From: Candidatus Nitrosopumilus sp.
GTDB taxonomy: Archaea; Thermoproteota; Nitrososphaeria; Nitrososphaerales; Nitrosopumilaceae
Assembly: GCA_021268355.1 (NCBI GenBank)
Contig: JAJETY010000004.1
Span: 1-57,232 of the forward strand
Length of the DNA stretch: 57,232 bases
Reading direction: 5' to 3'
Made by a program: the position numbers and the translations under genes. The notes beneath the pieces were generated by a model. That model did no database searches, had not been told where the DNA came from, and was given only the letters and a program-made list of their open reading frames with translations. Of the stretch, positions 1-57,232 are shown piece by piece (position 1 is the stretch's first letter; each line of letters starts with the position of its first letter).

Positions 1-448
1 AAATTTCTACAACTGCATCAATCTCTGTCATGGAATCCAATGGCAAACTTCCAGCTCCTAAGGCAATTCTAGCATGTTTTCCTTTTTCTCCAAAGATCTC
101 AAACATCAAATCTGATGCGGCGTTGATGACTTTTGGATGCTGTGTGAATTCTGGAACTGAATTGACAAATCCTGATAATCTGACAATTCTTGAAACTTTG
201 TCTAAACTTCCTGTCTCTCTTTTTATTTGCGCAAGAATGTTAATGGCGCAACTTTTTGCTGATTTTTGAGCAGTATCTAGATTTTCATCTGAAACTTTAC
301 CCGTATATGCCACTTTTCCATTTTCTAAAGGAATTTGACCTGATATGAAAAGCAAATTTCCTGTTTTCACCACTGGTATGTAATTTCCAGCGGGTACAGG
401 AGCTTCGGGCAGTTCTATTCCTAATTGTTTGAGTTTTTCTTCAGACAC
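1..448 (-). CDS. RidA/YjgF/UK114 family protein (partial, 3' end outside window)
   Basis: The family includes enamine/imine deaminases that remove reactive intermediates of amino acid metabolism; this gene's substrate is unknown. It reads leftward and is still open at the window edge after 149 codons. The visible protein has the family pattern: a ligand-entry strand LLFISGQIPL, then HPKVINAASDLMFEIFG, and the HARIALG segment carrying the Arg expected in the active-site cleft. It belongs to the slightly longer (~150 aa) YjgF subgroup. The start is GTG at 448, since an in-frame TGA lies three codons upstream. It is co-directional with the TrmB-type regulator upstream (gap 28 bases), so the two may be co-transcribed. 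Confidence 0.85.
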   Translation of the reverse strand, partial: MSEEKLKQLGIELPEAPVPAGNYIPVVKTGNLLFISGQIPLENGKVAYTGKVSDENLDTAQKSAKSCAINILAQIKRETGSLDKVSRIVRLSGFVNSVPEFTQHPKVINAASDLMFEIFGEKGKHARIALGAGSLPLDSMTEIDAVVEI

Positions 449-476
449 TGTATCTCACACCCATTTTGGTCTGATT

Positions 477-1637
477 TTAGTTTTTACTTATTTTGATATG
501 GACTTTTTCGCCTTTGTTAGAATTATTTTGGAATACGGTTCGAGTTTTGTATCCTTGTTTTTGTAAACATCCATGTAAAATTGAAACCCACGGTAGCGAG
601 TGACCGCTGTTTAGCTTTGACTCCACAGTTATGTTTTTTGTGTTAGCCTTGAAATTTACATGTCCAGAACATGTAATTTGTAACACTGCATCCATTATCT
701 CAATTATGTCATCTAATGATTTTGATTTTAAAGATACTCCGTTCTTTTCTAATAATTTAAACAAGTCATATTCAGGTTTTTTTGAAAACATGGTAGAATT
801 TAGAATGTGTGTTAGACCTGTTTCATTTACTGTCTTGATGATTTTGTAAATTTCTTGGGCTTCTGTTTTTGTCATATCTGCAAGCGGTCGTGTTTTTGTT
901 GCATTTTTCCAAATTTGCGAAAATACTTTTTCTTGATTAATTCCTAAAATGTCCGTTGATGAAAAGATTGCTCCCTTACCATTTTCATTATTAATCAATA
1001 ACAATTCTGTTTCATCAAAAACAAAACAATTTTGTGTAATGTCTGACGCTCTAATTTCTACTCCATCTGGAATTGCTCTATACGCATCAGAACAAATCTG
1101 TGTTGGTGTTAACAATAATTTTACATCTAGATTTCTACGTAATACTGAAACTAATTGCTCCTTACATTCCTCAAGTAATCCCATACCCCATTGATCAGCC
1201 ATAATTTTGATCGAAGACTTACTTCCATCAATCATGGTTTGTAATTGTGATAATACATTGTTTGCACTCATGTGAAAGTATCTCTTCTCTTCTGAACCTC
1301 TGGTTTTTCTACTCTCTTCACTTGCTTTTTTAAGATTGGAAACTAGACTATTCATTGCGTTTACCTTGTTAATCTGCTCATGAATGATTTCATCAAATGC
1401 ATCTTCTGGTGCAATAGCGGTGCACATTATCGGTTTACTTTTAGAAATTATCGCTAGTTTCTTTTTTTCAAGTTTTAGTAAAGTTGGGTAAATTTTGGTT
1501 CTTGGGATTTCTGAATAATATGCTAATTCTCCCGCAGATATTGTACCTTTAGCAATTAAAGCCACATATGCCTGTGCTTCATATTTGCTCAACCCAAACT
1601 CTTCTAGGCTTACAGTTAATGCCTGCTCATTGACCAT
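477..1637 (-). CDS. TrmB-family winged-helix transcriptional regulator
   Basis: This 386-residue protein starts with a TrmB-type winged helix (about residues 8-75: FGLSKYEAQAYVALIAKG, then SEIPRTKIYPTLLKLEKK). A coiled-coil linker follows, then a phospholipase-D-like effector region around residues 125-250, the layout of archaeal TrmB regulators, which usually sense sugars or other small molecules. The last ~110 residues fit no TrmB part I recognise and may be an extra sensor or dimerisation domain. It is divergent from the cdv cluster (158 bases between starts) and lies just upstream of the RidA gene, so either could be a target. The family call is firm; the ligand is unknown. Confidence 0.85.
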   Translation of the reverse strand: MVNEQALTVSLEEFGLSKYEAQAYVALIAKGTISAGELAYYSEIPRTKIYPTLLKLEKKKLAIISKSKPIMCTAIAPEDAFDEIIHEQINKVNAMNSLVSNLKKASEESRKTRGSEEKRYFHMSANNVLSQLQTMIDGSKSSIKIMADQWGMGLLEECKEQLVSVLRRNLDVKLLLTPTQICSDAYRAIPDGVEIRASDITQNCFVFDETELLLINNENGKGAIFSSTDILGINQEKVFSQIWKNATKTRPLADMTKTEAQEIYKIIKTVNETGLTHILNSTMFSKKPEYDLFKLLEKNGVSLKSKSLDDIIEIMDAVLQITCSGHVNFKANTKNITVESKLNSGHSLPWVSILHGCLQKQGYKTRTVFQNNSNKGEKVHIKISKN

Positions 1638-1794
1638 GAATCTAATTGATTTGTTATTAGGTAAAATTGAGAGCTAAATTCCTTTACACAAATACTCAAA
1701 AAAAATCAAAATTGTATCTCCAGATTGGTGTAACTGTGGTTACTAAATTAATTGTGACATCGTCCTCAAATACAAAATTCAGTCAGAATCACTC

Positions 1795-2352
1795 ATGTCA
1801 GTTAAATATCTGGATATTGATAACGAAAAAATCTCTCACTCTGTTACATTGACTCCGCGATTAGAATACTCTGCTTCCTTACTAGATGAAATTGTGGAGA
1901 TTATTTCTCAAAAAAGAAATGATCTAAAACTGTCTAATCATGATTTGATTTCTGATTTTGATGAAACGGATAAAACCCATATGAGAGCCATAGAATTAGA
2001 GCGAACTATTGCATTCTCTCTTGAAATTTTGACTCTAACAAAAAAGAGAACCAAAAGTATTACAAACATTCACTCTATACCTCAAATTTTACCTTCATCA
2101 ATCCCATTGATTAGAACAATTAGTGCTCAACTCTATGACATTGTTCCTAATTGTAGTCAAAAACTATCTGAATTATCGGTTCATTTGGGTAGCATAGTAC
2201 TTGATTCAGCAGCACTTACTCACGCTAGTTTTGATTTTAGTCAATCAAATACTGAATCTTCCACTCTTCTAGATGAAGTAAAATTGATGGTGGACTCTAA
2301 AATAAGTAAGCAGTATCCTAATCTTGATTTTTTTAAATTATGTACTACTTGA
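1795..2352 (+). CDS. CdvB-like ESCRT-III family protein (divergent paralogue)
   Basis: A 185-residue, mostly helical protein. Its order of features follows archaeal ESCRT-III (CdvB): a basic first helix after TPRLEYSASLLDEI, a second helix with RAIELERTIAFSLEI, then IRTISAQLYDIVPNCSQKL and SELSVHLGSIVLDSA, ending in a helix of the EVKLMVDSKISKQYP type that matches the CdvB core ending. Such proteins polymerise on membranes during Cdv cell division and are remodelled by CdvC. It lacks the C-terminal winged helix and I see no proline-rich MIM2 motif. It stands two genes upstream of cdvC on the same strand, which supports the call. The alignment is by eye and the protein is strongly diverged. 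Confidence 0.7.
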   Translation: MSVKYLDIDNEKISHSVTLTPRLEYSASLLDEIVEIISQKRNDLKLSNHDLISDFDETDKTHMRAIELERTIAFSLEILTLTKKRTKSITNIHSIPQILPSSIPLIRTISAQLYDIVPNCSQKLSELSVHLGSIVLDSAALTHASFDFSQSNTESSTLLDEVKLMVDSKISKQYPNLDFFKLCTT

Positions 2353-2354
2353 AT

Positions 2355-2840
2355 ATGTTAAACTCTAAACGAGATTTTTCAAAAGATCTAGATAGAATAA
2401 AGTCAATATCTTCAAAAATTGATAAAAAAATTTGTGAAGTAAAGTATTCAGATGATAAAAATATTGAAAAATTAACTCTGGAAGAATTGCAAGATTTGGA
2501 CAAAATAGTAGGTATTGCTGATTTTATGCTTGTCAAGTACGCAGATAAAAAAGAAATGCGTTCAATTCTCAAGTATTTTGTTAGTGTTCTTTCAGATGCC
2601 GCAAACTCAATCGAGAATTTAGATGATGAAATTTCTGAATTAATTATATCTGCTGAAGATTCCATTAGTAAAGTAAAAGGAATTCATGTAGATATTACAG
2701 AAAAGTCTAACTTTGAGAAGAAATATCATGATGGTCCTGACTATGATGAGCACGAAACAAGTGCAATTAATTTAACCAAATTTGCTACAGAGATTAACAC
2801 TGTAGGATACCAACAAAATTCTCAAGGTAATACTGCGTAG
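2355..2840 (+). CDS. Unknown acidic helical protein between CdvB-like and CdvC genes
   Basis: About 161 residues starting at ATG 2355; an in-frame ATG at 2340 would overlap the previous gene by 13 bases. It is predominantly charged and helical with coiled-coil character (RIKSISSKIDKKICEVKY, EELQDLDKIVGIADFMLV, SVLSDAANSIENLDDEI) and has a low-complexity polar C-terminus. I do not recognise the family. It is packed between the ESCRT-III-like gene (2-base gap) and cdvC (10-base gap), so co-transcription and a role in the division/membrane-remodelling machinery are likely. It could be a degenerate ESCRT-III-like helical hairpin or an adaptor; the sequence alone does not decide. No membrane segment or signal peptide is seen. 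Confidence 0.75.
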   Translation: MLNSKRDFSKDLDRIKSISSKIDKKICEVKYSDDKNIEKLTLEELQDLDKIVGIADFMLVKYADKKEMRSILKYFVSVLSDAANSIENLDDEISELIISAEDSISKVKGIHVDITEKSNFEKKYHDGPDYDEHETSAINLTKFATEINTVGYQQNSQGNTA

Positions 2841-2850
2841 GTAAATTGAA

Positions 2851-4044
2851 ATGAGTATGGCCCCCCAAGAATTAGAAAACACTGCAAGCAGATATGCATC
2901 TGAGGCAATCAAATTTGATTCTCAAGGAGCACGTGGTCAAGCAATTACATATTATCAACAGGCAATTGACACTCTCGTTAAATTATTGCAACTATATCCT
3001 AACAGCAAACTTAACCCTATCTACAAAGACAGGTGCAACTCTTATCATAATAGAATTAATGCATTACAACAATCACATGGTGTTGAACCTGCAGTTGATC
3101 CTAAAGCTTCTGAAGAAGAACAAAAGAAATCTGTTCAGAGACAAGAGGCCGAAAACGATTTTGAAGATCTCGTGATGAAAGAAAAACCTGATGTGACTTG
3201 GGATCAGGTTATTGGCTTAGATGATGCAAAAAGTGCATTACGTGAATCAATTGTATATCCAACTAAAAGACCTGACTTGTTTCCACTTGGCTGGCCAAAA
3301 GGCATGCTTCTCTATGGCCCACCTGGAACTGGTAAAACAATGCTGGCTGCAGCCACAGCAAATGAAATGGATGGTTACTTCATTAACGTGGATGCATCAT
3401 CTATGATGAGTAAATGGCTAGGAGAGGCTGAGAAAAATGTTTCAAAATTATTTACCATGGCAAGACATTATGCTGAAAAAGAAGGTAAACCCGTTATCTT
3501 GTTTGTAGATGAAGTTGATTCCCTTTTAGGTTCTAGAAATAGTGAAGTTGGTGGAGAAGTTAGAACAAAGAATCAATTCCTTACTGAAATGGATGGTGTA
3601 AACGGTAAAGGGAAAGATTTGATGTTATATGTTATTGGTGCTACAAACAAACCTTGGAGTCTTGATTGGCCTTTCCTTAGAAGATTCCAGAAGAGAATCT
3701 ATGTCTCTTTACCTACTCAAGAAGCTAGAGAAAATCTCTTTGAACAATACACTGCAAAATTAAACAAAGATTATCGTGTAAATCCAATTGAACTAGCAAA
3801 ATTATTTGATGGATACAGCGCAAGTGACATCAAAGATGTGTGCCAAGCTGCACAAATCAAAACAGTTCATGAAATTTTTAATTCACCTGATTATCATGAA
3901 CCAATAGAGGGCGAAGAACCAGTTCAACCTAGAGAACTAACAACTGCTGATTTCAAGGATATTATGGCAAGAAGAAAACCAAGTGTTTCAACTGAAATGA
4001 TTCGTGCATATCACAAGTGGAGTGAGGAGTTTCAAGCACTATAA
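2851..4044 (+). CDS. cdvC: CdvC, Vps4-like AAA ATPase of the cell division machinery
   Basis: Disassembles and remodels ESCRT-III (CdvB-type) polymers during Cdv-based division. An N-terminal MIT domain (about residues 6-75, LENTASRYASEAIKF and YYQQAIDTLVKLL) binds ESCRT-III tails. A linker follows, then one AAA module with Walker A GPPGTGKT at 156-163, Walker B ILFVDEVD ending near 223, and arginine-finger context DWPFLRRFQKR. The C-terminal helical region is typical of Vps4/katanin-type AAA proteins, and the 397-residue length fits. It is the third gene of a co-directional cluster with the ESCRT-III-like protein. Start ATG 2851 places MSMAPQE before the MIT domain. Confidence 0.95.
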   Translation: MSMAPQELENTASRYASEAIKFDSQGARGQAITYYQQAIDTLVKLLQLYPNSKLNPIYKDRCNSYHNRINALQQSHGVEPAVDPKASEEEQKKSVQRQEAENDFEDLVMKEKPDVTWDQVIGLDDAKSALRESIVYPTKRPDLFPLGWPKGMLLYGPPGTGKTMLAAATANEMDGYFINVDASSMMSKWLGEAEKNVSKLFTMARHYAEKEGKPVILFVDEVDSLLGSRNSEVGGEVRTKNQFLTEMDGVNGKGKDLMLYVIGATNKPWSLDWPFLRRFQKRIYVSLPTQEARENLFEQYTAKLNKDYRVNPIELAKLFDGYSASDIKDVCQAAQIKTVHEIFNSPDYHEPIEGEEPVQPRELTTADFKDIMARRKPSVSTEMIRAYHKWSEEFQAL

Positions 4045-4090
4045 TCAAAATTTTTGCGATCAAAATTTCTTTTCTTTAATTCACATAAAA

Positions 4091-4100
4091 CTTAAATTCG
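4091..4100 (+). promoter_or_regulatory. Putative TATA box for carAB
   Basis: CTTAAATTCG begins 23 bases before the TTG start of carA, the spacing expected for an archaeal TATA box driving a leaderless transcript. The region between cdvC and carA is only 69 bases long and shows no Shine-Dalgarno sequence. Inferred from spacing and composition only. Confidence 0.4.
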
Positions 4101-4113
4101 TATTATCCCGGAA

Positions 4114-5268
4114 TTGCTGAGGGTCACAATATCTACAAAGAAATCAATCCACGCAAACAAACATGCAAAACTGATCTTTGATGATGGAACCGTTTTTGAT
4201 GGTAAAGGTTTTGGCTATTCTACGACTGTTTTTGGCGAAATTGTCTTTAACACTGGAATGGTTGGCTATACAGAAGCTCTTACTGACCCTTCATACAATG
4301 GTCAAATTCTTACATTGACATATCCTTTAGTTGGAAATTATGGTGTACCCGATCCGGAAGCAAAAGATGAAGATGGAATTTCAAAATTCTTTGAATCTGA
4401 TGTAATGCAAATTCGAGGACTGGTGATTCACGAACTTTCTTTGACTGCTAGTCATTGGAATCTCAAAATGACTCTAGATGAATGGATGTATAATGAAAAA
4501 GTGCCTGGAATATCTGGAGTTGATACTAGAGCCATAACTAAGAAGCTTCGAAGCAGTGGTGTTATGATGGCCGCCCTTGTTGTATCTGATGAAGAAATTG
4601 ACGTTGATAAAGTCAAAAAAGAATTGGCAGAAGCAACAAATTATGACTCAGAAAAATTCATGGACTCTGTTTCCACTAAAGAAGAAAAAGTCTACGGAAA
4701 TGACTCTGAATCTGTTGTGGTAATTGATACTGGCGCAAAAAATGCTATTGTAAGAAATGTACGTGAGCTTGGATACAAAGTAATAGTTGTTCCATGGAAT
4801 ACTTCTTATGAGAAAATTATGGGACATAAACCAAAAGGTGTGGTATTAAGTAGTGGCCCTGGAGATCCGCAAAATTGTCCTGCAACTGTTGATACTGCTA
4901 AAAAATTAATTGAAAACAATGTTCCTACATTAGGAATTTGTTTGGGTGCTCAAATTATTGGTCTTGCTGGAAATACTGAAACTTACAAACTAAAGTATGG
5001 ACATCGTGGACAAAACAAACCTTGTATCAATTTAGAAACAAATCAGGTTTATGTTACTAGCCAGAATCATGGATATGGGATAAAACCTGAATCTCTAGAA
5101 AAATCTGATTTTAAATTATGGTTTACAAATGCTGATGATAAAACAGTTGAAGGAATAAAACATAAAACAAAAAATTGTATTGCGGTACAATTTCATCCTG
5201 AAGCATCTCCAGGTCCTTTTGATTGCAAATATGTCTTTGAAGAACTAAAAAAACTAATGGAGAAATAA
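4114..5268 (+). CDS. carA: Carbamoyl-phosphate synthase small (glutaminase) subunit
   Basis: Hydrolyses glutamine and passes ammonia to CarB for carbamoyl phosphate synthesis (pyrimidines and arginine). The N-terminal CPSase small domain is clear (FDDGTVFDGKGFGYS, VFNTGMVGYTEALTDPSY, SGVDTRAITKKLR). The C-terminal class I glutamine amidotransferase domain has the nucleophile in LGICLGAQ and the His/Glu pair in FHPEASPGP. The position after the nucleophile motif is Ala where bacterial CarA usually has His (GICLGHQ). The start is TTG 4114; no ATG lies near the domain boundary. carB follows after 3 bases, so the pair is one operon. Confidence 0.95.
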   Translation: MLRVTISTKKSIHANKHAKLIFDDGTVFDGKGFGYSTTVFGEIVFNTGMVGYTEALTDPSYNGQILTLTYPLVGNYGVPDPEAKDEDGISKFFESDVMQIRGLVIHELSLTASHWNLKMTLDEWMYNEKVPGISGVDTRAITKKLRSSGVMMAALVVSDEEIDVDKVKKELAEATNYDSEKFMDSVSTKEEKVYGNDSESVVVIDTGAKNAIVRNVRELGYKVIVVPWNTSYEKIMGHKPKGVVLSSGPGDPQNCPATVDTAKKLIENNVPTLGICLGAQIIGLAGNTETYKLKYGHRGQNKPCINLETNQVYVTSQNHGYGIKPESLEKSDFKLWFTNADDKTVEGIKHKTKNCIAVQFHPEASPGPFDCKYVFEELKKLMEK

Positions 5269-5271
5269 AAA

Positions 5272-8200
5272 TTGCCAAAAAATGAATCATTAAAAAAAAT
5301 CTTGGTACTTGGTAGTGGTGCAATCAAAATTGGTGAAGCTGGAGAATTTGATTATTCTGGAAGTCAATGTCTCAAAGCAATTCGTGAAGATGGCATCAAA
5401 AGTGTCTTAATTAATCCAAACATTGCAACAATTCAAACTGACACTAGATTTGCAGATCAAGTGTATCTGTTACCTGTTAACCCAAAGTATGTTGAATCCA
5501 TTATTGAAAAAGAAAGACCTGATGGAATAATGTTGGCCTATGGTGGTCAGACTGCACTAAACTGTGGTGTCAAATTAGAAGAAGCTGGAGTTCTTCAAAA
5601 GTATGGAGTTGCTGTTCTTGGAACTCAGGTCCAAGGGATCAAAAACACTGAAGATAGACAGCTTTTCAAAGACCAAATGAATGAGGCAGGCGTTCCTGTG
5701 CTCAAAAGTAAGACTGTGACAAACTTTGATGATGCTAAGAAGGTTGCACAAGAATTAACCTATCCCGTCATAATTCGTGTTGCCTATACACTTGGTGGTC
5801 GTGGAGGGGGGATTGCACACAATGAGATTGAATTGCACGAAATAGTTGAACGTGGTCTAAAAGCAAGTCTTGTAGGTCAAGTCTTAATTGAAGAATACAT
5901 CGGACACTGGAAGCAAATTGAATATGAAGTAATGCAAGACTATGACGGAAATAATGTAATTGTATGTAATATGGAAAATGTTCTTTCTATGAAAGTACAT
6001 ACTGGTGATAATATTGTAGTTGCACCTTCACAAACAATTGATAATCATGAATACCACATGCTTCGTTCAGCCGCATTGCGAGCAACAAAGCATGTTGGAA
6101 TTGTTGGAGAATGTAATATTCAGTATGCATTAGATTCTGATTCAGACAGATATGTGGCAATAGAAATCAACCCTCGCCTTTCACGTTCCTCAGCTCTAGC
6201 CAGTAAAGCAACTGGATATCCACTAGCATACATGTCTGCAAAAATTGGATTGGGCTATAGTTTATCTGAACTAGTTAACAGAATCACAAAAAGTACAACT
6301 GCTTGCTTTGAACCGTCACTTGATTATGTTGTTTGCAAACACCCTAGGTGGGATTTTTCAAAATTTGAACTTGTAAATCGTAAACTTGGAGTAACCATGA
6401 AATCAGTTGGAGAAGTTATGGCTATTGGTAGAACTTTTGAAGAATCTTTACAAAAAGCAATTAGAATGCTTGACATTGGAAATGATGGACTTGTATTGAA
6501 TCGTGTAAATGGTAAAAAATACACCGATGAAGAAATTGAATACAAACTTTCACATCATGATGATGAGATACTGTATAATGTTGCAATTGCATTAAAGATG
6601 GGAATATCTGTTAATAGAATTTACAAATTATCTGCAATTGATCCGTGGTTTATTGAAAAAATTCAAAATATTGTAAACACTGAAACTAAACTCAAAGAAT
6701 CCAAATTAGATGAATCTGTAATGTGGGAAGCTAAGAAGATGGGCTTTTCAGATAAACAGATTGCAAGGGTTAAGGATAAAGACCCTGATGAGATTCGTGA
6801 AATTCGCAAAAAATTAGGTGTAATTCCTTCTGTAAAACAAATTGACACATTAGCAGCTGAATGGCCTGCCGTTACAAACTATCTATATTTGACGTATGGG
6901 GGAAATTCCAATGATATTGTTGTTCCTCCGGATGAAAAAGGAATAATCGTAATTGGTGCAGGTCCTTATAGAATTGGTAGCAGTGTGGAATTTGATTGGG
7001 GCACTGTCAACATGGTCTGGGGCCTACAAGAAAATGGCGAAAAAAATGTTTCAGTAGTTAACTGCAATCCTGAAACAGTTTCTACTGATTATGACATATG
7101 TACAAGACTCTATTTTGAAGAACTTACTCAAGAACGGATTTTAGACATTACTGAATTTGAAAATCCTAAAGGTGTGATTACATGTGTTGGAGGTCAAACT
7201 GCAAATAACTTGACTCCGGGTCTCGCACAACATGGAATAAACATTATGGGAACCAGTGCAATAGATGTTGACAGAGCGGAAGACCGATCCAAATTCAGTG
7301 CTGAATTGGATAAATTACACATTCAACAACCAAAATGGCAAGCATTTTCTAATCTTAACGAAGCAAAAAGTTTTGCACAGGAAGTTGGATTTCCTGTTAT
7401 TGTTAGACCATCATATGTATTATCTGGTGCGGCAATGAAGGTTGTATGGTCTCAAGACGAATTAAAGACATATGTAAAAGAAGCAACTGATGTTTCTCCT
7501 GATCATCCTGTTGTGATATCAAAATTCATGCTAAACTCACTTGAAGTTGATGTTGATGGAATCAGTAATGGAAAAGAAGTTGTAATTGGTGCAATTGTAG
7601 AGCATATTGATTCTGCTGGTGTCCATTCTGGAGATGCTATGATGTGTATTCCGCCCTGGAGATTGAACAACAAAATAATTGAAACAATTAATGATTATAC
7701 CAAAAAGATTGCGTTGACCTTTAATGTTAAGGGCCCATTCAATCTACAATTCTTAATTCATGATGATCATGTCTATGTTATCGAACTTAACATTAGGGCA
7801 TCTCGCTCTATGCCTTTTGTATCAAAACTTGTTAAAACTAATCTGATATCCCTAGCATCTAAAGCAATTTTGGACAAACCTCTTCCAAAAGTGCCTGAAA
7901 ATAAATGGCAAAAGATTAACAACTATGGAATCAAAGTACCTCAATTCTCATTCATGCAATTAGATGGAGCAGATATTGCTCTGGGTGTTGAGATGCAGTC
8001 CACAGGTGAGGCTGCATGCTTTGGTGACAGTTTCTATGATGCATTATCAAAAGGTCTAACTTCTGTAGGATACAATCTTCCTGACAAAGGAACAGCACTA
8101 GTGACTGTGGGAGGTTCCTCAAATAAAGAAAAACTGTTGCCAAGTATTGCAAAACTCAAACAACTTGGATTCAAAATATTGGCAACCGAGCATACCGCAG

Positions 8201-8514
8201 AATTCTTTGAAGAAAAAATCGGCGATGTAGAAATTGTACATAAGATTTCAGAACCTGAACGTAAACCAAACATTTCAGATTTACTTTATGAGAAAAAAAT
8301 CGACTTCATAATAAACATCCCTAGTACTTTATCTTTGGAAAAATATGTTGGAATGCTTGATGATGAGTATCAAATACGTAGAAAATCACTAGAGTTAGGA
8401 ATTCCAGTTCTTACAACCCTCGAATTAGCAGATTCCTTTGTCAAAACATTAGAATGGCTTCAAAATAATGAAACCACTAAGAATCCAATCGAACCATACG
8501 ATATAATTGAATAA
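5272..8514 (+). CDS. carB: Carbamoyl-phosphate synthase large subunit
   Basis: Makes carbamoyl phosphate from bicarbonate, ATP and the ammonia supplied by CarA. The 1080-residue single chain has the usual duplicated layout: two ATP-grasp halves starting at VLGSGAIKIGEAGEFDYSG (residue ~12) and VIGAGPYRIGSSVEFDWG (~residue 560), an oligomerisation region between them, and a C-terminal MGS-like allosteric domain (ALVTVGGSSNKEKLLPSIA, from about residue 940). It is unsplit, unlike CarB of some archaea. It starts with TTG 5272, 3 bases after the carA stop. A phosphoesterase gene converges on it with a 3-base gap. Confidence 0.97.
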   Translation: MPKNESLKKILVLGSGAIKIGEAGEFDYSGSQCLKAIREDGIKSVLINPNIATIQTDTRFADQVYLLPVNPKYVESIIEKERPDGIMLAYGGQTALNCGVKLEEAGVLQKYGVAVLGTQVQGIKNTEDRQLFKDQMNEAGVPVLKSKTVTNFDDAKKVAQELTYPVIIRVAYTLGGRGGGIAHNEIELHEIVERGLKASLVGQVLIEEYIGHWKQIEYEVMQDYDGNNVIVCNMENVLSMKVHTGDNIVVAPSQTIDNHEYHMLRSAALRATKHVGIVGECNIQYALDSDSDRYVAIEINPRLSRSSALASKATGYPLAYMSAKIGLGYSLSELVNRITKSTTACFEPSLDYVVCKHPRWDFSKFELVNRKLGVTMKSVGEVMAIGRTFEESLQKAIRMLDIGNDGLVLNRVNGKKYTDEEIEYKLSHHDDEILYNVAIALKMGISVNRIYKLSAIDPWFIEKIQNIVNTETKLKESKLDESVMWEAKKMGFSDKQIARVKDKDPDEIREIRKKLGVIPSVKQIDTLAAEWPAVTNYLYLTYGGNSNDIVVPPDEKGIIVIGAGPYRIGSSVEFDWGTVNMVWGLQENGEKNVSVVNCNPETVSTDYDICTRLYFEELTQERILDITEFENPKGVITCVGGQTANNLTPGLAQHGINIMGTSAIDVDRAEDRSKFSAELDKLHIQQPKWQAFSNLNEAKSFAQEVGFPVIVRPSYVLSGAAMKVVWSQDELKTYVKEATDVSPDHPVVISKFMLNSLEVDVDGISNGKEVVIGAIVEHIDSAGVHSGDAMMCIPPWRLNNKIIETINDYTKKIALTFNVKGPFNLQFLIHDDHVYVIELNIRASRSMPFVSKLVKTNLISLASKAILDKPLPKVPENKWQKINNYGIKVPQFSFMQLDGADIALGVEMQSTGEAACFGDSFYDALSKGLTSVGYNLPDKGTALVTVGGSSNKEKLLPSIAKLKQLGFKILATEHTAEFFEEKIGDVEIVHKISEPERKPNISDLLYEKKIDFIINIPSTLSLEKYVGMLDDEYQIRRKSLELGIPVLTTLELADSFVKTLEWLQNNETTKNPIEPYDIIE

Positions 8515-8517
8515 TTG

Positions 8518-9270
8518 CTACAAAACTTGATCTATAATTGTTTCATTCCCAATAATTGTACCATCCAATGTAACAATTCTTGCCTTTGCAACTGACTTTA
8601 TCCTATCGATTATTGGAGAAATTGATTTTTTGTATTTTTTTCTATGTGTGGCATAAAAATATTTGTTAAACGATGGAATTATCGTTATTTCTAATTCTCC
8701 TGATTTGTTTGGAAAAATTTTTTCTTTTTCTACTTTCATGGAAATCCAAACTCTTTGACCATTAATTATAGAATCCTCTTGAAAAAAAACTGGATGAACA
8801 TGCCCCATGATAATTTTTTCTACATGTGAAAAATTCTCTGACGGCATAGTATGTCCATGTGTTAATAATACATTTTCTTCCACCATTCCAGTCGAACTAA
8901 TCATTGTGATGTTTTGAGGAATTAATCTTGAGATATTTGCATCATGATTACCAGGAATCAAAATTACATCGGATTTTTCACTAATTTTTTCAAAAAATAA
9001 TGGAATTTCACCCCATTCACTTTTTGAAATACTTTTTACACTTGATTTTACATCTCCTAACAGGATGACTGAGTCAGGTTTTTCTTCATTGATCATTTGA
9101 GATATTTCTTCAATTGTTTCACTGATTGTAGAATTTTTTCCAATGAAAATCTCATTTAAAGCCATACTACTTTCAAATCCTATATGAAGATCGGTTACAA
9201 CGAGATATTTTTTTTCACCTTCCATAATTAGTGCTGGTTTTGTTGGTATGATTCTAGTTTGTAACATCAA
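8518..9270 (-). CDS. Calcineurin-like metallophosphoesterase (archaeal ICC-like)
   Basis: A 250-residue single-domain metallophosphoesterase with the full metal-site series: VVTDLHIGFE (Asp/His), LLGDVKSS (Asp), PGNHDANI (Asn-His-Asp), LTHGHTM (His) and MGHVHPVF (His-x-His). This is the archaeal family often annotated as ICC-like, whose substrates are not established; some bacterial relatives are linked to DNA end processing. The C-terminal ~60 residues are basic (THRKKYKKS) and could contact nucleic acid. The gene is convergent with carB and divergent from the SWIM protein gene (31-base gap). Start ATG 9270; a second ATG follows immediately. Confidence 0.85.
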   Translation of the reverse strand: MMLQTRIIPTKPALIMEGEKKYLVVTDLHIGFESSMALNEIFIGKNSTISETIEEISQMINEEKPDSVILLGDVKSSVKSISKSEWGEIPLFFEKISEKSDVILIPGNHDANISRLIPQNITMISSTGMVEENVLLTHGHTMPSENFSHVEKIIMGHVHPVFFQEDSIINGQRVWISMKVEKEKIFPNKSGELEITIIPSFNKYFYATHRKKYKKSISPIIDRIKSVAKARIVTLDGTIIGNETIIDQVL

Positions 9271-9301
9271 AGTTATACTGCAGATATGTGATTAAATCCT
9301 T

Positions 9302-9604
9302 GTGAACAAGGAACATGATAGAATTGAATCTCTAGTTGCAGAAAAACGAGTAAAATTACATCTCTTTGAACCTAGCCAAAGGAAAATTTGGACTGTTGTT
9401 GGTAAGGGTGAGGAACATTGGGTTGATCCTACTGGCCTTTATTGCTCCTGTCCAGGATTTTATTTTGGTAAATTAAATGGAAAAGAAACTTGTTATCATT
9501 TAGATTCAATAAAACTTGCTCAAAATGAAAATAAATTTGAAAAAATTATTTTTTCTGATGATGAATTTTCTGATTTTCTCTCGGGATTAATTTCAGATTT
9601 GTAA
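9302..9604 (+). CDS. SWIM zinc-finger protein
   Basis: A 100-residue protein with a SWIM-type zinc site: the CxC pair in GLYCSCPGFYFG and CxH in ETCYHLDSIK. SWIM domains bind DNA or protein partners, and in archaea small SWIM proteins sometimes accompany Rad51-like or nuclease proteins. The N-terminal strands (KRVKLHLFEPSQRKIWTVVG) form the rest of the usual SWIM fold. GTG 9302 is the start, 31 bases from the divergent phosphoesterase start, so the two share a very short promoter region. No specific partner is evident. Confidence 0.8.
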   Translation: MNKEHDRIESLVAEKRVKLHLFEPSQRKIWTVVGKGEEHWVDPTGLYCSCPGFYFGKLNGKETCYHLDSIKLAQNENKFEKIIFSDDEFSDFLSGLISDL

Positions 9605-9652
9605 TAATATTTTATTCGAATGTGTTAATAAGTAGAAAATTTATTCAGAAAT

Positions 9653-9904
9653 ATGGATGAAGCACAACAAAATTCTGAAATTGAAAAAATTGCTAATCTA
9701 ATGGTTCACGATGGTATTTCTCCTGATGAACAGGATTCTGAAAAATTACAGAAATACAAAAATCAAGTAAAGGAAGATTGTAATCTGGATGATGATGATG
9801 CTATGAAACTAGTTTATGAAACTCTGTTGTTTAGAAAATTAAAAAGTTCAGATTCGGGAAACCTTTTAGATAAAGGCTCTGACTTTGGTGCCGGATTTAG
9901 TTAA
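9653..9904 (+). CDS. Small acidic conserved-type hypothetical protein
   Basis: An 83-residue, highly acidic helical protein (NLDDDDAMKLVYETLLFR) with a Gly/Ser-rich end. It has no cysteines, signal peptide or membrane segment. I do not recognise a family. ATG 9653 follows the SWIM gene by 48 bases with an AT-rich promoter-like stretch; the gene ends 2 bases before the stop of the convergent 118-residue protein. Codon use matches its neighbours, so it is probably real. Confidence 0.6.
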   Translation: MDEAQQNSEIEKIANLMVHDGISPDEQDSEKLQKYKNQVKEDCNLDDDDAMKLVYETLLFRKLKSSDSGNLLDKGSDFGAGFS

Positions 9905-9906
9905 TT

Positions 9907-10263
9907 CTATTCCAACGGAATAGATTCCACATCTTCTTTTGAAACACCTTTCCATAACCCAATCATTCCTTCAGGTTCCACTTCTTCAACTTTGGTGATT
10001 TGTTGAATTTTGATTTGATTTGGTGTTGGACCTGGTGGCCATAATTGAACCATGTAATCTCCTACATTGCCAACTTTTGTTGGGATTCCCATGGTGATCT
10101 TTGTTTCAGAACACCCCTTTGAAATTAAAACATCTGTTGCTTTTTGTTTGAGATCCATTTTTCCATGTAAGAATAGATAGAAATCCTTCTCTGTATCAAT
10201 TTCTGACATAGAATTACTAATTTTTTTAAGTAAATCAATCTTTCTTGATCTGATTTCTCCCAA
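9907..10263 (-). CDS. Hypothetical protein, 118 aa
   Basis: A soluble protein with a helical N-terminus (KIDLLKKISNSMSEIDT) followed by a mixed alpha/beta core containing GCSETKITMGIPTKVG and the distinctive DYMVQLWPPGPTPNQ. I do not recognise it; the Trp-Pro-Pro-Gly segment would be a useful search handle. ATG 10263 is 35 bases from the divergent ATP synthase subunit F gene, so the two promoters overlap. There is no evidence for export or metal binding. Confidence 0.65.
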   Translation of the reverse strand: MGEIRSRKIDLLKKISNSMSEIDTEKDFYLFLHGKMDLKQKATDVLISKGCSETKITMGIPTKVGNVGDYMVQLWPPGPTPNQIKIQQITKVEEVEPEGMIGLWKGVSKEDVESIPLE

Positions 10264-10298
10264 AAAGGGTTAAATTAGAATAAACAAAATTTGAATTT

Positions 10299-10592
10299 GT
10301 GAAAATATTCACTGTAGGGAGCAAATCATTTGTCACCAGTTTTCAATTGGCAGGTGTACCTGGTATAATTTCTGAATCTCCTCAAAAGGCTTTGGAAGAT
10401 ATTCGTAGACTAACTGATGATTCTGATGTGGGATTAGTCTTAGTTAGTGATGATATCACTGAATCAATCAATGATGAGCTTACTGCATTAAGAGCTGAAA
10501 AATCTACTTTGGTCTTTGCATTACCTGCAACTGGGAGTGAAAAGACTGAAGTTGACTACAGAGTCATGCTGAAGAAAATTCTTGGTGTTTGA
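10299..10592 (+). CDS. atpF: A-type ATP synthase subunit F
   Basis: Subunit F belongs to the central stalk of the archaeal A1Ao ATP synthase, next to subunit D. The 97 residues match the family in length and pattern: IFTVGSKSFVTSFQLAGV at the N-terminus, the DVGLVLVSDDI strand in the middle and a C-terminal amphipathic helix (DYRVMLKKILGV). The other subunits are not in this window, so the gene is detached from any ATP synthase operon here. Start GTG 10299, with AT-rich sequence immediately upstream suggesting its own promoter. Confidence 0.85.
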   Translation: MKIFTVGSKSFVTSFQLAGVPGIISESPQKALEDIRRLTDDSDVGLVLVSDDITESINDELTALRAEKSTLVFALPATGSEKTEVDYRVMLKKILGV

Positions 10593-10631
10593 TTTTTAAT
10601 CTTCTTATATTCAATTTTGGAATGAACATTA

Positions 10632-11660
10632 ATGAAAACTGCATCTGTTAAAGAACCCTCAGTAATTTCTGTTCAAGAAACAGAAAATCCCTCCTTAAAT
10701 TCAGGTGAAATTTTAGTTCAAATGCATGCATGTGGTATATGCGGCTCTGATTTGGAAAAAGTATTCGGACAATATGGTCAACCTTCAATGCGATTAGGTC
10801 ACGAACCAGCTGGGGTTGTTTTGGATGTGGGCACAGATGTTACTGACTTTAAAAAAGGTGATAGGGTCTTTACACACCATCATGTTCCTTGCTATGACTG
10901 TCATTTTTGCAATCATGGAAACGAAACAATGTGTACAAAATACTATGAAACCAATTTATCCCCATGTGGTTTATCTGAACAATATGTAGTTCCAGCTTGG
11001 AACGTTTCTCATGGAGGAGTTTTAAAAATTTCTGACTCACTAAGTTTTGAAGAAGCTGCAATGATTGAACCTCTTGCATGTTGTGTACGAGCATGGACAA
11101 AATATAATTATCAGGAAAGCGACACCGCCGCAATTTTCGGAGTCGGTCCTACTGGAATGATGCATGTGATGCTCGCACAATCAAAGAAATTTTCTAAAAT
11201 TTTTTGTTTTGATGTAAATGATTTTAGATTAAACTTTGCAAAAAAATTCAACATTACAGAATCTATTAACTCCACAGATGAAACTAGAAAACAAAAAATC
11301 TTGAATCATACTGAGAATAGAGGTGTAGATGTTGCCATTGTTGCAACTAGTAGCCTCAAAGCTCTTGAAGATGCAATTGATATGGTTAGAAAAGGAGGGG
11401 CAGTAATGATGTTTGGAGTTCCTTCAAAGGGCGCAATAATAGATTTGGATATGAGTAAAATCTATTCCAAAGAAATTACTTTAGTAACTAGCTATGCTGC
11501 ATCAGATAGTGACACCAAAGAGGCATTGAAACTTATTGAATCTTCGCAAATTAATGTCAAACAATTAATCACGCATACTTATACAATTGATGAAACTCAA
11601 AAGGCATTTGATCATGCTCGTACTGGGGATAATGCAATGAAAATAATAATCACAAAATAA
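10632..11660 (+). CDS. Zinc-dependent medium-chain alcohol/polyol dehydrogenase
   Basis: A 342-residue MDR oxidoreductase. Catalytic zinc ligands lie in CGICGSD (Cys) and LGHEPAG (His-Glu, about residues 56-59). The structural zinc loop is intact: CYDCHFCNHGNETMC. The Rossmann motif is FGVGPTGMMHVM, followed by an acidic end of beta-2 (CFDVNDFR), which favours NAD over NADP. It resembles the threonine/sorbitol/L-idonate dehydrogenase group, but the substrate is unknown. It sits 36 bases upstream of the LsrF-like aldolase on the same strand, so a joint sugar- or polyol-phosphate step is plausible. Confidence 0.85.
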   Translation: MKTASVKEPSVISVQETENPSLNSGEILVQMHACGICGSDLEKVFGQYGQPSMRLGHEPAGVVLDVGTDVTDFKKGDRVFTHHHVPCYDCHFCNHGNETMCTKYYETNLSPCGLSEQYVVPAWNVSHGGVLKISDSLSFEEAAMIEPLACCVRAWTKYNYQESDTAAIFGVGPTGMMHVMLAQSKKFSKIFCFDVNDFRLNFAKKFNITESINSTDETRKQKILNHTENRGVDVAIVATSSLKALEDAIDMVRKGGAVMMFGVPSKGAIIDLDMSKIYSKEITLVTSYAASDSDTKEALKLIESSQINVKQLITHTYTIDETQKAFDHARTGDNAMKIIITK

Positions 11661-11696
11661 GAAAGGCTTAAGAAAGGCATTTCAAAATCGTGGAAT

Positions 11697-12659
11697 ATGG
11701 ATTGGGGATTAAAAAACCGATTATCTGGAATAATTAAGCCACACAATAATCGTGCACTTATGTTGGCAGTTGATCATGGTTATTTCCTTGGCCCTACTGA
11801 AAAATTAGAAAATCCAAAAAAGGTAATTGCCCCTTTGTTGAAATATTGTGATTCTTTGATGCTAACTAGAGGTGTTCAAAGAACCTCTGTACCTGCAGAG
11901 ACAGACACCCCAATGGTGCTTCGTGTATCTGGAGGTTCCAGTATTATCGGCGAAGATTTGTCTCAAGAAGATATTACTGTCTCAATTCAAGATGCGATTA
12001 GACTCAATGCTAGCGCTCTAGCAATGTCCATTTTTGTAGGTTCAAAATATGAATATCAGACTGTTGTGAATTTGGGAAAATTAGTTAATGAAGCAGAACA
12101 ATACGGTATACCTGTATTAGCTGTGACTGCAGTTGGAAAAGAATTAGGTAAAGATGCAAGATATCTTTCATTGGCATGTAGAGTAGCAGCTGAACAAGGC
12201 GCACATATTGTAAAAACATACTATTGTGATAATTTTGAAAAAGTTGTACAATCATGCCCTGTACCGATTATTGTTGCAGGTGGTAAAAAAATCCCAGAAC
12301 GTGACGCATTACAACTAACATACAATGCAGTCAAAGCTGGAGCTGTGGGTGTAGATATGGGAAGAAACATCTGGCAATCTCAACACCCGGTAGCAATGAT
12401 TAGAGCTACTAGAGCAATCATTCATCAAAACGCAAATGTTGATCAAGCCTTCAAATTATACAAAGCACTCGCAAATGAAGAATCCAATAAAAAACAAAAA
12501 TCAAAAGGTAACAAACCTAATCAAAATAAATCAAAAGGTAACAAACCTAATCAAAATAAATCAAAAGGTAACAAACCTAATCAAAATAAATCAAAAGGTA
12601 ACAAACCTAATCAAAATAAATCAGACAAACCACAAAATAATCAACAACAAAAGAACTGA
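11697..12659 (+). CDS. LsrF/DhnA-type class I aldolase with a Lys/Asn repeat tail
   Basis: The core (residues 1-260) is a DhnA-family TIM-barrel aldolase. It resembles E. coli LsrF in the N-terminal DWGLKNRLSGI, DHGYFLGPTEKLE, LMLTRG, and RVSGGSSI, with a Schiff-base Lys at about 173 (GAHIVKTYYC) and GGKKIPERDAL and GVDMGRNIWQ in the phosphate site. LsrF processes an AI-2 degradation product; other relatives are fructose-bisphosphate aldolases or make the ADH precursor of archaeal shikimate synthesis, so the reaction here is open. Residues ~262-320 are a highly basic, polar, disordered tail containing four copies of KSKGNKPNQN. It follows a zinc dehydrogenase gene closely. Confidence 0.8.
   Translation: MDWGLKNRLSGIIKPHNNRALMLAVDHGYFLGPTEKLENPKKVIAPLLKYCDSLMLTRGVQRTSVPAETDTPMVLRVSGGSSIIGEDLSQEDITVSIQDAIRLNASALAMSIFVGSKYEYQTVVNLGKLVNEAEQYGIPVLAVTAVGKELGKDARYLSLACRVAAEQGAHIVKTYYCDNFEKVVQSCPVPIIVAGGKKIPERDALQLTYNAVKAGAVGVDMGRNIWQSQHPVAMIRATRAIIHQNANVDQAFKLYKALANEESNKKQKSKGNKPNQNKSKGNKPNQNKSKGNKPNQNKSKGNKPNQNKSDKPQNNQQQKN
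12501..12620 (+). repeat. Four perfect 30-base tandem repeats inside the aldolase gene
   Basis: The unit starting TCAAAAGGTAACAAACC is repeated four times with no mismatch (12501-12530, 12531-12560, 12561-12590, 12591-12620). The unit length is a multiple of three, so the array encodes repeats of SKGNKPNQNK in frame and copy-number change would not break the gene. Perfect identity implies recent expansion or ongoing homogenisation. Confidence 0.97.
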
Positions 12660-12660
12660 T

Positions 12661-13065
12661 TCATACATTAATCTTTGATAGATGAATATGTGCAATTTTC
12701 CATGTTGGTTGTTTAACTAAAACAAAACTTGCTCTTCCTTGAATCACCATATGTTCTCCAGTGTATGCTTTTGTATCGACTAACATTCCTTTTTGGTTCA
12801 ATTCCATCGCAACGACTGCCGAATCTCCAAATATGCTAATTTTTAGATTCTTAATTTCATAACTGTAATCTGATATACTTACAAACTTTAGTTCCTCTAA
12901 TTCAATTGTAGTTTGATAATCTTTGAGATCGTATGGTGGTAAGTCGCTGAAACTTGAGAATTTTGGGTCATTAAGATGAATCTCTCTTAGAACTGATGTG
13001 TCTTTAGTTATACCTGCCTCAAATAATGTTTCAATTACCTTAATGATCTCTTCGTTATCAGACAA
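12661..13065 (-). CDS. NTF2-like (SnoaL-type) domain protein
   Basis: A 134-residue protein with the alpha-beta pattern of NTF2-like folds: a helical start (EEIIKVIETLFEAGITKD), HLNDPKFSSFSDLPP, strands KNLKISIFGDSAVVAME and MVIQGRASFVLVKQ, and the closing PTWKIAHIHLSKI strand that typifies SnoaL/DUF4440-like proteins. Members include enzymes and ligand-binding proteins, so function is undetermined. It is convergent with the aldolase gene (1-base gap) and divergent from the ilv-leu operon. Confidence 0.7.
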   Translation of the reverse strand: MSDNEEIIKVIETLFEAGITKDTSVLREIHLNDPKFSSFSDLPPYDLKDYQTTIELEELKFVSISDYSYEIKNLKISIFGDSAVVAMELNQKGMLVDTKAYTGEHMVIQGRASFVLVKQPTWKIAHIHLSKINV

Positions 13066-13177
13066 AACCGTGTTTTCAAATATGGAAATAATCAGTTTAA
13101 GTCTTCTGAAAAATAAGATAAAATCTAGATTTTAGATAATCTTTATTAATTATAGATTGATGACTTGTTTGATTTCA

Positions 13178-13237
13178 ATGAGCAGAAGATTATGTATCAC
13201 CTTTGGCAAAGATTTGTTACTGGTACTGACACTCTAA
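13178..13237 (+). promoter_or_regulatory. Possible leucine-rich leader ORF and hairpin ahead of ilvB
   Basis: An ATG-started 19-codon ORF (MSRRLCITFGKDLLLVLTL) ends 31 bases before ilvB; six of its codons are Leu and one Val, the end products of the operon. Right after its stop, AATGTG (13238-13243) and CACATT (13257-13262) can form a 6-bp hairpin with a 13-base loop. A TATA-like stretch (TTTATTAATTA near 13142-13152) lies ~30 bases before the ATG. Against it, CTAAAATG at 13234-13241 could instead be the TATA box of a leaderless ilvB message, which would make the ORF a chance event. Confidence 0.3.
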
Positions 13238-13268
13238 AATGTGCTCAAAATTTTAACACATTAAAATT

Positions 13269-14981
13269 ATGGAGAAAAATTTGATGAGTAATATGGAAAA
13301 AATGATTGGCGCAAAGGCTTTGATGACTGCAATGGAAAAAGAAGGTGTCAAAGAAGTATTTGGTTTACCTGGAGGGGCGAATCTCCCTATGTATGATGAA
13401 TTTGCCAGATGTAATATTCGACATATTTTGGCAAGACATGAACAATCTGCAGCCCATATGGCTGATGGTTTTGGAAGAGTTAGTAGAAAACCTGGTGTGT
13501 GTTTTGCCACTTCTGGACCCGGCGCCACTAACATTCTAACCGGAATTGCAACTGCTCAGGCTGATTCTGCACCAATGGTAGCTGTAACTGGACAAGTTCC
13601 AGTTGCAATGATTGGAAAAGATGCATTTCAAGAAAGTGATATTATTGGAATGGCAAACCCTGTTGTAAAATATGCGTTTCAACCCAGAACTCCTGGTGAA
13701 ATCCCTGAAGTTGTAAAGAAAGGCTTTTTCATTGCAGAAACTGGAAGACCTGGACCTGTTTTAATTGACATTCCAAAAGACGTGCAACAAAATGAATCTG
13801 AAATGGTTTTTCCTGACGAATTTAAAATTAAAGGTTATCATCCATGGGCTGATCCTGATATTGTTGCAGTGGAAAAAGCAATTGACATGTTACTCCATTC
13901 TCAAAAACCTGTAATTTTAGCTGGAGGGGGAACTATTATCTCATCAGCTTTTGCTGAGTTACAATCTATCGCAGAAGCATTAATGCTTCCAGTAGTTACA
14001 ACCTTCAAAGGAAAAGGAGCATTTCCAGAAAATCATCCTTTATCATTAGGTCCTATTGGAATGCATGGACATGCAGAAGCAAACAAAATCATGTCTGAGG
14101 CAGATTGTGTTTTGGCAATAGGAACTAGATTCTCTGATAGATCTGTCGGAACTTTTGAAGAATTTGAAAGAAATCTTAAGATTATTCATATGGATGTTGA
14201 TCCTGCTGAGATTGGTAAAAACCAAACCGCACAACTTGCAGTTGTTGGTGATGTTCAAATGAATCTCAGAATAATGGTGAAATTACTTCTCCAAAAAGCA
14301 ATTAAAAAAAGTGAGGAAACTCCTTGGATAAAACATGTAAAAGAAACTAGGGCCTATTGGCGTGAAAATTTGAAACTTCATCCTGGTGAAATGGGTGCAG
14401 CTAAAATCTTACGTAAACTTAGAGAACTCTTACCAAAAGAATCAATCATTACAACAGAAGTTGGACAACATCAAATGTGGGCATCATTGTTTTATGATGT
14501 AATTCAACCTGGAACTTTCTTTAGCTCTACTGGACTTGGTACAATGGGTTGGGGATTTCCTGCAGCTATAGGTGCTAAAGTTGCAAAACCAGATGTTCCT
14601 GTTGTCGATATCGCCGGTGATGGAAGCTTCGCAATGACTGAAAACTCTCTTGCAACTGCAGTTTTGGAAGATATACCCGTAATTGTATTTGTATTAAACA
14701 ACTTTACATTAGGAATGGTTGCTCAATGGCAAAGAACATTCTATGATAGAAGAATGATTGGTGTAGATCAAGGACATTGTCCAGATTATGTTAAATTAGC
14801 ACAATCTTATGGGGCTCAAGGAATCCGTGCACAATCAATGGATGAACTTGATAAAGCAATACGGGATGCACTAAGCAGTGATGTTGCTACAGTAATTGAT
14901 ATCCCAATTGATCCTGAAGAGGATGTATTGCCATTTGTTGCTCCTGGAACTTCACTTAAGGATATGATCTTACCATCTTAG
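13269..14981 (+). CDS. ilvB: Acetolactate synthase, catalytic (large) subunit
   Basis: ThDP-dependent enzyme that makes acetolactate (Val, Leu) or acetohydroxybutyrate (Ile). The 570 residues show the three-domain fold: the ThDP activating Glu region VFGLPGGANLPMYDEF and RHEQSAAHMADGF, a central FAD/transhydrogenase-like domain (DRSVGTFEEF), and the C-terminal ThDP motif GDGSFAMTENSLATA followed by NNFTLGMVAQWQ. ATG 13269 is used; ATG 13284 is a possible alternative. ilvN follows after 9 bases and leuA overlaps ilvN, giving an ilvB-ilvN-leuA-leuB operon. Confidence 0.96.
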   Translation: MEKNLMSNMEKMIGAKALMTAMEKEGVKEVFGLPGGANLPMYDEFARCNIRHILARHEQSAAHMADGFGRVSRKPGVCFATSGPGATNILTGIATAQADSAPMVAVTGQVPVAMIGKDAFQESDIIGMANPVVKYAFQPRTPGEIPEVVKKGFFIAETGRPGPVLIDIPKDVQQNESEMVFPDEFKIKGYHPWADPDIVAVEKAIDMLLHSQKPVILAGGGTIISSAFAELQSIAEALMLPVVTTFKGKGAFPENHPLSLGPIGMHGHAEANKIMSEADCVLAIGTRFSDRSVGTFEEFERNLKIIHMDVDPAEIGKNQTAQLAVVGDVQMNLRIMVKLLLQKAIKKSEETPWIKHVKETRAYWRENLKLHPGEMGAAKILRKLRELLPKESIITTEVGQHQMWASLFYDVIQPGTFFSSTGLGTMGWGFPAAIGAKVAKPDVPVVDIAGDGSFAMTENSLATAVLEDIPVIVFVLNNFTLGMVAQWQRTFYDRRMIGVDQGHCPDYVKLAQSYGAQGIRAQSMDELDKAIRDALSSDVATVIDIPIDPEEDVLPFVAPGTSLKDMILPS

Positions 14982-14990
14982 TGATTAATC

Positions 14991-15476
14991 ATGTGGGCAA
15001 TTCTTTCTATCTTAGTTGAAAATAAACCGGGTATTTTGTTCAAAGTAACTCACCTATTTCGTGCTAGAGATTTTAACATCGATAGCATTTCAGTAGGGGT
15101 CACTGACAATCCTGAATATTCTAAAATGACTATTACCACCTTTGGTGATGAAAAACAGATAGATCAGATAGTAAAGCAACTTGATAAAATGATAGATACT
15201 GTTAAAGTAGAACGTCTAGATGAGCATAAAACAGTCTATCGAGAACTTAGTATTTTTAAGATTAAACTAAGTAATGCTAATGATAGTATGGAGATAAACA
15301 AATTGGCGAATGCATATGGTGGCAAAGTACATGATGTCAAAAAGGACTCAATTATGGTAGAACTAACTGCAACTCCTGATCAAATTAAGGCATTTGAAGA
15401 ATTGGCAAAACCATTTGGAATTATTGATGTAGCAAGAACTGGTGTTGCTGCCTTGCAGAGGAGTGGTGCTGATTGA
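14991..15476 (+). CDS. ilvN: Acetolactate synthase, regulatory (small) subunit
   Basis: Binds IlvB and usually carries valine feedback inhibition. The N-terminal ACT domain is clear (ILVENKPGILFKVTHLFRARDFNIDSISVG), followed by the C-terminal half (YRELSIFKIKLSNANDSM, VELTATPDQIKAFEEL, IIDVARTGVAALQR) of the 161-residue IlvH/IlvN type. It starts with ATG 14991, 9 bases after ilvB, and its stop overlaps the leuA start by 4 bases, consistent with translational coupling. Confidence 0.95.
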   Translation: MWAILSILVENKPGILFKVTHLFRARDFNIDSISVGVTDNPEYSKMTITTFGDEKQIDQIVKQLDKMIDTVKVERLDEHKTVYRELSIFKIKLSNANDSMEINKLANAYGGKVHDVKKDSIMVELTATPDQIKAFEELAKPFGIIDVARTGVAALQRSGAD

Positions 15477-16987
15477 AAGTCAGAATATTTGATACCACCT
15501 TAAGAGATGGAGAACAAACAATAGGCGTATCTTTATCACCTCAACAAAAATTAGACATTGCAAAAAAACTTGATGAATTGGGGGTGGATGCAATAGAAGC
15601 TGGTTTCCCAGTAATTTCTGACGGAGAACTGAAAGCAGTAAAGATGATTACTTCTGAAGGACTATCTTGTGAGATTGCAGGATTAACAAGAACAATCAAA
15701 AAAGATATTGATGCTGCAGTTGATGCGGGATTAAACTACATTCACACATTCATCGCAACATCTGATATTCACTTAGAGCATAAACTTAAGATGACCCGAG
15801 AACAAGCTCTTGAAAAAGCAATAGATGCCGTTGAATATGGAAAATCTAGAGGGCTTCAAGTAGAATTCTCAGCTGAAGATGCTTCAAGAACTGATAGAGA
15901 ATTTTTGAAAAAAGTTTTTGGTGAAGTTGCTAAAGCGGGAGCAGATAGAGTAAATATTCCTGACACTGTTGGTTACTCTACTCCAGAATACATGGCACAA
16001 ATCACAAAAGATACGATAGAAGCTACAAAACTTCCAGTTAGTGTTCATTGTCATAATGATTTTGGATTAGCAGTAGCAAACTCTTTGGCAGGAATTCATG
16101 CAGGAGCTGCATGTGCTCATGTTACGATTAATGGAATTGGTGAAAGAGCAGGAAACGCATCTCTGGAGGAACTTTCGATGGCACTCAAATGTTTACCATA
16201 TGAACAAAATTATGAAACCAACATAAAATCTGAGTTAATCTATGAAACATCTAGATACATTTCAAAGACTGTGGGAATAATTGTTCAACCAAACAAGGCT
16301 ATAGTTGGTGCCAATGCATTTGGACATGAATCTGGTATTCACACTCATGGTGTGTTAAATAACCCCCTTACCTATGAACCAATTAGCCCTGAACTTGTTG
16401 GAAGAAAAAGATGGCTTCAGGTTGGAAAACATGCCGGTGTTCATGGAATGAATGCAATGTTGGCTGAATACGGCGTTAAACCAAATGACGAGCAATCAAA
16501 GCAAATCTTGGACAAAGTCAAAGTAATTGGTGATCAAGGAAAACAACTCACTGATGTGGAATTGTTATCTATTGCTAGTGAAGTAATGGGTGATAAGGAT
16601 TTAAAAAAAATAGTTCAATTAACTGGATTTTCTGTCTCAACTGGAATTGGAACTATGCCATATGCTTTTGTAAAATTAAATATTGATGGTGAGGATCATG
16701 TTGGAACTGATTATGGAGTTGGTCCAGTTGATGCTGCCCTCAACGCAATTCAAAAAGTTACTGGAAAACTTTCTGAAATTAGAATAAAAGATTATGGACT
16801 GGCATCTATTTCTGGTGGTTCTGGTGCATTATGTGAAGTGACAGTAAAAGTTGAGGATGCTTTAGGAAATAAGGTCTCTGCAAAATCTGTTGGTGAAGAC
16901 ATTGTAACAACTTCAGTTAAAGCAGTAATTGATGCTATTAACAGAATTATGCTTAAAAAATTACTTCAGGAAAAACAGATAAGTTAA
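15473..16987 (+). CDS. leuA: 2-isopropylmalate synthase (or citramalate synthase)
   Basis: HMGL-like Claisen-condensing enzyme; as LeuA it joins acetyl-CoA and 2-oxoisovalerate for leucine. The TIM barrel opens with the metal/substrate Arg-Asp motif FDTTLRDGEQT and has the metal HxH in VSVHCHNDFGLA plus the NGIGERAGNASLEE signature. The C-terminal LeuA regulatory domain (residues ~370-500; GGSGALCEVTVKVED) is present. TTG 15473 overlaps the ilvN stop by 4 bases. Isopropylmalate, citramalate and homocitrate synthases cannot be separated by eye; location between ilvN and leuB supports leucine (or isoleucine) synthesis. Confidence 0.88.
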   Translation: MKVRIFDTTLRDGEQTIGVSLSPQQKLDIAKKLDELGVDAIEAGFPVISDGELKAVKMITSEGLSCEIAGLTRTIKKDIDAAVDAGLNYIHTFIATSDIHLEHKLKMTREQALEKAIDAVEYGKSRGLQVEFSAEDASRTDREFLKKVFGEVAKAGADRVNIPDTVGYSTPEYMAQITKDTIEATKLPVSVHCHNDFGLAVANSLAGIHAGAACAHVTINGIGERAGNASLEELSMALKCLPYEQNYETNIKSELIYETSRYISKTVGIIVQPNKAIVGANAFGHESGIHTHGVLNNPLTYEPISPELVGRKRWLQVGKHAGVHGMNAMLAEYGVKPNDEQSKQILDKVKVIGDQGKQLTDVELLSIASEVMGDKDLKKIVQLTGFSVSTGIGTMPYAFVKLNIDGEDHVGTDYGVGPVDAALNAIQKVTGKLSEIRIKDYGLASISGGSGALCEVTVKVEDALGNKVSAKSVGEDIVTTSVKAVIDAINRIMLKKLLQEKQIS

Positions 16988-17013
16988 TCTCAAAACCCGT
17001 GAAATGTGATTCT

Positions 17014-18027
17014 ATGTATAAAATATCATTAATAACCGGTGATGGAATTGGGCCTGAGTTATCAGAATCTGCTATTTCTGTACTTAATACAATTAATGAC
17101 AAACTAGATTTGAAATTTGATATTACAAAATTATCTGCTGGTGATAAAGCACTAAGCGAAACTGGAAAGGCATTACCGGATGACACGATTAACGCAATAA
17201 AGCAATCAGATGCCTGCATGAAGGCACCTGTTGGAGAGAGTGCTGCAGATGTAATTGTAGTTTTAAGGCGAATGCTTGATCTTTATGCCAATATTCGACC
17301 TGCAAAATCATACCCTCACATGCCTGCACTGAGAGATGATATTGATATGGTAATCGTTAGAGAAAACACTGAGGATCTTTACACTGGAAAAGAATTCAGT
17401 TTGGGTGATTCAGCAGTAGCCTTGAGAATAATCTCTGAAAGTGCATCAAAAAGAATTGCGAAATATGCATTTGAAACTGCCAAACAGAGAAATTCAAAGA
17501 AAAAGGTTACCTGTGTTCATAAATCGAATGTAATGAGAGTTACTGATGGCTTATTTGCAAAAGCATGTACTGAAATATCAAAGGATTATCCGGAAATTTC
17601 ATTTGATCAGATGTATGTTGATGCATGTGCGATGAACTTGATTCGCCAACCTCAGGAATTTGATGTAGTAGTAACTACAAATCTGTTTGGAGATATTTTG
17701 TCTGATGAATCGTCTCAAGTTGTAGGTGGATTAGGAATGGCACCAGCTGCAAATATTGGAGATACCTTTGCACTGTTTGAACCAGTCCACGGAGCTGCAT
17801 TTGATATTGCTGGACAAAACATTGCTAACCCCTCATCATTCTTACTTTCAATCAAAATGATGCTTGATTGGTTAGGGACAAAACATAAAGACTCTAAATG
17901 CCTTGAAGTTGGCCAAAAATTAGAATCCACTATATTTAATTTAGTGAAAACTGGAATCAAAACTAAAGATATTGGTGGTGAATACACTACCACTGATTTT
18001 ACAAAACAAATCACTGATAATCTCTAG
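17014..18027 (+). CDS. leuB: 3-isopropylmalate dehydrogenase-type decarboxylating dehydrogenase
   Basis: NAD-dependent oxidative decarboxylase of the isocitrate/isopropylmalate family. The MYKISLITGDGIGPELSES start is typical, so ATG 17014 is preferred over GTG 16999. The substrate-specificity helix reads VVLRRMLDLYANIRP, with further family blocks IVRENTEDLYTGKE, NLFGDILSDESSQVVGGLG and ALFEPVHGAAFDIAG. Context (operon end after leuA) favours isopropylmalate, though homoisocitrate and isocitrate enzymes share these motifs. The isomerase leuCD is not in the window. Its 3' end overlaps the convergent downstream gene by 4 bases. Confidence 0.87.
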   Translation: MYKISLITGDGIGPELSESAISVLNTINDKLDLKFDITKLSAGDKALSETGKALPDDTINAIKQSDACMKAPVGESAADVIVVLRRMLDLYANIRPAKSYPHMPALRDDIDMVIVRENTEDLYTGKEFSLGDSAVALRIISESASKRIAKYAFETAKQRNSKKKVTCVHKSNVMRVTDGLFAKACTEISKDYPEISFDQMYVDACAMNLIRQPQEFDVVVTTNLFGDILSDESSQVVGGLGMAPAANIGDTFALFEPVHGAAFDIAGQNIANPSSFLLSIKMMLDWLGTKHKDSKCLEVGQKLESTIFNLVKTGIKTKDIGGEYTTTDFTKQITDNL

Positions 18028-18380
18028 TCTTTTCTTTTCTTAATATCTGATTTTGGTGGGTTTAATGACCAAAAAAACATGGCCAAACATACTGGAATCA
18101 AAATTAGAACTGCTGCTGCCACTGAAATTACATAAAATCCTCCCTCTAATCCTGGCATAAACGGTCCTGGAAAAACTGCGTAAAACCACAAAATCCCAAT
18201 AAATACCAAAACAAGTTTATTTTTTTTAATAATCTGTTTCGGCGTTAATTTTTTTTTGTGAATGTAACATTCCTTACAACGTGTTCTATCATCTACCATA
18301 CATGTTGTACAACAATTTTTCTCACAAAAATAACAAATTCTGTCTCCGAAATTTGAACCACAGAAATCACATTTGTACAC
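18024..18380 (-). CDS. Cysteine-rich membrane protein (B-box-like zinc domain, two TM helices)
   Basis: The first ~45 residues hold a dense Cys array (CDFCGSNFGDRICYFCEKNC, then CTTCM and RCKEC) resembling a B-box or double zinc ribbon. After a basic linker (KKKLTPKQIIKKNK) come two hydrophobic helices at about 52-70 and 81-105, so the zinc domain probably faces the cytoplasm. I know no function. The gene is convergent with leuB and overlaps its last 4 bases. Confidence 0.7.
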   Translation of the reverse strand: MYKCDFCGSNFGDRICYFCEKNCCTTCMVDDRTRCKECYIHKKKLTPKQIIKKNKLVLVFIGILWFYAVFPGPFMPGLEGGFYVISVAAAVLILIPVCLAMFFWSLNPPKSDIKKRKD

Positions 18381-18458
18381 TAGTGTAGAACCATTTCTTT
18401 AGATTTATCTCTTTTTCAATTACCAATTTTTATTAGTTAGATTTTTGAGGTATCTTTA

Positions 18459-18590
18459 ATGGTTAAATGCTGTATATGTAAACTCGTTGAAGGCACTCTT
18501 AAAATTAAAGAAGGTAATCCGAAATACAAAGGAAAACCCATCTGTAAGGAATGTCAAGGTTATCGAAAACTCTTGTTAGATACAAAATAA
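18459..18590 (+). CDS. 43-aa zinc-ribbon microprotein
   Basis: ATG 18459 opens a 43-codon frame with two CxxC knuckles: CCICKLVEG near the start and PICKECQGYRK near the end, 20-odd residues apart, as in small zinc ribbons. Ordered Cys pairs plus a basic linker (KIKEGNPKYKGK) in a coding stretch flanked by minus-strand genes argue for a real gene. A TATA-like TTTTTATTAG lies upstream at about 18427-18436. Zinc ribbons of this size often serve in transcription or translation, but no role can be assigned. Confidence 0.65.
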   Translation: MVKCCICKLVEGTLKIKEGNPKYKGKPICKECQGYRKLLLDTK

Positions 18591-18591
18591 T

Positions 18592-18837
18592 CTATTCTGT
18601 TTTTGGTTTATTCTTTTGAGCCCATTCTTCATACATTTTGATTAATTCATCAACGTCTTTCCCATTTTCGGAATATGTGACAATCACTCCAAAATTACCT
18701 TTCTTGTCGTGACCTCTTGCAAAATACCCCCAAAACGAATCTGGCAATTTTTGAAAACTACTGGAATCATGTGAAACTCCAATCAAATTATTGCCAATGA
18801 CTTCAACTACTTTTTTTGCATCTTCTTGTTCTATCAT
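18592..18837 (-). CDS. Hypothetical protein, 81 aa
   Basis: A small soluble alpha/beta protein (DAKKVVEVIGNNLIGVSHD, FGVIVTYSENGKDVDEL) ending in a charged helix (IKMYEEWAQKNKP). I do not recognise a family. It converges on the 43-aa zinc protein with a 1-base gap. ATG 18837 precedes a compact fold without long low-complexity parts, which supports a genuine gene. Confidence 0.6.
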   Translation of the reverse strand: MIEQEDAKKVVEVIGNNLIGVSHDSSSFQKLPDSFWGYFARGHDKKGNFGVIVTYSENGKDVDELIKMYEEWAQKNKPKTE

Positions 18838-18902
18838 ATGCTTGATTAAATGTATTCTAATAAAAATCTGAATTTAAAATTAGAATTTTCTGGATTATGG
18901 GA

Positions 18903-19487
18903 CTATAACCCTTCTGAAGATTTTAAATTAAAAAAATCAATGTCTGTCATCATTGTTGAATTGATTTTCTTAATCACATCTTGAATAATGTCTGGTTTGG
19001 TAGTGAAAAATCCTCTAAACCAATCACCCTTCTCAACTCCTCCTAGGTCTTCAGCAACTAAACCAAATGGACCATCTGGACCTTTAGAAAGAACTATCCA
19101 TGTGTCTTGTAAGTTTGTACCTGCACAAGTCAAAATTTCAGCTTTAGTTGGTGGTGTCTCTGGGGCAAAAAATGGATTGTCAAATCCACCAATAATCCAA
19201 GCTTTTGGAATGTGTTCTAATAGTTTGATGTATCTTTTTTCTACATATTTGTAAAGATGCTCTGTTTCAAAAATGGCAACTAATGGCTCACTTGCTCTAC
19301 CTGCGTATTTTTCAATAAGCATACTCAGTCTATACAAGTCAACTCTCTTTACTTTGTCATAGTTGATGAGTTCGAGTTTCATATAGTCTTCTAGTTCAGG
19401 AAAAGCACTATGATCCGTAATGTCTGTAAGTTCTTTTTCTCTTAACTCTGGATACTTGTCTAATATTGAGTCGATGAATTTTTCCAT
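18903..19487 (-). CDS. Hypothetical protein, 194 aa
   Basis: The N-terminal ~75 residues are acidic and helical (FIDSILDKYPELREKELTDI). The rest looks like an alpha/beta sensor-type fold: EPLVAIFETEHLYKYVEKRY, IPKAWIIGGFDNPFFAPE and TWIVLSKGPDGPFGLVAEDL, ending in a helical RDVIKKINSTMM-like tail. A DICT-like sensory domain is conceivable but weakly supported. It is 12 bases downstream of another minus-strand hypothetical gene and probably co-transcribed with it. Confidence 0.6.
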   Translation of the reverse strand: MEKFIDSILDKYPELREKELTDITDHSAFPELEDYMKLELINYDKVKRVDLYRLSMLIEKYAGRASEPLVAIFETEHLYKYVEKRYIKLLEHIPKAWIIGGFDNPFFAPETPPTKAEILTCAGTNLQDTWIVLSKGPDGPFGLVAEDLGGVEKGDWFRGFFTTKPDIIQDVIKKINSTMMTDIDFFNLKSSEGL

Positions 19488-19499
19488 TTTAATCCCTCA

Positions 19500-19859
19500 C
19501 TAGTTATGTCTAGGCGATGCTTTACCTGTAATTCTTACAATGTCTGGATCTGATGCAATTTTTTCAATATGTCTTACACCCATTAATCCTGAGAATATGA
19601 CTCCGTCACCCCATCTACTAGCGACAATCTCAATTGGATATTTGTCACGACCCTCCTCTTGCTTTTTCTTTAGATCTGTACCTTCTTTGTATTGAACAGT
19701 TAAGTTGACATGTGGGATGTCTGGACCCATGTATCTTCTTAAATTCAATTCAAACAACATAACTCTAATAATTAATTCAGGATCAATTTTGGGATGACTG
19801 TTCATAACGTTGTTTAAGAATACTCTAAAATGACTCTCAATTGAAACTGGATTGCTCAT
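19500..19859 (-). CDS. Hypothetical protein, 119 aa
   Basis: A soluble protein with an N-terminal helical part (FRVFLNNVMNSHPKIDPEL) and a mixed C-terminal part containing IPHVNLTVQYKEGTD and PIEIVASRWGDGVIFSGL. No known motif is seen. It lies 12 bases upstream of the 194-aa gene on the same strand, so the two form a small operon. ATG 19859 is the only good start. Confidence 0.6.
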   Translation of the reverse strand: MSNPVSIESHFRVFLNNVMNSHPKIDPELIIRVMLFELNLRRYMGPDIPHVNLTVQYKEGTDLKKKQEEGRDKYPIEIVASRWGDGVIFSGLMGVRHIEKIASDPDIVRITGKASPRHN

Positions 19860-19898
19860 GATAGGTATGTGTTGAAGATGAATTTAAAGTATAAGATT

Positions 19899-19994
19899 TC
19901 ACGTTTCTAGTGCTAATTTGCTTATATATTTAGCATCATGATTTAATTTTTCAAAAATCACTGGTGCTAATTTTCTAAAAATAATGACATTCAT
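19899..19994 (-). CDS. Candidate 31-aa ORF between aspS and the hypothetical pair
   Basis: A short frame from ATG 19994 encodes a basic amphipathic peptide beginning MNVIIFRKLAPVIFEKLN. It fills most of a 148-base gap between co-directional genes. No recognised motif and no strong start context; it may be chance. Kept because the gap otherwise holds nothing but AT-rich promoter-like sequence. Confidence 0.25.
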   Translation of the reverse strand: MNVIIFRKLAPVIFEKLNHDAKYISKLALET

Positions 19995-20007
19995 CAAAAT
20001 ATGTGAC

Positions 20008-21294
20008 TTATGGACTTAGTCTATCTGGATCTCTTGGATATAGTACCACTTCACGAACATTATCTATTCCAATCAATGTGGTCATCAACCTATCTAATCC
20101 CATTCCCCATCCTGAATGTGGAGGCATACCCCAATCAAATGCTTTTAGATGATCAGTAAATTGAGTAGGATCTAATCCTTGCTCTTTTAGTCTTGCCTTG
20201 AGCATTTCTGGATTGTGAAGTCTTGTTCCACCTGATGATAATTCCAAATATCCATACTGTAAATCAAACGAACGTGATAATTCTGGGTCTTCGTCTTTTT
20301 CTCTAATGTAAAATGGTTTGAGTTTCATTGGCCAATCAGTTAAAAAGAAAAATCCTGGGTGGTTGTTTCCAATTATTCTGAGATGAGAATCTAACAAATC
20401 GTCTCCGAATTCTACTTTTTCACCCGCACTCTTTAATTCCTCAATACATTGGTTGTATGTAATTCTCTCAAATGGTGATTTTGGTACTTCAATAGTATGA
20501 CCTATAATTTCCTGCTCCTTCTTACAGTTATCAGATGTAAATTTGTAAACTTGCATTACTAATGATTCTAAAACATCCATGACATCATTGTAATCCATAA
20601 ACGCAGCTTCAATATCTATACTGGTAAATTCACTTAGATGTCTTCCTGTGTGAGAATTTTCTGCTCTGTAAAAGTTTGAAATTTCAAATACTCTTTCTAA
20701 TCCGATTGTCATCTGTTCTTTGTAAAGTTGTGGACTTTGTGCCAAGTATGCTTTTTTCCCAAAATATTCTAATGAAAATAGATTAGCTCCTCCTTCACTA
20801 GCACTACCAATAATTTTTGGTGTAGTTATTTCAATGAATTTTTTTTCTGCTAATGTTTTTCTGAGTGATTGTAAAACATAATGTCTTAATTTAAAAATAG
20901 AAGCTGTTTTTTGATTTCTCATATCTAGTGCACGATGGTTTAATCTAGTGTCGATATTACTTTCTACTCGGCCTATTGGATCTACTGGCAATGGATGAAT
21001 TGCTTTTCCTAAAACTTCAATTTCCTCGGCTTTAATCTCAAATGCAAAATCCCTTGCTTTTGTCTCTTGAACTAATCCTTTTACACTTATTACACTTTGA
21101 CGATTTATTTCACCGAGATTATCATTCAAGTCTCCTTTAACAATTACTTGAGAAATACCTGAAACATCTCTCAATGTGATAAATGACATTTTTCCTAATT
21201 TACGTAAATCCTCAATCCAACCTCCTAAAACAACTTCTTTTCCAATTAATTCTGATGTAAGTTCAGAAATATCATGAGTCTTCACAAATACCAT
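20008..21294 (-). CDS. aspS: Aspartyl-tRNA synthetase (archaeal type)
   Basis: Class II synthetase charging tRNA-Asp (possibly also tRNA-Asn). The 428-residue length is archaeal/eukaryal, without the bacterial insert. An N-terminal OB fold (VLGGWIEDLRKLGKMSFITLRD) is followed by the catalytic domain: motif 2 region FEISNFYRAENSHTGRHLSEF, the flipping-loop area SASEGGANLF, and motif 3 GWGMGLDRLMTTL. The residue after GWI in the OB fold is Glu rather than the Trp or His linked to strict or relaxed tRNA choice, so discrimination is unclear. Its ATG shares one base with the stop of the upstream RNA-binding gene (TAATG), implying coupling. Confidence 0.95.
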   Translation of the reverse strand: MVFVKTHDISELTSELIGKEVVLGGWIEDLRKLGKMSFITLRDVSGISQVIVKGDLNDNLGEINRQSVISVKGLVQETKARDFAFEIKAEEIEVLGKAIHPLPVDPIGRVESNIDTRLNHRALDMRNQKTASIFKLRHYVLQSLRKTLAEKKFIEITTPKIIGSASEGGANLFSLEYFGKKAYLAQSPQLYKEQMTIGLERVFEISNFYRAENSHTGRHLSEFTSIDIEAAFMDYNDVMDVLESLVMQVYKFTSDNCKKEQEIIGHTIEVPKSPFERITYNQCIEELKSAGEKVEFGDDLLDSHLRIIGNNHPGFFFLTDWPMKLKPFYIREKDEDPELSRSFDLQYGYLELSSGGTRLHNPEMLKARLKEQGLDPTQFTDHLKAFDWGMPPHSGWGMGLDRLMTTLIGIDNVREVVLYPRDPDRLSP

Positions 21295-21812
21295 TATTTT
21301 CTACCTTTATCCTCAAATTCTATCTCAATGTCAAGGTTTCGGGCATTTTTAACTATGTCAATCACCTGTTGTGTGTCAATTGGAAATCTGGGAGTCCATT
21401 TGCCTGAAACTACTGCTTTTGTCTTTTGAACTCCTCCTGGTACCCAAACTGAATTTATTGAAAGAATTTTGGTAGGGAAGAAAAGATCTTCGATGAATTT
21501 CTTATCCGTTTCATCAGCTTCAACAAGCCATATTTTTCCTTTGAATTGGTCTTGAAGAAGTCTATACAACGTCCTACTTTGCCTGATATTCATAATGTCA
21601 TTTTTTGCTAATGATAAAACAAAATTTCCTTGAAATTCTTTACATGAATACAATGTAAAATCTTCAATTTCATTATTTGATTTTGCAATATTGGCAAGAA
21701 TTATTGATGCATCAACATCAGCCTGTGTTAACTTCCCTGAGTCAACTTTACCTTCACACTGAGGACATAGAATTGCGTTTTTTGCATCAAAGCCACATAT
21801 TGGTAGTTTCAT
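21294..21812 (-). CDS. Zinc-finger/KH-like RNA-binding protein (archaeal NusA-like)
   Basis: The N-terminus has a CxxC pair (ILCPQCEGKVDSGKL) and an earlier Cys in LPICGFD, consistent with a zinc knuckle. The middle part has a strand-helix block around FVLSLAKNDIMNIRQ. The C-terminal ~55 residues (SVWVPGGVQKTKAVVSGKW, then PIDTQQVIDIVKNAR) resemble the KH-like half of archaeal NusA-related proteins. A role in RNA binding or transcription elongation is inferred, not shown. It overlaps aspS by one base and is the first gene of that operon. Confidence 0.65.
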   Translation of the reverse strand: MKLPICGFDAKNAILCPQCEGKVDSGKLTQADVDASIILANIAKSNNEIEDFTLYSCKEFQGNFVLSLAKNDIMNIRQSRTLYRLLQDQFKGKIWLVEADETDKKFIEDLFFPTKILSINSVWVPGGVQKTKAVVSGKWTPRFPIDTQQVIDIVKNARNLDIEIEFEDKGRK

Positions 21813-21893
21813 CTAAATCACTCTCTTGATTCTGCTAGAGTTGTTTATATCCCTTAGTGCAAAATAAAAATCCTAGTTTGAATATTGGAAATT

Positions 21894-22829
21894 ATGGGAT
21901 TTTTAGTTGTTAATAAATTAACTTCTAGATATGATTCCTCAAAAGGACCTGTTTATGCTGTAGATGATGTGGATTTTTCATTAAATGATGGTGAATCTAT
22001 AGGAATTGCAGGGGAGAGCGCATGTGGGAAGAGTACATTGGGATTATCCATAATTCGAATGCTTTCAGGTGGAAAAACTCAAGGAAATATTCTCTTTAAT
22101 GATGAATCAATTTTAGATATGGATGAAACTTTATTTGATGAGAAATTTCGTTGGAAAAAAATTTCTATGATCTTTCAAGGTGCAATGAATTCACTGGATC
22201 CTGTTTTCACCATAAATCAACAATTTCAAGAAATTCTAAAACAACATAATTTTCAGGGTAACTCAAAAAAGATAATCTCCGATTCGATAAATTCAGTAAA
22301 TCTTGATGATGGTGTCCTGAAAAAATATCCTCATGAACTTAGTGGAGGGATGAAACAAAGAGTTGTAATTGCTATGGCTCTACTTTTAAAACCAAAATTT
22401 GTAATTGCTGATGAACCTACTACCGCACTTGATGTATTGATTCAAGCTCAAATTATCAATCTCTTAAAATCTCTAAAAAAATCAGGCATGTCTTTTATGT
22501 TAATTACACATGATTTGGCTGTACTATCTGAGATTGCAGATAAAATAGGAATCATGTATGGGGGACAAATAATTGAATTTGGAACATCAGAAGAAATCTA
22601 CAAAAACCCAAAACATCCTTACACGCAAGGACTCTTAAAATCAATTCCTACTCTAAAAGGTAACAAACCCTCATACATCAAAGGAATTCCGCCCAGCTTA
22701 CTTGAACCGCCTACTCAATGTCGATTTATTGATAGATGTCCTTTGGTTGTTGAACAGTGCAAAAAACTTCCGCCCAAATTTAAAACTGAAACTGGTTATG
22801 TAAGATGTTGGTTGTATGAAAATAAATGA
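21894..22829 (+). CDS. Peptide/nickel-type ABC transporter ATP-binding protein (OppD/DppD-like)
   Basis: Cytoplasmic ATPase of an oligopeptide-type ABC importer. Walker A is GESACGKST, the ABC signature LSGGMKQR, Walker B FVIADEPT with D-loop TALDV, and the switch His in LITHDLAV. The C-terminal oligopeptide-transporter extension is present: YIKGIPPSLLEPPTQCRF and the Cys-rich CRFIDRCPLVVEQC. ATG 21894 is chosen over TTG 21885. Unusually it stands alone between two minus-strand genes, with no permease, binding protein or OppF partner in the window, so those must be elsewhere or missing. Confidence 0.9.
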   Translation: MGFLVVNKLTSRYDSSKGPVYAVDDVDFSLNDGESIGIAGESACGKSTLGLSIIRMLSGGKTQGNILFNDESILDMDETLFDEKFRWKKISMIFQGAMNSLDPVFTINQQFQEILKQHNFQGNSKKIISDSINSVNLDDGVLKKYPHELSGGMKQRVVIAMALLLKPKFVIADEPTTALDVLIQAQIINLLKSLKKSGMSFMLITHDLAVLSEIADKIGIMYGGQIIEFGTSEEIYKNPKHPYTQGLLKSIPTLKGNKPSYIKGIPPSLLEPPTQCRFIDRCPLVVEQCKKLPPKFKTETGYVRCWLYENK

Positions 22830-22835
22830 TTAGTT

Positions 22836-23123
22836 TTATTTTAGATACTCTTCATCAATTTTTTTTAAATATATTTCTTGAATTTGTGTTATTTCTCTTT
22901 CAGTAGTATTTTTACAAATCATCTTGGCATATTTTATCAAATCTGGATTATTTTGAGTTTTTTCAAACTCTTCAATTTTTTTAAATGATTCTTGTTCAAA
23001 CTTCATAATATTTCTTAATTCTTTACTTATTTCCTCCACTTTCATTTTTGCATAATCTTTTGAGATTGATTTTCTAAAGCTAATATCATCAATTAATTTC
23101 TGAATTTCATCTGATTCTACCAT
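22836..23123 (-). CDS. Small charged coiled-coil hypothetical protein
   Basis: A 95-residue, almost entirely helical protein (YAKMKVEEISKELRNIMKF, FKKIEEFEKTQNNPDLIKY) with no Cys-rich or membrane part beyond one Cys. It converges on the ABC ATPase gene with a 6-base gap. A related role is not implied. I do not recognise a family. Confidence 0.6.
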   Translation of the reverse strand: MVESDEIQKLIDDISFRKSISKDYAKMKVEEISKELRNIMKFEQESFKKIEEFEKTQNNPDLIKYAKMICKNTTEREITQIQEIYLKKIDEEYLK

Positions 23124-23154
23124 GAATTTGTATATTTGTTGTACTACAAAAAAG

Positions 23155-23250
23155 TTAATTTTGATTTTCTTTTTTATGCTCTAAGATATGTTTTAATCCA
23201 TCACTCATACTAATTGAATCTAAATCAATATCACAGTAAGGACATTTCAA
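23155..23250 (-). CDS. 31-aa single C2H2 zinc-finger microprotein
   Basis: TTG 23250 opens a 31-codon frame beginning MKCPYCDIDL and containing GLKHILEHKK: C-x2-C-x14-H-x3-H, a complete C2H2 finger. It begins 3 bases after the stop of the upstream minus-strand gene (23254-23628), as expected for an operon. It is one of several tiny zinc proteins here. The short size and non-ATG start keep confidence moderate. Confidence 0.5.
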   Translation of the reverse strand: MKCPYCDIDLDSISMSDGLKHILEHKKENQN

Positions 23251-23253
23251 TTT

Positions 23254-23628
23254 TTATGAATGTTTTTTGACAATGGGTAGACATGCATCAATAATTCTGA
23301 GCATTTCAGATCTGATAACTTTTTTATCAATTGAAATCCAAACTCTTTGTTTTTTAATTGCAAATGAAATTGTCTGAACTTTTTTTCTTTCTTCCCAGAC
23401 GAATTCAATTTCACCTAGATTTTTATCAAAAAATCCCTCCAAATCTGTCTTGATTGCAATATGTGAAAACTGATATTGAGTATTTTTTGCGTTCAATAAA
23501 GGCACTAAATCACTCCTTCTCCTGTATGCCAATAATTCCCCACTTTCTCCAATCACACCTACAAATCTGATGTATGGACTAATGGATGAAATATCGTCAC
23601 AAATTTTCTCATAGTCTTTTTTTGCCAT
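23254..23628 (-). CDS. DUF6659-like thaumarchaeal protein
   Basis: A 124-residue alpha/beta protein resembling a family that is multicopy in Nitrososphaerota (annotated DUF6659). It has ISPYIRFVGVIGESGELLAY at the N-terminus, a central helix-strand unit with FSHIAIKTDLEGFFDKNLG, and the strand VWISIDKKVIRSEML before a final helix. The fold is reminiscent of Roadblock/PAS-like sensors, but function is unknown. A C2H2 mini-gene follows 3 bases downstream. ATG 23628 is preceded by a stretch containing GGAGGTGG, but on the plus strand, so it is not its ribosome site. Confidence 0.6.
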   Translation of the reverse strand: MAKKDYEKICDDISSISPYIRFVGVIGESGELLAYRRRSDLVPLLNAKNTQYQFSHIAIKTDLEGFFDKNLGEIEFVWEERKKVQTISFAIKKQRVWISIDKKVIRSEMLRIIDACLPIVKKHS

Positions 23629-23716
23629 TTATAGGAGGTGGTAAAATATGATATTTTAATGATTGTTACGTTCTTTTCTAGTTTTAATTAAATAATACGT
23701 GGAAACAGTTTGAGTA

Positions 23717-24349
23717 TTGGATTTTGTTGATTTGTTTCCTTTCGCACCTGAAGTGGGTTATCTTAGCCTTGCATTAGTAAATTTTTTTGGTTCGTTAGTT
23801 CCCTTTGTCCCATTACCCGCATTTTTGTTGTTGGCAACAATGTCTGTTGGTGATCAATATGATCTACACATATTGGCAATTTTGTCTGCAGTAACTGCTA
23901 CTGTGGCAAAGCAAATCATATTCTATGTAAGTTATGGTGGGAGAAAAATTATCAAAGAAGAAACTCGAAAAAGAATGAGACCTTTTGAAAGATTGGTAAA
24001 AAGATATGGTGCTGGTGCAGCATTCTTTGCAGCCGCTACTCCCATCCCTGATGATTTGGTCTATGTTCCATTGGGACTTGCAAAGTATAACCCAAAACGA
24101 TTCTTTATTGCAACCCTCACTGGAAAATTTGTTCTTAGTTACTCAATTGTTTTTATTTCTCATTATCTTGGACTCTCATTAGTTGAACCATTTTTAGAAA
24201 ATATTGATGATGCTACTCCTGTTTACATTGGAATTATTGTCTTTGGTGGAATGATGACTGCAGTTGTTGTTTTGCTTTTGAGATTAGATTGGCAAAGAAT
24301 TTTGGGTAAATTTGCTCCTTGGACTCTAGATGAAAATAACAAAGATTAG
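23717..24349 (+). CDS. DedA/VTT-domain membrane protein
   Basis: A 210-residue integral membrane protein of the DedA (SNARE-associated/VTT) superfamily, whose members act as lipid scramblases or in lipid-carrier recycling. Reentrant-helix region: FFGSLVPFVPLPAFLLLATM. The conserved second half is visible in RYGAGAAFFAAATPIPDDLVY and PLGLAKYNPKRFFIATLTGK. Several TM helices follow, with a charged C-terminus. TTG 23717 is the likely start. It converges on mpg with a 4-base overlap. Confidence 0.85.
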   Translation: MDFVDLFPFAPEVGYLSLALVNFFGSLVPFVPLPAFLLLATMSVGDQYDLHILAILSAVTATVAKQIIFYVSYGGRKIIKEETRKRMRPFERLVKRYGAGAAFFAAATPIPDDLVYVPLGLAKYNPKRFFIATLTGKFVLSYSIVFISHYLGLSLVEPFLENIDDATPVYIGIIVFGGMMTAVVVLLLRLDWQRILGKFAPWTLDENNKD

Positions 24350-24918
24350 ATAATAATTTTGAAATTCCATAGCCTGTCAGTTGCTTCTTTTATGCCGATT
24401 CTAGGGGATGAAATAATATTATTTACCTTAATTCCTTCGGTGATGTATAATTTTGAATTTTTAGTTAAATCCAATCCGTAATGCTCTTTCGTAATTCCTA
24501 ATGCTTGAGTTAGTTTTGCAGGTCCGTTGACGAGATTTTTTAATTCGTTCTTTTTTCTATTTTTTTGCATTTTCTTTATGCCCTTTTCTGGTTCAATTGC
24601 ACGGATTAAGACTGCGCCTGCAGCAACTTTTGGGCTTTTAGCAACTACGTTAAAGCAGTAGTACATACCATAAGTGAAATAAACATATGCCATTCCTACA
24701 TCTCCAAACATTACCTTGTTTCTTTCAGTAATTTTTCTATAAGCATGACTTGCAGGGTCATCTTTGTGGGTATATGCTTCAGTCTCGGTGATTATTCCTG
24801 AAATTTCTATTCTTCCTATTCTTCTAATGATCTTTTTTCCTAAGAGTCTTTTTGCAACACTAACGGTATCATTCTGGTAAAATTTTCTAGGAAGTGTATT
24901 CAATATCAACTGAAACAA
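24346..24918 (-). CDS. mpg: DNA-3-methyladenine glycosylase (AAG/MPG family)
   Basis: Removes alkylated or deaminated purines in base excision repair. Family hallmarks: LAKRLLGKK-like AKRLLGKKII, the catalytic Glu in IITETEAYTHKDDPASHAY, FGDVGMAYVYFTYGMYYC with the intercalating Tyr region, AAGAVLIRAIEPEKG and LVNGPAKLTQALGI. The 190-residue length is normal. Its start overlaps the end of the uracil-DNA glycosylase gene by 32 bases, so the two base-excision enzymes are translated from one message. Confidence 0.93.
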   Translation of the reverse strand: MFQLILNTLPRKFYQNDTVSVAKRLLGKKIIRRIGRIEISGIITETEAYTHKDDPASHAYRKITERNKVMFGDVGMAYVYFTYGMYYCFNVVAKSPKVAAGAVLIRAIEPEKGIKKMQKNRKKNELKNLVNGPAKLTQALGITKEHYGLDLTKNSKLYITEGIKVNNIISSPRIGIKEATDRLWNFKIII

Positions 24919-25477
24919 TATTGTTATTTTTTAGTTCTCTGATTAAACTAAAGAGTTTTTTGATATCATTATTCAAGGTTGAGATTAATTCTTGATTGTA
25001 TATTGTTGCAGCAGGATGAATTGTTAAAAAATACAATTGATTTCCTTTTTTTACCAGTTTTCCTCGATACTTTGTAATTTCAGAACCTCCCAAAAGAGAA
25101 TTAAATGCTGTATTTCCTAAAACACAAATGATTTTTGGTTTGATTATTGTAATCTCTTCTTTCAAATATTCTTTACATGTGTCTCTTTCTAATGTATTGG
25201 GAACTCTATTGTTTGGGGGTCTGCATTTTACGATATTTGTAATGTACACATCTTCTCTTCTAACATCTGCTAATTCAAGTGCTGCTGAAAGCTTTTTTCC
25301 TGCAGCTCCTACAAATGGTTCAGCATTTTTATCCTCGTTTCTTCCAGGAGCCTCTCCAATAAAAATAACCTCTGATTGGAAATTTCCTTTTCCAGGGACT
25401 GAATTTGTCCTAGTTTTACAAAGTTCACATTTTGTACATTTGATTACATTTTGTTTTATTTCCTCTAATCGATTCAT
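24887..25477 (-). CDS. udg: Uracil-DNA glycosylase, family 4 (Fe-S)
   Basis: Excises uracil from DNA. Family 4 features: N-terminal iron-sulfur Cys in CTKCELC (residues 14-20) plus later Cys in IVKCRPPNN and ERDTCKEY; motif A VIFIGEAPGRNEDKNAEPFV with GEAPG; and HPAATIYN (motif with catalytic-loop His). The 196-residue length fits. It is directly downstream of tldD (adjacent stop/start) and overlaps mpg by 32 bases at its own end, making a tldD-udg-mpg operon. Confidence 0.94.
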   Translation of the reverse strand: MNRLEEIKQNVIKCTKCELCKTRTNSVPGKGNFQSEVIFIGEAPGRNEDKNAEPFVGAAGKKLSAALELADVRREDVYITNIVKCRPPNNRVPNTLERDTCKEYLKEEITIIKPKIICVLGNTAFNSLLGGSEITKYRGKLVKKGNQLYFLTIHPAATIYNQELISTLNNDIKKLFSLIRELKNNNIVSVDIEYTS

Positions 25478-26899
25478 CTAATTCACACTCTTTACCGTGG
25501 CAACACCTCTTATTGACGGTCCTCCATTTCCCATAATCATTGATTGCATTGGATCCCCCTTCCCACAATTAGTTATTGGTCTAACTGTAAAGTCATTACC
25601 ACATGCATCAATTGATTCAAAAAACTCTGGAGCAGTTCCCATAACTATAACATCTCTTAGTAAATCTGTCACTTGCCCATTTTCTATTTTATGTGCATAT
25701 TGACAAGATATGCTCCAGTTGTATCTCTTCATGTCGATTGATGGAATTTTCATATTTGAAATCAGATAACCATTTTTTACTTCTTTAATCATTTCATCAA
25801 CATTCCAATTCCCATTTCCTATACAAGTACATGCCATTCTAATTAAAGGCATGAATCGAAAGTTTGTTGCTCGCATATTCCCAGTAGGTTCAACATTGAA
25901 AATTTGTCCTGTCTCTCTATTTTGCATATGATTCTTCAAAATTCCTTCTTCAACAAGAGTTGTTCTTTTTGCTTGAACTCCTTCGTCATCAAAAAAATAC
26001 CATCCCAAACTTTTTTCAATAGTGGGATCGTCAAAGACATTGAGATTTTCAGAACCGATTCTTTCTCCAATCTTTCCTTTCCACCAAGCACCTCCTGCCC
26101 ATGCCATCTCTTTTCCTAAAACTCTGTCTGCTTCTGATGGGTGACCTAAAATTTCATGTGTAAGTAATGATACAAAGTCCGGATTCATTACCACTGTCGC
26201 TTTTTCTTCTTTAGTGGGTTTTGCAGATAATAATTCTGATGCTTTTTCTGCAATGTCTTGAGCACTGTTTTGATATTTGTTATCTTTTGTTATTTGCTCC
26301 ATGCCTCCTCTTCCCCCCTCTGTAATGTTTACTGATTGTGTTAATCCTGACTCATGGGCAGTGGCAATCATATCAATAACTACATCAGAATAATTTTGTA
26401 AAATTTCAGAACCTTCGGTATTTGTAAAATATTTTGAATTATTTGTAAACCATGGATTTGTAACTGACTTGATAATTTTTGGTGTATCTAAAATTATTTT
26501 ATTAGCTTCTGTTCCAACATAAATTAATTTTTCAAGATCTGGTATTTCTAAAATTTTATAATCTATTTTTTTCTTTATACTTGAATTTGGATAAAGACAA
26601 AATTTCTCTTTTTTATTTTTTGAATAATATTGAGAATTTTTAATTAGTTTTTCAACTGCCTTTTTAATTTCTTCTTTAGATTTAGGGTTTGTAATTGAGC
26701 AAAAACTCCATGTACCATCTTTTATTAATCTTATACCAATTCCGACGTCATTAAAAGAATTAACATATTCAATTTGAGAATTTTCAATTAAAACAGATTT
26801 TCTCTCAATCTCTTCTGCTCTGACATCACAATATTGAACTTTTGAATCATTTGAAAATTTTATTGCATAATCAGCTAAATCTTGTAACTGAGTGTTCAT
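25478..26899 (-). CDS. tldD: TldD-type metalloprotease subunit
   Basis: A TldD/PmbA family zinc protease; in bacteria the TldD-TldE heterodimer degrades unfolded peptides and matures some RiPPs. The zinc motif HEILGH (in SLLTHEILGHPSEADR) marks the catalytic TldD subunit; the downstream Cys typical for the site is probably in ACTCIGNGNWN. The 473-residue length fits. The inactive partner TldE is not adjacent here. It is the first gene of an operon with udg and mpg, a pairing with no obvious functional logic. Confidence 0.9.
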   Translation of the reverse strand: MNTQLQDLADYAIKFSNDSKVQYCDVRAEEIERKSVLIENSQIEYVNSFNDVGIGIRLIKDGTWSFCSITNPKSKEEIKKAVEKLIKNSQYYSKNKKEKFCLYPNSSIKKKIDYKILEIPDLEKLIYVGTEANKIILDTPKIIKSVTNPWFTNNSKYFTNTEGSEILQNYSDVVIDMIATAHESGLTQSVNITEGGRGGMEQITKDNKYQNSAQDIAEKASELLSAKPTKEEKATVVMNPDFVSLLTHEILGHPSEADRVLGKEMAWAGGAWWKGKIGERIGSENLNVFDDPTIEKSLGWYFFDDEGVQAKRTTLVEEGILKNHMQNRETGQIFNVEPTGNMRATNFRFMPLIRMACTCIGNGNWNVDEMIKEVKNGYLISNMKIPSIDMKRYNWSISCQYAHKIENGQVTDLLRDVIVMGTAPEFFESIDACGNDFTVRPITNCGKGDPMQSMIMGNGGPSIRGVATVKSVN

Positions 26900-26940
26900 A
26901 ATCTATGAAACTATCGTGGCATTCCTAAGTCTTCTGGTCT

Positions 26941-27078
26941 CTAACTATTTGATATTGCAGGCATGGTAAAATAGTATTCATCTTCAAACTCAAAGTCATT
27001 CTTTCCTGCTTTACGTAGGAATTCAAAGTATTGGGAACAATTTTTGTAAAAATCTCTGTTTTTTTCACTCTCATCCAT
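26941..27078 (-). CDS. 45-aa candidate protein
   Basis: ATG 27078 opens a 45-codon frame encoding an acidic and aromatic-rich peptide (NRDFYKNCSQYFEFLRKAG, FEFEDEYYFTMPA). It fills the gap between the histidine kinase and tldD on the same strand. Composition is protein-like rather than random AT translation, but no family is recognised. A 7-bp hairpin lies just upstream of its start. Confidence 0.45.
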   Translation of the reverse strand: MDESEKNRDFYKNCSQYFEFLRKAGKNDFEFEDEYYFTMPAISNS

Positions 27079-27082
27079 TACT

Positions 27083-27107
27083 GTGTATTGTCAAATACAC
27101 TTTTTTT
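27083..27107 (+). terminator. Hairpin followed by T7 tract
   Basis: GTGTATT (27083-27089) and AATACAC (27094-27100) form a perfect 7-bp stem with a 4-base loop, followed on the plus strand by seven T. It looks like an intrinsic terminator for plus-strand transcription, although no plus gene ends here. On the minus strand it would sit between the histidine kinase and the 45-aa ORF, with the A tract before the stem, and could be a processing or regulatory hairpin. Confidence 0.4.
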
Positions 27108-27147
27108 GAGGAGAGTGAGTGATTTTAGTTCTCACAGCTTGTTTTCT

Positions 27148-29043
27148 TTAAGCAGTTCCAATTGGGCTTCTAGATTGTTCATTTTCTGCATCTTTTGGTA
27201 ATGATATTGAAAATAATGCTCCTTGATCCTGGTTGCTTACAACTGAAATTTGCCCTCCGTGATTTTCTATAATGCCTTTACAAATTGCTAATCCTAAACC
27301 ACTACCTCCTGACTCCCTAGTTAAAGTTGCATCAACTTGGTAGAATTTTTTGAAAAGATCTTTTTGGTAATTAATTGGAATACCGATTCCATTATCTTTG
27401 ACATTAATTTTAATTTCTTTTGGAAAATCATCTATTGAAAGTTCTATCTTCCCTGTACCTGGAGAAACAGCCGTTAAGCTATTTTTAATCAAATTTGTAA
27501 TTACTTGTTTTATTCTTGCTGGATCATGGCTTATTTCTATATCTTTGATATTTGAAACTAATTGGACATTCTTACGTTCTGCCTCAGGTAAAAGTGAATT
27601 AACTGAACTAGCAATTGTTTCGTTAATATTTTTAATTTCTTTTTTCATTCTTAATTGACCTAATTCTAACTTCTGGGCATCAAGTAAATCTGAAATCATT
27701 CCTAAAAGTGTCTCTGAACTATTTTTAATGATTGAAATTCTTTCTTTTTGTTTTACTGTTAATTTTCCTAAGTGTTCACTGAGCAAAATATCTGCATATC
27801 CTTGAATCGGAACAAGAGGTGTCTTTAATTCATGTGTAATCATTGCTAAAAATTCATCTTTTGCAATGTCTGTTTTTCTAGCTTCTTGCTCTTTTTCTTT
27901 AATTGTATTTGACATAATGTTAAAGTTTGAAACTAATTCGCCAACTTCATCTGACCCTGAATATTCTATTTTTTCCCCGTAAATTCCTTCTTTGACTTTG
28001 GAAATTGCTCCTGTGATTGATTCAAGTGGTGACATTGATTGCTTAACAACAAACAGCACAATAACAAAAATTATCACGTTTATTACTAAAAGTAACTGAA
28101 CTATTCCTTCCTCTGAATTATTTTCCGAAACTAACCTTTCACTCCATATTTCAACTACATGATCCACATGTTCAAACAAAACTATTTTTTGCTCAATCAT
28201 CTCATTTTTTGTTGTGTTGAATTCAGGTGACAATAATGCTCTTTCTTCTAAAATCTGGATTCTGATCTGGATTGACTCCCATAATGGCTCCAATTTCCGT
28301 AGTGAACTTGAATATTCACGTGGAATTGTCTCCAAGTCTTCATGCTGTTCTCCGACACTGATGACATCTAATCCCACTGTTGGAATTCCTAATAATTTTC
28401 TGAGTCCTATCTCAAACTGTAATTTTTTCTCTTTGAGAATGTCTTGTGAGTTTCCATCTTCTCCAATTGATATTAACAAAGTCTGTTGACCAATTATTCT
28501 GGCGTTTTCTGCTAATGTTTCTGAAATTTTCTTATGTTTATTGAAATTTCTGTCTAATGGATCTAATTCATTAACTAATCTATCTGTAAGTAAAACCAAA
28601 TCCTGATTTTTTTGTAACACATAGTTTACCGCATTTGTTGCATCTTTATCAAACACTGATGTTTCTTTGACATCAAGTGCTTTTGACTTGTAAATATCCC
28701 ACTCTGTTAAAATGTGACTAAAGTGACTTGCAACTTCGATTGCAGGCATAGAAACTGGATGTCCATGAATGTCTTTTCCATTTTGAATTTGCTGTAAGAG
28801 GTAATCAACGGCATTAAACTCCTCTTCCATTTTTTCTCTATCATCTAAATTTCCATTTGCTATGGATATTGCAAATCCTGATATGGACTCAGCTTTTACT
28901 TTGATGTCTGCTATCTCAACAATTGCATGTGATTCTAAATTTTGATTCGAACCTTCTTGATATAATAACAACAAATTGATTGCAGCAACTGCTACCAACA
29001 CTGATATCAAAAGATATGTTTTGGTAACTATTTTCATACCCAA
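27148..29043 (-). CDS. Membrane sensor histidine kinase (PilJ/NarX-like sensor, HAMP, HisKA, HATPase)
   Basis: A 631-residue two-component kinase. TM1 is at ~8-28 and TM2 at 314-333; between them is a ~285-residue, mainly helical extracytoplasmic sensor with ARIIGQQTLLI, reminiscent of PilJ/NarX-type domains. A HAMP (~335-388) leads to HisKA with phospho-acceptor His404 (ITHELKTPL). The ATPase domain has the N box (ITNLIKNSLTAV), G1 (KDNGIGIP), F box and G2 (GGSGLGLAICKGI). It has no receiver or Hpt of its own. An Hpt gene and a receiver gene lie divergently 56 bases away, suggesting one phosphorelay. Confidence 0.93.
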   Translation of the reverse strand: MGMKIVTKTYLLISVLVAVAAINLLLLYQEGSNQNLESHAIVEIADIKVKAESISGFAISIANGNLDDREKMEEEFNAVDYLLQQIQNGKDIHGHPVSMPAIEVASHFSHILTEWDIYKSKALDVKETSVFDKDATNAVNYVLQKNQDLVLLTDRLVNELDPLDRNFNKHKKISETLAENARIIGQQTLLISIGEDGNSQDILKEKKLQFEIGLRKLLGIPTVGLDVISVGEQHEDLETIPREYSSSLRKLEPLWESIQIRIQILEERALLSPEFNTTKNEMIEQKIVLFEHVDHVVEIWSERLVSENNSEEGIVQLLLVINVIIFVIVLFVVKQSMSPLESITGAISKVKEGIYGEKIEYSGSDEVGELVSNFNIMSNTIKEKEQEARKTDIAKDEFLAMITHELKTPLVPIQGYADILLSEHLGKLTVKQKERISIIKNSSETLLGMISDLLDAQKLELGQLRMKKEIKNINETIASSVNSLLPEAERKNVQLVSNIKDIEISHDPARIKQVITNLIKNSLTAVSPGTGKIELSIDDFPKEIKINVKDNGIGIPINYQKDLFKKFYQVDATLTRESGGSGLGLAICKGIIENHGGQISVVSNQDQGALFSISLPKDAENEQSRSPIGTA

Positions 29044-29099
29044 AATCCTCCTACATAGAGTATAAAAGTAATGGTAAAATTTTAGCTTTTGATATTGTA

Positions 29100-29453
29100 A
29101 TGTCTGATGAGTTTATCAAAGTGGCAACAAAAGAAATCCGTGAAGAAATTTTAGGCATAGGTGATATTCTAAAATCTTGTCACGAAGATGAAAATATCTC
29201 TAAAAATTCTGAAAATCTTCAAAAACACACTCATAAAATCAAAGGACTGGCACCAATGATGGGAAAAAGCAGTATGGGCATTTTAGCTGCAGTTCTTGAT
29301 GATATTCTTAAACAAATCATGGTTGGAAAAAGACCATCTGGAATATTTGATTTGATGATGGTTTCTTATGAAAAAATGGTACAAAACATGAAGGATAATT
29401 TAGATTTAGGACCGCAAATTGAGAAAGTAAAAAATTTCTACGGTGGTATGTAA
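29100..29453 (+). CDS. Stand-alone histidine phosphotransfer (Hpt) protein
   Basis: A 117-residue four-helix Hpt protein. The phospho-accepting motif is THKIKGLAPMMG with His45 followed two residues later by Lys48-Gly49. It would shuttle phosphate between the divergent histidine kinase and the receiver protein encoded 38 bases downstream. The length and helical pattern resemble a CheA P1-type domain freed from its kinase. No output or membrane part is present. Confidence 0.85.
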   Translation: MSDEFIKVATKEIREEILGIGDILKSCHEDENISKNSENLQKHTHKIKGLAPMMGKSSMGILAAVLDDILKQIMVGKRPSGIFDLMMVSYEKMVQNMKDNLDLGPQIEKVKNFYGGM

Positions 29454-29491
29454 TTCTAAAAATTTTTACATGTGGGAGTTTTTGATTTGAT

Positions 29492-29860
29492 ATGGCAAAA
29501 ATAATGATAGCTGATGATTCTGATGCCATTCGTCTTGTTTTGAAGGATATTTTGTTAATTGGTGAACATGAGATAATTGCTGAAGCAGTAGATGGTTCTG
29601 AAGCAATTGATTTTTACAAAAAACATAATCCTGATGTTCTTTTACTCGATTTAGCAATGCCAAAAAAAGATGGATTAGTAGTAGTTAAAGAAATTATTGC
29701 GTTTGATTCTGATGCAAAAATAATCTTGATTACTGCCAGTGATGATCAAAAAATCATCAATGCTTGCTTGGATTCTGGTGCAAAATCCCACATCTCAAAA
29801 CCTTTTGATTTTAACATAGTACTAAAATCAATCACTAAAATCTTAGCAAACGATAATTAG
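29492..29860 (+). CDS. Single-domain response regulator (CheY-like)
   Basis: A 122-residue receiver without an output domain. The acidic pocket is Asp8-Asp9 (MIADDSDA), the phospho-acceptor Asp53 (LLLDLAMPKKDG), with Thr81 (ILITASDD) and Lys103 (HISKPFDF) in the switch positions, so it should be functional. It directly follows the Hpt gene and precedes the PIN-ATPase gene by 29 bases. Its target may be a protein, as for CheY, or it may pass phosphate back to the Hpt protein. Confidence 0.92.
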   Translation: MAKIMIADDSDAIRLVLKDILLIGEHEIIAEAVDGSEAIDFYKKHNPDVLLLDLAMPKKDGLVVVKEIIAFDSDAKIILITASDDQKIINACLDSGAKSHISKPFDFNIVLKSITKILANDN

Positions 29861-29889
29861 GACAATTTTGAATATAATCTGTTAGAATC

Positions 29890-31707
29890 TTGTCAAAAAT
29901 TGTAGCTGATACTAGTGTAATTATTAATGGTCAACTAATTTCTCAAATCGAAAATGGAACCGTTAGAAACTCTCAAATCATTATTCCTCAAGCAGTTTTA
30001 GACGAACTGCAATCACAAGCCTCCAACAAAAAGGAACAAGGGTTTGTTGGATTGGAAAAAATCCGTAAACTAAAAGATCTATCTGGAAGTTTTGGGTTAG
30101 AAGTAATCATCAATGGCTCTCATCTTTCTACAGATGAGATAAAACTAGCTGGCAGCGGAAGAATTGACGCAATAATATCTGATATGGCTAAAGAACATGA
30201 TGCCATTCTTTACACTTCTGATCACGTTCAAGATTTAGTTGCAAAAGCAGAAGGAATTCAAACTGTTTTTCTGAAAACCGAGGTTAAAAAGGAATCTTTG
30301 GAATTTCTAAAATTTTTTGATAGCGAAACAATGAGTGTACATTTAAAAGAAAATCAACAACCATTGGCAAAAAGAGGCAAGCCTGGATTGTTTCTACTAA
30401 CAAAAGTTAGTGATGAGATTCTTTCAAAAGAATACTTGAAGATGATTTCCTCCCAAATTCTAGATATCGCAAATGCTAATGATTCTAGCACTATTGAGAT
30501 ATCTAAAACTGGAGCTTCTGTTGTACAACATGATGATTACCGTATTGCAATCACTTATCCTCCTTTCTCAGAATCATATGAAATCACTATTGTACATCCA
30601 ATTATACAAATGTCGCTTGGAGATTACAATATTTCAGAAAAACTTATGGAAAGATTTTCTGATAGAGCAGAAGGAATTGTGATTTCTGGGGCTCCTGGTT
30701 CTGGAAAAAGCACATTGGCATCAGGACTAGCAAATTTTTATCATAAAAAAGGAAAAATTGTAAAAACATTTGAGTCGCCGCGCGATTTACAAGTGGATCC
30801 TGGAATCACACAGTACAGTAAACTAGAGGGAAGTTTTGACAATACTGCTGATATTTTACTTTTAGTTAGACCTGATTACACAATATTTGATGAAGTAAGA
30901 AGACGTGAGGATTTTAGAACTTTTGCTGATTTAAGATTGACGGGAGTTGGAATGGTTGGTGTAGTTCATGCAAACTCTCCATTAGATGCAATTCAAAGAT
31001 TTATTGGAAAAATTGAACTTGGAATAATACCTAATGTTTTAGATACTGTAGTGTTTGTTAGAGATGGGCAAATTCAAAAAGTATATGATTTAGAATTAAA
31101 AGTAAAAGTTCCGTCTGGAATGACAGAATCTGATCTTGCAAGACCTGTTATTGAAATAAGAAATTTTGCTGATAACACATTAGAACATGAAATATACACA
31201 TTTGGAGAAGAAAATGTCATTGTTCCAGTAGGAAAAAACAGAAAAGTTGGAATTGAAAAACTTGCCGAAGATAAAATTCGGGAGACCTTTAAAAAATATG
31301 ACCCTAAAGCTCAAGTTGAAATTTTATCTGATAATAGAGTTAAAGTACTTGTAGATGAACAATACATTCCTTCTATTATTGGAAGAGGAGGCTCTAACAT
31401 AAATGAAATTGAAAAATTTTTACAAATACATGTTGATGTAGCTCAAAAGAACTCTAAACACTTTAACCTAGATTCCAATGATTTACCTTTCACTTTTTCA
31501 GAATCAAAAACTGGTATGATTCTTACCGTCAGTAAGGAATACACTGCAATGCATGCAGACATTTATGTAAATGATGATTACATCGCGTCCACTAGGATTG
31601 GCAAGAAGGGACAAATCAAAATACCTAAACGTTCTGATGTTGGTAGGAACCTGATGAAATTAGCTTCATCACAAAATGATATCCAATTGTTTCTCAAAGA
31701 TTTTTAA
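29890..31707 (+). CDS. PIN domain-PilT-type ATPase-KH protein (PINA-like)
   Basis: A 605-residue archaeal multidomain protein. An N-terminal PIN nuclease-like domain (VADTSVIINGQL with the acidic Asp, and later TSDHVQDLVAKAEG) is followed by a PilT/VirB11-type ATPase: Walker A SGAPGSGKST (around residue 265), Walker B region TIFDEVRRREDF. It ends with a KH domain carrying IIGRGGSNINEIEKFL. The Sulfolobus homologue, PINA, forms a hexamer linked to Holliday-junction migration; RNA roles are also possible from KH. TTG 29890 gives the standard MSKIVADTSVI start. It overlaps the convergent DtxR gene by 14 bases. Confidence 0.92.
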   Translation: MSKIVADTSVIINGQLISQIENGTVRNSQIIIPQAVLDELQSQASNKKEQGFVGLEKIRKLKDLSGSFGLEVIINGSHLSTDEIKLAGSGRIDAIISDMAKEHDAILYTSDHVQDLVAKAEGIQTVFLKTEVKKESLEFLKFFDSETMSVHLKENQQPLAKRGKPGLFLLTKVSDEILSKEYLKMISSQILDIANANDSSTIEISKTGASVVQHDDYRIAITYPPFSESYEITIVHPIIQMSLGDYNISEKLMERFSDRAEGIVISGAPGSGKSTLASGLANFYHKKGKIVKTFESPRDLQVDPGITQYSKLEGSFDNTADILLLVRPDYTIFDEVRRREDFRTFADLRLTGVGMVGVVHANSPLDAIQRFIGKIELGIIPNVLDTVVFVRDGQIQKVYDLELKVKVPSGMTESDLARPVIEIRNFADNTLEHEIYTFGEENVIVPVGKNRKVGIEKLAEDKIRETFKKYDPKAQVEILSDNRVKVLVDEQYIPSIIGRGGSNINEIEKFLQIHVDVAQKNSKHFNLDSNDLPFTFSESKTGMILTVSKEYTAMHADIYVNDDYIASTRIGKKGQIKIPKRSDVGRNLMKLASSQNDIQLFLKDF

Positions 31708-32158
31708 AATTTTCAATAATTTTTGGATTAGCCTTCAGAAATGTAATGAACTTTCTTAACTGTTTGATTGTTTTTGGATTCAAATGATGTTCAATACCTT
31801 CTGTATCTTGGTTTGCCGTATCATATCCAATTCCTAAAATCTCAAAAAATTCTAATAATATTCCGTGCTTCTGTCTAATTCCTTCGGCAACTTGAGTTCC
31901 TTTTTCTGTTAAATTAATCCCATGGTATTTTTCATATTCTAGATATCCTCCTTCATCAAGTCGCTGTAACATTTTTGTGACGCTTGGTGCACTAACATTC
32001 ATGTATCTTGAAATGTCCAAAGTTGTTGCGTACCCTTTTAGTTCAACTAATTCTGAAATTATTTCCAAATAGTCCTCCATCCTACTACTAGAACGAGTTC
32101 TTTCTGATTGATGGGCAGCTTTGATTGAATCCAATCTTTTAGAATTTTTACCTTTCAT
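31694..32158 (-). CDS. DtxR/MntR-family metal-dependent repressor
   Basis: A 154-residue transcription regulator with a winged helix (MEDYLEIISELVELKGYATT, DISRYMNVSAPSVTKMLQRL) and a dimerisation/metal domain (RQKHGILLEFFEILGIG, DTEGIEHHLNPKTIKQL with the His-Glu ligands). These regulators use Fe2+ or Mn2+ as co-repressor. There is no SH3-like third domain. A basic N-terminal extension of ~25 residues is unusual. No metal transporter is adjacent; the divergent downstream gene (32295) may share its operator region. Confidence 0.88.
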   Translation of the reverse strand: MKGKNSKRLDSIKAAHQSERTRSSSRMEDYLEIISELVELKGYATTLDISRYMNVSAPSVTKMLQRLDEGGYLEYEKYHGINLTEKGTQVAEGIRQKHGILLEFFEILGIGYDTANQDTEGIEHHLNPKTIKQLRKFITFLKANPKIIENFKNL

Positions 32159-32294
32159 GTAATCTTTGTATCTAAATTCTTTCTAGTATAATTGAGTGTC
32201 TTTTCTATGTACTTTTGGTTACTCTTTGTTGACACGGAAGTTACTGTTGTTGATCTTTGAATCTTAACTATTTTTTCCAACATTGGTAATAGGC

Positions 32295-32651
32295 ATGGCA
32301 GATCCTCTTAAGGAAAGACTCGAAAAATTAAGAAAAATCTCTGAATCTGCTAAAAGACGAGCAAGTTTGTATTCTGATGTTGCAAAAATAGATGATAAAA
32401 ACACTGCACGTTCTTTGGGCGCACTTCAAAAAGCTCCTGCACCTGGAAAAAAACTACAAAAAATAGGATTTCTGATGCTTTGGATTCCTGAACCCACCGG
32501 AGTTACATGTGCAGTTGGTGGACCTATGATAGTTGCAGGTAGATACTTAGAAAAAAAATACAATAGTGCTACAATCCACGATATAGGTCATCATACCAAA
32601 AACACGTTTTCATCGATTAGTGATTTTAAAAAATCTGTGATTAATTCATAG
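32295..32651 (+). CDS. Hypothetical protein, 118 aa
   Basis: Starts at ATG 32295 (TTG 32283 also possible). The N-terminal ~35 residues are a basic helix (LKERLEKLRKISESAKRRAS). The middle contains PAPGKKLQKIGFLMLWIPEP and TGVTCAVGGPMIVAGRYLEK, a hydrophobic stretch that could be a membrane-associated hairpin or single TM. No family is recognised. It is divergent from the DtxR gene and converges on a membrane protein gene (9-base gap). Confidence 0.65.
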   Translation: MADPLKERLEKLRKISESAKRRASLYSDVAKIDDKNTARSLGALQKAPAPGKKLQKIGFLMLWIPEPTGVTCAVGGPMIVAGRYLEKKYNSATIHDIGHHTKNTFSSISDFKKSVINS

Positions 32652-32660
32652 GTTTAACTT

Positions 32661-33404
32661 TTAAATGAAAATTTCTTTCTCTGAATTAATAGAAGGTTTT
32701 TTTGGAATATCAAAAATTTCAAATGAATTCAAATATTTCAAATGTTTTGAAATTGATTTATCATCTATTGTGATTAATATTCTATCATTATGTTTAATTT
32801 CATATTCTGAAATATCTGATTGAAATTTTTCATTATTAACGTAAACTTGAACTCTCTTTTTACTATCTGCACAAAACTCATTCATGTTGTTAGAGAAATC
32901 ATATTTGAGTAAAACACAATCTTGAGTTATGCTTAATCCAATTGATGTAAATAGCATCTTTAATGGAACTCCTGTTGCATGCTTGTGAATCAAGTATGGA
33001 TTGTGATCCTCAAAATGAATATACTTACTTGATAATTGGAATTGAGGTAAACCGAAGTTAAGTTGCTCTCCTTCTAATACCAAAAGTATTGCAGCATGTG
33101 AATGATCACTCCCGTATTTTCCAACATTGTATTGATCTACTAAAATCTGTTCGAGACTCAGATTCAATGTATTTTGAACTATTTGGGAATCTATCTCACT
33201 CTGATTCAAAAAGTAATATGAGAAAAATCCTGCTGAGACAATTGTAAATGTAATTACTGCTATCAAGATACCTTTACTTCTTGATTTTGGAACGTCCTCT
33301 TGAGACACAATTGGCTCTGGATATCCAAAATTACTTTCTTCAAAACGACCTGGTAAACTATAATCAGAGTCTGTCTCTTTAGGAAGTGTTTTATCTTCTG
33401 ACAA
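32661..33404 (-). CDS. Membrane-anchored His-rich extracytoplasmic protein
   Basis: A 247-residue protein with a ~45-residue cytoplasmic N-terminus, one TM helix (SKGILIAVITFTIVSAGFF, about residues 45-65), and an external domain. That domain has clustered His (GSDHSHAAILLV, HFEDHNPYLIHKHATGVP), resembling small His-containing domains found repeatedly in thaumarchaeal envelope proteins, often near copper- or thiol-related genes. Metal binding, perhaps copper, is inferred. A DUF192 protein gene is divergent, 83 bases away, and both are envelope proteins. Confidence 0.65.
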   Translation of the reverse strand: MSEDKTLPKETDSDYSLPGRFEESNFGYPEPIVSQEDVPKSRSKGILIAVITFTIVSAGFFSYYFLNQSEIDSQIVQNTLNLSLEQILVDQYNVGKYGSDHSHAAILLVLEGEQLNFGLPQFQLSSKYIHFEDHNPYLIHKHATGVPLKMLFTSIGLSITQDCVLLKYDFSNNMNEFCADSKKRVQVYVNNEKFQSDISEYEIKHNDRILITIDDKSISKHLKYLNSFEIFDIPKKPSINSEKEIFI

Positions 33405-33487
33405 TCAATTAAAATTCATGATGTTTGTATAAATGTCCTCGATCCAAAATGATTAACGTATTTTAAAAGGACAGGACAAATTAAGTT

Positions 33488-33979
33488 GTGACTACTCGAG
33501 CTCAGGCACTAATACCCATATCAATCGCTGCTGTAATAATTGGTGTTGTAGGTTTAATGTCAATTCCTAGTGAAAGTAAACTAGAATCTGTTGAATTTCC
33601 TAGAGGTACAATTAAGGTTGATGATGTCCCGCTTGAGGTTCAAATTGCAGATACTGAACCACGTAGAGTTCGCGGTTTAATGTTCCAAGATCAATTGCCA
33701 TTTGATCAAGGAATGATTTTTGTCTTTAGCGAACCTGGCCTTTATTCTCTATGGATGCTTAACATGCAATTTCCACTTGATATGATCTGGTTTGATGAAA
33801 ATGGAAAAGTTGTTCACATGGAACAAGATGTTCCTCCTTGTAAAGCTGCCTTGGAGATTGCTACATGTACAAGTGTGGTTCCTGAAAATAATGCCATCTA
33901 TATTCTTGAAGTCACTGCTGGATTTATTGAACAAAATAATATCACAAAAGATTCTGTTCTGACAATCATTTCAATTTAG
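33488..33979 (+). CDS. DUF192 family envelope protein
   Basis: A 163-residue protein with an N-terminal TM/signal-anchor (ALIPISIAAVIIGVVGLM) and a DUF192 domain: VQIADTEPRRVRGLMFQ, FVFSEPGLYSLWMLNM and FPLDMIWFDENGKVVH. The family is widespread, small and of unknown function, usually exported. Two Cys (PPCKAALEIATC) may form a disulfide outside the cell. GTG 33488 is the start. A second anchored protein gene follows 40 bases later on the same strand. Confidence 0.85.
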   Translation: MTTRAQALIPISIAAVIIGVVGLMSIPSESKLESVEFPRGTIKVDDVPLEVQIADTEPRRVRGLMFQDQLPFDQGMIFVFSEPGLYSLWMLNMQFPLDMIWFDENGKVVHMEQDVPPCKAALEIATCTSVVPENNAIYILEVTAGFIEQNNITKDSVLTIISI

Positions 33980-34019
33980 AATTGCAAAACCTTATGTTTG
34001 AATATTATGGCAGTTGTTT

Positions 34020-34652
34020 GTGAATAAATTAATTATAATTCCTATCGTTCTCGTAATTGCATCTGTTGTATCTTATGTCTTGATTACACCTCAAGATACT
34101 CCAGAAACTCTAACAATTCCAATTTATGATTCTGGTTTTACTTATTATGATATTGAATATATTCAAACATCTCTTAAAGAACATGACATTTTTGTATCTA
34201 CTCCTACACCAATCACTGATCACACCATAACTCAATATTGCACATTCTTTGAAAATGATAAGTCTCAAAGTGTAGAATATTGTACCACAACTGTTGTTTT
34301 GGATTCAAACGGTAACACAATTGGAAACATAAACATTGGTGGAAGCACAACATCTCCAATCCTGGCAATCGCTAACCTTGAAACTGCCACACTTGAATCT
34401 GACAAAGAAACAACTTTTGAAATCTTTGAAACAGTAATTACAACACTTGTTTGTGATTGTTGGGATGAAGAATCTATCGGTTTTGAAAATATTTCTCAAT
34501 GGCTTGAAGCTGTACACACATTTTACTATGATTCAGGCCAGCGTAACATTAAATCTAAAATAGATAATTTATCAGGCACTGAAATTCTCTTTGAGATTAC
34601 TTCCAAGGATGATTCTGTATTGCAGACATTGATTATAACAAAACACGTCTAA
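34020..34652 (+). CDS. Secreted or membrane-anchored hypothetical protein
   Basis: About 210 residues, starting at GTG 34020 or TTG 34014. The N-terminal hydrophobic segment (KLIIIPIVLVIASVVSYVLI) is a signal peptide or anchor; the rest is hydrophilic, beta-rich and Thr/Ser-rich with four to five Cys (TQYCTFFEN, VEYCTTTVV, LVCDCWDEE). External disulfides are likely. I do not recognise the domain. It stands between the DUF192 gene and the TauE/SafE permease, all co-directional. Confidence 0.65.
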   Translation: MNKLIIIPIVLVIASVVSYVLITPQDTPETLTIPIYDSGFTYYDIEYIQTSLKEHDIFVSTPTPITDHTITQYCTFFENDKSQSVEYCTTTVVLDSNGNTIGNINIGGSTTSPILAIANLETATLESDKETTFEIFETVITTLVCDCWDEESIGFENISQWLEAVHTFYYDSGQRNIKSKIDNLSGTEILFEITSKDDSVLQTLIITKHV

Positions 34653-34687
34653 TTATATACAACAAAATTCTTTGATTGGCGACTACT

Positions 34688-35488
34688 ATGATTGAACAGT
34701 TTTGGCTTATTCTTTTAGGCTTTGCAGGTGGAATTTTAGGTTCTATGATTGGATTGGGTGGCGGAATTATTGTTGTCCCTGTTTTAACATTCTTGGGGTT
34801 TTCTCCCACCGCTGCCGCCAGTAACAGTCTTTTTGCTGCTCTAAGTAATGCAACTGCATCGACTATTTCATACTCTAAACAAAAAAGAATTCACTTCTCT
34901 TTAGGATTAAAACTTGGATTACTATCAATACCTGGAACTGTATTTGGAGCAATTATTTCTAGTGATATTGCACCTGATATTTTTAAAATATTGTTCGGAT
35001 TTGTATTGATAACTTCTGCTGCATACATTTTTCTTAGAAGAAATCTTGAGTCCAAAGAAAAAATCATTTCAAAACAAATGATGATCTTTGTAATTGGAGC
35101 AAGCTTTTTTGGAGGAATAATTTCATCCTTTTTTGGAATTGGTGGAGGAATAGTATTTGTTCCATTAATGGTTGCGGGCATGGGAATGGCAATGAAAAGA
35201 GCTGCCCCCACATCTCAATTGATTTTACTTTTTGCATCTTTTTCTGGTGTAATGACTCATAGTTTACTAGGTCATCCTGATTTCATTCAAGCTGGATTTT
35301 TAGCAATTGGTTCATTTTTTGGTGGATTGGTTGGAGCAAGATTATCAATTGATATTAAAGAAAGATATTTGCAGATTTTAGTTTCAATTGTAATTTTAAT
35401 TGCCGCTGCAAAACTATTCTATGATTCCTTAATTGATTCTGCGATAGTGGGTTATAGCCTCAATAATCTTATTATGCTTTTATACTAA
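34688..35488 (+). CDS. TauE/SafE (DUF81) family permease
   Basis: An ~8-TM permease of the TauE/SafE family, which exports or imports sulfite, sulfoacetate or related anions. The internal duplication is visible: the first half has GGILGSMIGLGGGIIVVPVL and the second GIISSFFGIGGGIVFVPLMV, each the family's glycine-rich signature. ATG 34688 is chosen over TTG 34676. No sulfur-metabolism genes are adjacent, so the substrate is open. A terminator-like hairpin follows the stop. Confidence 0.9.
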   Translation: MIEQFWLILLGFAGGILGSMIGLGGGIIVVPVLTFLGFSPTAAASNSLFAALSNATASTISYSKQKRIHFSLGLKLGLLSIPGTVFGAIISSDIAPDIFKILFGFVLITSAAYIFLRRNLESKEKIISKQMMIFVIGASFFGGIISSFFGIGGGIVFVPLMVAGMGMAMKRAAPTSQLILLFASFSGVMTHSLLGHPDFIQAGFLAIGSFFGGLVGARLSIDIKERYLQILVSIVILIAAAKLFYDSLIDSAIVGYSLNNLIMLLY

Positions 35489-35533
35489 TTTTGTGATATA
35501 TGTTGTTCGTCAGGTCTTATGATCTGAGGGCGG

Positions 35534-35568
35534 GGGAGACTAGTTGGCTCTCCTGTTTTATTATTTTC
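35534..35568 (+). terminator. GC-rich hairpin and T-rich tract after the TauE/SafE gene
   Basis: GGAGA (35535-35539) pairs with TCTCC (35549-35553), extended by one G-T pair, with a 9-base loop; a T-rich tract (TTTTATTATTTT) follows. It lies between two convergent genes and stands out by its GC content (GGGCGGGGGAG) from its AT-rich surroundings. A transcription terminator for the permease gene is the simplest reading. Confidence 0.5.
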
Positions 35569-36013
35569 TTGGAGGTTCCCTTTTAATTCTGTAGATGTTT
35601 CTTTTAGAAAGTACTATGGTCTCTCCATCATTATCTGTTGCTTCATAATCCACTATAATTTTTCCAAATTCATCATCAATCTCTTCTAGTTGTGATATTG
35701 TAAATTTTAATTTTAAAACTTGATCTGTGTACAACGGTTTGAGAAACCTCGTGTTTCTATTTTCCCAATTAGGATCCCCGTCCATTCCCAAAAATATTAG
35801 ATGATTTCCATAAATTTGACTAAGTCTTGTAAACTCTCCTTCCATTCTTGATAAAATTGCACGTCCAGAAACTATTTGTTCATCATTTTGTCTCTCTTCC
35901 AAAAATGCATTTCTTACTCTTGAAAAATTTAGATATTCTTCTAGTTCTTTATCTGAAATACTACATGTGGAATGAAATGTATCACCGACTCTAAATTCTG
36001 AAAATTTTTTCAT
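35561..36013 (-). CDS. MaoC-like hotdog dehydratase-family protein
   Basis: A 150-residue hotdog-fold protein similar to MaoC-like hydratases: KFSEFRVGDTFHSTCSISDK at the N-terminus, SGRAILSRMEGEFTRL in the central helix, then NTRFLKPLYTDQVLKLKF and ATDNDGETIVLSKRNIY strands. The catalytic Asp-x4-His of R-hydratases is not obvious (ERQNDEQIVSGR has Asp but no His), so it may bind acyl-CoA without hydrating it or have another activity. It lies 2 bases after the malonyl-CoA-reductase-like SDR and is surely co-transcribed. Confidence 0.75.
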   Translation of the reverse strand: MKKFSEFRVGDTFHSTCSISDKELEEYLNFSRVRNAFLEERQNDEQIVSGRAILSRMEGEFTRLSQIYGNHLIFLGMDGDPNWENRNTRFLKPLYTDQVLKLKFTISQLEEIDDEFGKIIVDYEATDNDGETIVLSKRNIYRIKREPPRK

Positions 36014-36015
36014 TC

Positions 36016-37782
36016 TTATCTTGATTCATCTACACAGAAAGTAACTTCTGATGATGAAGCTGCATTTTCTGAAACTAGGAAATTAAATGCGTCTGCAATT
36101 TTCTGGTTGTTCGATTCTACTCCTGTAACCGATCCTGGGAAAACTGTAAACATTCTGATTTTGGATTTTAAAACTTCACTAAGTTCTTGATTGACTGTAG
36201 TTGTAAATGGCCTCAATGCTCCTCTGAAAACTTCTACTTGTGCTCTTTGTGTACCTGTAACTTTTTTTCCTACAGGTAAGTCTGGTCCAATAATCATGAT
36301 TGCTCCTTTAGTGTCTTTGTATAATCTTGGATCTTTTCCTCCTCCCGGAACAAATTGTTCTAAAGCTCTTTGTGCAACAGTTGCAGGAGTTGAAATGAAT
36401 TTTGCGACTAACTCTTCCCATCCTGCTCTATTCAAATCAGTTAGATTTCCAACTTCTGGTAGTTTTCCAGTAATGTGAACTACAGCTAGAATTTCTCCAA
36501 TGTTTGTCTTTGCAGTATTTAGCCATCTTTCTACTTCTTCAGGATTCTTTATGTCGACAACATGTGAGTGGAATTTTCCACTGATTGAATCTTGAATTTG
36601 TTGAGGTGTTGATTGTGAAATGAAACATGCAACTTTTCCACCATTTTTCTCGATATGTCCTGCCAAAAATTCTACTCTTTCTGCATCTGTTTTATCTGTG
36701 GCATCAATAGTAAAGACAACTGATTTTCCTGTAAAATCTGGTTGGTGAACGCCTGGAGTTGTAGTTCCTATATGTGGTTTGACTGGATAAAAGACTCTGT
36801 CTCCGGGAATGACTTTACCGTTGAGAATCTTTGCAATTTCATCATCACACAAGTTTAGAACTGACTCTGCTACTTGTGATTGTGACAAAAATTCCCTATT
36901 TGCAATCATATGAGATGTATTGCTCTGGACTTTTTCTGCTATGGTTTGAATTTTGCTTAATAGATTGGTAAATGTCTCTGTTAATTTAGTAACATCTTTT
37001 CCATTTGCGAATTTTTCTGCCGTCTTTACAATTCCTTCTTTATCTACTCCTTCTGCTTGTATGCACTCTAACAAATCATCTTTTGCTTGCTCTACTTCTA
37101 CTGGGGTCAAATCTTCAAATCCACTAACCCTCATAAACTCTGCTGCAGCTTTTGGATAAACTGTTTTGTAAATTCTATCAGAATGTACTGGACCTGGATT
37201 TGTTGCAATTGATATGATTCCTTTATCAGTTAATTCCCATGACATACATTCTGCTAATCTATTTTTTGCACCCTGTGATGCAGTATATGGACTTCTGAAT
37301 CTGTAAGGCCTTTGCTCTAAAGGTCTTTCTTCAGTAAAGAATGTTGAAATTGTAATAATTTTACCTCCTTCTTTCATCACTTTTAATGCCTGCACTGAGC
37401 CCCAGAAGGTTCCAGTCAAATGGATTCCAATCGTACTCTTGAATTCATCTAATGGTGAATTTGGAAAACATGTTACTGGACCTGAAACTCCTGCATTGTT
37501 AATAATGTAATCTATGTTTACTCCTTCATTTTTTAGTGCATCAAACATTTCATTCATTGCTGTTTCATCTGCTACGTCAACTCCCGCAAAAATTTTGACT
37601 GTTGAATTTACTCCTTGTGGGATTTTTCCTTCAAGTTCTGATGCAGCTTCCTGTAATGGTTCTTTTCTTCTACCTAAGATAATCACACTTGCGCCATTTT
37701 CTACAAATTTTGTTGCAATTGCCTTTCCAATACCTGTTCCACTTCCTGTAACTAATGCGACTTTATCTTGGAATTTTAGCAT
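36016..37782 (-). CDS. Double-Rossmann SDR protein resembling the C-terminal half of bifunctional malonyl-CoA reductase
   Basis: A 588-residue protein (ATG 37782; TTG 37797 is less likely). The first SDR domain has the cofactor loop TGSGTGIG (12-19), NNAG, a Ser in ITISTFF, Tyr166 and PGPVHSDRIY. The catalytic Lys of YxxxK is replaced by Gln170 (YTASQ). A helical insert (~215-300) and the segment NGKVIPGDRVFYPVKP lead to a second, degenerate Rossmann domain (~315-585; GKSVVFTIDATDKTDAERV). By eye this layout matches the C-terminal half of Chloroflexus malonyl-CoA reductase, including the insert. Malonyl-CoA reduction is inference. It pairs with a MaoC-like gene. Confidence 0.75.
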   Translation of the reverse strand: MLKFQDKVALVTGSGTGIGKAIATKFVENGASVIILGRRKEPLQEAASELEGKIPQGVNSTVKIFAGVDVADETAMNEMFDALKNEGVNIDYIINNAGVSGPVTCFPNSPLDEFKSTIGIHLTGTFWGSVQALKVMKEGGKIITISTFFTEERPLEQRPYRFRSPYTASQGAKNRLAECMSWELTDKGIISIATNPGPVHSDRIYKTVYPKAAAEFMRVSGFEDLTPVEVEQAKDDLLECIQAEGVDKEGIVKTAEKFANGKDVTKLTETFTNLLSKIQTIAEKVQSNTSHMIANREFLSQSQVAESVLNLCDDEIAKILNGKVIPGDRVFYPVKPHIGTTTPGVHQPDFTGKSVVFTIDATDKTDAERVEFLAGHIEKNGGKVACFISQSTPQQIQDSISGKFHSHVVDIKNPEEVERWLNTAKTNIGEILAVVHITGKLPEVGNLTDLNRAGWEELVAKFISTPATVAQRALEQFVPGGGKDPRLYKDTKGAIMIIGPDLPVGKKVTGTQRAQVEVFRGALRPFTTTVNQELSEVLKSKIRMFTVFPGSVTGVESNNQKIADAFNFLVSENAASSSEVTFCVDESR

Positions 37783-37879
37783 AGTTAAAAATCCCAAATC
37801 TTTTGCAATATTTAATTGGATTGATCCCTGTCATTTTTTTCTTGATATCTTTATTTGTGGGTATGATTCATGATTTTTA

Positions 37880-38116
37880 ATGCATGACACAGAGCCAGAT
37901 ACATTTGTCCTTCAAACATGGCCTGAAAAATTTAGCAGTATGTTAAAAGAGATCGGAGTAGATTCTGAGTCCAAAGAAATTGGAACCGATGAAGTTGAAA
38001 AAGGTGATTATTACAGTAGATATTTTGCTCATACAGCAAGAATGATAACAAATAGAGGTTGTCTTGATGTCAAGAACTCTAACATTGACGTTATTCAAAT
38101 TATTCAGAAGGGGTAA
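37880..38116 (+). CDS. Hypothetical protein, 78 aa
   Basis: A small acidic protein (VLQTWPEKFSSMLKEIGVD, EVEKGDYYSRYFAHTARM) without recognised motif. It has its own start ATG 37880, divergent from the SDR gene by 97 bases, and a 125-aa gene follows after 2 bases. The two are a tight pair on the plus strand and probably act together. Confidence 0.65.
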   Translation: MHDTEPDTFVLQTWPEKFSSMLKEIGVDSESKEIGTDEVEKGDYYSRYFAHTARMITNRGCLDVKNSNIDVIQIIQKG

Positions 38117-38118
38117 AA

Positions 38119-38496
38119 ATGCAAGATCCTAATCCAATGCCATGGGGTGCTCTAGATAGATATCAAGCACACTTTATTGTAAGAAAAGATACTGGTGTGA
38201 ATGTTGGAAACTTTGTTGCAAAAACACAATTAAAAACTAAAGGTCATTTTGCAGCAAAAACTGTTGTAAGTGTAACTTGGAATGGACCAGGTGCTCTTGC
38301 CGAAAAACTCAGAAATGATTCTGAATTAAATGAAATGATTGCAAAACAATCTGTCAAAGATGCTACCATATATGTAGAACCTACAGAGAATGCTATTCGA
38401 ATTAGAAGTAAATGGGATAATCACCTTGCATTTGGAATTACAAAAGATCTTTTTGATATCTATGACCGAATAGCTGGCCACATAAAATCAATTTAG
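38119..38496 (+). CDS. Hypothetical protein, 125 aa
   Basis: An alpha/beta protein beginning MQDPNPMPWGALDRYQAHF, with strands KTVVSVTWNGPG and DATIYVEPTENAIRIRS and a closing helix. There are no cysteines. No family is recognised. It follows the 78-aa gene by 2 bases and its last 4 bases overlap the convergent tRNA endonuclease gene. Confidence 0.65.
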   Translation: MQDPNPMPWGALDRYQAHFIVRKDTGVNVGNFVAKTQLKTKGHFAAKTVVSVTWNGPGALAEKLRNDSELNEMIAKQSVKDATIYVEPTENAIRIRSKWDNHLAFGITKDLFDIYDRIAGHIKSI

Positions 38497-39029
38497 GCCT
38501 TCCACCAATCCAAAGCTAGAAAGTCAACATTATCTTTCCCTTTTGGTATTGCCAAGATGAATTGCTTTCTAACTGTTGTTGCTAATCTTCCTGCAAGTAC
38601 AATCCCTGTTGATGTGATTGGCTCGCTTCTATTATACACTTGAATCAAAAATGGTGCATGATCTATTCCTGGACCTTTTTCATATACTGCAAAATCACAT
38701 CCAAATTTTATTCCTGGATTAATTATGTATCCTTTATCTCTAAAGTTTTTGTAAACTAGATATTTTTTATCAAAATCATGATGTTCTTTTTTACAAATCT
38801 CTATCATTTGTTGGACTGTAATTTTTTGCTTTAATTTTGAAATTGTAATTTTCTTATTTTCTAACAAATACAAAGATTCGATTAAATCTAAAATAAGCGG
38901 CGCGTCAATTTCTTCAATTTTTGGTTTTGGAATACCTATTGGTTTTCCATAGTACCCATTACTGAAAAGTTTGCGAGAATCTTCAATGTTCCATACTATT
39001 ACTCTATTCTCAATTAGCTCCCCTTTCAT
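38493..39029 (-). CDS. endA: tRNA-splicing endonuclease
   Basis: Cleaves bulge-helix-bulge motifs in pre-tRNA introns and in pre-rRNA processing stems. The 178-residue length is the homomeric/short archaeal type. The catalytic triad is in place: Tyr116 (FAVYEKGP), His124 (GIDHAPFLI) and Lys155 (TTVRKQFILAI). The N-terminal domain is the usual small alpha/beta part (VIVWNIEDSRKLFSNGYYGK). It may need an additional subunit, which the window does not show. It is relevant to the 16S-flanking stem at 54655/56219. Confidence 0.92.
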   Translation of the reverse strand: MKGELIENRVIVWNIEDSRKLFSNGYYGKPIGIPKPKIEEIDAPLILDLIESLYLLENKKITISKLKQKITVQQMIEICKKEHHDFDKKYLVYKNFRDKGYIINPGIKFGCDFAVYEKGPGIDHAPFLIQVYNRSEPITSTGIVLAGRLATTVRKQFILAIPKGKDNVDFLALDWWKA

Positions 39030-39116
39030 ATTTGTTATAATCCCTAAGTGTATATGAACTCATTAGGCTTGTGCTCTTTCAATATAAAATAAAGTAAAAA
39101 TTTGGTTGTGATTAGG

Positions 39117-39770
39117 TTATAGGCTTAATGCTAACAATATGAAAGAATCGGAAACTCTTTGACATTTATCTGCCATTTCTTCAATTCCTTCAATCACATC
39201 TTTCATTAACATCAATTCTTTGGTGTTTGTCACTTCTGTTAGAAGCTTAATCGTTGCTTGTCTGTATTTGATGTCTATTTCTCTCTCAATAGTTTGTGTT
39301 TCTTGTGCTAGTTCAATTGCACTTGCAGTGTTTGTGTTAAGACTTCTGATAATCTCATTGAGTTTGTAGACTTCATCTACAACTAATTCAATTAGTTTTG
39401 TCAAGTCTTTATCTAATTTTGCACTTTTTAGAGTAGCAGGTTTCACATTTGATAACTTGAATGAAATTCCTGTAATGTAACCTGCAATCTCATCCATTGT
39501 ATATGCAGTATTTAGAAGATTTTCTCTGTTCATGATTAAACCTCCAACGTCTGCTACTTCACGTGTGATCTTTCTTCTTAGATTTTCTACTTCTTCTTCA
39601 ATTGTAGAAATTTGTTCCAGTGTGTTTTTGATTCCTGTCTTGTCTTTTTTCATCATCAGTTCAGGAAGTGTCGCTAGTTCTCTTGATGCATTTAGAATTC
39701 TGTTGATTTCGTCTTGTAAAACTGCTATAGCCTTTCTTTTTGCTTGAACTTCAAGCTCTCCGCTATACAT
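39117..39770 (-). CDS. PhoU-like (DUF47) protein
   Basis: A 217-residue all-helical protein of the DUF47/PhoU-like group, which usually regulates Pit-type phosphate transporters. Long helices KRKAIAVLQDEINRIL, TLEQISTIEEEVENLRRK, NTAYTMDEIAGYITGI and MLMKDVIEGIEEMADKCQRV match the two-bundle pattern with the Glu/Asp metal positions. No phosphate transporter gene is adjacent. It is upstream of endA and downstream of the DNA ligase on the same strand. Confidence 0.8.
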   Translation of the reverse strand: MYSGELEVQAKRKAIAVLQDEINRILNASRELATLPELMMKKDKTGIKNTLEQISTIEEEVENLRRKITREVADVGGLIMNRENLLNTAYTMDEIAGYITGISFKLSNVKPATLKSAKLDKDLTKLIELVVDEVYKLNEIIRSLNTNTASAIELAQETQTIEREIDIKYRQATIKLLTEVTNTKELMLMKDVIEGIEEMADKCQRVSDSFILLALSL

Positions 39771-39835
39771 AACAAAATGTACACAATCCCTAGGTAATTT
39801 AAATCCTCTATGATTTTTGATATTTTTTATGCATA

Positions 39836-41602
39836 TTACATGAGACTTTTGTCATGTGCAACTTTTTTCTGTCCTTTGTAAAGCGTGATAACTTCTTCGT
39901 TTGTGGAAGCATCTTCTGCCATCTTTTCAACTCTCATCTTTCCAGTAAATTTTGGGAATCTTAAAGCAAGGCCTGCACCTTTTCTAATTTTATCTCTGGC
40001 TGCTTTATGGATGGGGCTAAGTGTTATTTCTGATGCGACAACTTCAATAACTAACTCTGGTTCAAACCAAACATCGGCTTCCATCTCACTTACAATTCTT
40101 GGATTTTTTTTGATAGTGACTTTTGGATTTAGAATTTGGTATAATTGATCTAAATCCTCATCTGAGAATCCGGTTCCTACTTTACAAATACTAGTGAATG
40201 TATCTTCATCCTCCTCATATGTTGCTAACAAAAGTGTTCCATAGTTTCCTGTTCTTCTTCCTTTTCCAAAGAATCCTCCTATGACTACAAGATCTAAACT
40301 GTCTCCAAGCTCATTTTGATATTCTCTTTTTAGTTTCAGCCAATGACTTCCTCTTGCACCAGCTTGATAGGGTTTATCCAACATTTTTAACATTAATCCT
40401 TCACTGCCTGCATTGATGCTATTTTCAAAAAAGTCTTCAATATCATTTTCACTTTTGACAATAGTCATTGGAATATTTTTTACAAAATCATCTTCCTTAA
40501 CGACTTTCTCCATCTTCTCTCTTCTTTCTTTGTATTCCAATTCTAAACAACTTTTTCCATTACAATACAATATGTCAAAGAGATTAACTGTTATTGGATA
40601 TTGTGTCACTGCTTTCTCTATTTTGTATTTTCTTCTTCTGTGCATTAATTCTTGAAATGGTAAAAATTCTCCAGTGTTTTCATTTATGGCAACAGCCTCT
40701 GCTTCTAGTATGATGTTTTCAGCTTGAATTGTTTTTGGTATTTTTTCTATAATATCTGGATAATAACTTGAAATGTTTTCTAAACTTCTTGAAAATAAAA
40801 CAACTTTGTCTCCTTCGACATGAAGTTGGACTCTTTCTCCATCTAACTTGTATTCAGCTGCAAATTCACTTCCCATCTTTTCAATTGCTTCTTGTTCGCT
40901 CTTCACTCTATCTGCAAGCATGGGTCTGATTGGATTAAACAAAATTATTTTAAATTTTTCAACTCCTTCTAATCCTTCATTAGCTAAAACCTCTGCAACT
41001 TTTCCTAAATCACTGGATACGTTGTATGCGTGCTCCAGCACTTTTCTATTTTCTTTATTGCCTGAAAATGCCACTGCCAATGCGTCCATTACTGTATTTT
41101 CTGCTATGCCTAATCTCAGAGTACCCAACAATATTTTTAGTATGAAACTTGCTTCTAATGGACTGGCATCATTAAGTAAACTGGAAATGTATTTCATTTT
41201 CATATCTTGTGATCTACTTCCTTCTAATTTTGCAATTTTGAACAAAGTCTCATAGACTCTTTCAACTGTAATGTCTTCTACAAGGAATGTCGTCTGAGTT
41301 TTTTGTTCTAGAATTATAGCTGCAGCATGCCCAAGATCACCACCTTTGACGTATTCATCTTCAATTTTTTTAATTGGGATTCCTGATGACTTTGATATTG
41401 CTCTGATTGCAAGTTTTTCTGCAACTCCTAACTCCACTCCCTCAAAATCTGGTCTGAGCTTTCCTTGTAGCAAATACACTATTTTTGAAATGACTTCTTG
41501 AGGAGTTTTTTCAAATAATTCTACCAAATATTGTGTTAATTCTAGTCTTTTTCTAGTTGACTCCATCTTGTTAAATGAATCAGCTAATACAGAAAACTCC
41601 AT
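39836..41602 (-). CDS. lig: ATP-dependent DNA ligase
   Basis: Joins Okazaki fragments and seals nicks. The 588-residue protein has the N-terminal DNA-binding domain (1-220), the adenylation domain with motif I EYKLDGERVQLH (AMP Lys), motif III region NLFDILYCNG, motif IV GSEGLMLKML and motif V WLKLKREY, and the C-terminal OB fold (CKVGTGFSDEDLDQLY). This is the standard archaeal LigI-like type. ATG 41602 is used. A membrane protein gene lies 35 bases upstream on the same strand. Confidence 0.96.
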   Translation of the reverse strand: MEFSVLADSFNKMESTRKRLELTQYLVELFEKTPQEVISKIVYLLQGKLRPDFEGVELGVAEKLAIRAISKSSGIPIKKIEDEYVKGGDLGHAAAIILEQKTQTTFLVEDITVERVYETLFKIAKLEGSRSQDMKMKYISSLLNDASPLEASFILKILLGTLRLGIAENTVMDALAVAFSGNKENRKVLEHAYNVSSDLGKVAEVLANEGLEGVEKFKIILFNPIRPMLADRVKSEQEAIEKMGSEFAAEYKLDGERVQLHVEGDKVVLFSRSLENISSYYPDIIEKIPKTIQAENIILEAEAVAINENTGEFLPFQELMHRRRKYKIEKAVTQYPITVNLFDILYCNGKSCLELEYKERREKMEKVVKEDDFVKNIPMTIVKSENDIEDFFENSINAGSEGLMLKMLDKPYQAGARGSHWLKLKREYQNELGDSLDLVVIGGFFGKGRRTGNYGTLLLATYEEDEDTFTSICKVGTGFSDEDLDQLYQILNPKVTIKKNPRIVSEMEADVWFEPELVIEVVASEITLSPIHKAARDKIRKGAGLALRFPKFTGKMRVEKMAEDASTNEEVITLYKGQKKVAHDKSLM

Positions 41603-41637
41603 CTCATTCCTTCTCTAAAGTTGCATAAAAATTGAAT

Positions 41638-42045
41638 CTAGATGTATCTGAAAATTGTTGGTTTATCTGAATTAGGAAGATCTGAAACAAGTGCAAAATT
41701 GTAAAGTGGATAATACTTTTTGTATTGTTTCATAAAACTCCATGCGACATCATGTGTCTTGAATTCTGTTCTTAACCCATCGATTTCACTCTTTTTACCA
41801 TAAACATCAAAGGCTACTACTGAATACTCCTTTGGACGATTGTGAGGTTTTGCTTTAAGTAACCATGCTAGGGCAAATATGAAAACTGCTCCTAACACCA
41901 CATATTCTCCAGCAACTTTGAAAAAATCTAATACGACCAAGGGTATGGTTTTTCCAAATAAGACTGCCATGAAATTTGAAAATGATATTACTGCTAATGC
42001 TGTGAAAATGTATGTTTTCCAATCAAAAATCTTTTGAAAAATCAT
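41638..42045 (-). CDS. Two-TM hypothetical membrane protein
   Basis: A 135-residue protein with two TM helices (about 12-30 and 45-65; YVVLGAVFIFALAWLLKA), followed by a ~65-residue cytoplasmic domain containing YSVVAFDVYGKKSEIDGLR and AWSFMKQYKKYYPLYNFALV. I do not recognise it. It lies between lig and fbp on the same strand. The 68-base gap to fbp contains an inverted repeat: ACCTATC and GATAGGT (42051-42067). Confidence 0.65.
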   Translation of the reverse strand: MIFQKIFDWKTYIFTALAVISFSNFMAVLFGKTIPLVVLDFFKVAGEYVVLGAVFIFALAWLLKAKPHNRPKEYSVVAFDVYGKKSEIDGLRTEFKTHDVAWSFMKQYKKYYPLYNFALVSDLPNSDKPTIFRYI

Positions 42046-42113
42046 TTTTACCTATCTAAAGATAGGTGTTTTTTGATTTAACTATTTCTTATGATTTCCA
42101 GATTTGAAGATAA

Positions 42114-43250
42114 TTAATCTGGATCTTCGTAATTCTCTTTTCTGTCGCCAGATGAATCCGTTTCTTCCATTGGCTTCATTTTACTTTCAAGAACATCCAT
42201 TCTGGCTCTGTACCCTTCTGCATATTCCAATTCTGATGGGACAAGTGTTGCTGGGTGGATAAACCCTTGACTTCTGATGGACATAGCTTTTTCTGTTGCT
42301 CTCTCTCTAATTAGATCCCAATCTGGAGTTGAAAATCCGTCAAATGGTCCTGTGAATTTTCCATTGTGCATGCTAAACACAAGTGCTTCAACTATTGGAA
42401 TACAAAAGTTGATAGTTGCTGCAGAGTTTAGCTTAACTGGCATTAATGGCATGTTGTGACTTCCTCTTGTGTTTCCTGCGACAAAGTGTGGATTGTTAAA
42501 CACACTCCCTACTTCTTCTGTTGCAGGGAATTTCTTTTGGGTTCTTACAACACAAATTGGATCATCTTTTCCAACATATGTTCCTGCAATGTTGTGTAAT
42601 CTATCTGTGGATGCTGCAAGAATTGGTTCTCCATCTTTTGTTGTAACAGAATCTACAACATATCTTCCAGGATACATTAACGCAGCTTCAATTGTTGGCT
42701 TGTCTTGCCATAATTCTAATTCTGCAATCTGTGCTTTTTCAACATCCATGATGTTGATTTTTACTCCTTCTGCAAGATTCTTGTTAACAATTAACCCTGT
42801 ATTACTTAGAGCATCTACAAACATTCTGTAAATTGGATAGTTGAATGCACCAGGCTCTGTTTTGTCTGCTGCAAATACTGTGAATGCTTCATTTGGTCTT
42901 TCTTCAAATTCCATTTCTGCAACTCCAGGACCCATCCCTTTTACATTTCCAGAAAATGAATCTTTGAGCAAGTCTTGTCCTGCTCCGTACAATCCTTCTT
43001 CTTTTGCAACTTGAGTTCCTGCCATGAATGCATCCCATGCTAATTTGTGAATCTGTTGATTGTCTACTCCATGTGTGTGAGACATTACGATATGGGTATC
43101 ATCACCACAATACCCTATGTAATAATCGATCAACAAATCTGCTGAATTTTTAACGGTATTTTTAATTGCGTCTAATAATCCGTCACTAGGTTTTGTGTGT
43201 CCTCCAACACCGCCAACATCGGCTTTGATAACTGAAATAGTAATTTTCAT
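42114..43250 (-). CDS. fbp: Bifunctional fructose-1,6-bisphosphate aldolase/phosphatase
   Basis: Archaeal class V FBPase that condenses triose phosphates and dephosphorylates FBP, committing carbon to gluconeogenesis. The N-terminal ITISVIKADVGGVGGHTKPS holds the metal Asp and His; YCGDDTHIVMSHTHG and YGAGQDLLKDSFSGNVKGMG are metal/phosphate motifs; the Schiff-base region is near ALMYPGRYVVDS. ATG 43250 places the family start MKITISVIK; ATG 43259 is an alternative. In this autotroph it feeds sugars made from CO2 fixation. It is divergent from the aEF1A gene. Confidence 0.95.
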   Translation of the reverse strand: MKITISVIKADVGGVGGHTKPSDGLLDAIKNTVKNSADLLIDYYIGYCGDDTHIVMSHTHGVDNQQIHKLAWDAFMAGTQVAKEEGLYGAGQDLLKDSFSGNVKGMGPGVAEMEFEERPNEAFTVFAADKTEPGAFNYPIYRMFVDALSNTGLIVNKNLAEGVKINIMDVEKAQIAELELWQDKPTIEAALMYPGRYVVDSVTTKDGEPILAASTDRLHNIAGTYVGKDDPICVVRTQKKFPATEEVGSVFNNPHFVAGNTRGSHNMPLMPVKLNSAATINFCIPIVEALVFSMHNGKFTGPFDGFSTPDWDLIRERATEKAMSIRSQGFIHPATLVPSELEYAEGYRARMDVLESKMKPMEETDSSGDRKENYEDPD

Positions 43251-43350
43251 AATTTTCATTTTTGCCCCTTTGATTTATGTGCTTTTAGCAGTACTCTGAT
43301 CTGAAATTTCTTGAAAAATTTTAGATTTTTTTTCAAAAATTCATAACAGT

Positions 43351-43358
43351 AATAAATG
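43351..43358 (+). promoter_or_regulatory. Putative TATA box of the aEF1A operon
   Basis: AATAAATG starts 28 bases before the ATG of the elongation factor gene, which suits a leaderless or nearly leaderless highly expressed transcript. An A/T-rich stretch precedes it. Assigned by spacing and composition only. Confidence 0.45.
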
Positions 43359-43378
43359 CCCTCAGATACGCACTCTAC

Positions 43379-44677
43379 ATGGCAGATAAACCACACTTGA
43401 ACCTGATTGTTACAGGACATATTGATAATGGAAAATCAACTACTATGGGTCATTTTTTGATGGATCTTGGTGTTGTAGACGAAAGAACAATTGCAGCACA
43501 TGCATCCGAATCCGAGAAGACCGGAAAAGGTGACACTTTCAAATATGCATGGGTTATGGATAACATTAAAGACGAAAGAGAGAGAGGTATCACAATTGAC
43601 CTTGCTTTCCAAAAGTTTGAGTCTCCAAAGTACTTCTTTACTTTGATTGACGCACCTGGTCACAGGGACTTCATTAAAAACATGATTACTGGCGCTTCTG
43701 AAGCAGATGCCGCCATTTTGGTACTTTCAGCAAAAGAAGGTGAAACCGATACTGCAATTGCAGCAGGTGGTCAAGCAAGAGAACATGCATTCTTGCTAAA
43801 AACACTCGGTGTAAACCAACTAATTGTTGCAATCAACAAGATGGATGATAGCAACTATTCTGAAGACGCATTCAAACTAGCCAAAGAAAAAGGTGAAAAA
43901 TTAGTTAGATCTGTAGGTTACAAACTAGAAAATGTACCATTCATTCCAGTTTCTGGATGGAAAGGAGACAACTTAGTCAAAAAATCAGAAAATATGCCTT
44001 GGTATAGTGGTAAAACACTACTTCAAGCATTTGATGACTTTGTTAGTCCAGAAAAACCAATTGGAAAACCATTACGTGTTCCAATCCAAGATGTTTATAC
44101 CATCACTGGTGTAGGTACAGTACCTGTAGGTAGAGTTGAGACAGGAGTTATGAAAGCAGGAGACAAAATTGTTGTAATGCCTTCAGGCGCTCCTGGTGAA
44201 ATCAAATCTATTGAGACTCACCACCAAGAGATGCCATCTGCAGAAGCAGGTGATAACATCGGTTTCAACCTTAGAGGTGTTGAAAAGAAAGATATCAAGA
44301 GAGGAGATGTCTTAGGCAGTCCTGACGCACCACCTAAAGTTGCAAAAGAATTCAAAGCCCAAATTATTGTAATTCACCACCCAACAGCAATTGCACCTGG
44401 ATATACCCCAGTAATGCACGCACATACTGCACAAGTTGCAGCAACAGTTACTGAGTTCTTACAAAAAATCAACCCAGCATCTGGTGCAGTTGAAGAAGAG
44501 AATCCAAAATTCCTTAAAGTTGGAGACTCTGCAATTGTAAAAATTAGACCGGTAAGACCAACTTGTATCGAGACTTTCCAAGAATTCCCTGAGATGGGTA
44601 GATTCGCACTAAGAGACATGGGTGCAACTATCGCAGCAGGAATTGTTAAGGAAATCACCGAAGAGTACAAACCATAG
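43379..44677 (+). CDS. tuf: Translation elongation factor aEF1A (EF-1 alpha)
   Basis: GTPase that brings aminoacyl-tRNA to the ribosome. G1 is GHIDNGKST, the switch I Thr lies in ERERGITIDLAF, G3 DAPGHRDFIKNM, and G4 NKMDDSN. Domains II and III follow normally (VPIQDVYTITGVGTVPVGRVE; RPTCIETFQEFPEMGRFALRD). The 432-residue length fits archaeal aEF1A. It is followed by uS10 after 12 bases and Rpo12, a typical archaeal arrangement for aEF1A-uS10. Confidence 0.98.
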   Translation: MADKPHLNLIVTGHIDNGKSTTMGHFLMDLGVVDERTIAAHASESEKTGKGDTFKYAWVMDNIKDERERGITIDLAFQKFESPKYFFTLIDAPGHRDFIKNMITGASEADAAILVLSAKEGETDTAIAAGGQAREHAFLLKTLGVNQLIVAINKMDDSNYSEDAFKLAKEKGEKLVRSVGYKLENVPFIPVSGWKGDNLVKKSENMPWYSGKTLLQAFDDFVSPEKPIGKPLRVPIQDVYTITGVGTVPVGRVETGVMKAGDKIVVMPSGAPGEIKSIETHHQEMPSAEAGDNIGFNLRGVEKKDIKRGDVLGSPDAPPKVAKEFKAQIIVIHHPTAIAPGYTPVMHAHTAQVAATVTEFLQKINPASGAVEEENPKFLKVGDSAIVKIRPVRPTCIETFQEFPEMGRFALRDMGATIAAGIVKEITEEYKP

Positions 44678-44689
44678 GCGGATTTTTTT

Positions 44690-44998
44690 ATGACTCAAAC
44701 CGCCCGTGTTAAACTCACTTCAACCAGTCTACTAAAGTTAGACGGAGTTTGTGGTGAGATTATGGGTATCGGTAAAAAAACTGGTGTAAAGGTGAAGGGT
44801 CCAACTCCACTTCCTGTAAAAAGACTACATGTAGCGACTAGAAAGTCGCCCTGTGGTAATGGAACAGAAACCTATGAGAAATGGGAAATGAAGATGCATA
44901 GAAGAATTATCAACATTAATGCTGATGATAAAGCAATTAGACAATTAATGAGATTGAAAATCCCTGATGATGTATACATCGAACTCTCCCTAACATAA
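44690..44998 (+). CDS. rps10: Ribosomal protein uS10
   Basis: Small-subunit head protein. The 102-residue sequence has the family blocks ARVKLTSTSLLKLDGVCGEI, GPTPLPVKRLHVATRKSPCG and the C-terminal HRRIININADDKAIRQLMRL. It starts 12 bases after aEF1A and belongs to the same operon, an arrangement common in archaea. Confidence 0.97.
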   Translation: MTQTARVKLTSTSLLKLDGVCGEIMGIGKKTGVKVKGPTPLPVKRLHVATRKSPCGNGTETYEKWEMKMHRRIININADDKAIRQLMRLKIPDDVYIELSLT

Positions 44999-45029
44999 TC
45001 TCTAAATTACAGAAATTTTGATGATAAAC

Positions 45030-45224
45030 ATGGCTGATGAAAACTTTGATGAAGTAGAAGAAACAACTGTTGAAACATTTGACGTAAACTACTCTTGTCT
45101 CAGATGTGGAACTATTGTTTCAAACACTGAACTATCTCGTTTACCTGAAATCAAATGTATATGTGGATTCAGAGTGTTTACCAAAGTAAGACCTCCTGTT
45201 GTTAAAACAGTAAAAGCAATTTAA
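45030..45224 (+). CDS. rpo12: RNA polymerase subunit Rpo12 (RpoP)
   Basis: Small zinc-ribbon subunit of archaeal RNA polymerase, homologue of eukaryotic Rpb12. The zinc site is VNYSCLRCGTIV and KCICGFRVF, followed by the hallmark KVRPPVVKTVKAI end. The second Cys pair is CxC rather than the usual CxxC, a one-residue shortening. ATG 45030 is preferred (MADENFDEVEE); upstream in-frame starts add 4 residues. The N-terminal acidic extension of ~20 residues is longer than in most archaea. It follows uS10. Confidence 0.92.
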   Translation: MADENFDEVEETTVETFDVNYSCLRCGTIVSNTELSRLPEIKCICGFRVFTKVRPPVVKTVKAI

Positions 45225-45422
45225 TCATCTGTCTTTTTTGTAACTGTGCTCTCTTTGCAAATGCGTTCTCATATCATCCATATTTGAAAAAAATTTGTTA
45301 CACTCTTTGCAATCATACTGTAAATCTTTTCCATGTACTATCTGTTGATGATTCATCAACTCTTCATATTTTGAAAATTTACTATTGCAAATATTACATT
45401 TAATTTTTTTAAAAAATCCCAA
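45225..45422 (-). CDS. 65-aa double C2H2 zinc-finger protein
   Basis: Two tandem C2H2 fingers: CNICNSKFSKYEELMNHQQ with the second His in IVHGK, and CKECNKFFSNMDDMRTHLQ ending REHSYK. Spacing is C-x2-C-x12-H-x4-H in both. This is a eukaryote-like finger form found in many small archaeal proteins, presumably for DNA, RNA or protein binding. It converges on rpo12 with no gap and is followed upstream by a Cys-rich gene on the same strand. Confidence 0.8.
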   Translation of the reverse strand: MGFFKKIKCNICNSKFSKYEELMNHQQIVHGKDLQYDCKECNKFFSNMDDMRTHLQREHSYKKDR

Positions 45423-45425
45423 CTA

Positions 45426-45836
45426 CTATCCTAACTCTGCTTTTTTTTCATCCCAGCAATTTCTACATAATTGCCCATCCATCTTCCATTTTGATTTTGG
45501 ATTGTATCTAATTAACCCCATTTTACCTCCACATAGTGAACAAAAGTTTTTCTTTTTTCCATGAGATTCTTCTTTTTTATCAAAACAAGGCTTGCAAAGA
45601 AGACCTTCCATATCCCATTGCCATCGTGGTTCCCACAAATCTGTAATTTTTTGAGTTTTTCCACATTCAACACATGGTTGTCTTACTTTACCTTCGTAGT
45701 ACTCTTTTTCTTTATCAAAATGACAATCTCCGCAAAGTGGACCTTTAATGTTCCACTCTCTTTTTGGTTTGTGTTTATGCGTTAGTTCTTTTTTACAAAC
45801 AGAACAAAATGATGGTTTTTTATCAAATATTCCCAT
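45426..45836 (-). CDS. Three-repeat zinc-ribbon protein
   Basis: A 136-residue protein with three internal repeats, each CxxC, ~20 residues, then a W-x-(M/I)-x-G-x-L-C-x-x-C block: FCSVCKKEL...WNIKGPLCGDC, PCVECGKTQ...WDMEGLLCKPC, and FCSLCGGKM...WKMDGQLCRNC. Each repeat should bind one zinc. It looks like an amplified treble-clef or ribbon module. Function is unknown. It is 3 bases upstream of the C2H2 gene, so both are probably on one message. Confidence 0.75.
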   Translation of the reverse strand: MGIFDKKPSFCSVCKKELTHKHKPKREWNIKGPLCGDCHFDKEKEYYEGKVRQPCVECGKTQKITDLWEPRWQWDMEGLLCKPCFDKKEESHGKKKNFCSLCGGKMGLIRYNPKSKWKMDGQLCRNCWDEKKAELG

Positions 45837-45900
45837 ATCAAATCTACCTTGTACAGCTTATTCTATAAATGTAAACAAAATAAAAATAACAAAAAAGCGT

Positions 45901-46023
45901 TTATTCGCTTAGGATTTTCTCAAGAGCTTGGCTTGCGTTTAGCATACCATTTCTCTTTGCATATTCTTCGATCATTTTGTATTGTTTTTCAGTAAAACAT
46001 ACTGGCATTGAACGTCTTTCCAT
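45901..46023 (-). CDS. 40-aa ribbon-helix-helix-like small protein
   Basis: ATG 46023 opens a 40-codon frame: MERRSMPVCFTEKQYKMIEE, followed by a helix and a SQALEKILSE end. The short strand (SMPVCF) followed by two helices matches a minimal ribbon-helix-helix DNA-binding fold, as in CopG-type regulators. No adjacent toxin gene is seen. Composition and fold pattern support a real gene although the size is small. Confidence 0.6.
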   Translation of the reverse strand: MERRSMPVCFTEKQYKMIEEYAKRNGMLNASQALEKILSE

Positions 46024-46097
46024 GTCAAGCAATAGTATTTTTTACTAATATCCTTTTCTCTCGGAAGATATTTCAAACCAATTAGATATTTTCAATC

Positions 46098-46607
46098 ATG
46101 ACAAAAAAAAGACAGATTCTGGTAATTGGACATAATACAAATGGATGCTTACCTCAACATGAAAAAATAGCATATGAGGTAGGATCTGAGATTGCAAAAT
46201 CTGGCTCTGTTTTGATTTGTGGTGGATTGGGTGGAGTTATGACTGCTGCAGCTCATGGGGCAAAAGATGCAAATGGTTTGACAATTGGAATAATTCCTCA
46301 AAATGAACCTGGGGAAGCAAATGAATTCTGTGATATTGTGATTCCAACTGGAATGGGTCTTGCTCGTGACTTTCTTAATGCATTATCTGCTGATGGTGTT
46401 GTAATTGTTGGAGGTGGTTCTGGAACTTTATCTGAGACTTGCGCTGCATATATGCACAAAAAGCCTATGGTTGCTATTCGAAATTTAGATAGCTCAGTTG
46501 ATCCATTTATTGACGGATATTTAGATCACAGAGAAAATGTCAAAATAATTGGCGTTGATACTCCTCAAGAGGCAGTCCAAAAAATTCTTGAATTGATTTC
46601 GGCATGA
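46098..46607 (+). CDS. LOG/TIGR00725-like Rossmann protein
   Basis: A 169-residue protein of the lysine decarboxylase-like (LOG) superfamily, TIGR00725-type. It has ILVIGHNTNGCLPQHEKIAY at the start, the glycine-rich ICGGLGGVMTAAAHGAKD, and GVVIVGGGSGTLSETCAAYM, which corresponds to the PGGxGTxxE phosphate/nucleotide motif with Gly replacing Pro. Relatives hydrolyse nucleotide 5'-monophosphates or bind molybdenum cofactor. The specific role is not determined. Confidence 0.8.
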   Translation: MTKKRQILVIGHNTNGCLPQHEKIAYEVGSEIAKSGSVLICGGLGGVMTAAAHGAKDANGLTIGIIPQNEPGEANEFCDIVIPTGMGLARDFLNALSADGVVIVGGGSGTLSETCAAYMHKKPMVAIRNLDSSVDPFIDGYLDHRENVKIIGVDTPQEAVQKILELISA

Positions 46608-46880
46608 TGTTCTTTAATCAATAAACCTCAATAATATACAATATCAATTTAAAATAAAAAAAGAATACAAACAACTATTCAAAAATTAGGTAAGGACCTC
46701 TCACCAATAATTGATAAAATCATATCTGATTTAGAAAAAACAAAAAATTCGAATTTACTCACATGAAATATCATTAGAACCAAATACTCAATCCCGAAAT
46801 TTCTATTGGTATTGAGCAACCAAATCTTAATGATCGAGGAAGATGTAAACAAAATAAAATAACATTTGGGAATTAATTGA
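46608..46880. other. Intergenic stretch with a possible decayed coding remnant
   Basis: 273 bases between convergent genes with no complete ORF. On the plus strand, 46656-46766 is open and protein-like (QKLGKDLSPIIDKIISDLEK) but lacks a usual start after its upstream stop; a second fragment follows the TGA. This could be the residue of a lost gene, or chance in AT-rich DNA. No RNA gene or repeat is visible. Confidence 0.3.
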
Positions 46881-48020
46881 TTATTGCATTGAGACCAGCA
46901 ATGGGTCTGGCTTGTAAAACTCTCCGTACTCTTTGGCAAGTTTGTTTAACTCATCAACAATATTTTTGATTCCAATCTCTTTTGCTGTTTCAAATAATGG
47001 TTTCTTCAATCCTAATCCTAACTGTGCGGCTTTTTCAATTTCATCAACATCACTTGCGCCATTTGTTATGAGCCATGCAGCGTTGTTGAGAATATTTGCC
47101 ACGAGTTGAATTGGATTGCATTTTTGTGCTAATTCTTCAGAAAGTGTAACTCTTTCATATTTGTCATCCGAATATTTGTAATAACCTTCACCTGATTTTT
47201 GCCCGAGTTTCTTTTCATCAAACATTTTTTCAACTAGAGGGTGTGGATTGATTACTTTTTTGTCTCTCAAATGCATCTCAACTGTTGCTTTGTGAATTAC
47301 ATCCATACCTGTAAAGTCAGCTAACTCAAAGATTCCCATAGGAAATCCCATTTTATATTTCACAGCTGAATCAATTTCTTCAAGAGTTGCTCCTGTTCTA
47401 TCTTTAAGAAAGCATGCTTCATGGACCATTGGAATAAACAATCTGTTTATGATGAATCCTGGAACATCTTTTCTGCAGAGCACAGCCTGTTTGTTTACTG
47501 ACTGAACATAATCTTTAGTCATATCAGTAATCTCTTGTGATGTTTTTTCTCCTGGAATCACCTCAACTAATTTCATTAGTTGAGGGGGATTGAAGAAATG
47601 GATTCCAATAAATTTTTCTGGCCTTGATGTTGTGTTAGCAATTTCTGTAATCGGTAGAGTGCTTGTATTAGAAGCAAAGATTACTTCAGGTGCTGCAACT
47701 TGATCTAATTCTGAATAGACTTTTTTCTTCAAATCCATAATTTCTGGAACTACTTCAATTACCAACTCTGCATCTTTTACTGCTTCCTTTAAATCCACAA
47801 CTGGTTTGATTCTATCAAAAATAGCATCTCCCTCTTCTTTTGAAATTTTTTCTTTAGTGACTAGTTTATCTAAACTCCATCTAATTTTTTCCATAGCTTT
47901 ATCCAAAAAACTCTGTTCTATATCTCGAAGAACAACATTATACCCTGCTGTGGCTGAAACTTGCGCAATACCATGTCCCATTACTCCTGAACCTAAAACT
48001 GTGATATTTTTTATTACCAT
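46881..48020 (-). CDS. 3-hydroxyacyl-CoA (3-hydroxybutyryl-CoA) dehydrogenase
   Basis: Oxidises 3-hydroxybutyryl-CoA to acetoacetyl-CoA with NAD; in thaumarchaea a protein of this kind works in the HP/HB CO2 fixation cycle. The N-terminal Rossmann motif is VLGSGVMGHGIAQVSATAGY; the catalytic His-Glu pair lies in FIGIHFFNPPQLMKLVEVIP; the C-terminal domains have DVPGFIINRLFIPMVHEAC and GFPMGIFELADFTGMDV. A C-terminal extension of ~90 residues gives 379 aa. Unlike crenarchaeal proteins, no crotonyl-CoA hydratase domain is fused. ATG 48020. Confidence 0.9.
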   Translation of the reverse strand: MVIKNITVLGSGVMGHGIAQVSATAGYNVVLRDIEQSFLDKAMEKIRWSLDKLVTKEKISKEEGDAIFDRIKPVVDLKEAVKDAELVIEVVPEIMDLKKKVYSELDQVAAPEVIFASNTSTLPITEIANTTSRPEKFIGIHFFNPPQLMKLVEVIPGEKTSQEITDMTKDYVQSVNKQAVLCRKDVPGFIINRLFIPMVHEACFLKDRTGATLEEIDSAVKYKMGFPMGIFELADFTGMDVIHKATVEMHLRDKKVINPHPLVEKMFDEKKLGQKSGEGYYKYSDDKYERVTLSEELAQKCNPIQLVANILNNAAWLITNGASDVDEIEKAAQLGLGLKKPLFETAKEIGIKNIVDELNKLAKEYGEFYKPDPLLVSMQ

Positions 48021-48074
48021 GCTCTTGCAAAAATCACGTATCCTTTATAATGTATTTCAAAATTTTAAGAAAAT

Positions 48075-48242
48075 ATGGGTTTGTTCAACCGTAACAAAGA
48101 CAAGGATGACAAAACAAAATGTGATACCTGCGGTACAGAACTGCATGATCCTGAACGTCTTAAAAAACACATGAAAAAAGCACATGGAAATGTTCCTGCA
48201 AAGAAATTAGATCCTAATTCAGGTGATGGCGGTACTTGGTAA
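48075..48242 (+). CDS. 55-aa C2H2 zinc-finger microprotein
   Basis: ATG 48075 opens a 55-codon frame beginning MGLFNRNKDKDDKTKCDTCG. The finger is CDTCGTELHDPERLKKH with the second His in KKAHGN (C-x2-C-x12-H-x4-H). A short Gly-rich end (SGDGGTW) follows. The stop lies one base before the next ATG (48244), so the two are co-transcribed. It resembles the fingers encoded at 45225-45422. Confidence 0.75.
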   Translation: MGLFNRNKDKDDKTKCDTCGTELHDPERLKKHMKKAHGNVPAKKLDPNSGDGGTW

Positions 48243-48243
48243 C

Positions 48244-48522
48244 ATGGAACTAAGTTCAAGTCAAAAGGCTGGATTAGTTTTTGGAGGTGCTTTTGTGGCT
48301 GCTGGATTGGTATTATCTACAATAGTTTTCCCATTTTGGAATTTAATTCGAGAAGATGTCTATGAGGAAGTTGAAATTCTGAGTAATGATAATGGAATGT
48401 GTTATGTAGAAACTAGTGATGATATTCCAAAAATAATTGAAGATTGTACTCTTAAACCCGGAGATTTGGTGACTGTAAAATATGGTGAGGGACTGGCATG
48501 GGCAACAATTTTTGCGCCATGA
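48244..48522 (+). CDS. Small membrane protein with one TM helix
   Basis: A 92-residue protein from ATG 48244 (MELSSSQKAG); an earlier in-frame start would overlap the zinc-finger gene. One TM helix (LVFGGAFVAAGLVLSTIVF), then a ~55-residue soluble part with two Cys (NGMCYVETSDD, IIEDCTLKPG) and a beta-barrel-like ending (LVTVKYGEGLAWATIF). Function unknown. It follows the C2H2 gene by one base. Confidence 0.7.
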   Translation: MELSSSQKAGLVFGGAFVAAGLVLSTIVFPFWNLIREDVYEEVEILSNDNGMCYVETSDDIPKIIEDCTLKPGDLVTVKYGEGLAWATIFAP

Positions 48523-48556
48523 TTAATTATTTAACACTGAAAAATCATGAATAACT

Positions 48557-48964
48557 ATGGATTGCATTTTTTGTAAAATTATTGCAAATGAAATTCCTTG
48601 TAAATTTTTAGCCGAATCCAAATCATCTGTTTCTTTTATGGATGCGTTTCCTCTTGCTAGAGGTCATGTACTTGTAATTCCTAAAAATCATCATCAAAAA
48701 ATTCAAGATATGTCTGAACAGGAAAATTCTGATTTATTTTCTCTTGTACAAAAGATGATTTCAAAAGTTGATTCTCTTACTGGCGCAACTTTGGTAGCTG
48801 TTCATAATGGTAAAGAAGCAGGTCAAGAAGTTCCACATGTACATGTTCACTTAGTTCCAAGATCTTTAAAGGATTCAGCATCTGCAATACATAGTATGTT
48901 TGATAGCACGTTGAAATTATCTGAATCTGAATCTGATGAACTTTTTAAAAAATTGAAAATCTAA
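48557..48964 (+). CDS. HIT family nucleotide hydrolase/transferase
   Basis: Histidine-triad protein acting on nucleotide phosphates. CIFCKIIANEIP opens with the zinc Cys pair of the HINT/HIT group; the catalytic triad is VPHVHVHLVPR. The 135-residue length fits the Hit-like/HinT class; the substrate (AMP conjugates or dinucleoside polyphosphates) is not known. ATG 48557. It converges on the DnaJ-ferredoxin gene with a 2-base gap. Confidence 0.93.
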   Translation: MDCIFCKIIANEIPCKFLAESKSSVSFMDAFPLARGHVLVIPKNHHQKIQDMSEQENSDLFSLVQKMISKVDSLTGATLVAVHNGKEAGQEVPHVHVHLVPRSLKDSASAIHSMFDSTLKLSESESDELFKKLKI

Positions 48965-48966
48965 TT

Positions 48967-49638
48967 TCAATAGGGATACATTCTCTCTTTTGTATCTGCA
49001 TCCTCAACAATAATTGCCTTAGTAGGACAAGTCATTGCTGCATCCATAATCTTGTTAACTCCTGCACCTTTCTGATTAATGACTTTAGATTTTGGATTCA
49101 TCATTCTCTCTTTGTTTATTTCAAATACATCTGGGGCAATAATCTCACAACTACAACATCCTATACACAAACTTGCATCTACATCAACAAAGAGATTGGG
49201 TTGTTTTTTAGGTTCTCTAGCTTTCTCGTATTCTCCATTTCTTCCATCGGGACGAACTCTTGCATTGTATTCTTCCCAAAACTTTCTTTCATATTCCTTC
49301 CAAAAATCTGGATCTCCATCTTCGAACTCTTTTGTATATTTACTCCAATCTTGTTCTGGTATTGTTTCATCATCTGGTGCCCCCCATGGTTTTCTTTTGA
49401 AGTCTGATTTTTGTTTTGTCTGAGACGTTCCTTGATGATATGAATCATTTCTTTGATGATGGTTTTTTTTCAGAAATTCATATGCCTCTGTTATTTTCTT
49501 AAATTCTTCATCTTCGTTCTTGTTCTTGTTCTTATCTGGGTGATGCTCTAATGCTTTTTTTCTAAAAGCAGTCTTGATCTGTTCCTGAGATGAATTAGAA
49601 TCCAAGTCCAATACCTTGAGAGCTTGATATGTATTCAC
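48967..49638 (-). CDS. DnaJ-ferredoxin fusion protein
   Basis: The N-terminal J domain (residues 1-60) has AFRKKALEHHPDKNKNKNED with the HPD tripeptide, which stimulates DnaK ATPase. A charged linker of ~80 residues follows. The C-terminal ~75 residues form a single-cluster ferredoxin: ASLCIGCCSCEIIAPDVFEI and MTCPTKAI give a Cys pattern for one [4Fe-4S] cluster. This J-domain/ferredoxin fusion is known from Thaumarchaeota and chloroplasts, where transfer between lineages has been proposed. No DnaK gene is adjacent. Confidence 0.92.
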   Translation of the reverse strand: MNTYQALKVLDLDSNSSQEQIKTAFRKKALEHHPDKNKNKNEDEEFKKITEAYEFLKKNHHQRNDSYHQGTSQTKQKSDFKRKPWGAPDDETIPEQDWSKYTKEFEDGDPDFWKEYERKFWEEYNARVRPDGRNGEYEKAREPKKQPNLFVDVDASLCIGCCSCEIIAPDVFEINKERMMNPKSKVINQKGAGVNKIMDAAMTCPTKAIIVEDADTKERMYPY

Positions 49639-49700
49639 GATAATCTTAGGAAATCTCCATATTTTAAAAATAGTTTCATAATGTTATACGTATGAATCGT

Positions 49701-50063
49701 TTATTCTAGTATAATTTCATCTTCAGATTTCCATGCAGGTTCCACAACGCATAAAAATTTCAAATTCTCTTTTCCGACATTTTTAATGGTCTGTTTGGAA
49801 TTTGGAGGAACGTATACTGAATCATCTTTTTCTAGTACCATGGAATCATCGTCTATCTTCAGATTTGCTATTCCTTCTAAAATATAATAGATTTCTGATG
49901 ATTTAATCTTGTGAAGTTTTGTTTTTTTTCCAGGTTCTAAAGTAAATTGTGCAAGACTGTATTTTATTCCATTTAGTGTATTGTGTGGATGGAAAAATTG
50001 CTTTATCGATGTTCCTTCGTTTCCTTTAATTGATTTTATCTCTGAATTTTTTTTAAGTGACAT
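49701..50063 (-). CDS. Cupin-domain protein (1)
   Basis: A 120-residue single cupin barrel. Motif 1 region LEPGKKTKLHKIKSSEIYYI has one His and one Glu; motif 2 is DSVYVPPNSKQTIKNVG, where the usual second-motif His is missing. Metal binding is thus uncertain. The fold can serve as a sugar-nucleotide isomerase or a ligand-binding protein. It lies 2 bases downstream of a second cupin gene on the same strand. Confidence 0.75.
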   Translation of the reverse strand: MSLKKNSEIKSIKGNEGTSIKQFFHPHNTLNGIKYSLAQFTLEPGKKTKLHKIKSSEIYYILEGIANLKIDDDSMVLEKDDSVYVPPNSKQTIKNVGKENLKFLCVVEPAWKSEDEIILE

Positions 50064-50065
50064 AT

Positions 50066-50521
50066 TTAGATAATTCTGGTGGCTTTGGATTTGTAATCAG
50101 ATTCCCACCAAATTGTTTTGTACTCAGAATTTTTCTTAGGTAGAATGTTTATCGCTATATGTGAAAATGTCTTTTTATTATCTATTGAACCATGCGTGTG
50201 AAGTGTTTTTGATGGTATATGTACAACATCTCCTTCATTAAGTGTGATTCTTTGGATCTTTTTTATTTTAAAATCATTTTTACTAGTCCCATATCTTTTG
50301 AATATTTCTAAACTTCCTTTACCCTTTGTTGCAATTAGAACTTGATTTCCATTATGTGAGTGAAGTTTTGTTCTTGAGCCTTTTTCAAAATGAACATGGT
50401 AAATATCTTGATCCACTGATTTTATTTTTTCAGATAATACCTTCATCCATGTTTTTGAAGTAAACCATTCTGGATTTACATTTCTTTTATTATTAGTTCC
50501 TTGAATGTTTGTTTTTTCCAT
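50066..50521 (-). CDS. Cupin-domain protein (2)
   Basis: A 151-residue cupin: motif 1 FEKGSRTKLHSHNGNQVLIA contains His-x-His and Gln, and motif 2 GDVVHIPSKTLHTHGSI has further His, so a metal site is well formed, unlike its neighbour. A SHOCT-type gene lies 2 bases upstream and the other cupin gene 2 bases downstream, making a three-gene operon. The substrate is unknown; dioxygenase or sugar epimerase roles are possible. Confidence 0.78.
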   Translation of the reverse strand: MEKTNIQGTNNKRNVNPEWFTSKTWMKVLSEKIKSVDQDIYHVHFEKGSRTKLHSHNGNQVLIATKGKGSLEIFKRYGTSKNDFKIKKIQRITLNEGDVVHIPSKTLHTHGSIDNKKTFSHIAINILPKKNSEYKTIWWESDYKSKATRII

Positions 50522-50523
50522 AG

Positions 50524-50886
50524 TTAAATTCTTCCCAAAATTTTCTTTTTCTTTGCTTGAAATTCTTTTTCAGTAATCACACCTGACTTTCTTAGTTTGC
50601 CAAGTTTTTCAAGAGTGGCTAAGTCATCTTCCGTATTTACTCTCACACTTTTCGCGGCTGCGATTCCATCACTGATTTTTTTTGCACCTTTTTTCTGGAT
50701 CACTTCTCTTTCCTTCTTAGCTTGACTTCGAAGTTCCTTACTTGCCTGAGCTGCTTGTTTTGCAGTCATTGTTCCAAACTCTACTGCGTCCTCCAGAACT
50801 TCGTCAGCTTTTTTAACACCGTCTTGCAGTGCCTTGTCTGCTTTCTTTAAGAATTTCTCAATATATCCTGCTTTTTTAGACACCAT
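50524..50886 (-). CDS. Lys/Ala-rich coiled-coil protein with C-terminal SHOCT-like motif
   Basis: A 120-residue, highly charged helical protein (ADEVLEDAVEFGTMTAKQAA, AKKEREVIQKKGAKKISDG). Its last ~30 residues (LATLEKLGKLRKSGVITEKEF) match the SHOCT short helical domain, which commonly mediates oligomerisation in prokaryotic proteins. It is the first gene of the cupin operon. It is divergent from the 51-kb gene by a short promoter region. Confidence 0.7.
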   Translation of the reverse strand: MVSKKAGYIEKFLKKADKALQDGVKKADEVLEDAVEFGTMTAKQAAQASKELRSQAKKEREVIQKKGAKKISDGIAAAKSVRVNTEDDLATLEKLGKLRKSGVITEKEFQAKKKKILGRI

Positions 50887-50967
50887 GTTTTGAGAATAAT
50901 CTTAAATCTATTATTCTTTTCCAAGCAGAATTGGTTTAATAGATGGAATTCCATACTTTTTGTAGTT

Positions 50968-51672
50968 TTGAGTAAGACTTATGATGTAAAGACTATTGTT
51001 TTGAGAAAAAATATTGAACTTGAAGATGCAACTCAAATTGTAGAGGAGAAAAAAACACAGCCATTCAAATCTTTACTTTCCAGACCAAAAAAGGAACAAA
51101 TTCACATTCACTCTATCAAATTGTATTATGAATGCATTTTACTGGTGTCTGGTAAATACATTGCAGATTATTATAGAAAAGCGGTCCATACAATTTCCGT
51201 TCCATCAAACGTTAAGGAAGTCGAACTAGGGGAGGGTGTATTTCAAATTCGTTCAAAATCTGGATTTGAAAGAGCATTTGTCGGAAAAAGAGGAAAAAAC
51301 AAGATTGACATGAAATTGGAAGAACATGTTTTTGTTGAGGAAGAAGATGAATTAGCGTTTGATCATCATGGGAGAGAGATCAAATTCCCATTCAAAGTGG
51401 ATTCAAAAACTGTTGAAAATTACCCAAAAAGACTACTGGATCAAAATGAACCAAATGTAAAAAGAATTGAAATGACATATGATGCTGCTCTCGATAAACT
51501 CCAATCTCAACTGAAAAAGCCTTTGGAAACTGATGTTAGAGAACTCTCAGAAGAATTTGTACTTCGTGAAATTACCGAATTATATGTTCCAATTTTTGAA
51601 GCCCGATTAATTGGCCCAAAAAAGAAAGTTGGTATAATTAGAATTGATGCAGTAAGGAAAAAAATTCTATAA
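50968..51672 (+). CDS. Conserved-type hypothetical protein, ~234 aa
   Basis: A soluble alpha/beta protein with no membrane segment: TYDVKTIVLRKNIELEDATQ, IHSIKLYYECILLVSGKYIA, and the end YVPIFEARLIGPKKKVGIIR. Start chosen at TTG 50968, because the open frame back to 50890 would abut the divergent gene with 3 bases for two promoters and encodes residues that look non-homologous (NLLFFSKQNWFNRWN). The C-terminal half has two parallel charged helices. I do not recognise a family. It overlaps the convergent TPR gene by 6 bases. Confidence 0.65.
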   Translation: MSKTYDVKTIVLRKNIELEDATQIVEEKKTQPFKSLLSRPKKEQIHIHSIKLYYECILLVSGKYIADYYRKAVHTISVPSNVKEVELGEGVFQIRSKSGFERAFVGKRGKNKIDMKLEEHVFVEEEDELAFDHHGREIKFPFKVDSKTVENYPKRLLDQNEPNVKRIEMTYDAALDKLQSQLKKPLETDVRELSEEFVLREITELYVPIFEARLIGPKKKVGIIRIDAVRKKIL

Positions 51673-52488
51673 TTTTACCACTCTTCTGAATTGCTCATCA
51701 CTGTGCAATTTTGTAAAAATTGGTTCCTCTTTTGCCCATGCCCTAATAACCTTGGGACTTTTTGAAACCGCCTGTTTTAATAATTCCAATGACTCTGGAT
51801 ATCTTTCTAGGGCTGCCAAGCTTCGCGATTTTGCATATGTGACATTCACATTGTCTTTGAATTTTTTCAAAATATCATCAAATACATCTAATGCCTTTCT
51901 GTGTTCACCTAATTCTGCTAATTGCACCCCCTTTTGAAAAAGCGCATCTTGATTATTGGGATATTTTTTACAAACACTGGAAAAACAATTCAGTGCCTCT
52001 TCATTTCTTTTTAATTTCCCTAAAACTATTCCCTTGTAAATTTGAGCATTTGGCTTCTTTGGATCTATTGTAATTGCTTTTTCCAAAACAGTTAGTGCTT
52101 CTTCATGTTCTTGAAGTTTGTCTAACAAAACCCCTTTGTTGAAATAAGCAGATGCATATTTTGAATCTGCTTCAATTGCCTTATCATAATATTCTGCTGC
52201 TCCCTGAATATTGCCGGTCTCTGCCATTGAAATTCCTCTATTGTTTAATGCTTGGGCATCTTTAGGATCAATTTCAATAAGTTTATCAAAACAAGTTATC
52301 GCATCCTGATATTTTTTTATCAGGTTTAAAGCAAGCCCTTTTTGGAGTAGCGCCTCTGTATTACGAGGTTCTTGTTTTAGGACTTTGTTGAACAAGGATA
52401 TTGCAGCTTTTGGCTGATTCCTATCTAACATTCCCATTGCATCATACATCAAATCATCAGGGTCTTCTTTTTTTCCAAACAATCCCAT
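51667..52488 (-). CDS. Tetratricopeptide-repeat protein
   Basis: A 273-residue TPR protein. Roughly seven repeats can be seen, e.g. AISLFNKVLKQEPRNTEALL, AITCFDKLIEIDPKDAQALN, AAEYYDKAIEADSKYASAYF, and ALTVLEKAITIDPKKPNAQI. Such superhelices bind protein partners; no catalytic domain is present. No signal or TM helix is seen, so it is cytoplasmic. Partner unknown. ATG 52488. Confidence 0.85.
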   Translation of the reverse strand: MGLFGKKEDPDDLMYDAMGMLDRNQPKAAISLFNKVLKQEPRNTEALLQKGLALNLIKKYQDAITCFDKLIEIDPKDAQALNNRGISMAETGNIQGAAEYYDKAIEADSKYASAYFNKGVLLDKLQEHEEALTVLEKAITIDPKKPNAQIYKGIVLGKLKRNEEALNCFSSVCKKYPNNQDALFQKGVQLAELGEHRKALDVFDDILKKFKDNVNVTYAKSRSLAALERYPESLELLKQAVSKSPKVIRAWAKEEPIFTKLHSDEQFRRVVKL

Positions 52489-52522
52489 AATTTTTCTACA
52501 ACCTTTCTATAATATCAAATCT

Positions 52523-52648
52523 TCACTGATTATTCAATGATTTGAATTTCTTTATTGCTTCTTTTGCCATATCTTCTTGTGATTTTGCATTTGCCTTGGT
52601 TGGATCCTCCGAAGCATAGGCTTCTTTTTCTTCTTTTTTCTTCTCCAT
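52523..52648 (-). CDS. 41-aa charged helical microprotein
   Basis: ATG 52648 opens a 41-codon frame with a very lysine/glutamate-rich start (MEKKKEEKEAYASEDPTK) and a helical end (EDMAKEAIKKFKSLNN). It is 34 bases upstream of the TPR gene on the same strand. Low-complexity AT-rich DNA can give such a frame by chance, so this remains tentative, but the gap holds nothing else. Confidence 0.45.
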   Translation of the reverse strand: MEKKKEEKEAYASEDPTKANAKSQEDMAKEAIKKFKSLNNQ

Positions 52649-52697
52649 GATCTCTTAAATCAGTTATTTTATAAAAACATGAAAGTACATACTGATA

Positions 52698-53060
52698 TTG
52701 TCTGAAATTTCATTCCAAGCTGAAAAAGTCTTTGTTCATAGGTGGCCTCATGATACGCCATTATGGGGAGATTCTGTAAAACAGAAACTTGATGAGACAA
52801 TATCAAAAAACCCCGAATCAAAAAAAATTTTCGTATATTCAAACTCTGTAAAAATTCAAGACTTTGAATTCACAAACCTCAAAAAGATTGGGATATCTGT
52901 TCCTTTTTTCAAAGATGAATGTAGGATGATATTTGAATCGCAATTTGGAGAACTGTATGCACATATCCATATTACTGTAAAATCAAATGAATACATGGAT
53001 GTTTTTTCAAAATTGAAATCTTGGAAATCAGAGTTTTTCCCTAATGACTCTAACAAGTGA
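52698..53060 (+). CDS. Hypothetical protein, 120 aa
   Basis: A compact alpha/beta protein ([51 protein letters not shown]) with a helical end. TTG 52698 is the start. No recognised motif. It converges on the aminotransferase gene with an 11-base overlap. Confidence 0.6.
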
Positions 53061-54357
53061 ACTCTTCTGATGCCTTTACAATATTTTTGATATCTTGCTT
53101 GGTGTGGGCATCTGATATTGCTCCAAGCTTTCCTGGTAAAAAGAATATTCTATCATGTGCAATCATCTTAAAATGATATTTTGCCAATAATTTACTATCA
53201 CATTTTGCAGCTTGTGATGAGTTTTTCACTTCAGTTACTCCATCTTTTATGAAATGTGTCATGAACAAAGAACCTTTTCCAGTAATTGTCACCTTCCCAT
53301 CAAATACTTTGCCAATCTCCTTTCTTGCAAATTCACCTAAATCATTAATTTTTGAATAGATTGATTTTTTGGATTTAAGATGATCTAGTGTTGAAAAACC
53401 TGCTACCATTGAGGCTGGATTTGCAGAGAACGTTCCTCCTCCAACATAACTTCTCTCTGATTTCTTTTTTCCAGTAGTGTCTGCAAATTCCATGATCTCC
53501 TTTTTTCCACACATTACACCAATTGATAATCCTCCACCAACAATTTTTCCCAAAGTCACAATATCAGGATCTAACTTCATAGTTGGGTATAGACATCCAA
53601 ATCTAAATCGAAATCCTGTAACTATTTCATCTAATATGAATAATGAATTATTCTTTTTACAAAACTCTTGAATTCCTTTTAGATAATCAGATTCTGCAGG
53701 AATGCATCCTCCTCCTCCTAAAACTGGCTCAATGATCACCCCTGCCAAATCTTTAGAATATTTTCTCAAAATTGACAAAGAATTTTCTAAATCATTGTAA
53801 GGAATTGAAACAATCTCTTCTTCATTTACTACTCCGGAACTTTCAGATTCTGAAAATGGCCAGTTTACTGATTTAAGTAAGTCAGAAGTATATCCGTGCC
53901 ATCCCCCATCAATCTTTGCTATGATCTTCTTCCCAGTAACTGAACGAGCCAATCTCACTGAGTACATTGTTGCTTCTGTTCCAGATGTTACGTATCGAAT
54001 TTTTTCAGCTACTGAAACATTTTTAGAAATTAACTCAGATAATCTTATGGTCTGTTCATTTACCGTTCCATACATCCAACTTTTTTCAATTTGTTTTTGC
54101 AAACTCCTCTTAACTGATTTTGGACCGTGTCCTAAAATCAAGGCCCAATGACCCATCCAGTAATCAGTGTATTTGTTGTCATCTACATCAACAAGATTTT
54201 TTCCAAGAGATTTTTTTACAACAAATGGATATGGTTCATAAAATCTTATGTTATGAGAAACACCATTGACATGAAGCTTTGCTGATTTTGCAAATAGCTT
54301 TGCAGACGTTGAGGTCTTCTTCTTGTATTCTTTTATGTAGTCCAAAAGCAAATTCAC
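53050..54357 (-). CDS. Glutamate-1-semialdehyde aminotransferase-like class III aminotransferase
   Basis: A PLP aminotransferase of the GSAM/HemL group (435 aa). It has [20 protein letters not shown], the [17 protein letters not shown]-phosphate site, [13 protein letters not shown], the PLP-ring Asp in [16 protein letters not shown], and the Schiff-base Lys in [17 protein letters not shown] makes 5-aminolevulinate for haem and cobalamin, but several thaumarchaea encode more than one such gene, so this may have another substrate. It sits next to the 16S gene, a linkage known from marine thaumarchaeal fosmids. Confidence 0.85.
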
Positions 54358-54731
54358 AAGATCTCTCCTATCATTTTAACTATTGAAATGATATACTTTG
54401 GCATACTTACGACCTATAGTTTTCCCAAATTAACTAGTACTACATAGTTGTGAAATTGTAATTTTTACAAGAAATTAAGTCGATCAGGCATAATTTCTCG
54501 CATGGTTTATATGGATTCTGAGGTGTGATGCTTTTGCATACGTAACGCAATAGGCGGCGCTTGTGATGAAGTATGGTACTATACCATTTTGTGATTCATG
54601 GGCCTCCAGTTACGCATACAAAAATGAGGATTTGATCAAGTGATCAATATCTGAGATGTGAAGATTATGTGCATCCGTCAATTCCAATTAAAGTACAAAT
54701 GTACTTCAATAATCAAAAAATCAAAAATTCA
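54358..54731 (+). promoter_or_regulatory. rRNA operon promoter and 5' leader
   Basis: 374 bases without a protein gene. TTTATATG at 54506-54513 is a good TATA box and would set transcription to begin near 54535. The leader contains a perfect hairpin (ATGGTA at 54573-54578 and TACCAT at 54582-54587, loop CTA) and the upstream arm of the 16S processing stem (54655-54678). The first ~130 bases would hold the promoter of the divergent aminotransferase gene. Confidence 0.65.
54655..54678 (+). other. 5' arm of the 16S rRNA processing stem
   Basis: GATGTGAAGATTATGTGCAT plus CCGT is complementary to 56219-56241 downstream of 16S over 23 positions with a single unpaired T. Such long stems enclose archaeal 16S precursors and are cut by the splicing endonuclease; endA is encoded at 38493-39029. 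Complementarity is seen directly; cleavage is inferred. Confidence 0.85.
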
Positions 54732-56203
<1,472 letters not shown>

Positions 56204-56349
56204 AGATAAGGAAAGTGTACGGATGCACTAATCTTCACATCAAATCATCGATGCAATGCATCACGAAAGTGATGTATGAAGGATGTAGCGGGTCCCTGCC
56301 AGGGGACTTGCAATGATCGTCGTGCATAGTCGTGTAATATGTGGCTGAA
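56204..56349 (+). other. 16S-23S internal transcribed spacer, no tRNA
   Basis: About 145 bases. It holds the 3' arm of the 16S processing stem (56219-56241), a hairpin (GCATCAC/GTGATGT with a GAAA loop, 56258-56275) and a second hairpin (GTCCCT/AGGGGAC, 56292-56308). There is no tRNA-Ala, which Euryarchaeota often carry here. Confidence 0.85.
56219..56241 (+). other. 3' arm of the 16S rRNA processing stem
   Basis: ACGGATGCACTAATCTTCAC plus ATC pairs with 54655-54678 with one bulged base. It begins about 15 bases after the 16S 3' end. Confidence 0.85.
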
Positions 56350-57232
56350 TTTGCCGGTGTAAAGACGGTAATAGGTGGATTGCTAGGCTTGAGGAGAGAT
56401 GAAGGACGTGGCAAGCTGCGATAAGCTCGGGGTAGGCGCACGCATCCTATGATCCCGAGATGTCCGAATGAGAATCTTGCACTTTTGTGCATTCCAGTAC
56501 ACTAGTATTGGAAGTCGAACCGTGGGAATTGAAGCATCTTAGTACCACGTGGAAAAGAAATCAATAGAGATTTCCCAAGTAGAGGCGATCGAAAAGGAAA
56601 TAGCCCAAACTGAATCCTTCGGGAGATGTGGTGTTTTGGTATGATAATATGGAATCTTGAAACACAGCTGAAATGTTCTGAAAAGTACTGACAAAGAGGG
56701 TGATATCCCCGTAAGCGAAGTGGGAAGAGTCCTATTCATACCCGAGTAGTTGTCCTTGGTAGTGGGCAATGAATACAGGTGAAAGTAGCATCTGAGGCTA
56801 AATATTTCTCAAGACCGATAGTGGACTAGTACCGTGAGGGAAAGCTGAAAAGTACCCCGGAAGGGGGGCGAAAAGTGCATGAAACCTATTACTTACAGAC
56901 GTGCATGGCATGGAAGGTGATTTTTTCATTTTGGAGATTCTAGCAATAGAGTTGAAGATTTGATGTTCAAGTCATCAGTGTCATGCGTTCCGTCTCGAAA
57001 CACGGGCCAGGGAGCTAACTGTCATGGCAAGCTTAAACCTGTAAAGGTGAAGGCGAAGGGAAACCGAGTTCTCGCAGCATTGTGAGGAGAAGCGTGTGAA
57101 AGTGCGTAGAGTCATGGCAGCTAGGCTAGAAGCCAGTCGATCTATTCCTGGGCTAGATGAAGGCGGGCGAAAGCCCGCTGGAGGTCTTAAGACGTTCTGA
57201 CGTGCAAATCGTTGTTGTGACCTGGGAATAGG
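56350..57232 (+). rRNA. rrl: 23S ribosomal RNA (5' part, runs off window)
   Basis: Large-subunit rRNA. The conserved 5' block GGTGGATTGCTAGGCTTG is at 56374 and GATGAAGGACGTGGCAAGC follows; later GTACCGTGAGGGAAAGCTGAAAAGTACCCC lies near 56830. About 880 bases are present. The exact 5' end is estimated by comparison with the E. coli 23S start. Confidence 0.95.

Follow-up and report, generated by a model that had tools for sequence, protein, structure and literature searches.

We favor the reading, at a probability of roughly 0.6, that a gene on the minus strand of a 57,232-nucleotide stretch of DNA from Candidatus Nitrosopumilus sp. (the window) specifies a stand-alone protein related to one half of the bifunctional bacterial malonyl-CoA reductase (MCR), and most likely the NADPH-dependent MCR of the thaumarchaeal 3-hydroxypropionate/4-hydroxybutyrate cycle. 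It is the best candidate seen in this analysis for the missing MCR gene, a judgment made without an enzyme assay. Membership in the MCR family is supported by fold and motif, but some defining features are lacking, namely the position of the catalytic Lys, the sequence of the second domain, and the fused bifunctional layout, and the alignment shows no Arg to match Arg1164.

In publications up to 2020, no gene could be assigned to MCR in either N. maritimus or related organisms (PMC6038301, PMC4510362, PMC6964070), and MCR does not figure in a thaumarchaeal-cycle marker set from 2026 (PMC12894919). An earlier, sequence-only reading of the window, which proposed this gene as an MCR candidate, had described the thaumarchaeal MCR as unassigned, and this held within the open-access literature searched (PMC6038301, PMC6964070, PMC12894919); we treat it as such here, while an assignment in subscription papers could have been missed. 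The succinyl-CoA reductase and acryloyl-CoA reductase steps are also without genes (PMC6038301). For Ca. Nitrosocaldus cavascurensis, a homologue of the bifunctional Chloroflexus enzyme was not found by the authors, SDRs of about 30% identity were noted as possible semialdehyde reductases, and the Fe-ADH malonate semialdehyde reductase is missing (PMC5797428).

Architecture of the candidate gene and protein

The candidate ORF is one intact frame. The features of the gene and of its closest neighbor are as follows.

36016..37782, minus strand: candidate stand-alone half malonyl-CoA reductase gene, encoding a 588-aa tandem-SDR protein (ORF, orthologues, fold)
37177..37782, minus strand: catalytic SDR core, residues 1-202, with TGSGTGIG, GRR (NADPH-type), and NNAG (motifs, Pfam, model)
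37258..37344, minus strand: active-site stretch, residues 147-175, with T147, F149, Y160-xx-R163-xx-Y166, Q170, and K173 (alignment; MCR residue roles from PMC10470521)
37168..37197, minus strand: PGPVHSDRIY, residues 196-205, in which R203 is the counterpart of MCR Arg215 (N half) and Arg785 (C half) (alignment)
36823..37176, minus strand: helical insert, residues 203-320, corresponding to the MCR C-half extra domain and containing the invariant R218 (model, hhalign)
36019..36735, minus strand: second Rossmann domain, residues 350-588, in place of MCR SDR2/SDR4 (model, Foldseek, hhalign)
35561..36013, minus strand: MaoC-like hotdog protein of 150 aa, 2 bp downstream of the candidate (neighborhood, fold matches)

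The sequence-only reading had given a 588-aa frame at 36016-37782 without a strand, and had named the motifs TGSGTGIG (residues 12-19), NNAG (95-98), PGPVHSDRIY (196-205), and Tyr-xxx-Gln (Tyr166-xxx-Gln170); all of these held, the strand being minus. Plain Pfam and NCBIfam scans identify the protein as an SDR and nothing more specific: Pfam places an SDR domain at 7-203, and the matches in NCBIfam, all under their cut-offs, are to SDR families only. The PF02774 semialdehyde dehydrogenase domain of the Sulfolobales-type MCR was not found in the protein by Pfam, and the protein is a single module of 588 aa that does not meet the two-half fusion of bacterial MCR (about 1,220 aa).

Fold and sequence comparison with the MCR halves

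An AlphaFold model of the candidate, built on 42 archaeal orthologue sequences (pLDDT 89.4, pTM 0.89), comprises an SDR core (residues 1-202) followed by helices (202-320) and then by another Rossmann domain (approximately 350-588), which is the order of domains that had been claimed. When this model was compared with the PDB by Foldseek, ranks 1-24 were all MCR C halves, N halves, or whole MCR, with E values from 1.4e-28 to 4e-22 and TM(query) of 0.69-0.73 spanning both domains; the best target-normalised TM (0.80) was obtained with the MCR N half. Single SDRs reached a TM of about 0.39 and covered one domain only. The predicted model thus meets the half-MCR fold (SDR, extra helices, and second SDR), and the earlier claim of the double-Rossmann layout of the MCR halves held, the best matches being MCR halves and not ordinary SDRs. 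The Foldseek search covered solved structures only, and a still nearer match might exist in an uncharacterised tandem-SDR family.

The next Foldseek class after MCR was the MFE-2 tandem SDR 2et6 (E 1.3e-19, TM 0.56), with an E value nine orders of magnitude weaker than that of the top MCR match. This second-best fold class supports an alternative under which the candidate would be a (3R)-hydroxyacyl-CoA dehydrogenase-like tandem SDR paired with a MaoC-like hydratase, comparable to peroxisomal MFE-2 or polyhydroxyalkanoate supply; the neighboring hotdog protein (35561-36013, minus strand), whose closest folds are MaoC-like proteins and R-hydratases, also speaks for it. We consider this alternative very unlikely. 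While peroxisomal MFE-2 (2et6) shares the two SDR domains in tandem, it superposes more poorly (TM 0.56 versus 0.73 for MCR), and it is a canonical SDR enzyme, whereas the canonical Lys is replaced in the candidate, which does not meet the Ser-Tyr-Lys set of (3R)-hydroxyacyl-CoA dehydrogenase tandem SDRs. In addition, the invariant YxxRxxY suggests a substrate with a carboxylate end, and the hotdog neighbor adjoins the candidate only in part of the window's family and is not retained beyond it.

With regard to the stand-alone half-MCR reading, the bacterial MCR C half (Chloroflexus 8j2c/8a30, Roseiflexus 8hi5, 6k8s) is like the candidate in having two tandem SDR domains with a helical extra domain, as well as Ser/Thr, YxxRxxY, and PGPxxxDR. 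By contrast, the candidate is a stand-alone protein of 588 aa with about 18% identity to the C half, a smaller extra domain, Lys and Gln swapped at Tyr+4/+7, no match to Arg1164, and a second domain nearer to generic SDRs. The MCR N half (8aew, 8hi6, 6k8v), a malonate semialdehyde reductase, shares the fold, the Thr, YxxRxxY, and the SDRI motif, but it retains the Lys, its loop and insert are shorter, and its Tyr+7 residue is mostly Leu. As a separate observation, Chloroflexi bacterium OHK40 apparently encodes a stand-alone 689-aa C half in addition to a full-length MCR (L118, L092), another locus (L096) also resembles a stand-alone C half, and bifunctional MCR genes (L071-L150) occur beyond Chloroflexota in MAGs labelled Gemmatimonadetes, Chlorobiales, Proteobacteria, and a Planctomycete.

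Sequence comparisons gave a more limited signal. The archaeal profile aligned by hhalign with both MCR-C (score 225, 488 columns) and MCR-N (score 202, 431 columns), collinearly across both domains. A generic SDR profile beat the MCR profiles on the SDR core of the candidate, and the archaeal second domain scored 122 against generic SDRs versus 42 and 39 against the MCR second domains, a comparison of little power because the two MCR second domains score only 32 with each other. With MCR HMMs, ordinary SDRs reach scores equal to that of the candidate, and MCR profiles hence do not single the gene out; the best single-stretch phmmer score against the PDB was likewise no better to MCR than to ordinary SDRs, and a sequence search by itself would therefore have missed the MCR relation. 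Searches of plasmids by tblastn with the candidate protein or an MCR segment yielded ordinary SDRs only.

In an SDR-core tree that included 34 ordinary SDRs, the archaeal, MCR-N, and MCR-C sequences formed one branch (support 99/96). Neither a grouping of the archaeal branch with the N half nor one with the C half was rejected, which leaves the order unresolved. Removal of the columns from residue 144 onward abolished this branch along with the grouping of MCR-N with MCR-C; the sequence signal therefore resides in the active-site half. Convergence in that half remains possible and cannot be excluded by sequence alone, although the shared two-domain fold argues against it.

Active-site residues and proposed mechanism

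Structures and simulations of the Roseiflexus MCR attribute the binding of malonyl or semialdehyde to Tyr743, Arg746, and Tyr749 (YxxRxxY, a motif also found in the N half) and further to Ser731 or Thr165, Arg215, Arg799, and Arg1164, with Arg785 of the C half as the important counterpart of Arg215; Lys753 is among the residues that bind the cofactor, Lys753 mutants are dead, and Lys182 of the N half is part of a proton relay (PMC10470521). We compared these positions with an alignment of 42 archaeal orthologues, each at least 43% identical to the window protein, and with 80 bacterial MCR loci that were fetched and aligned for both halves. T147, Y160, R163, Y166, and R203 are invariant (42/42), such that YxxRxxY with its preceding Ser/Thr is present in every orthologue, and R38/R39 are also kept in all 42. 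F149, R163, P198, and R203 are kept in 18/18 archaeal, 19/19 MCR-C, and 8/8 MCR-N rows; F149 and P198 follow the MCR pattern and are seldom or never seen in ordinary SDRs, none of which (0/34) carries Y..R..Y...[KQ]. The invariant R218 lies near Arg799 of MCR but about two residues out of register, and no Arg matching Arg1164 was found in the alignment, where Arg1164 falls near D/E536, just past the aligned end.

The catalytic Lys of YxxxK is absent from all 42 orthologues, which have Gln (Gln170) at Tyr+4 and Lys (K173) three residues further, at Tyr+7, whereas in MCR C halves the order is reversed (73/73), Tyr+4 being Lys and Tyr+7 being Gln. MCR N halves carry Lys at Tyr+4 and mostly Leu at Tyr+7, and ordinary SDRs carry Lys at Tyr+4 and nearly always a hydrophobic residue at Tyr+7; in neither group was Lys or Gln ever found at Tyr+7. 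This fixed exchange links the candidate with the C half, points to a relocated function and, in our judgment, is more telling than a mere loss of lysine. The Lys-to-Gln change named by the sequence-only reading thus held and is more aptly called a Lys/Gln swap; its claim of best likeness to the C half held for loop length (in both the candidate and the C half, the first Tyr of the motif lies 12-13 residues after the Ser/Thr), for the Gln/Lys pair, and for the hhalign scores (225 versus 202).

An N-half-like activity, in which the candidate would reduce a semialdehyde (of malonate or succinate) rather than a CoA thioester and so yield the hydroxy acid, is an unlikely alternative. It is supported by YxxRxxY, Thr147, and the SDRI motif, all common to the MCR N half, by the top target-normalised TM (0.80) with the N half, and by the lack of Fe-ADH in Ca. 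Nitrosocaldus cavascurensis (PMC5797428) and in ammonia-oxidizer family f2, which carries the candidate gene; six f2 genomes tested gave no strong Fe-ADH match, only weak hits. On the other hand, the relay Lys of the N half (Lys182) is Gln in the candidate, loop length and the Tyr+7 position resemble the C half, and tested genomes of families f1 and f3 already have an Fe-ADH semialdehyde reductase. Given the absence of a strong Fe-ADH in f2, it is possible that the candidate performs the second reduction too in that family.

For a stand-alone half-MCR, we infer a mechanism in which NADPH would be bound by the first domain via R38/R39, the malonyl carboxylate would be held by R163, R203, and perhaps R218, and hydride would be delivered to the thioester carbonyl. 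By analogy with the proposal for Roseiflexus Tyr743-Arg746, the leaving CoA thiolate may be protonated by the Y160-R163 pair. K173, one helix turn past Q170, would replace the usual SDR lysine on the cofactor side; that it reaches the cofactor is an inference for which no coordinates were measured. Malonate semialdehyde would then be handed to a separate semialdehyde reductase. The same enzyme might also reduce succinyl-CoA, as succinyl-CoA reductase is likewise unassigned.

A related alternative, that the candidate mainly serves the cycle as succinyl-CoA reductase or as acryloyl-CoA reductase, draws on the lack of genes for both steps (PMC6038301) and on the fact that succinyl-CoA is a carboxylate-ended CoA thioester one carbon longer. 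It appears unlikely, as the nearest relatives by fold and motif are the MCR halves, whose chemistry differs from acryloyl-CoA reduction. A bolder version of the half-MCR reading is that the gene represents a third, stand-alone lineage of the bacterial MCR superfamily near the single module that preceded the duplication in bacteria, with Lys and Gln exchanged by one helix turn, and that one promiscuous malonyl-CoA and succinyl-CoA reductase closes two steps; we consider this version clearly less likely than not.

Distribution, gene neighborhood, and other candidate enzymes

Full-length orthologues (43-95% identity to the window protein) are found in all ammonia-oxidizer families sampled, and the gene is present in essentially all ammonia-oxidizing archaea sampled rather than patchy. 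A sample of 300 genomes of the phylum gave a near full-length match in 50, all within the window's own order. The class sample gave the gene in 184 of 250 genomes, with the listed matches in families f1, f2, f3, and f57; the four listed f1 genomes without a match are drafts of 80-210 contigs. In this class sample, 174 of the 250 genomes gave a match to archaeal amoA (PF12942), again in these four families, and the candidate gene and amoA each occur in 32 of 62 genera. Within this order, the gene is missing from the listed genomes of families f56 and f58-f62, most of them >90% complete, and those listed in the amoA search also lack amoA. Among 26 relatives outside the ammonia oxidizers, a profile search turned up no double-SDR relative, only ordinary SDR frames of 90-370 aa matching at most residues 1-204. 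The gene is kept in ammonia oxidizers of 0.8 Mb (G373, G396). The distribution check on the earlier MCR assignment hence showed a gene that is universal in ammonia-oxidizing archaea and absent in the listed sister families without amoA; the assignment is supported by the checks that could be run, with activity untested. Because ammonia oxidizers are all autotrophs of one clade, co-distribution cannot separate MCR from other core functions.

The scanned neighbors vary between lineages (purine synthesis, SRP, sulfite/nitrite reductase), and the neighborhood is therefore uninformative as a functional clue. Two adjacencies were observed nonetheless: a TauE/SafE permease (34676-35488, plus strand), convergent with the candidate, is kept beside it across distant ammonia-oxidizer families, and a pair of plus-strand ORFs, 37880-38116 (78 aa) and 38119-38496 (125 aa), neither with a Pfam match, is kept beside the gene in many ammonia oxidizers.

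The MCR of Sulfolobales is a member of the aspartate-semialdehyde dehydrogenase family, an unrelated protein family with the same proposed reaction and pathway. This background, together with PF02774 genes in every ammonia oxidizer tested, supports the alternative that the universal aspartate-semialdehyde dehydrogenase has two substrates and doubles as the MCR, and that the SDR protein has another role in the core metabolism of ammonia oxidizers. We regard this as unlikely, since the PF02774 genes number exactly two in all ammonia oxidizers tested, the same two as in relatives without amoA or the candidate, and since the malonate-binding motif kept by the SDR protein would be left unexplained. 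An extra Sulfolobales-type MCR paralogue was also sought as a candidate; none was found in the ammonia oxidizers tested, in which the PF02774 count is two.

Finally, the KEGG candidate for succinyl-CoA reductase is an ALDH family member. In genus g9, all 8 of 8 genomes, one of them a 99%-complete single contig, lack ALDH (PF00171); the candidate gene is carried by g9 and by several other ALDH-lacking genomes. Besides g9, the ammonia oxidizers without a PF00171 match are G108, G192, G353, G371, G373, G375, and G396. As ALDH is missing in several complete ammonia oxidizers, it is ruled out as a CoA reductase common to all ammonia oxidizers.

If the assignment of the candidate as a stand-alone half-MCR is true, a universal gene would make the MCR step of ammonia-oxidizing archaea assayable, usable as a marker, and triable in 3-hydroxypropionate engineering. 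It would also mean that one enzyme superfamily connects the archaeal and bacterial 3-hydroxypropionate pathways, and that the SDR active site has undergone an unusual rewiring.
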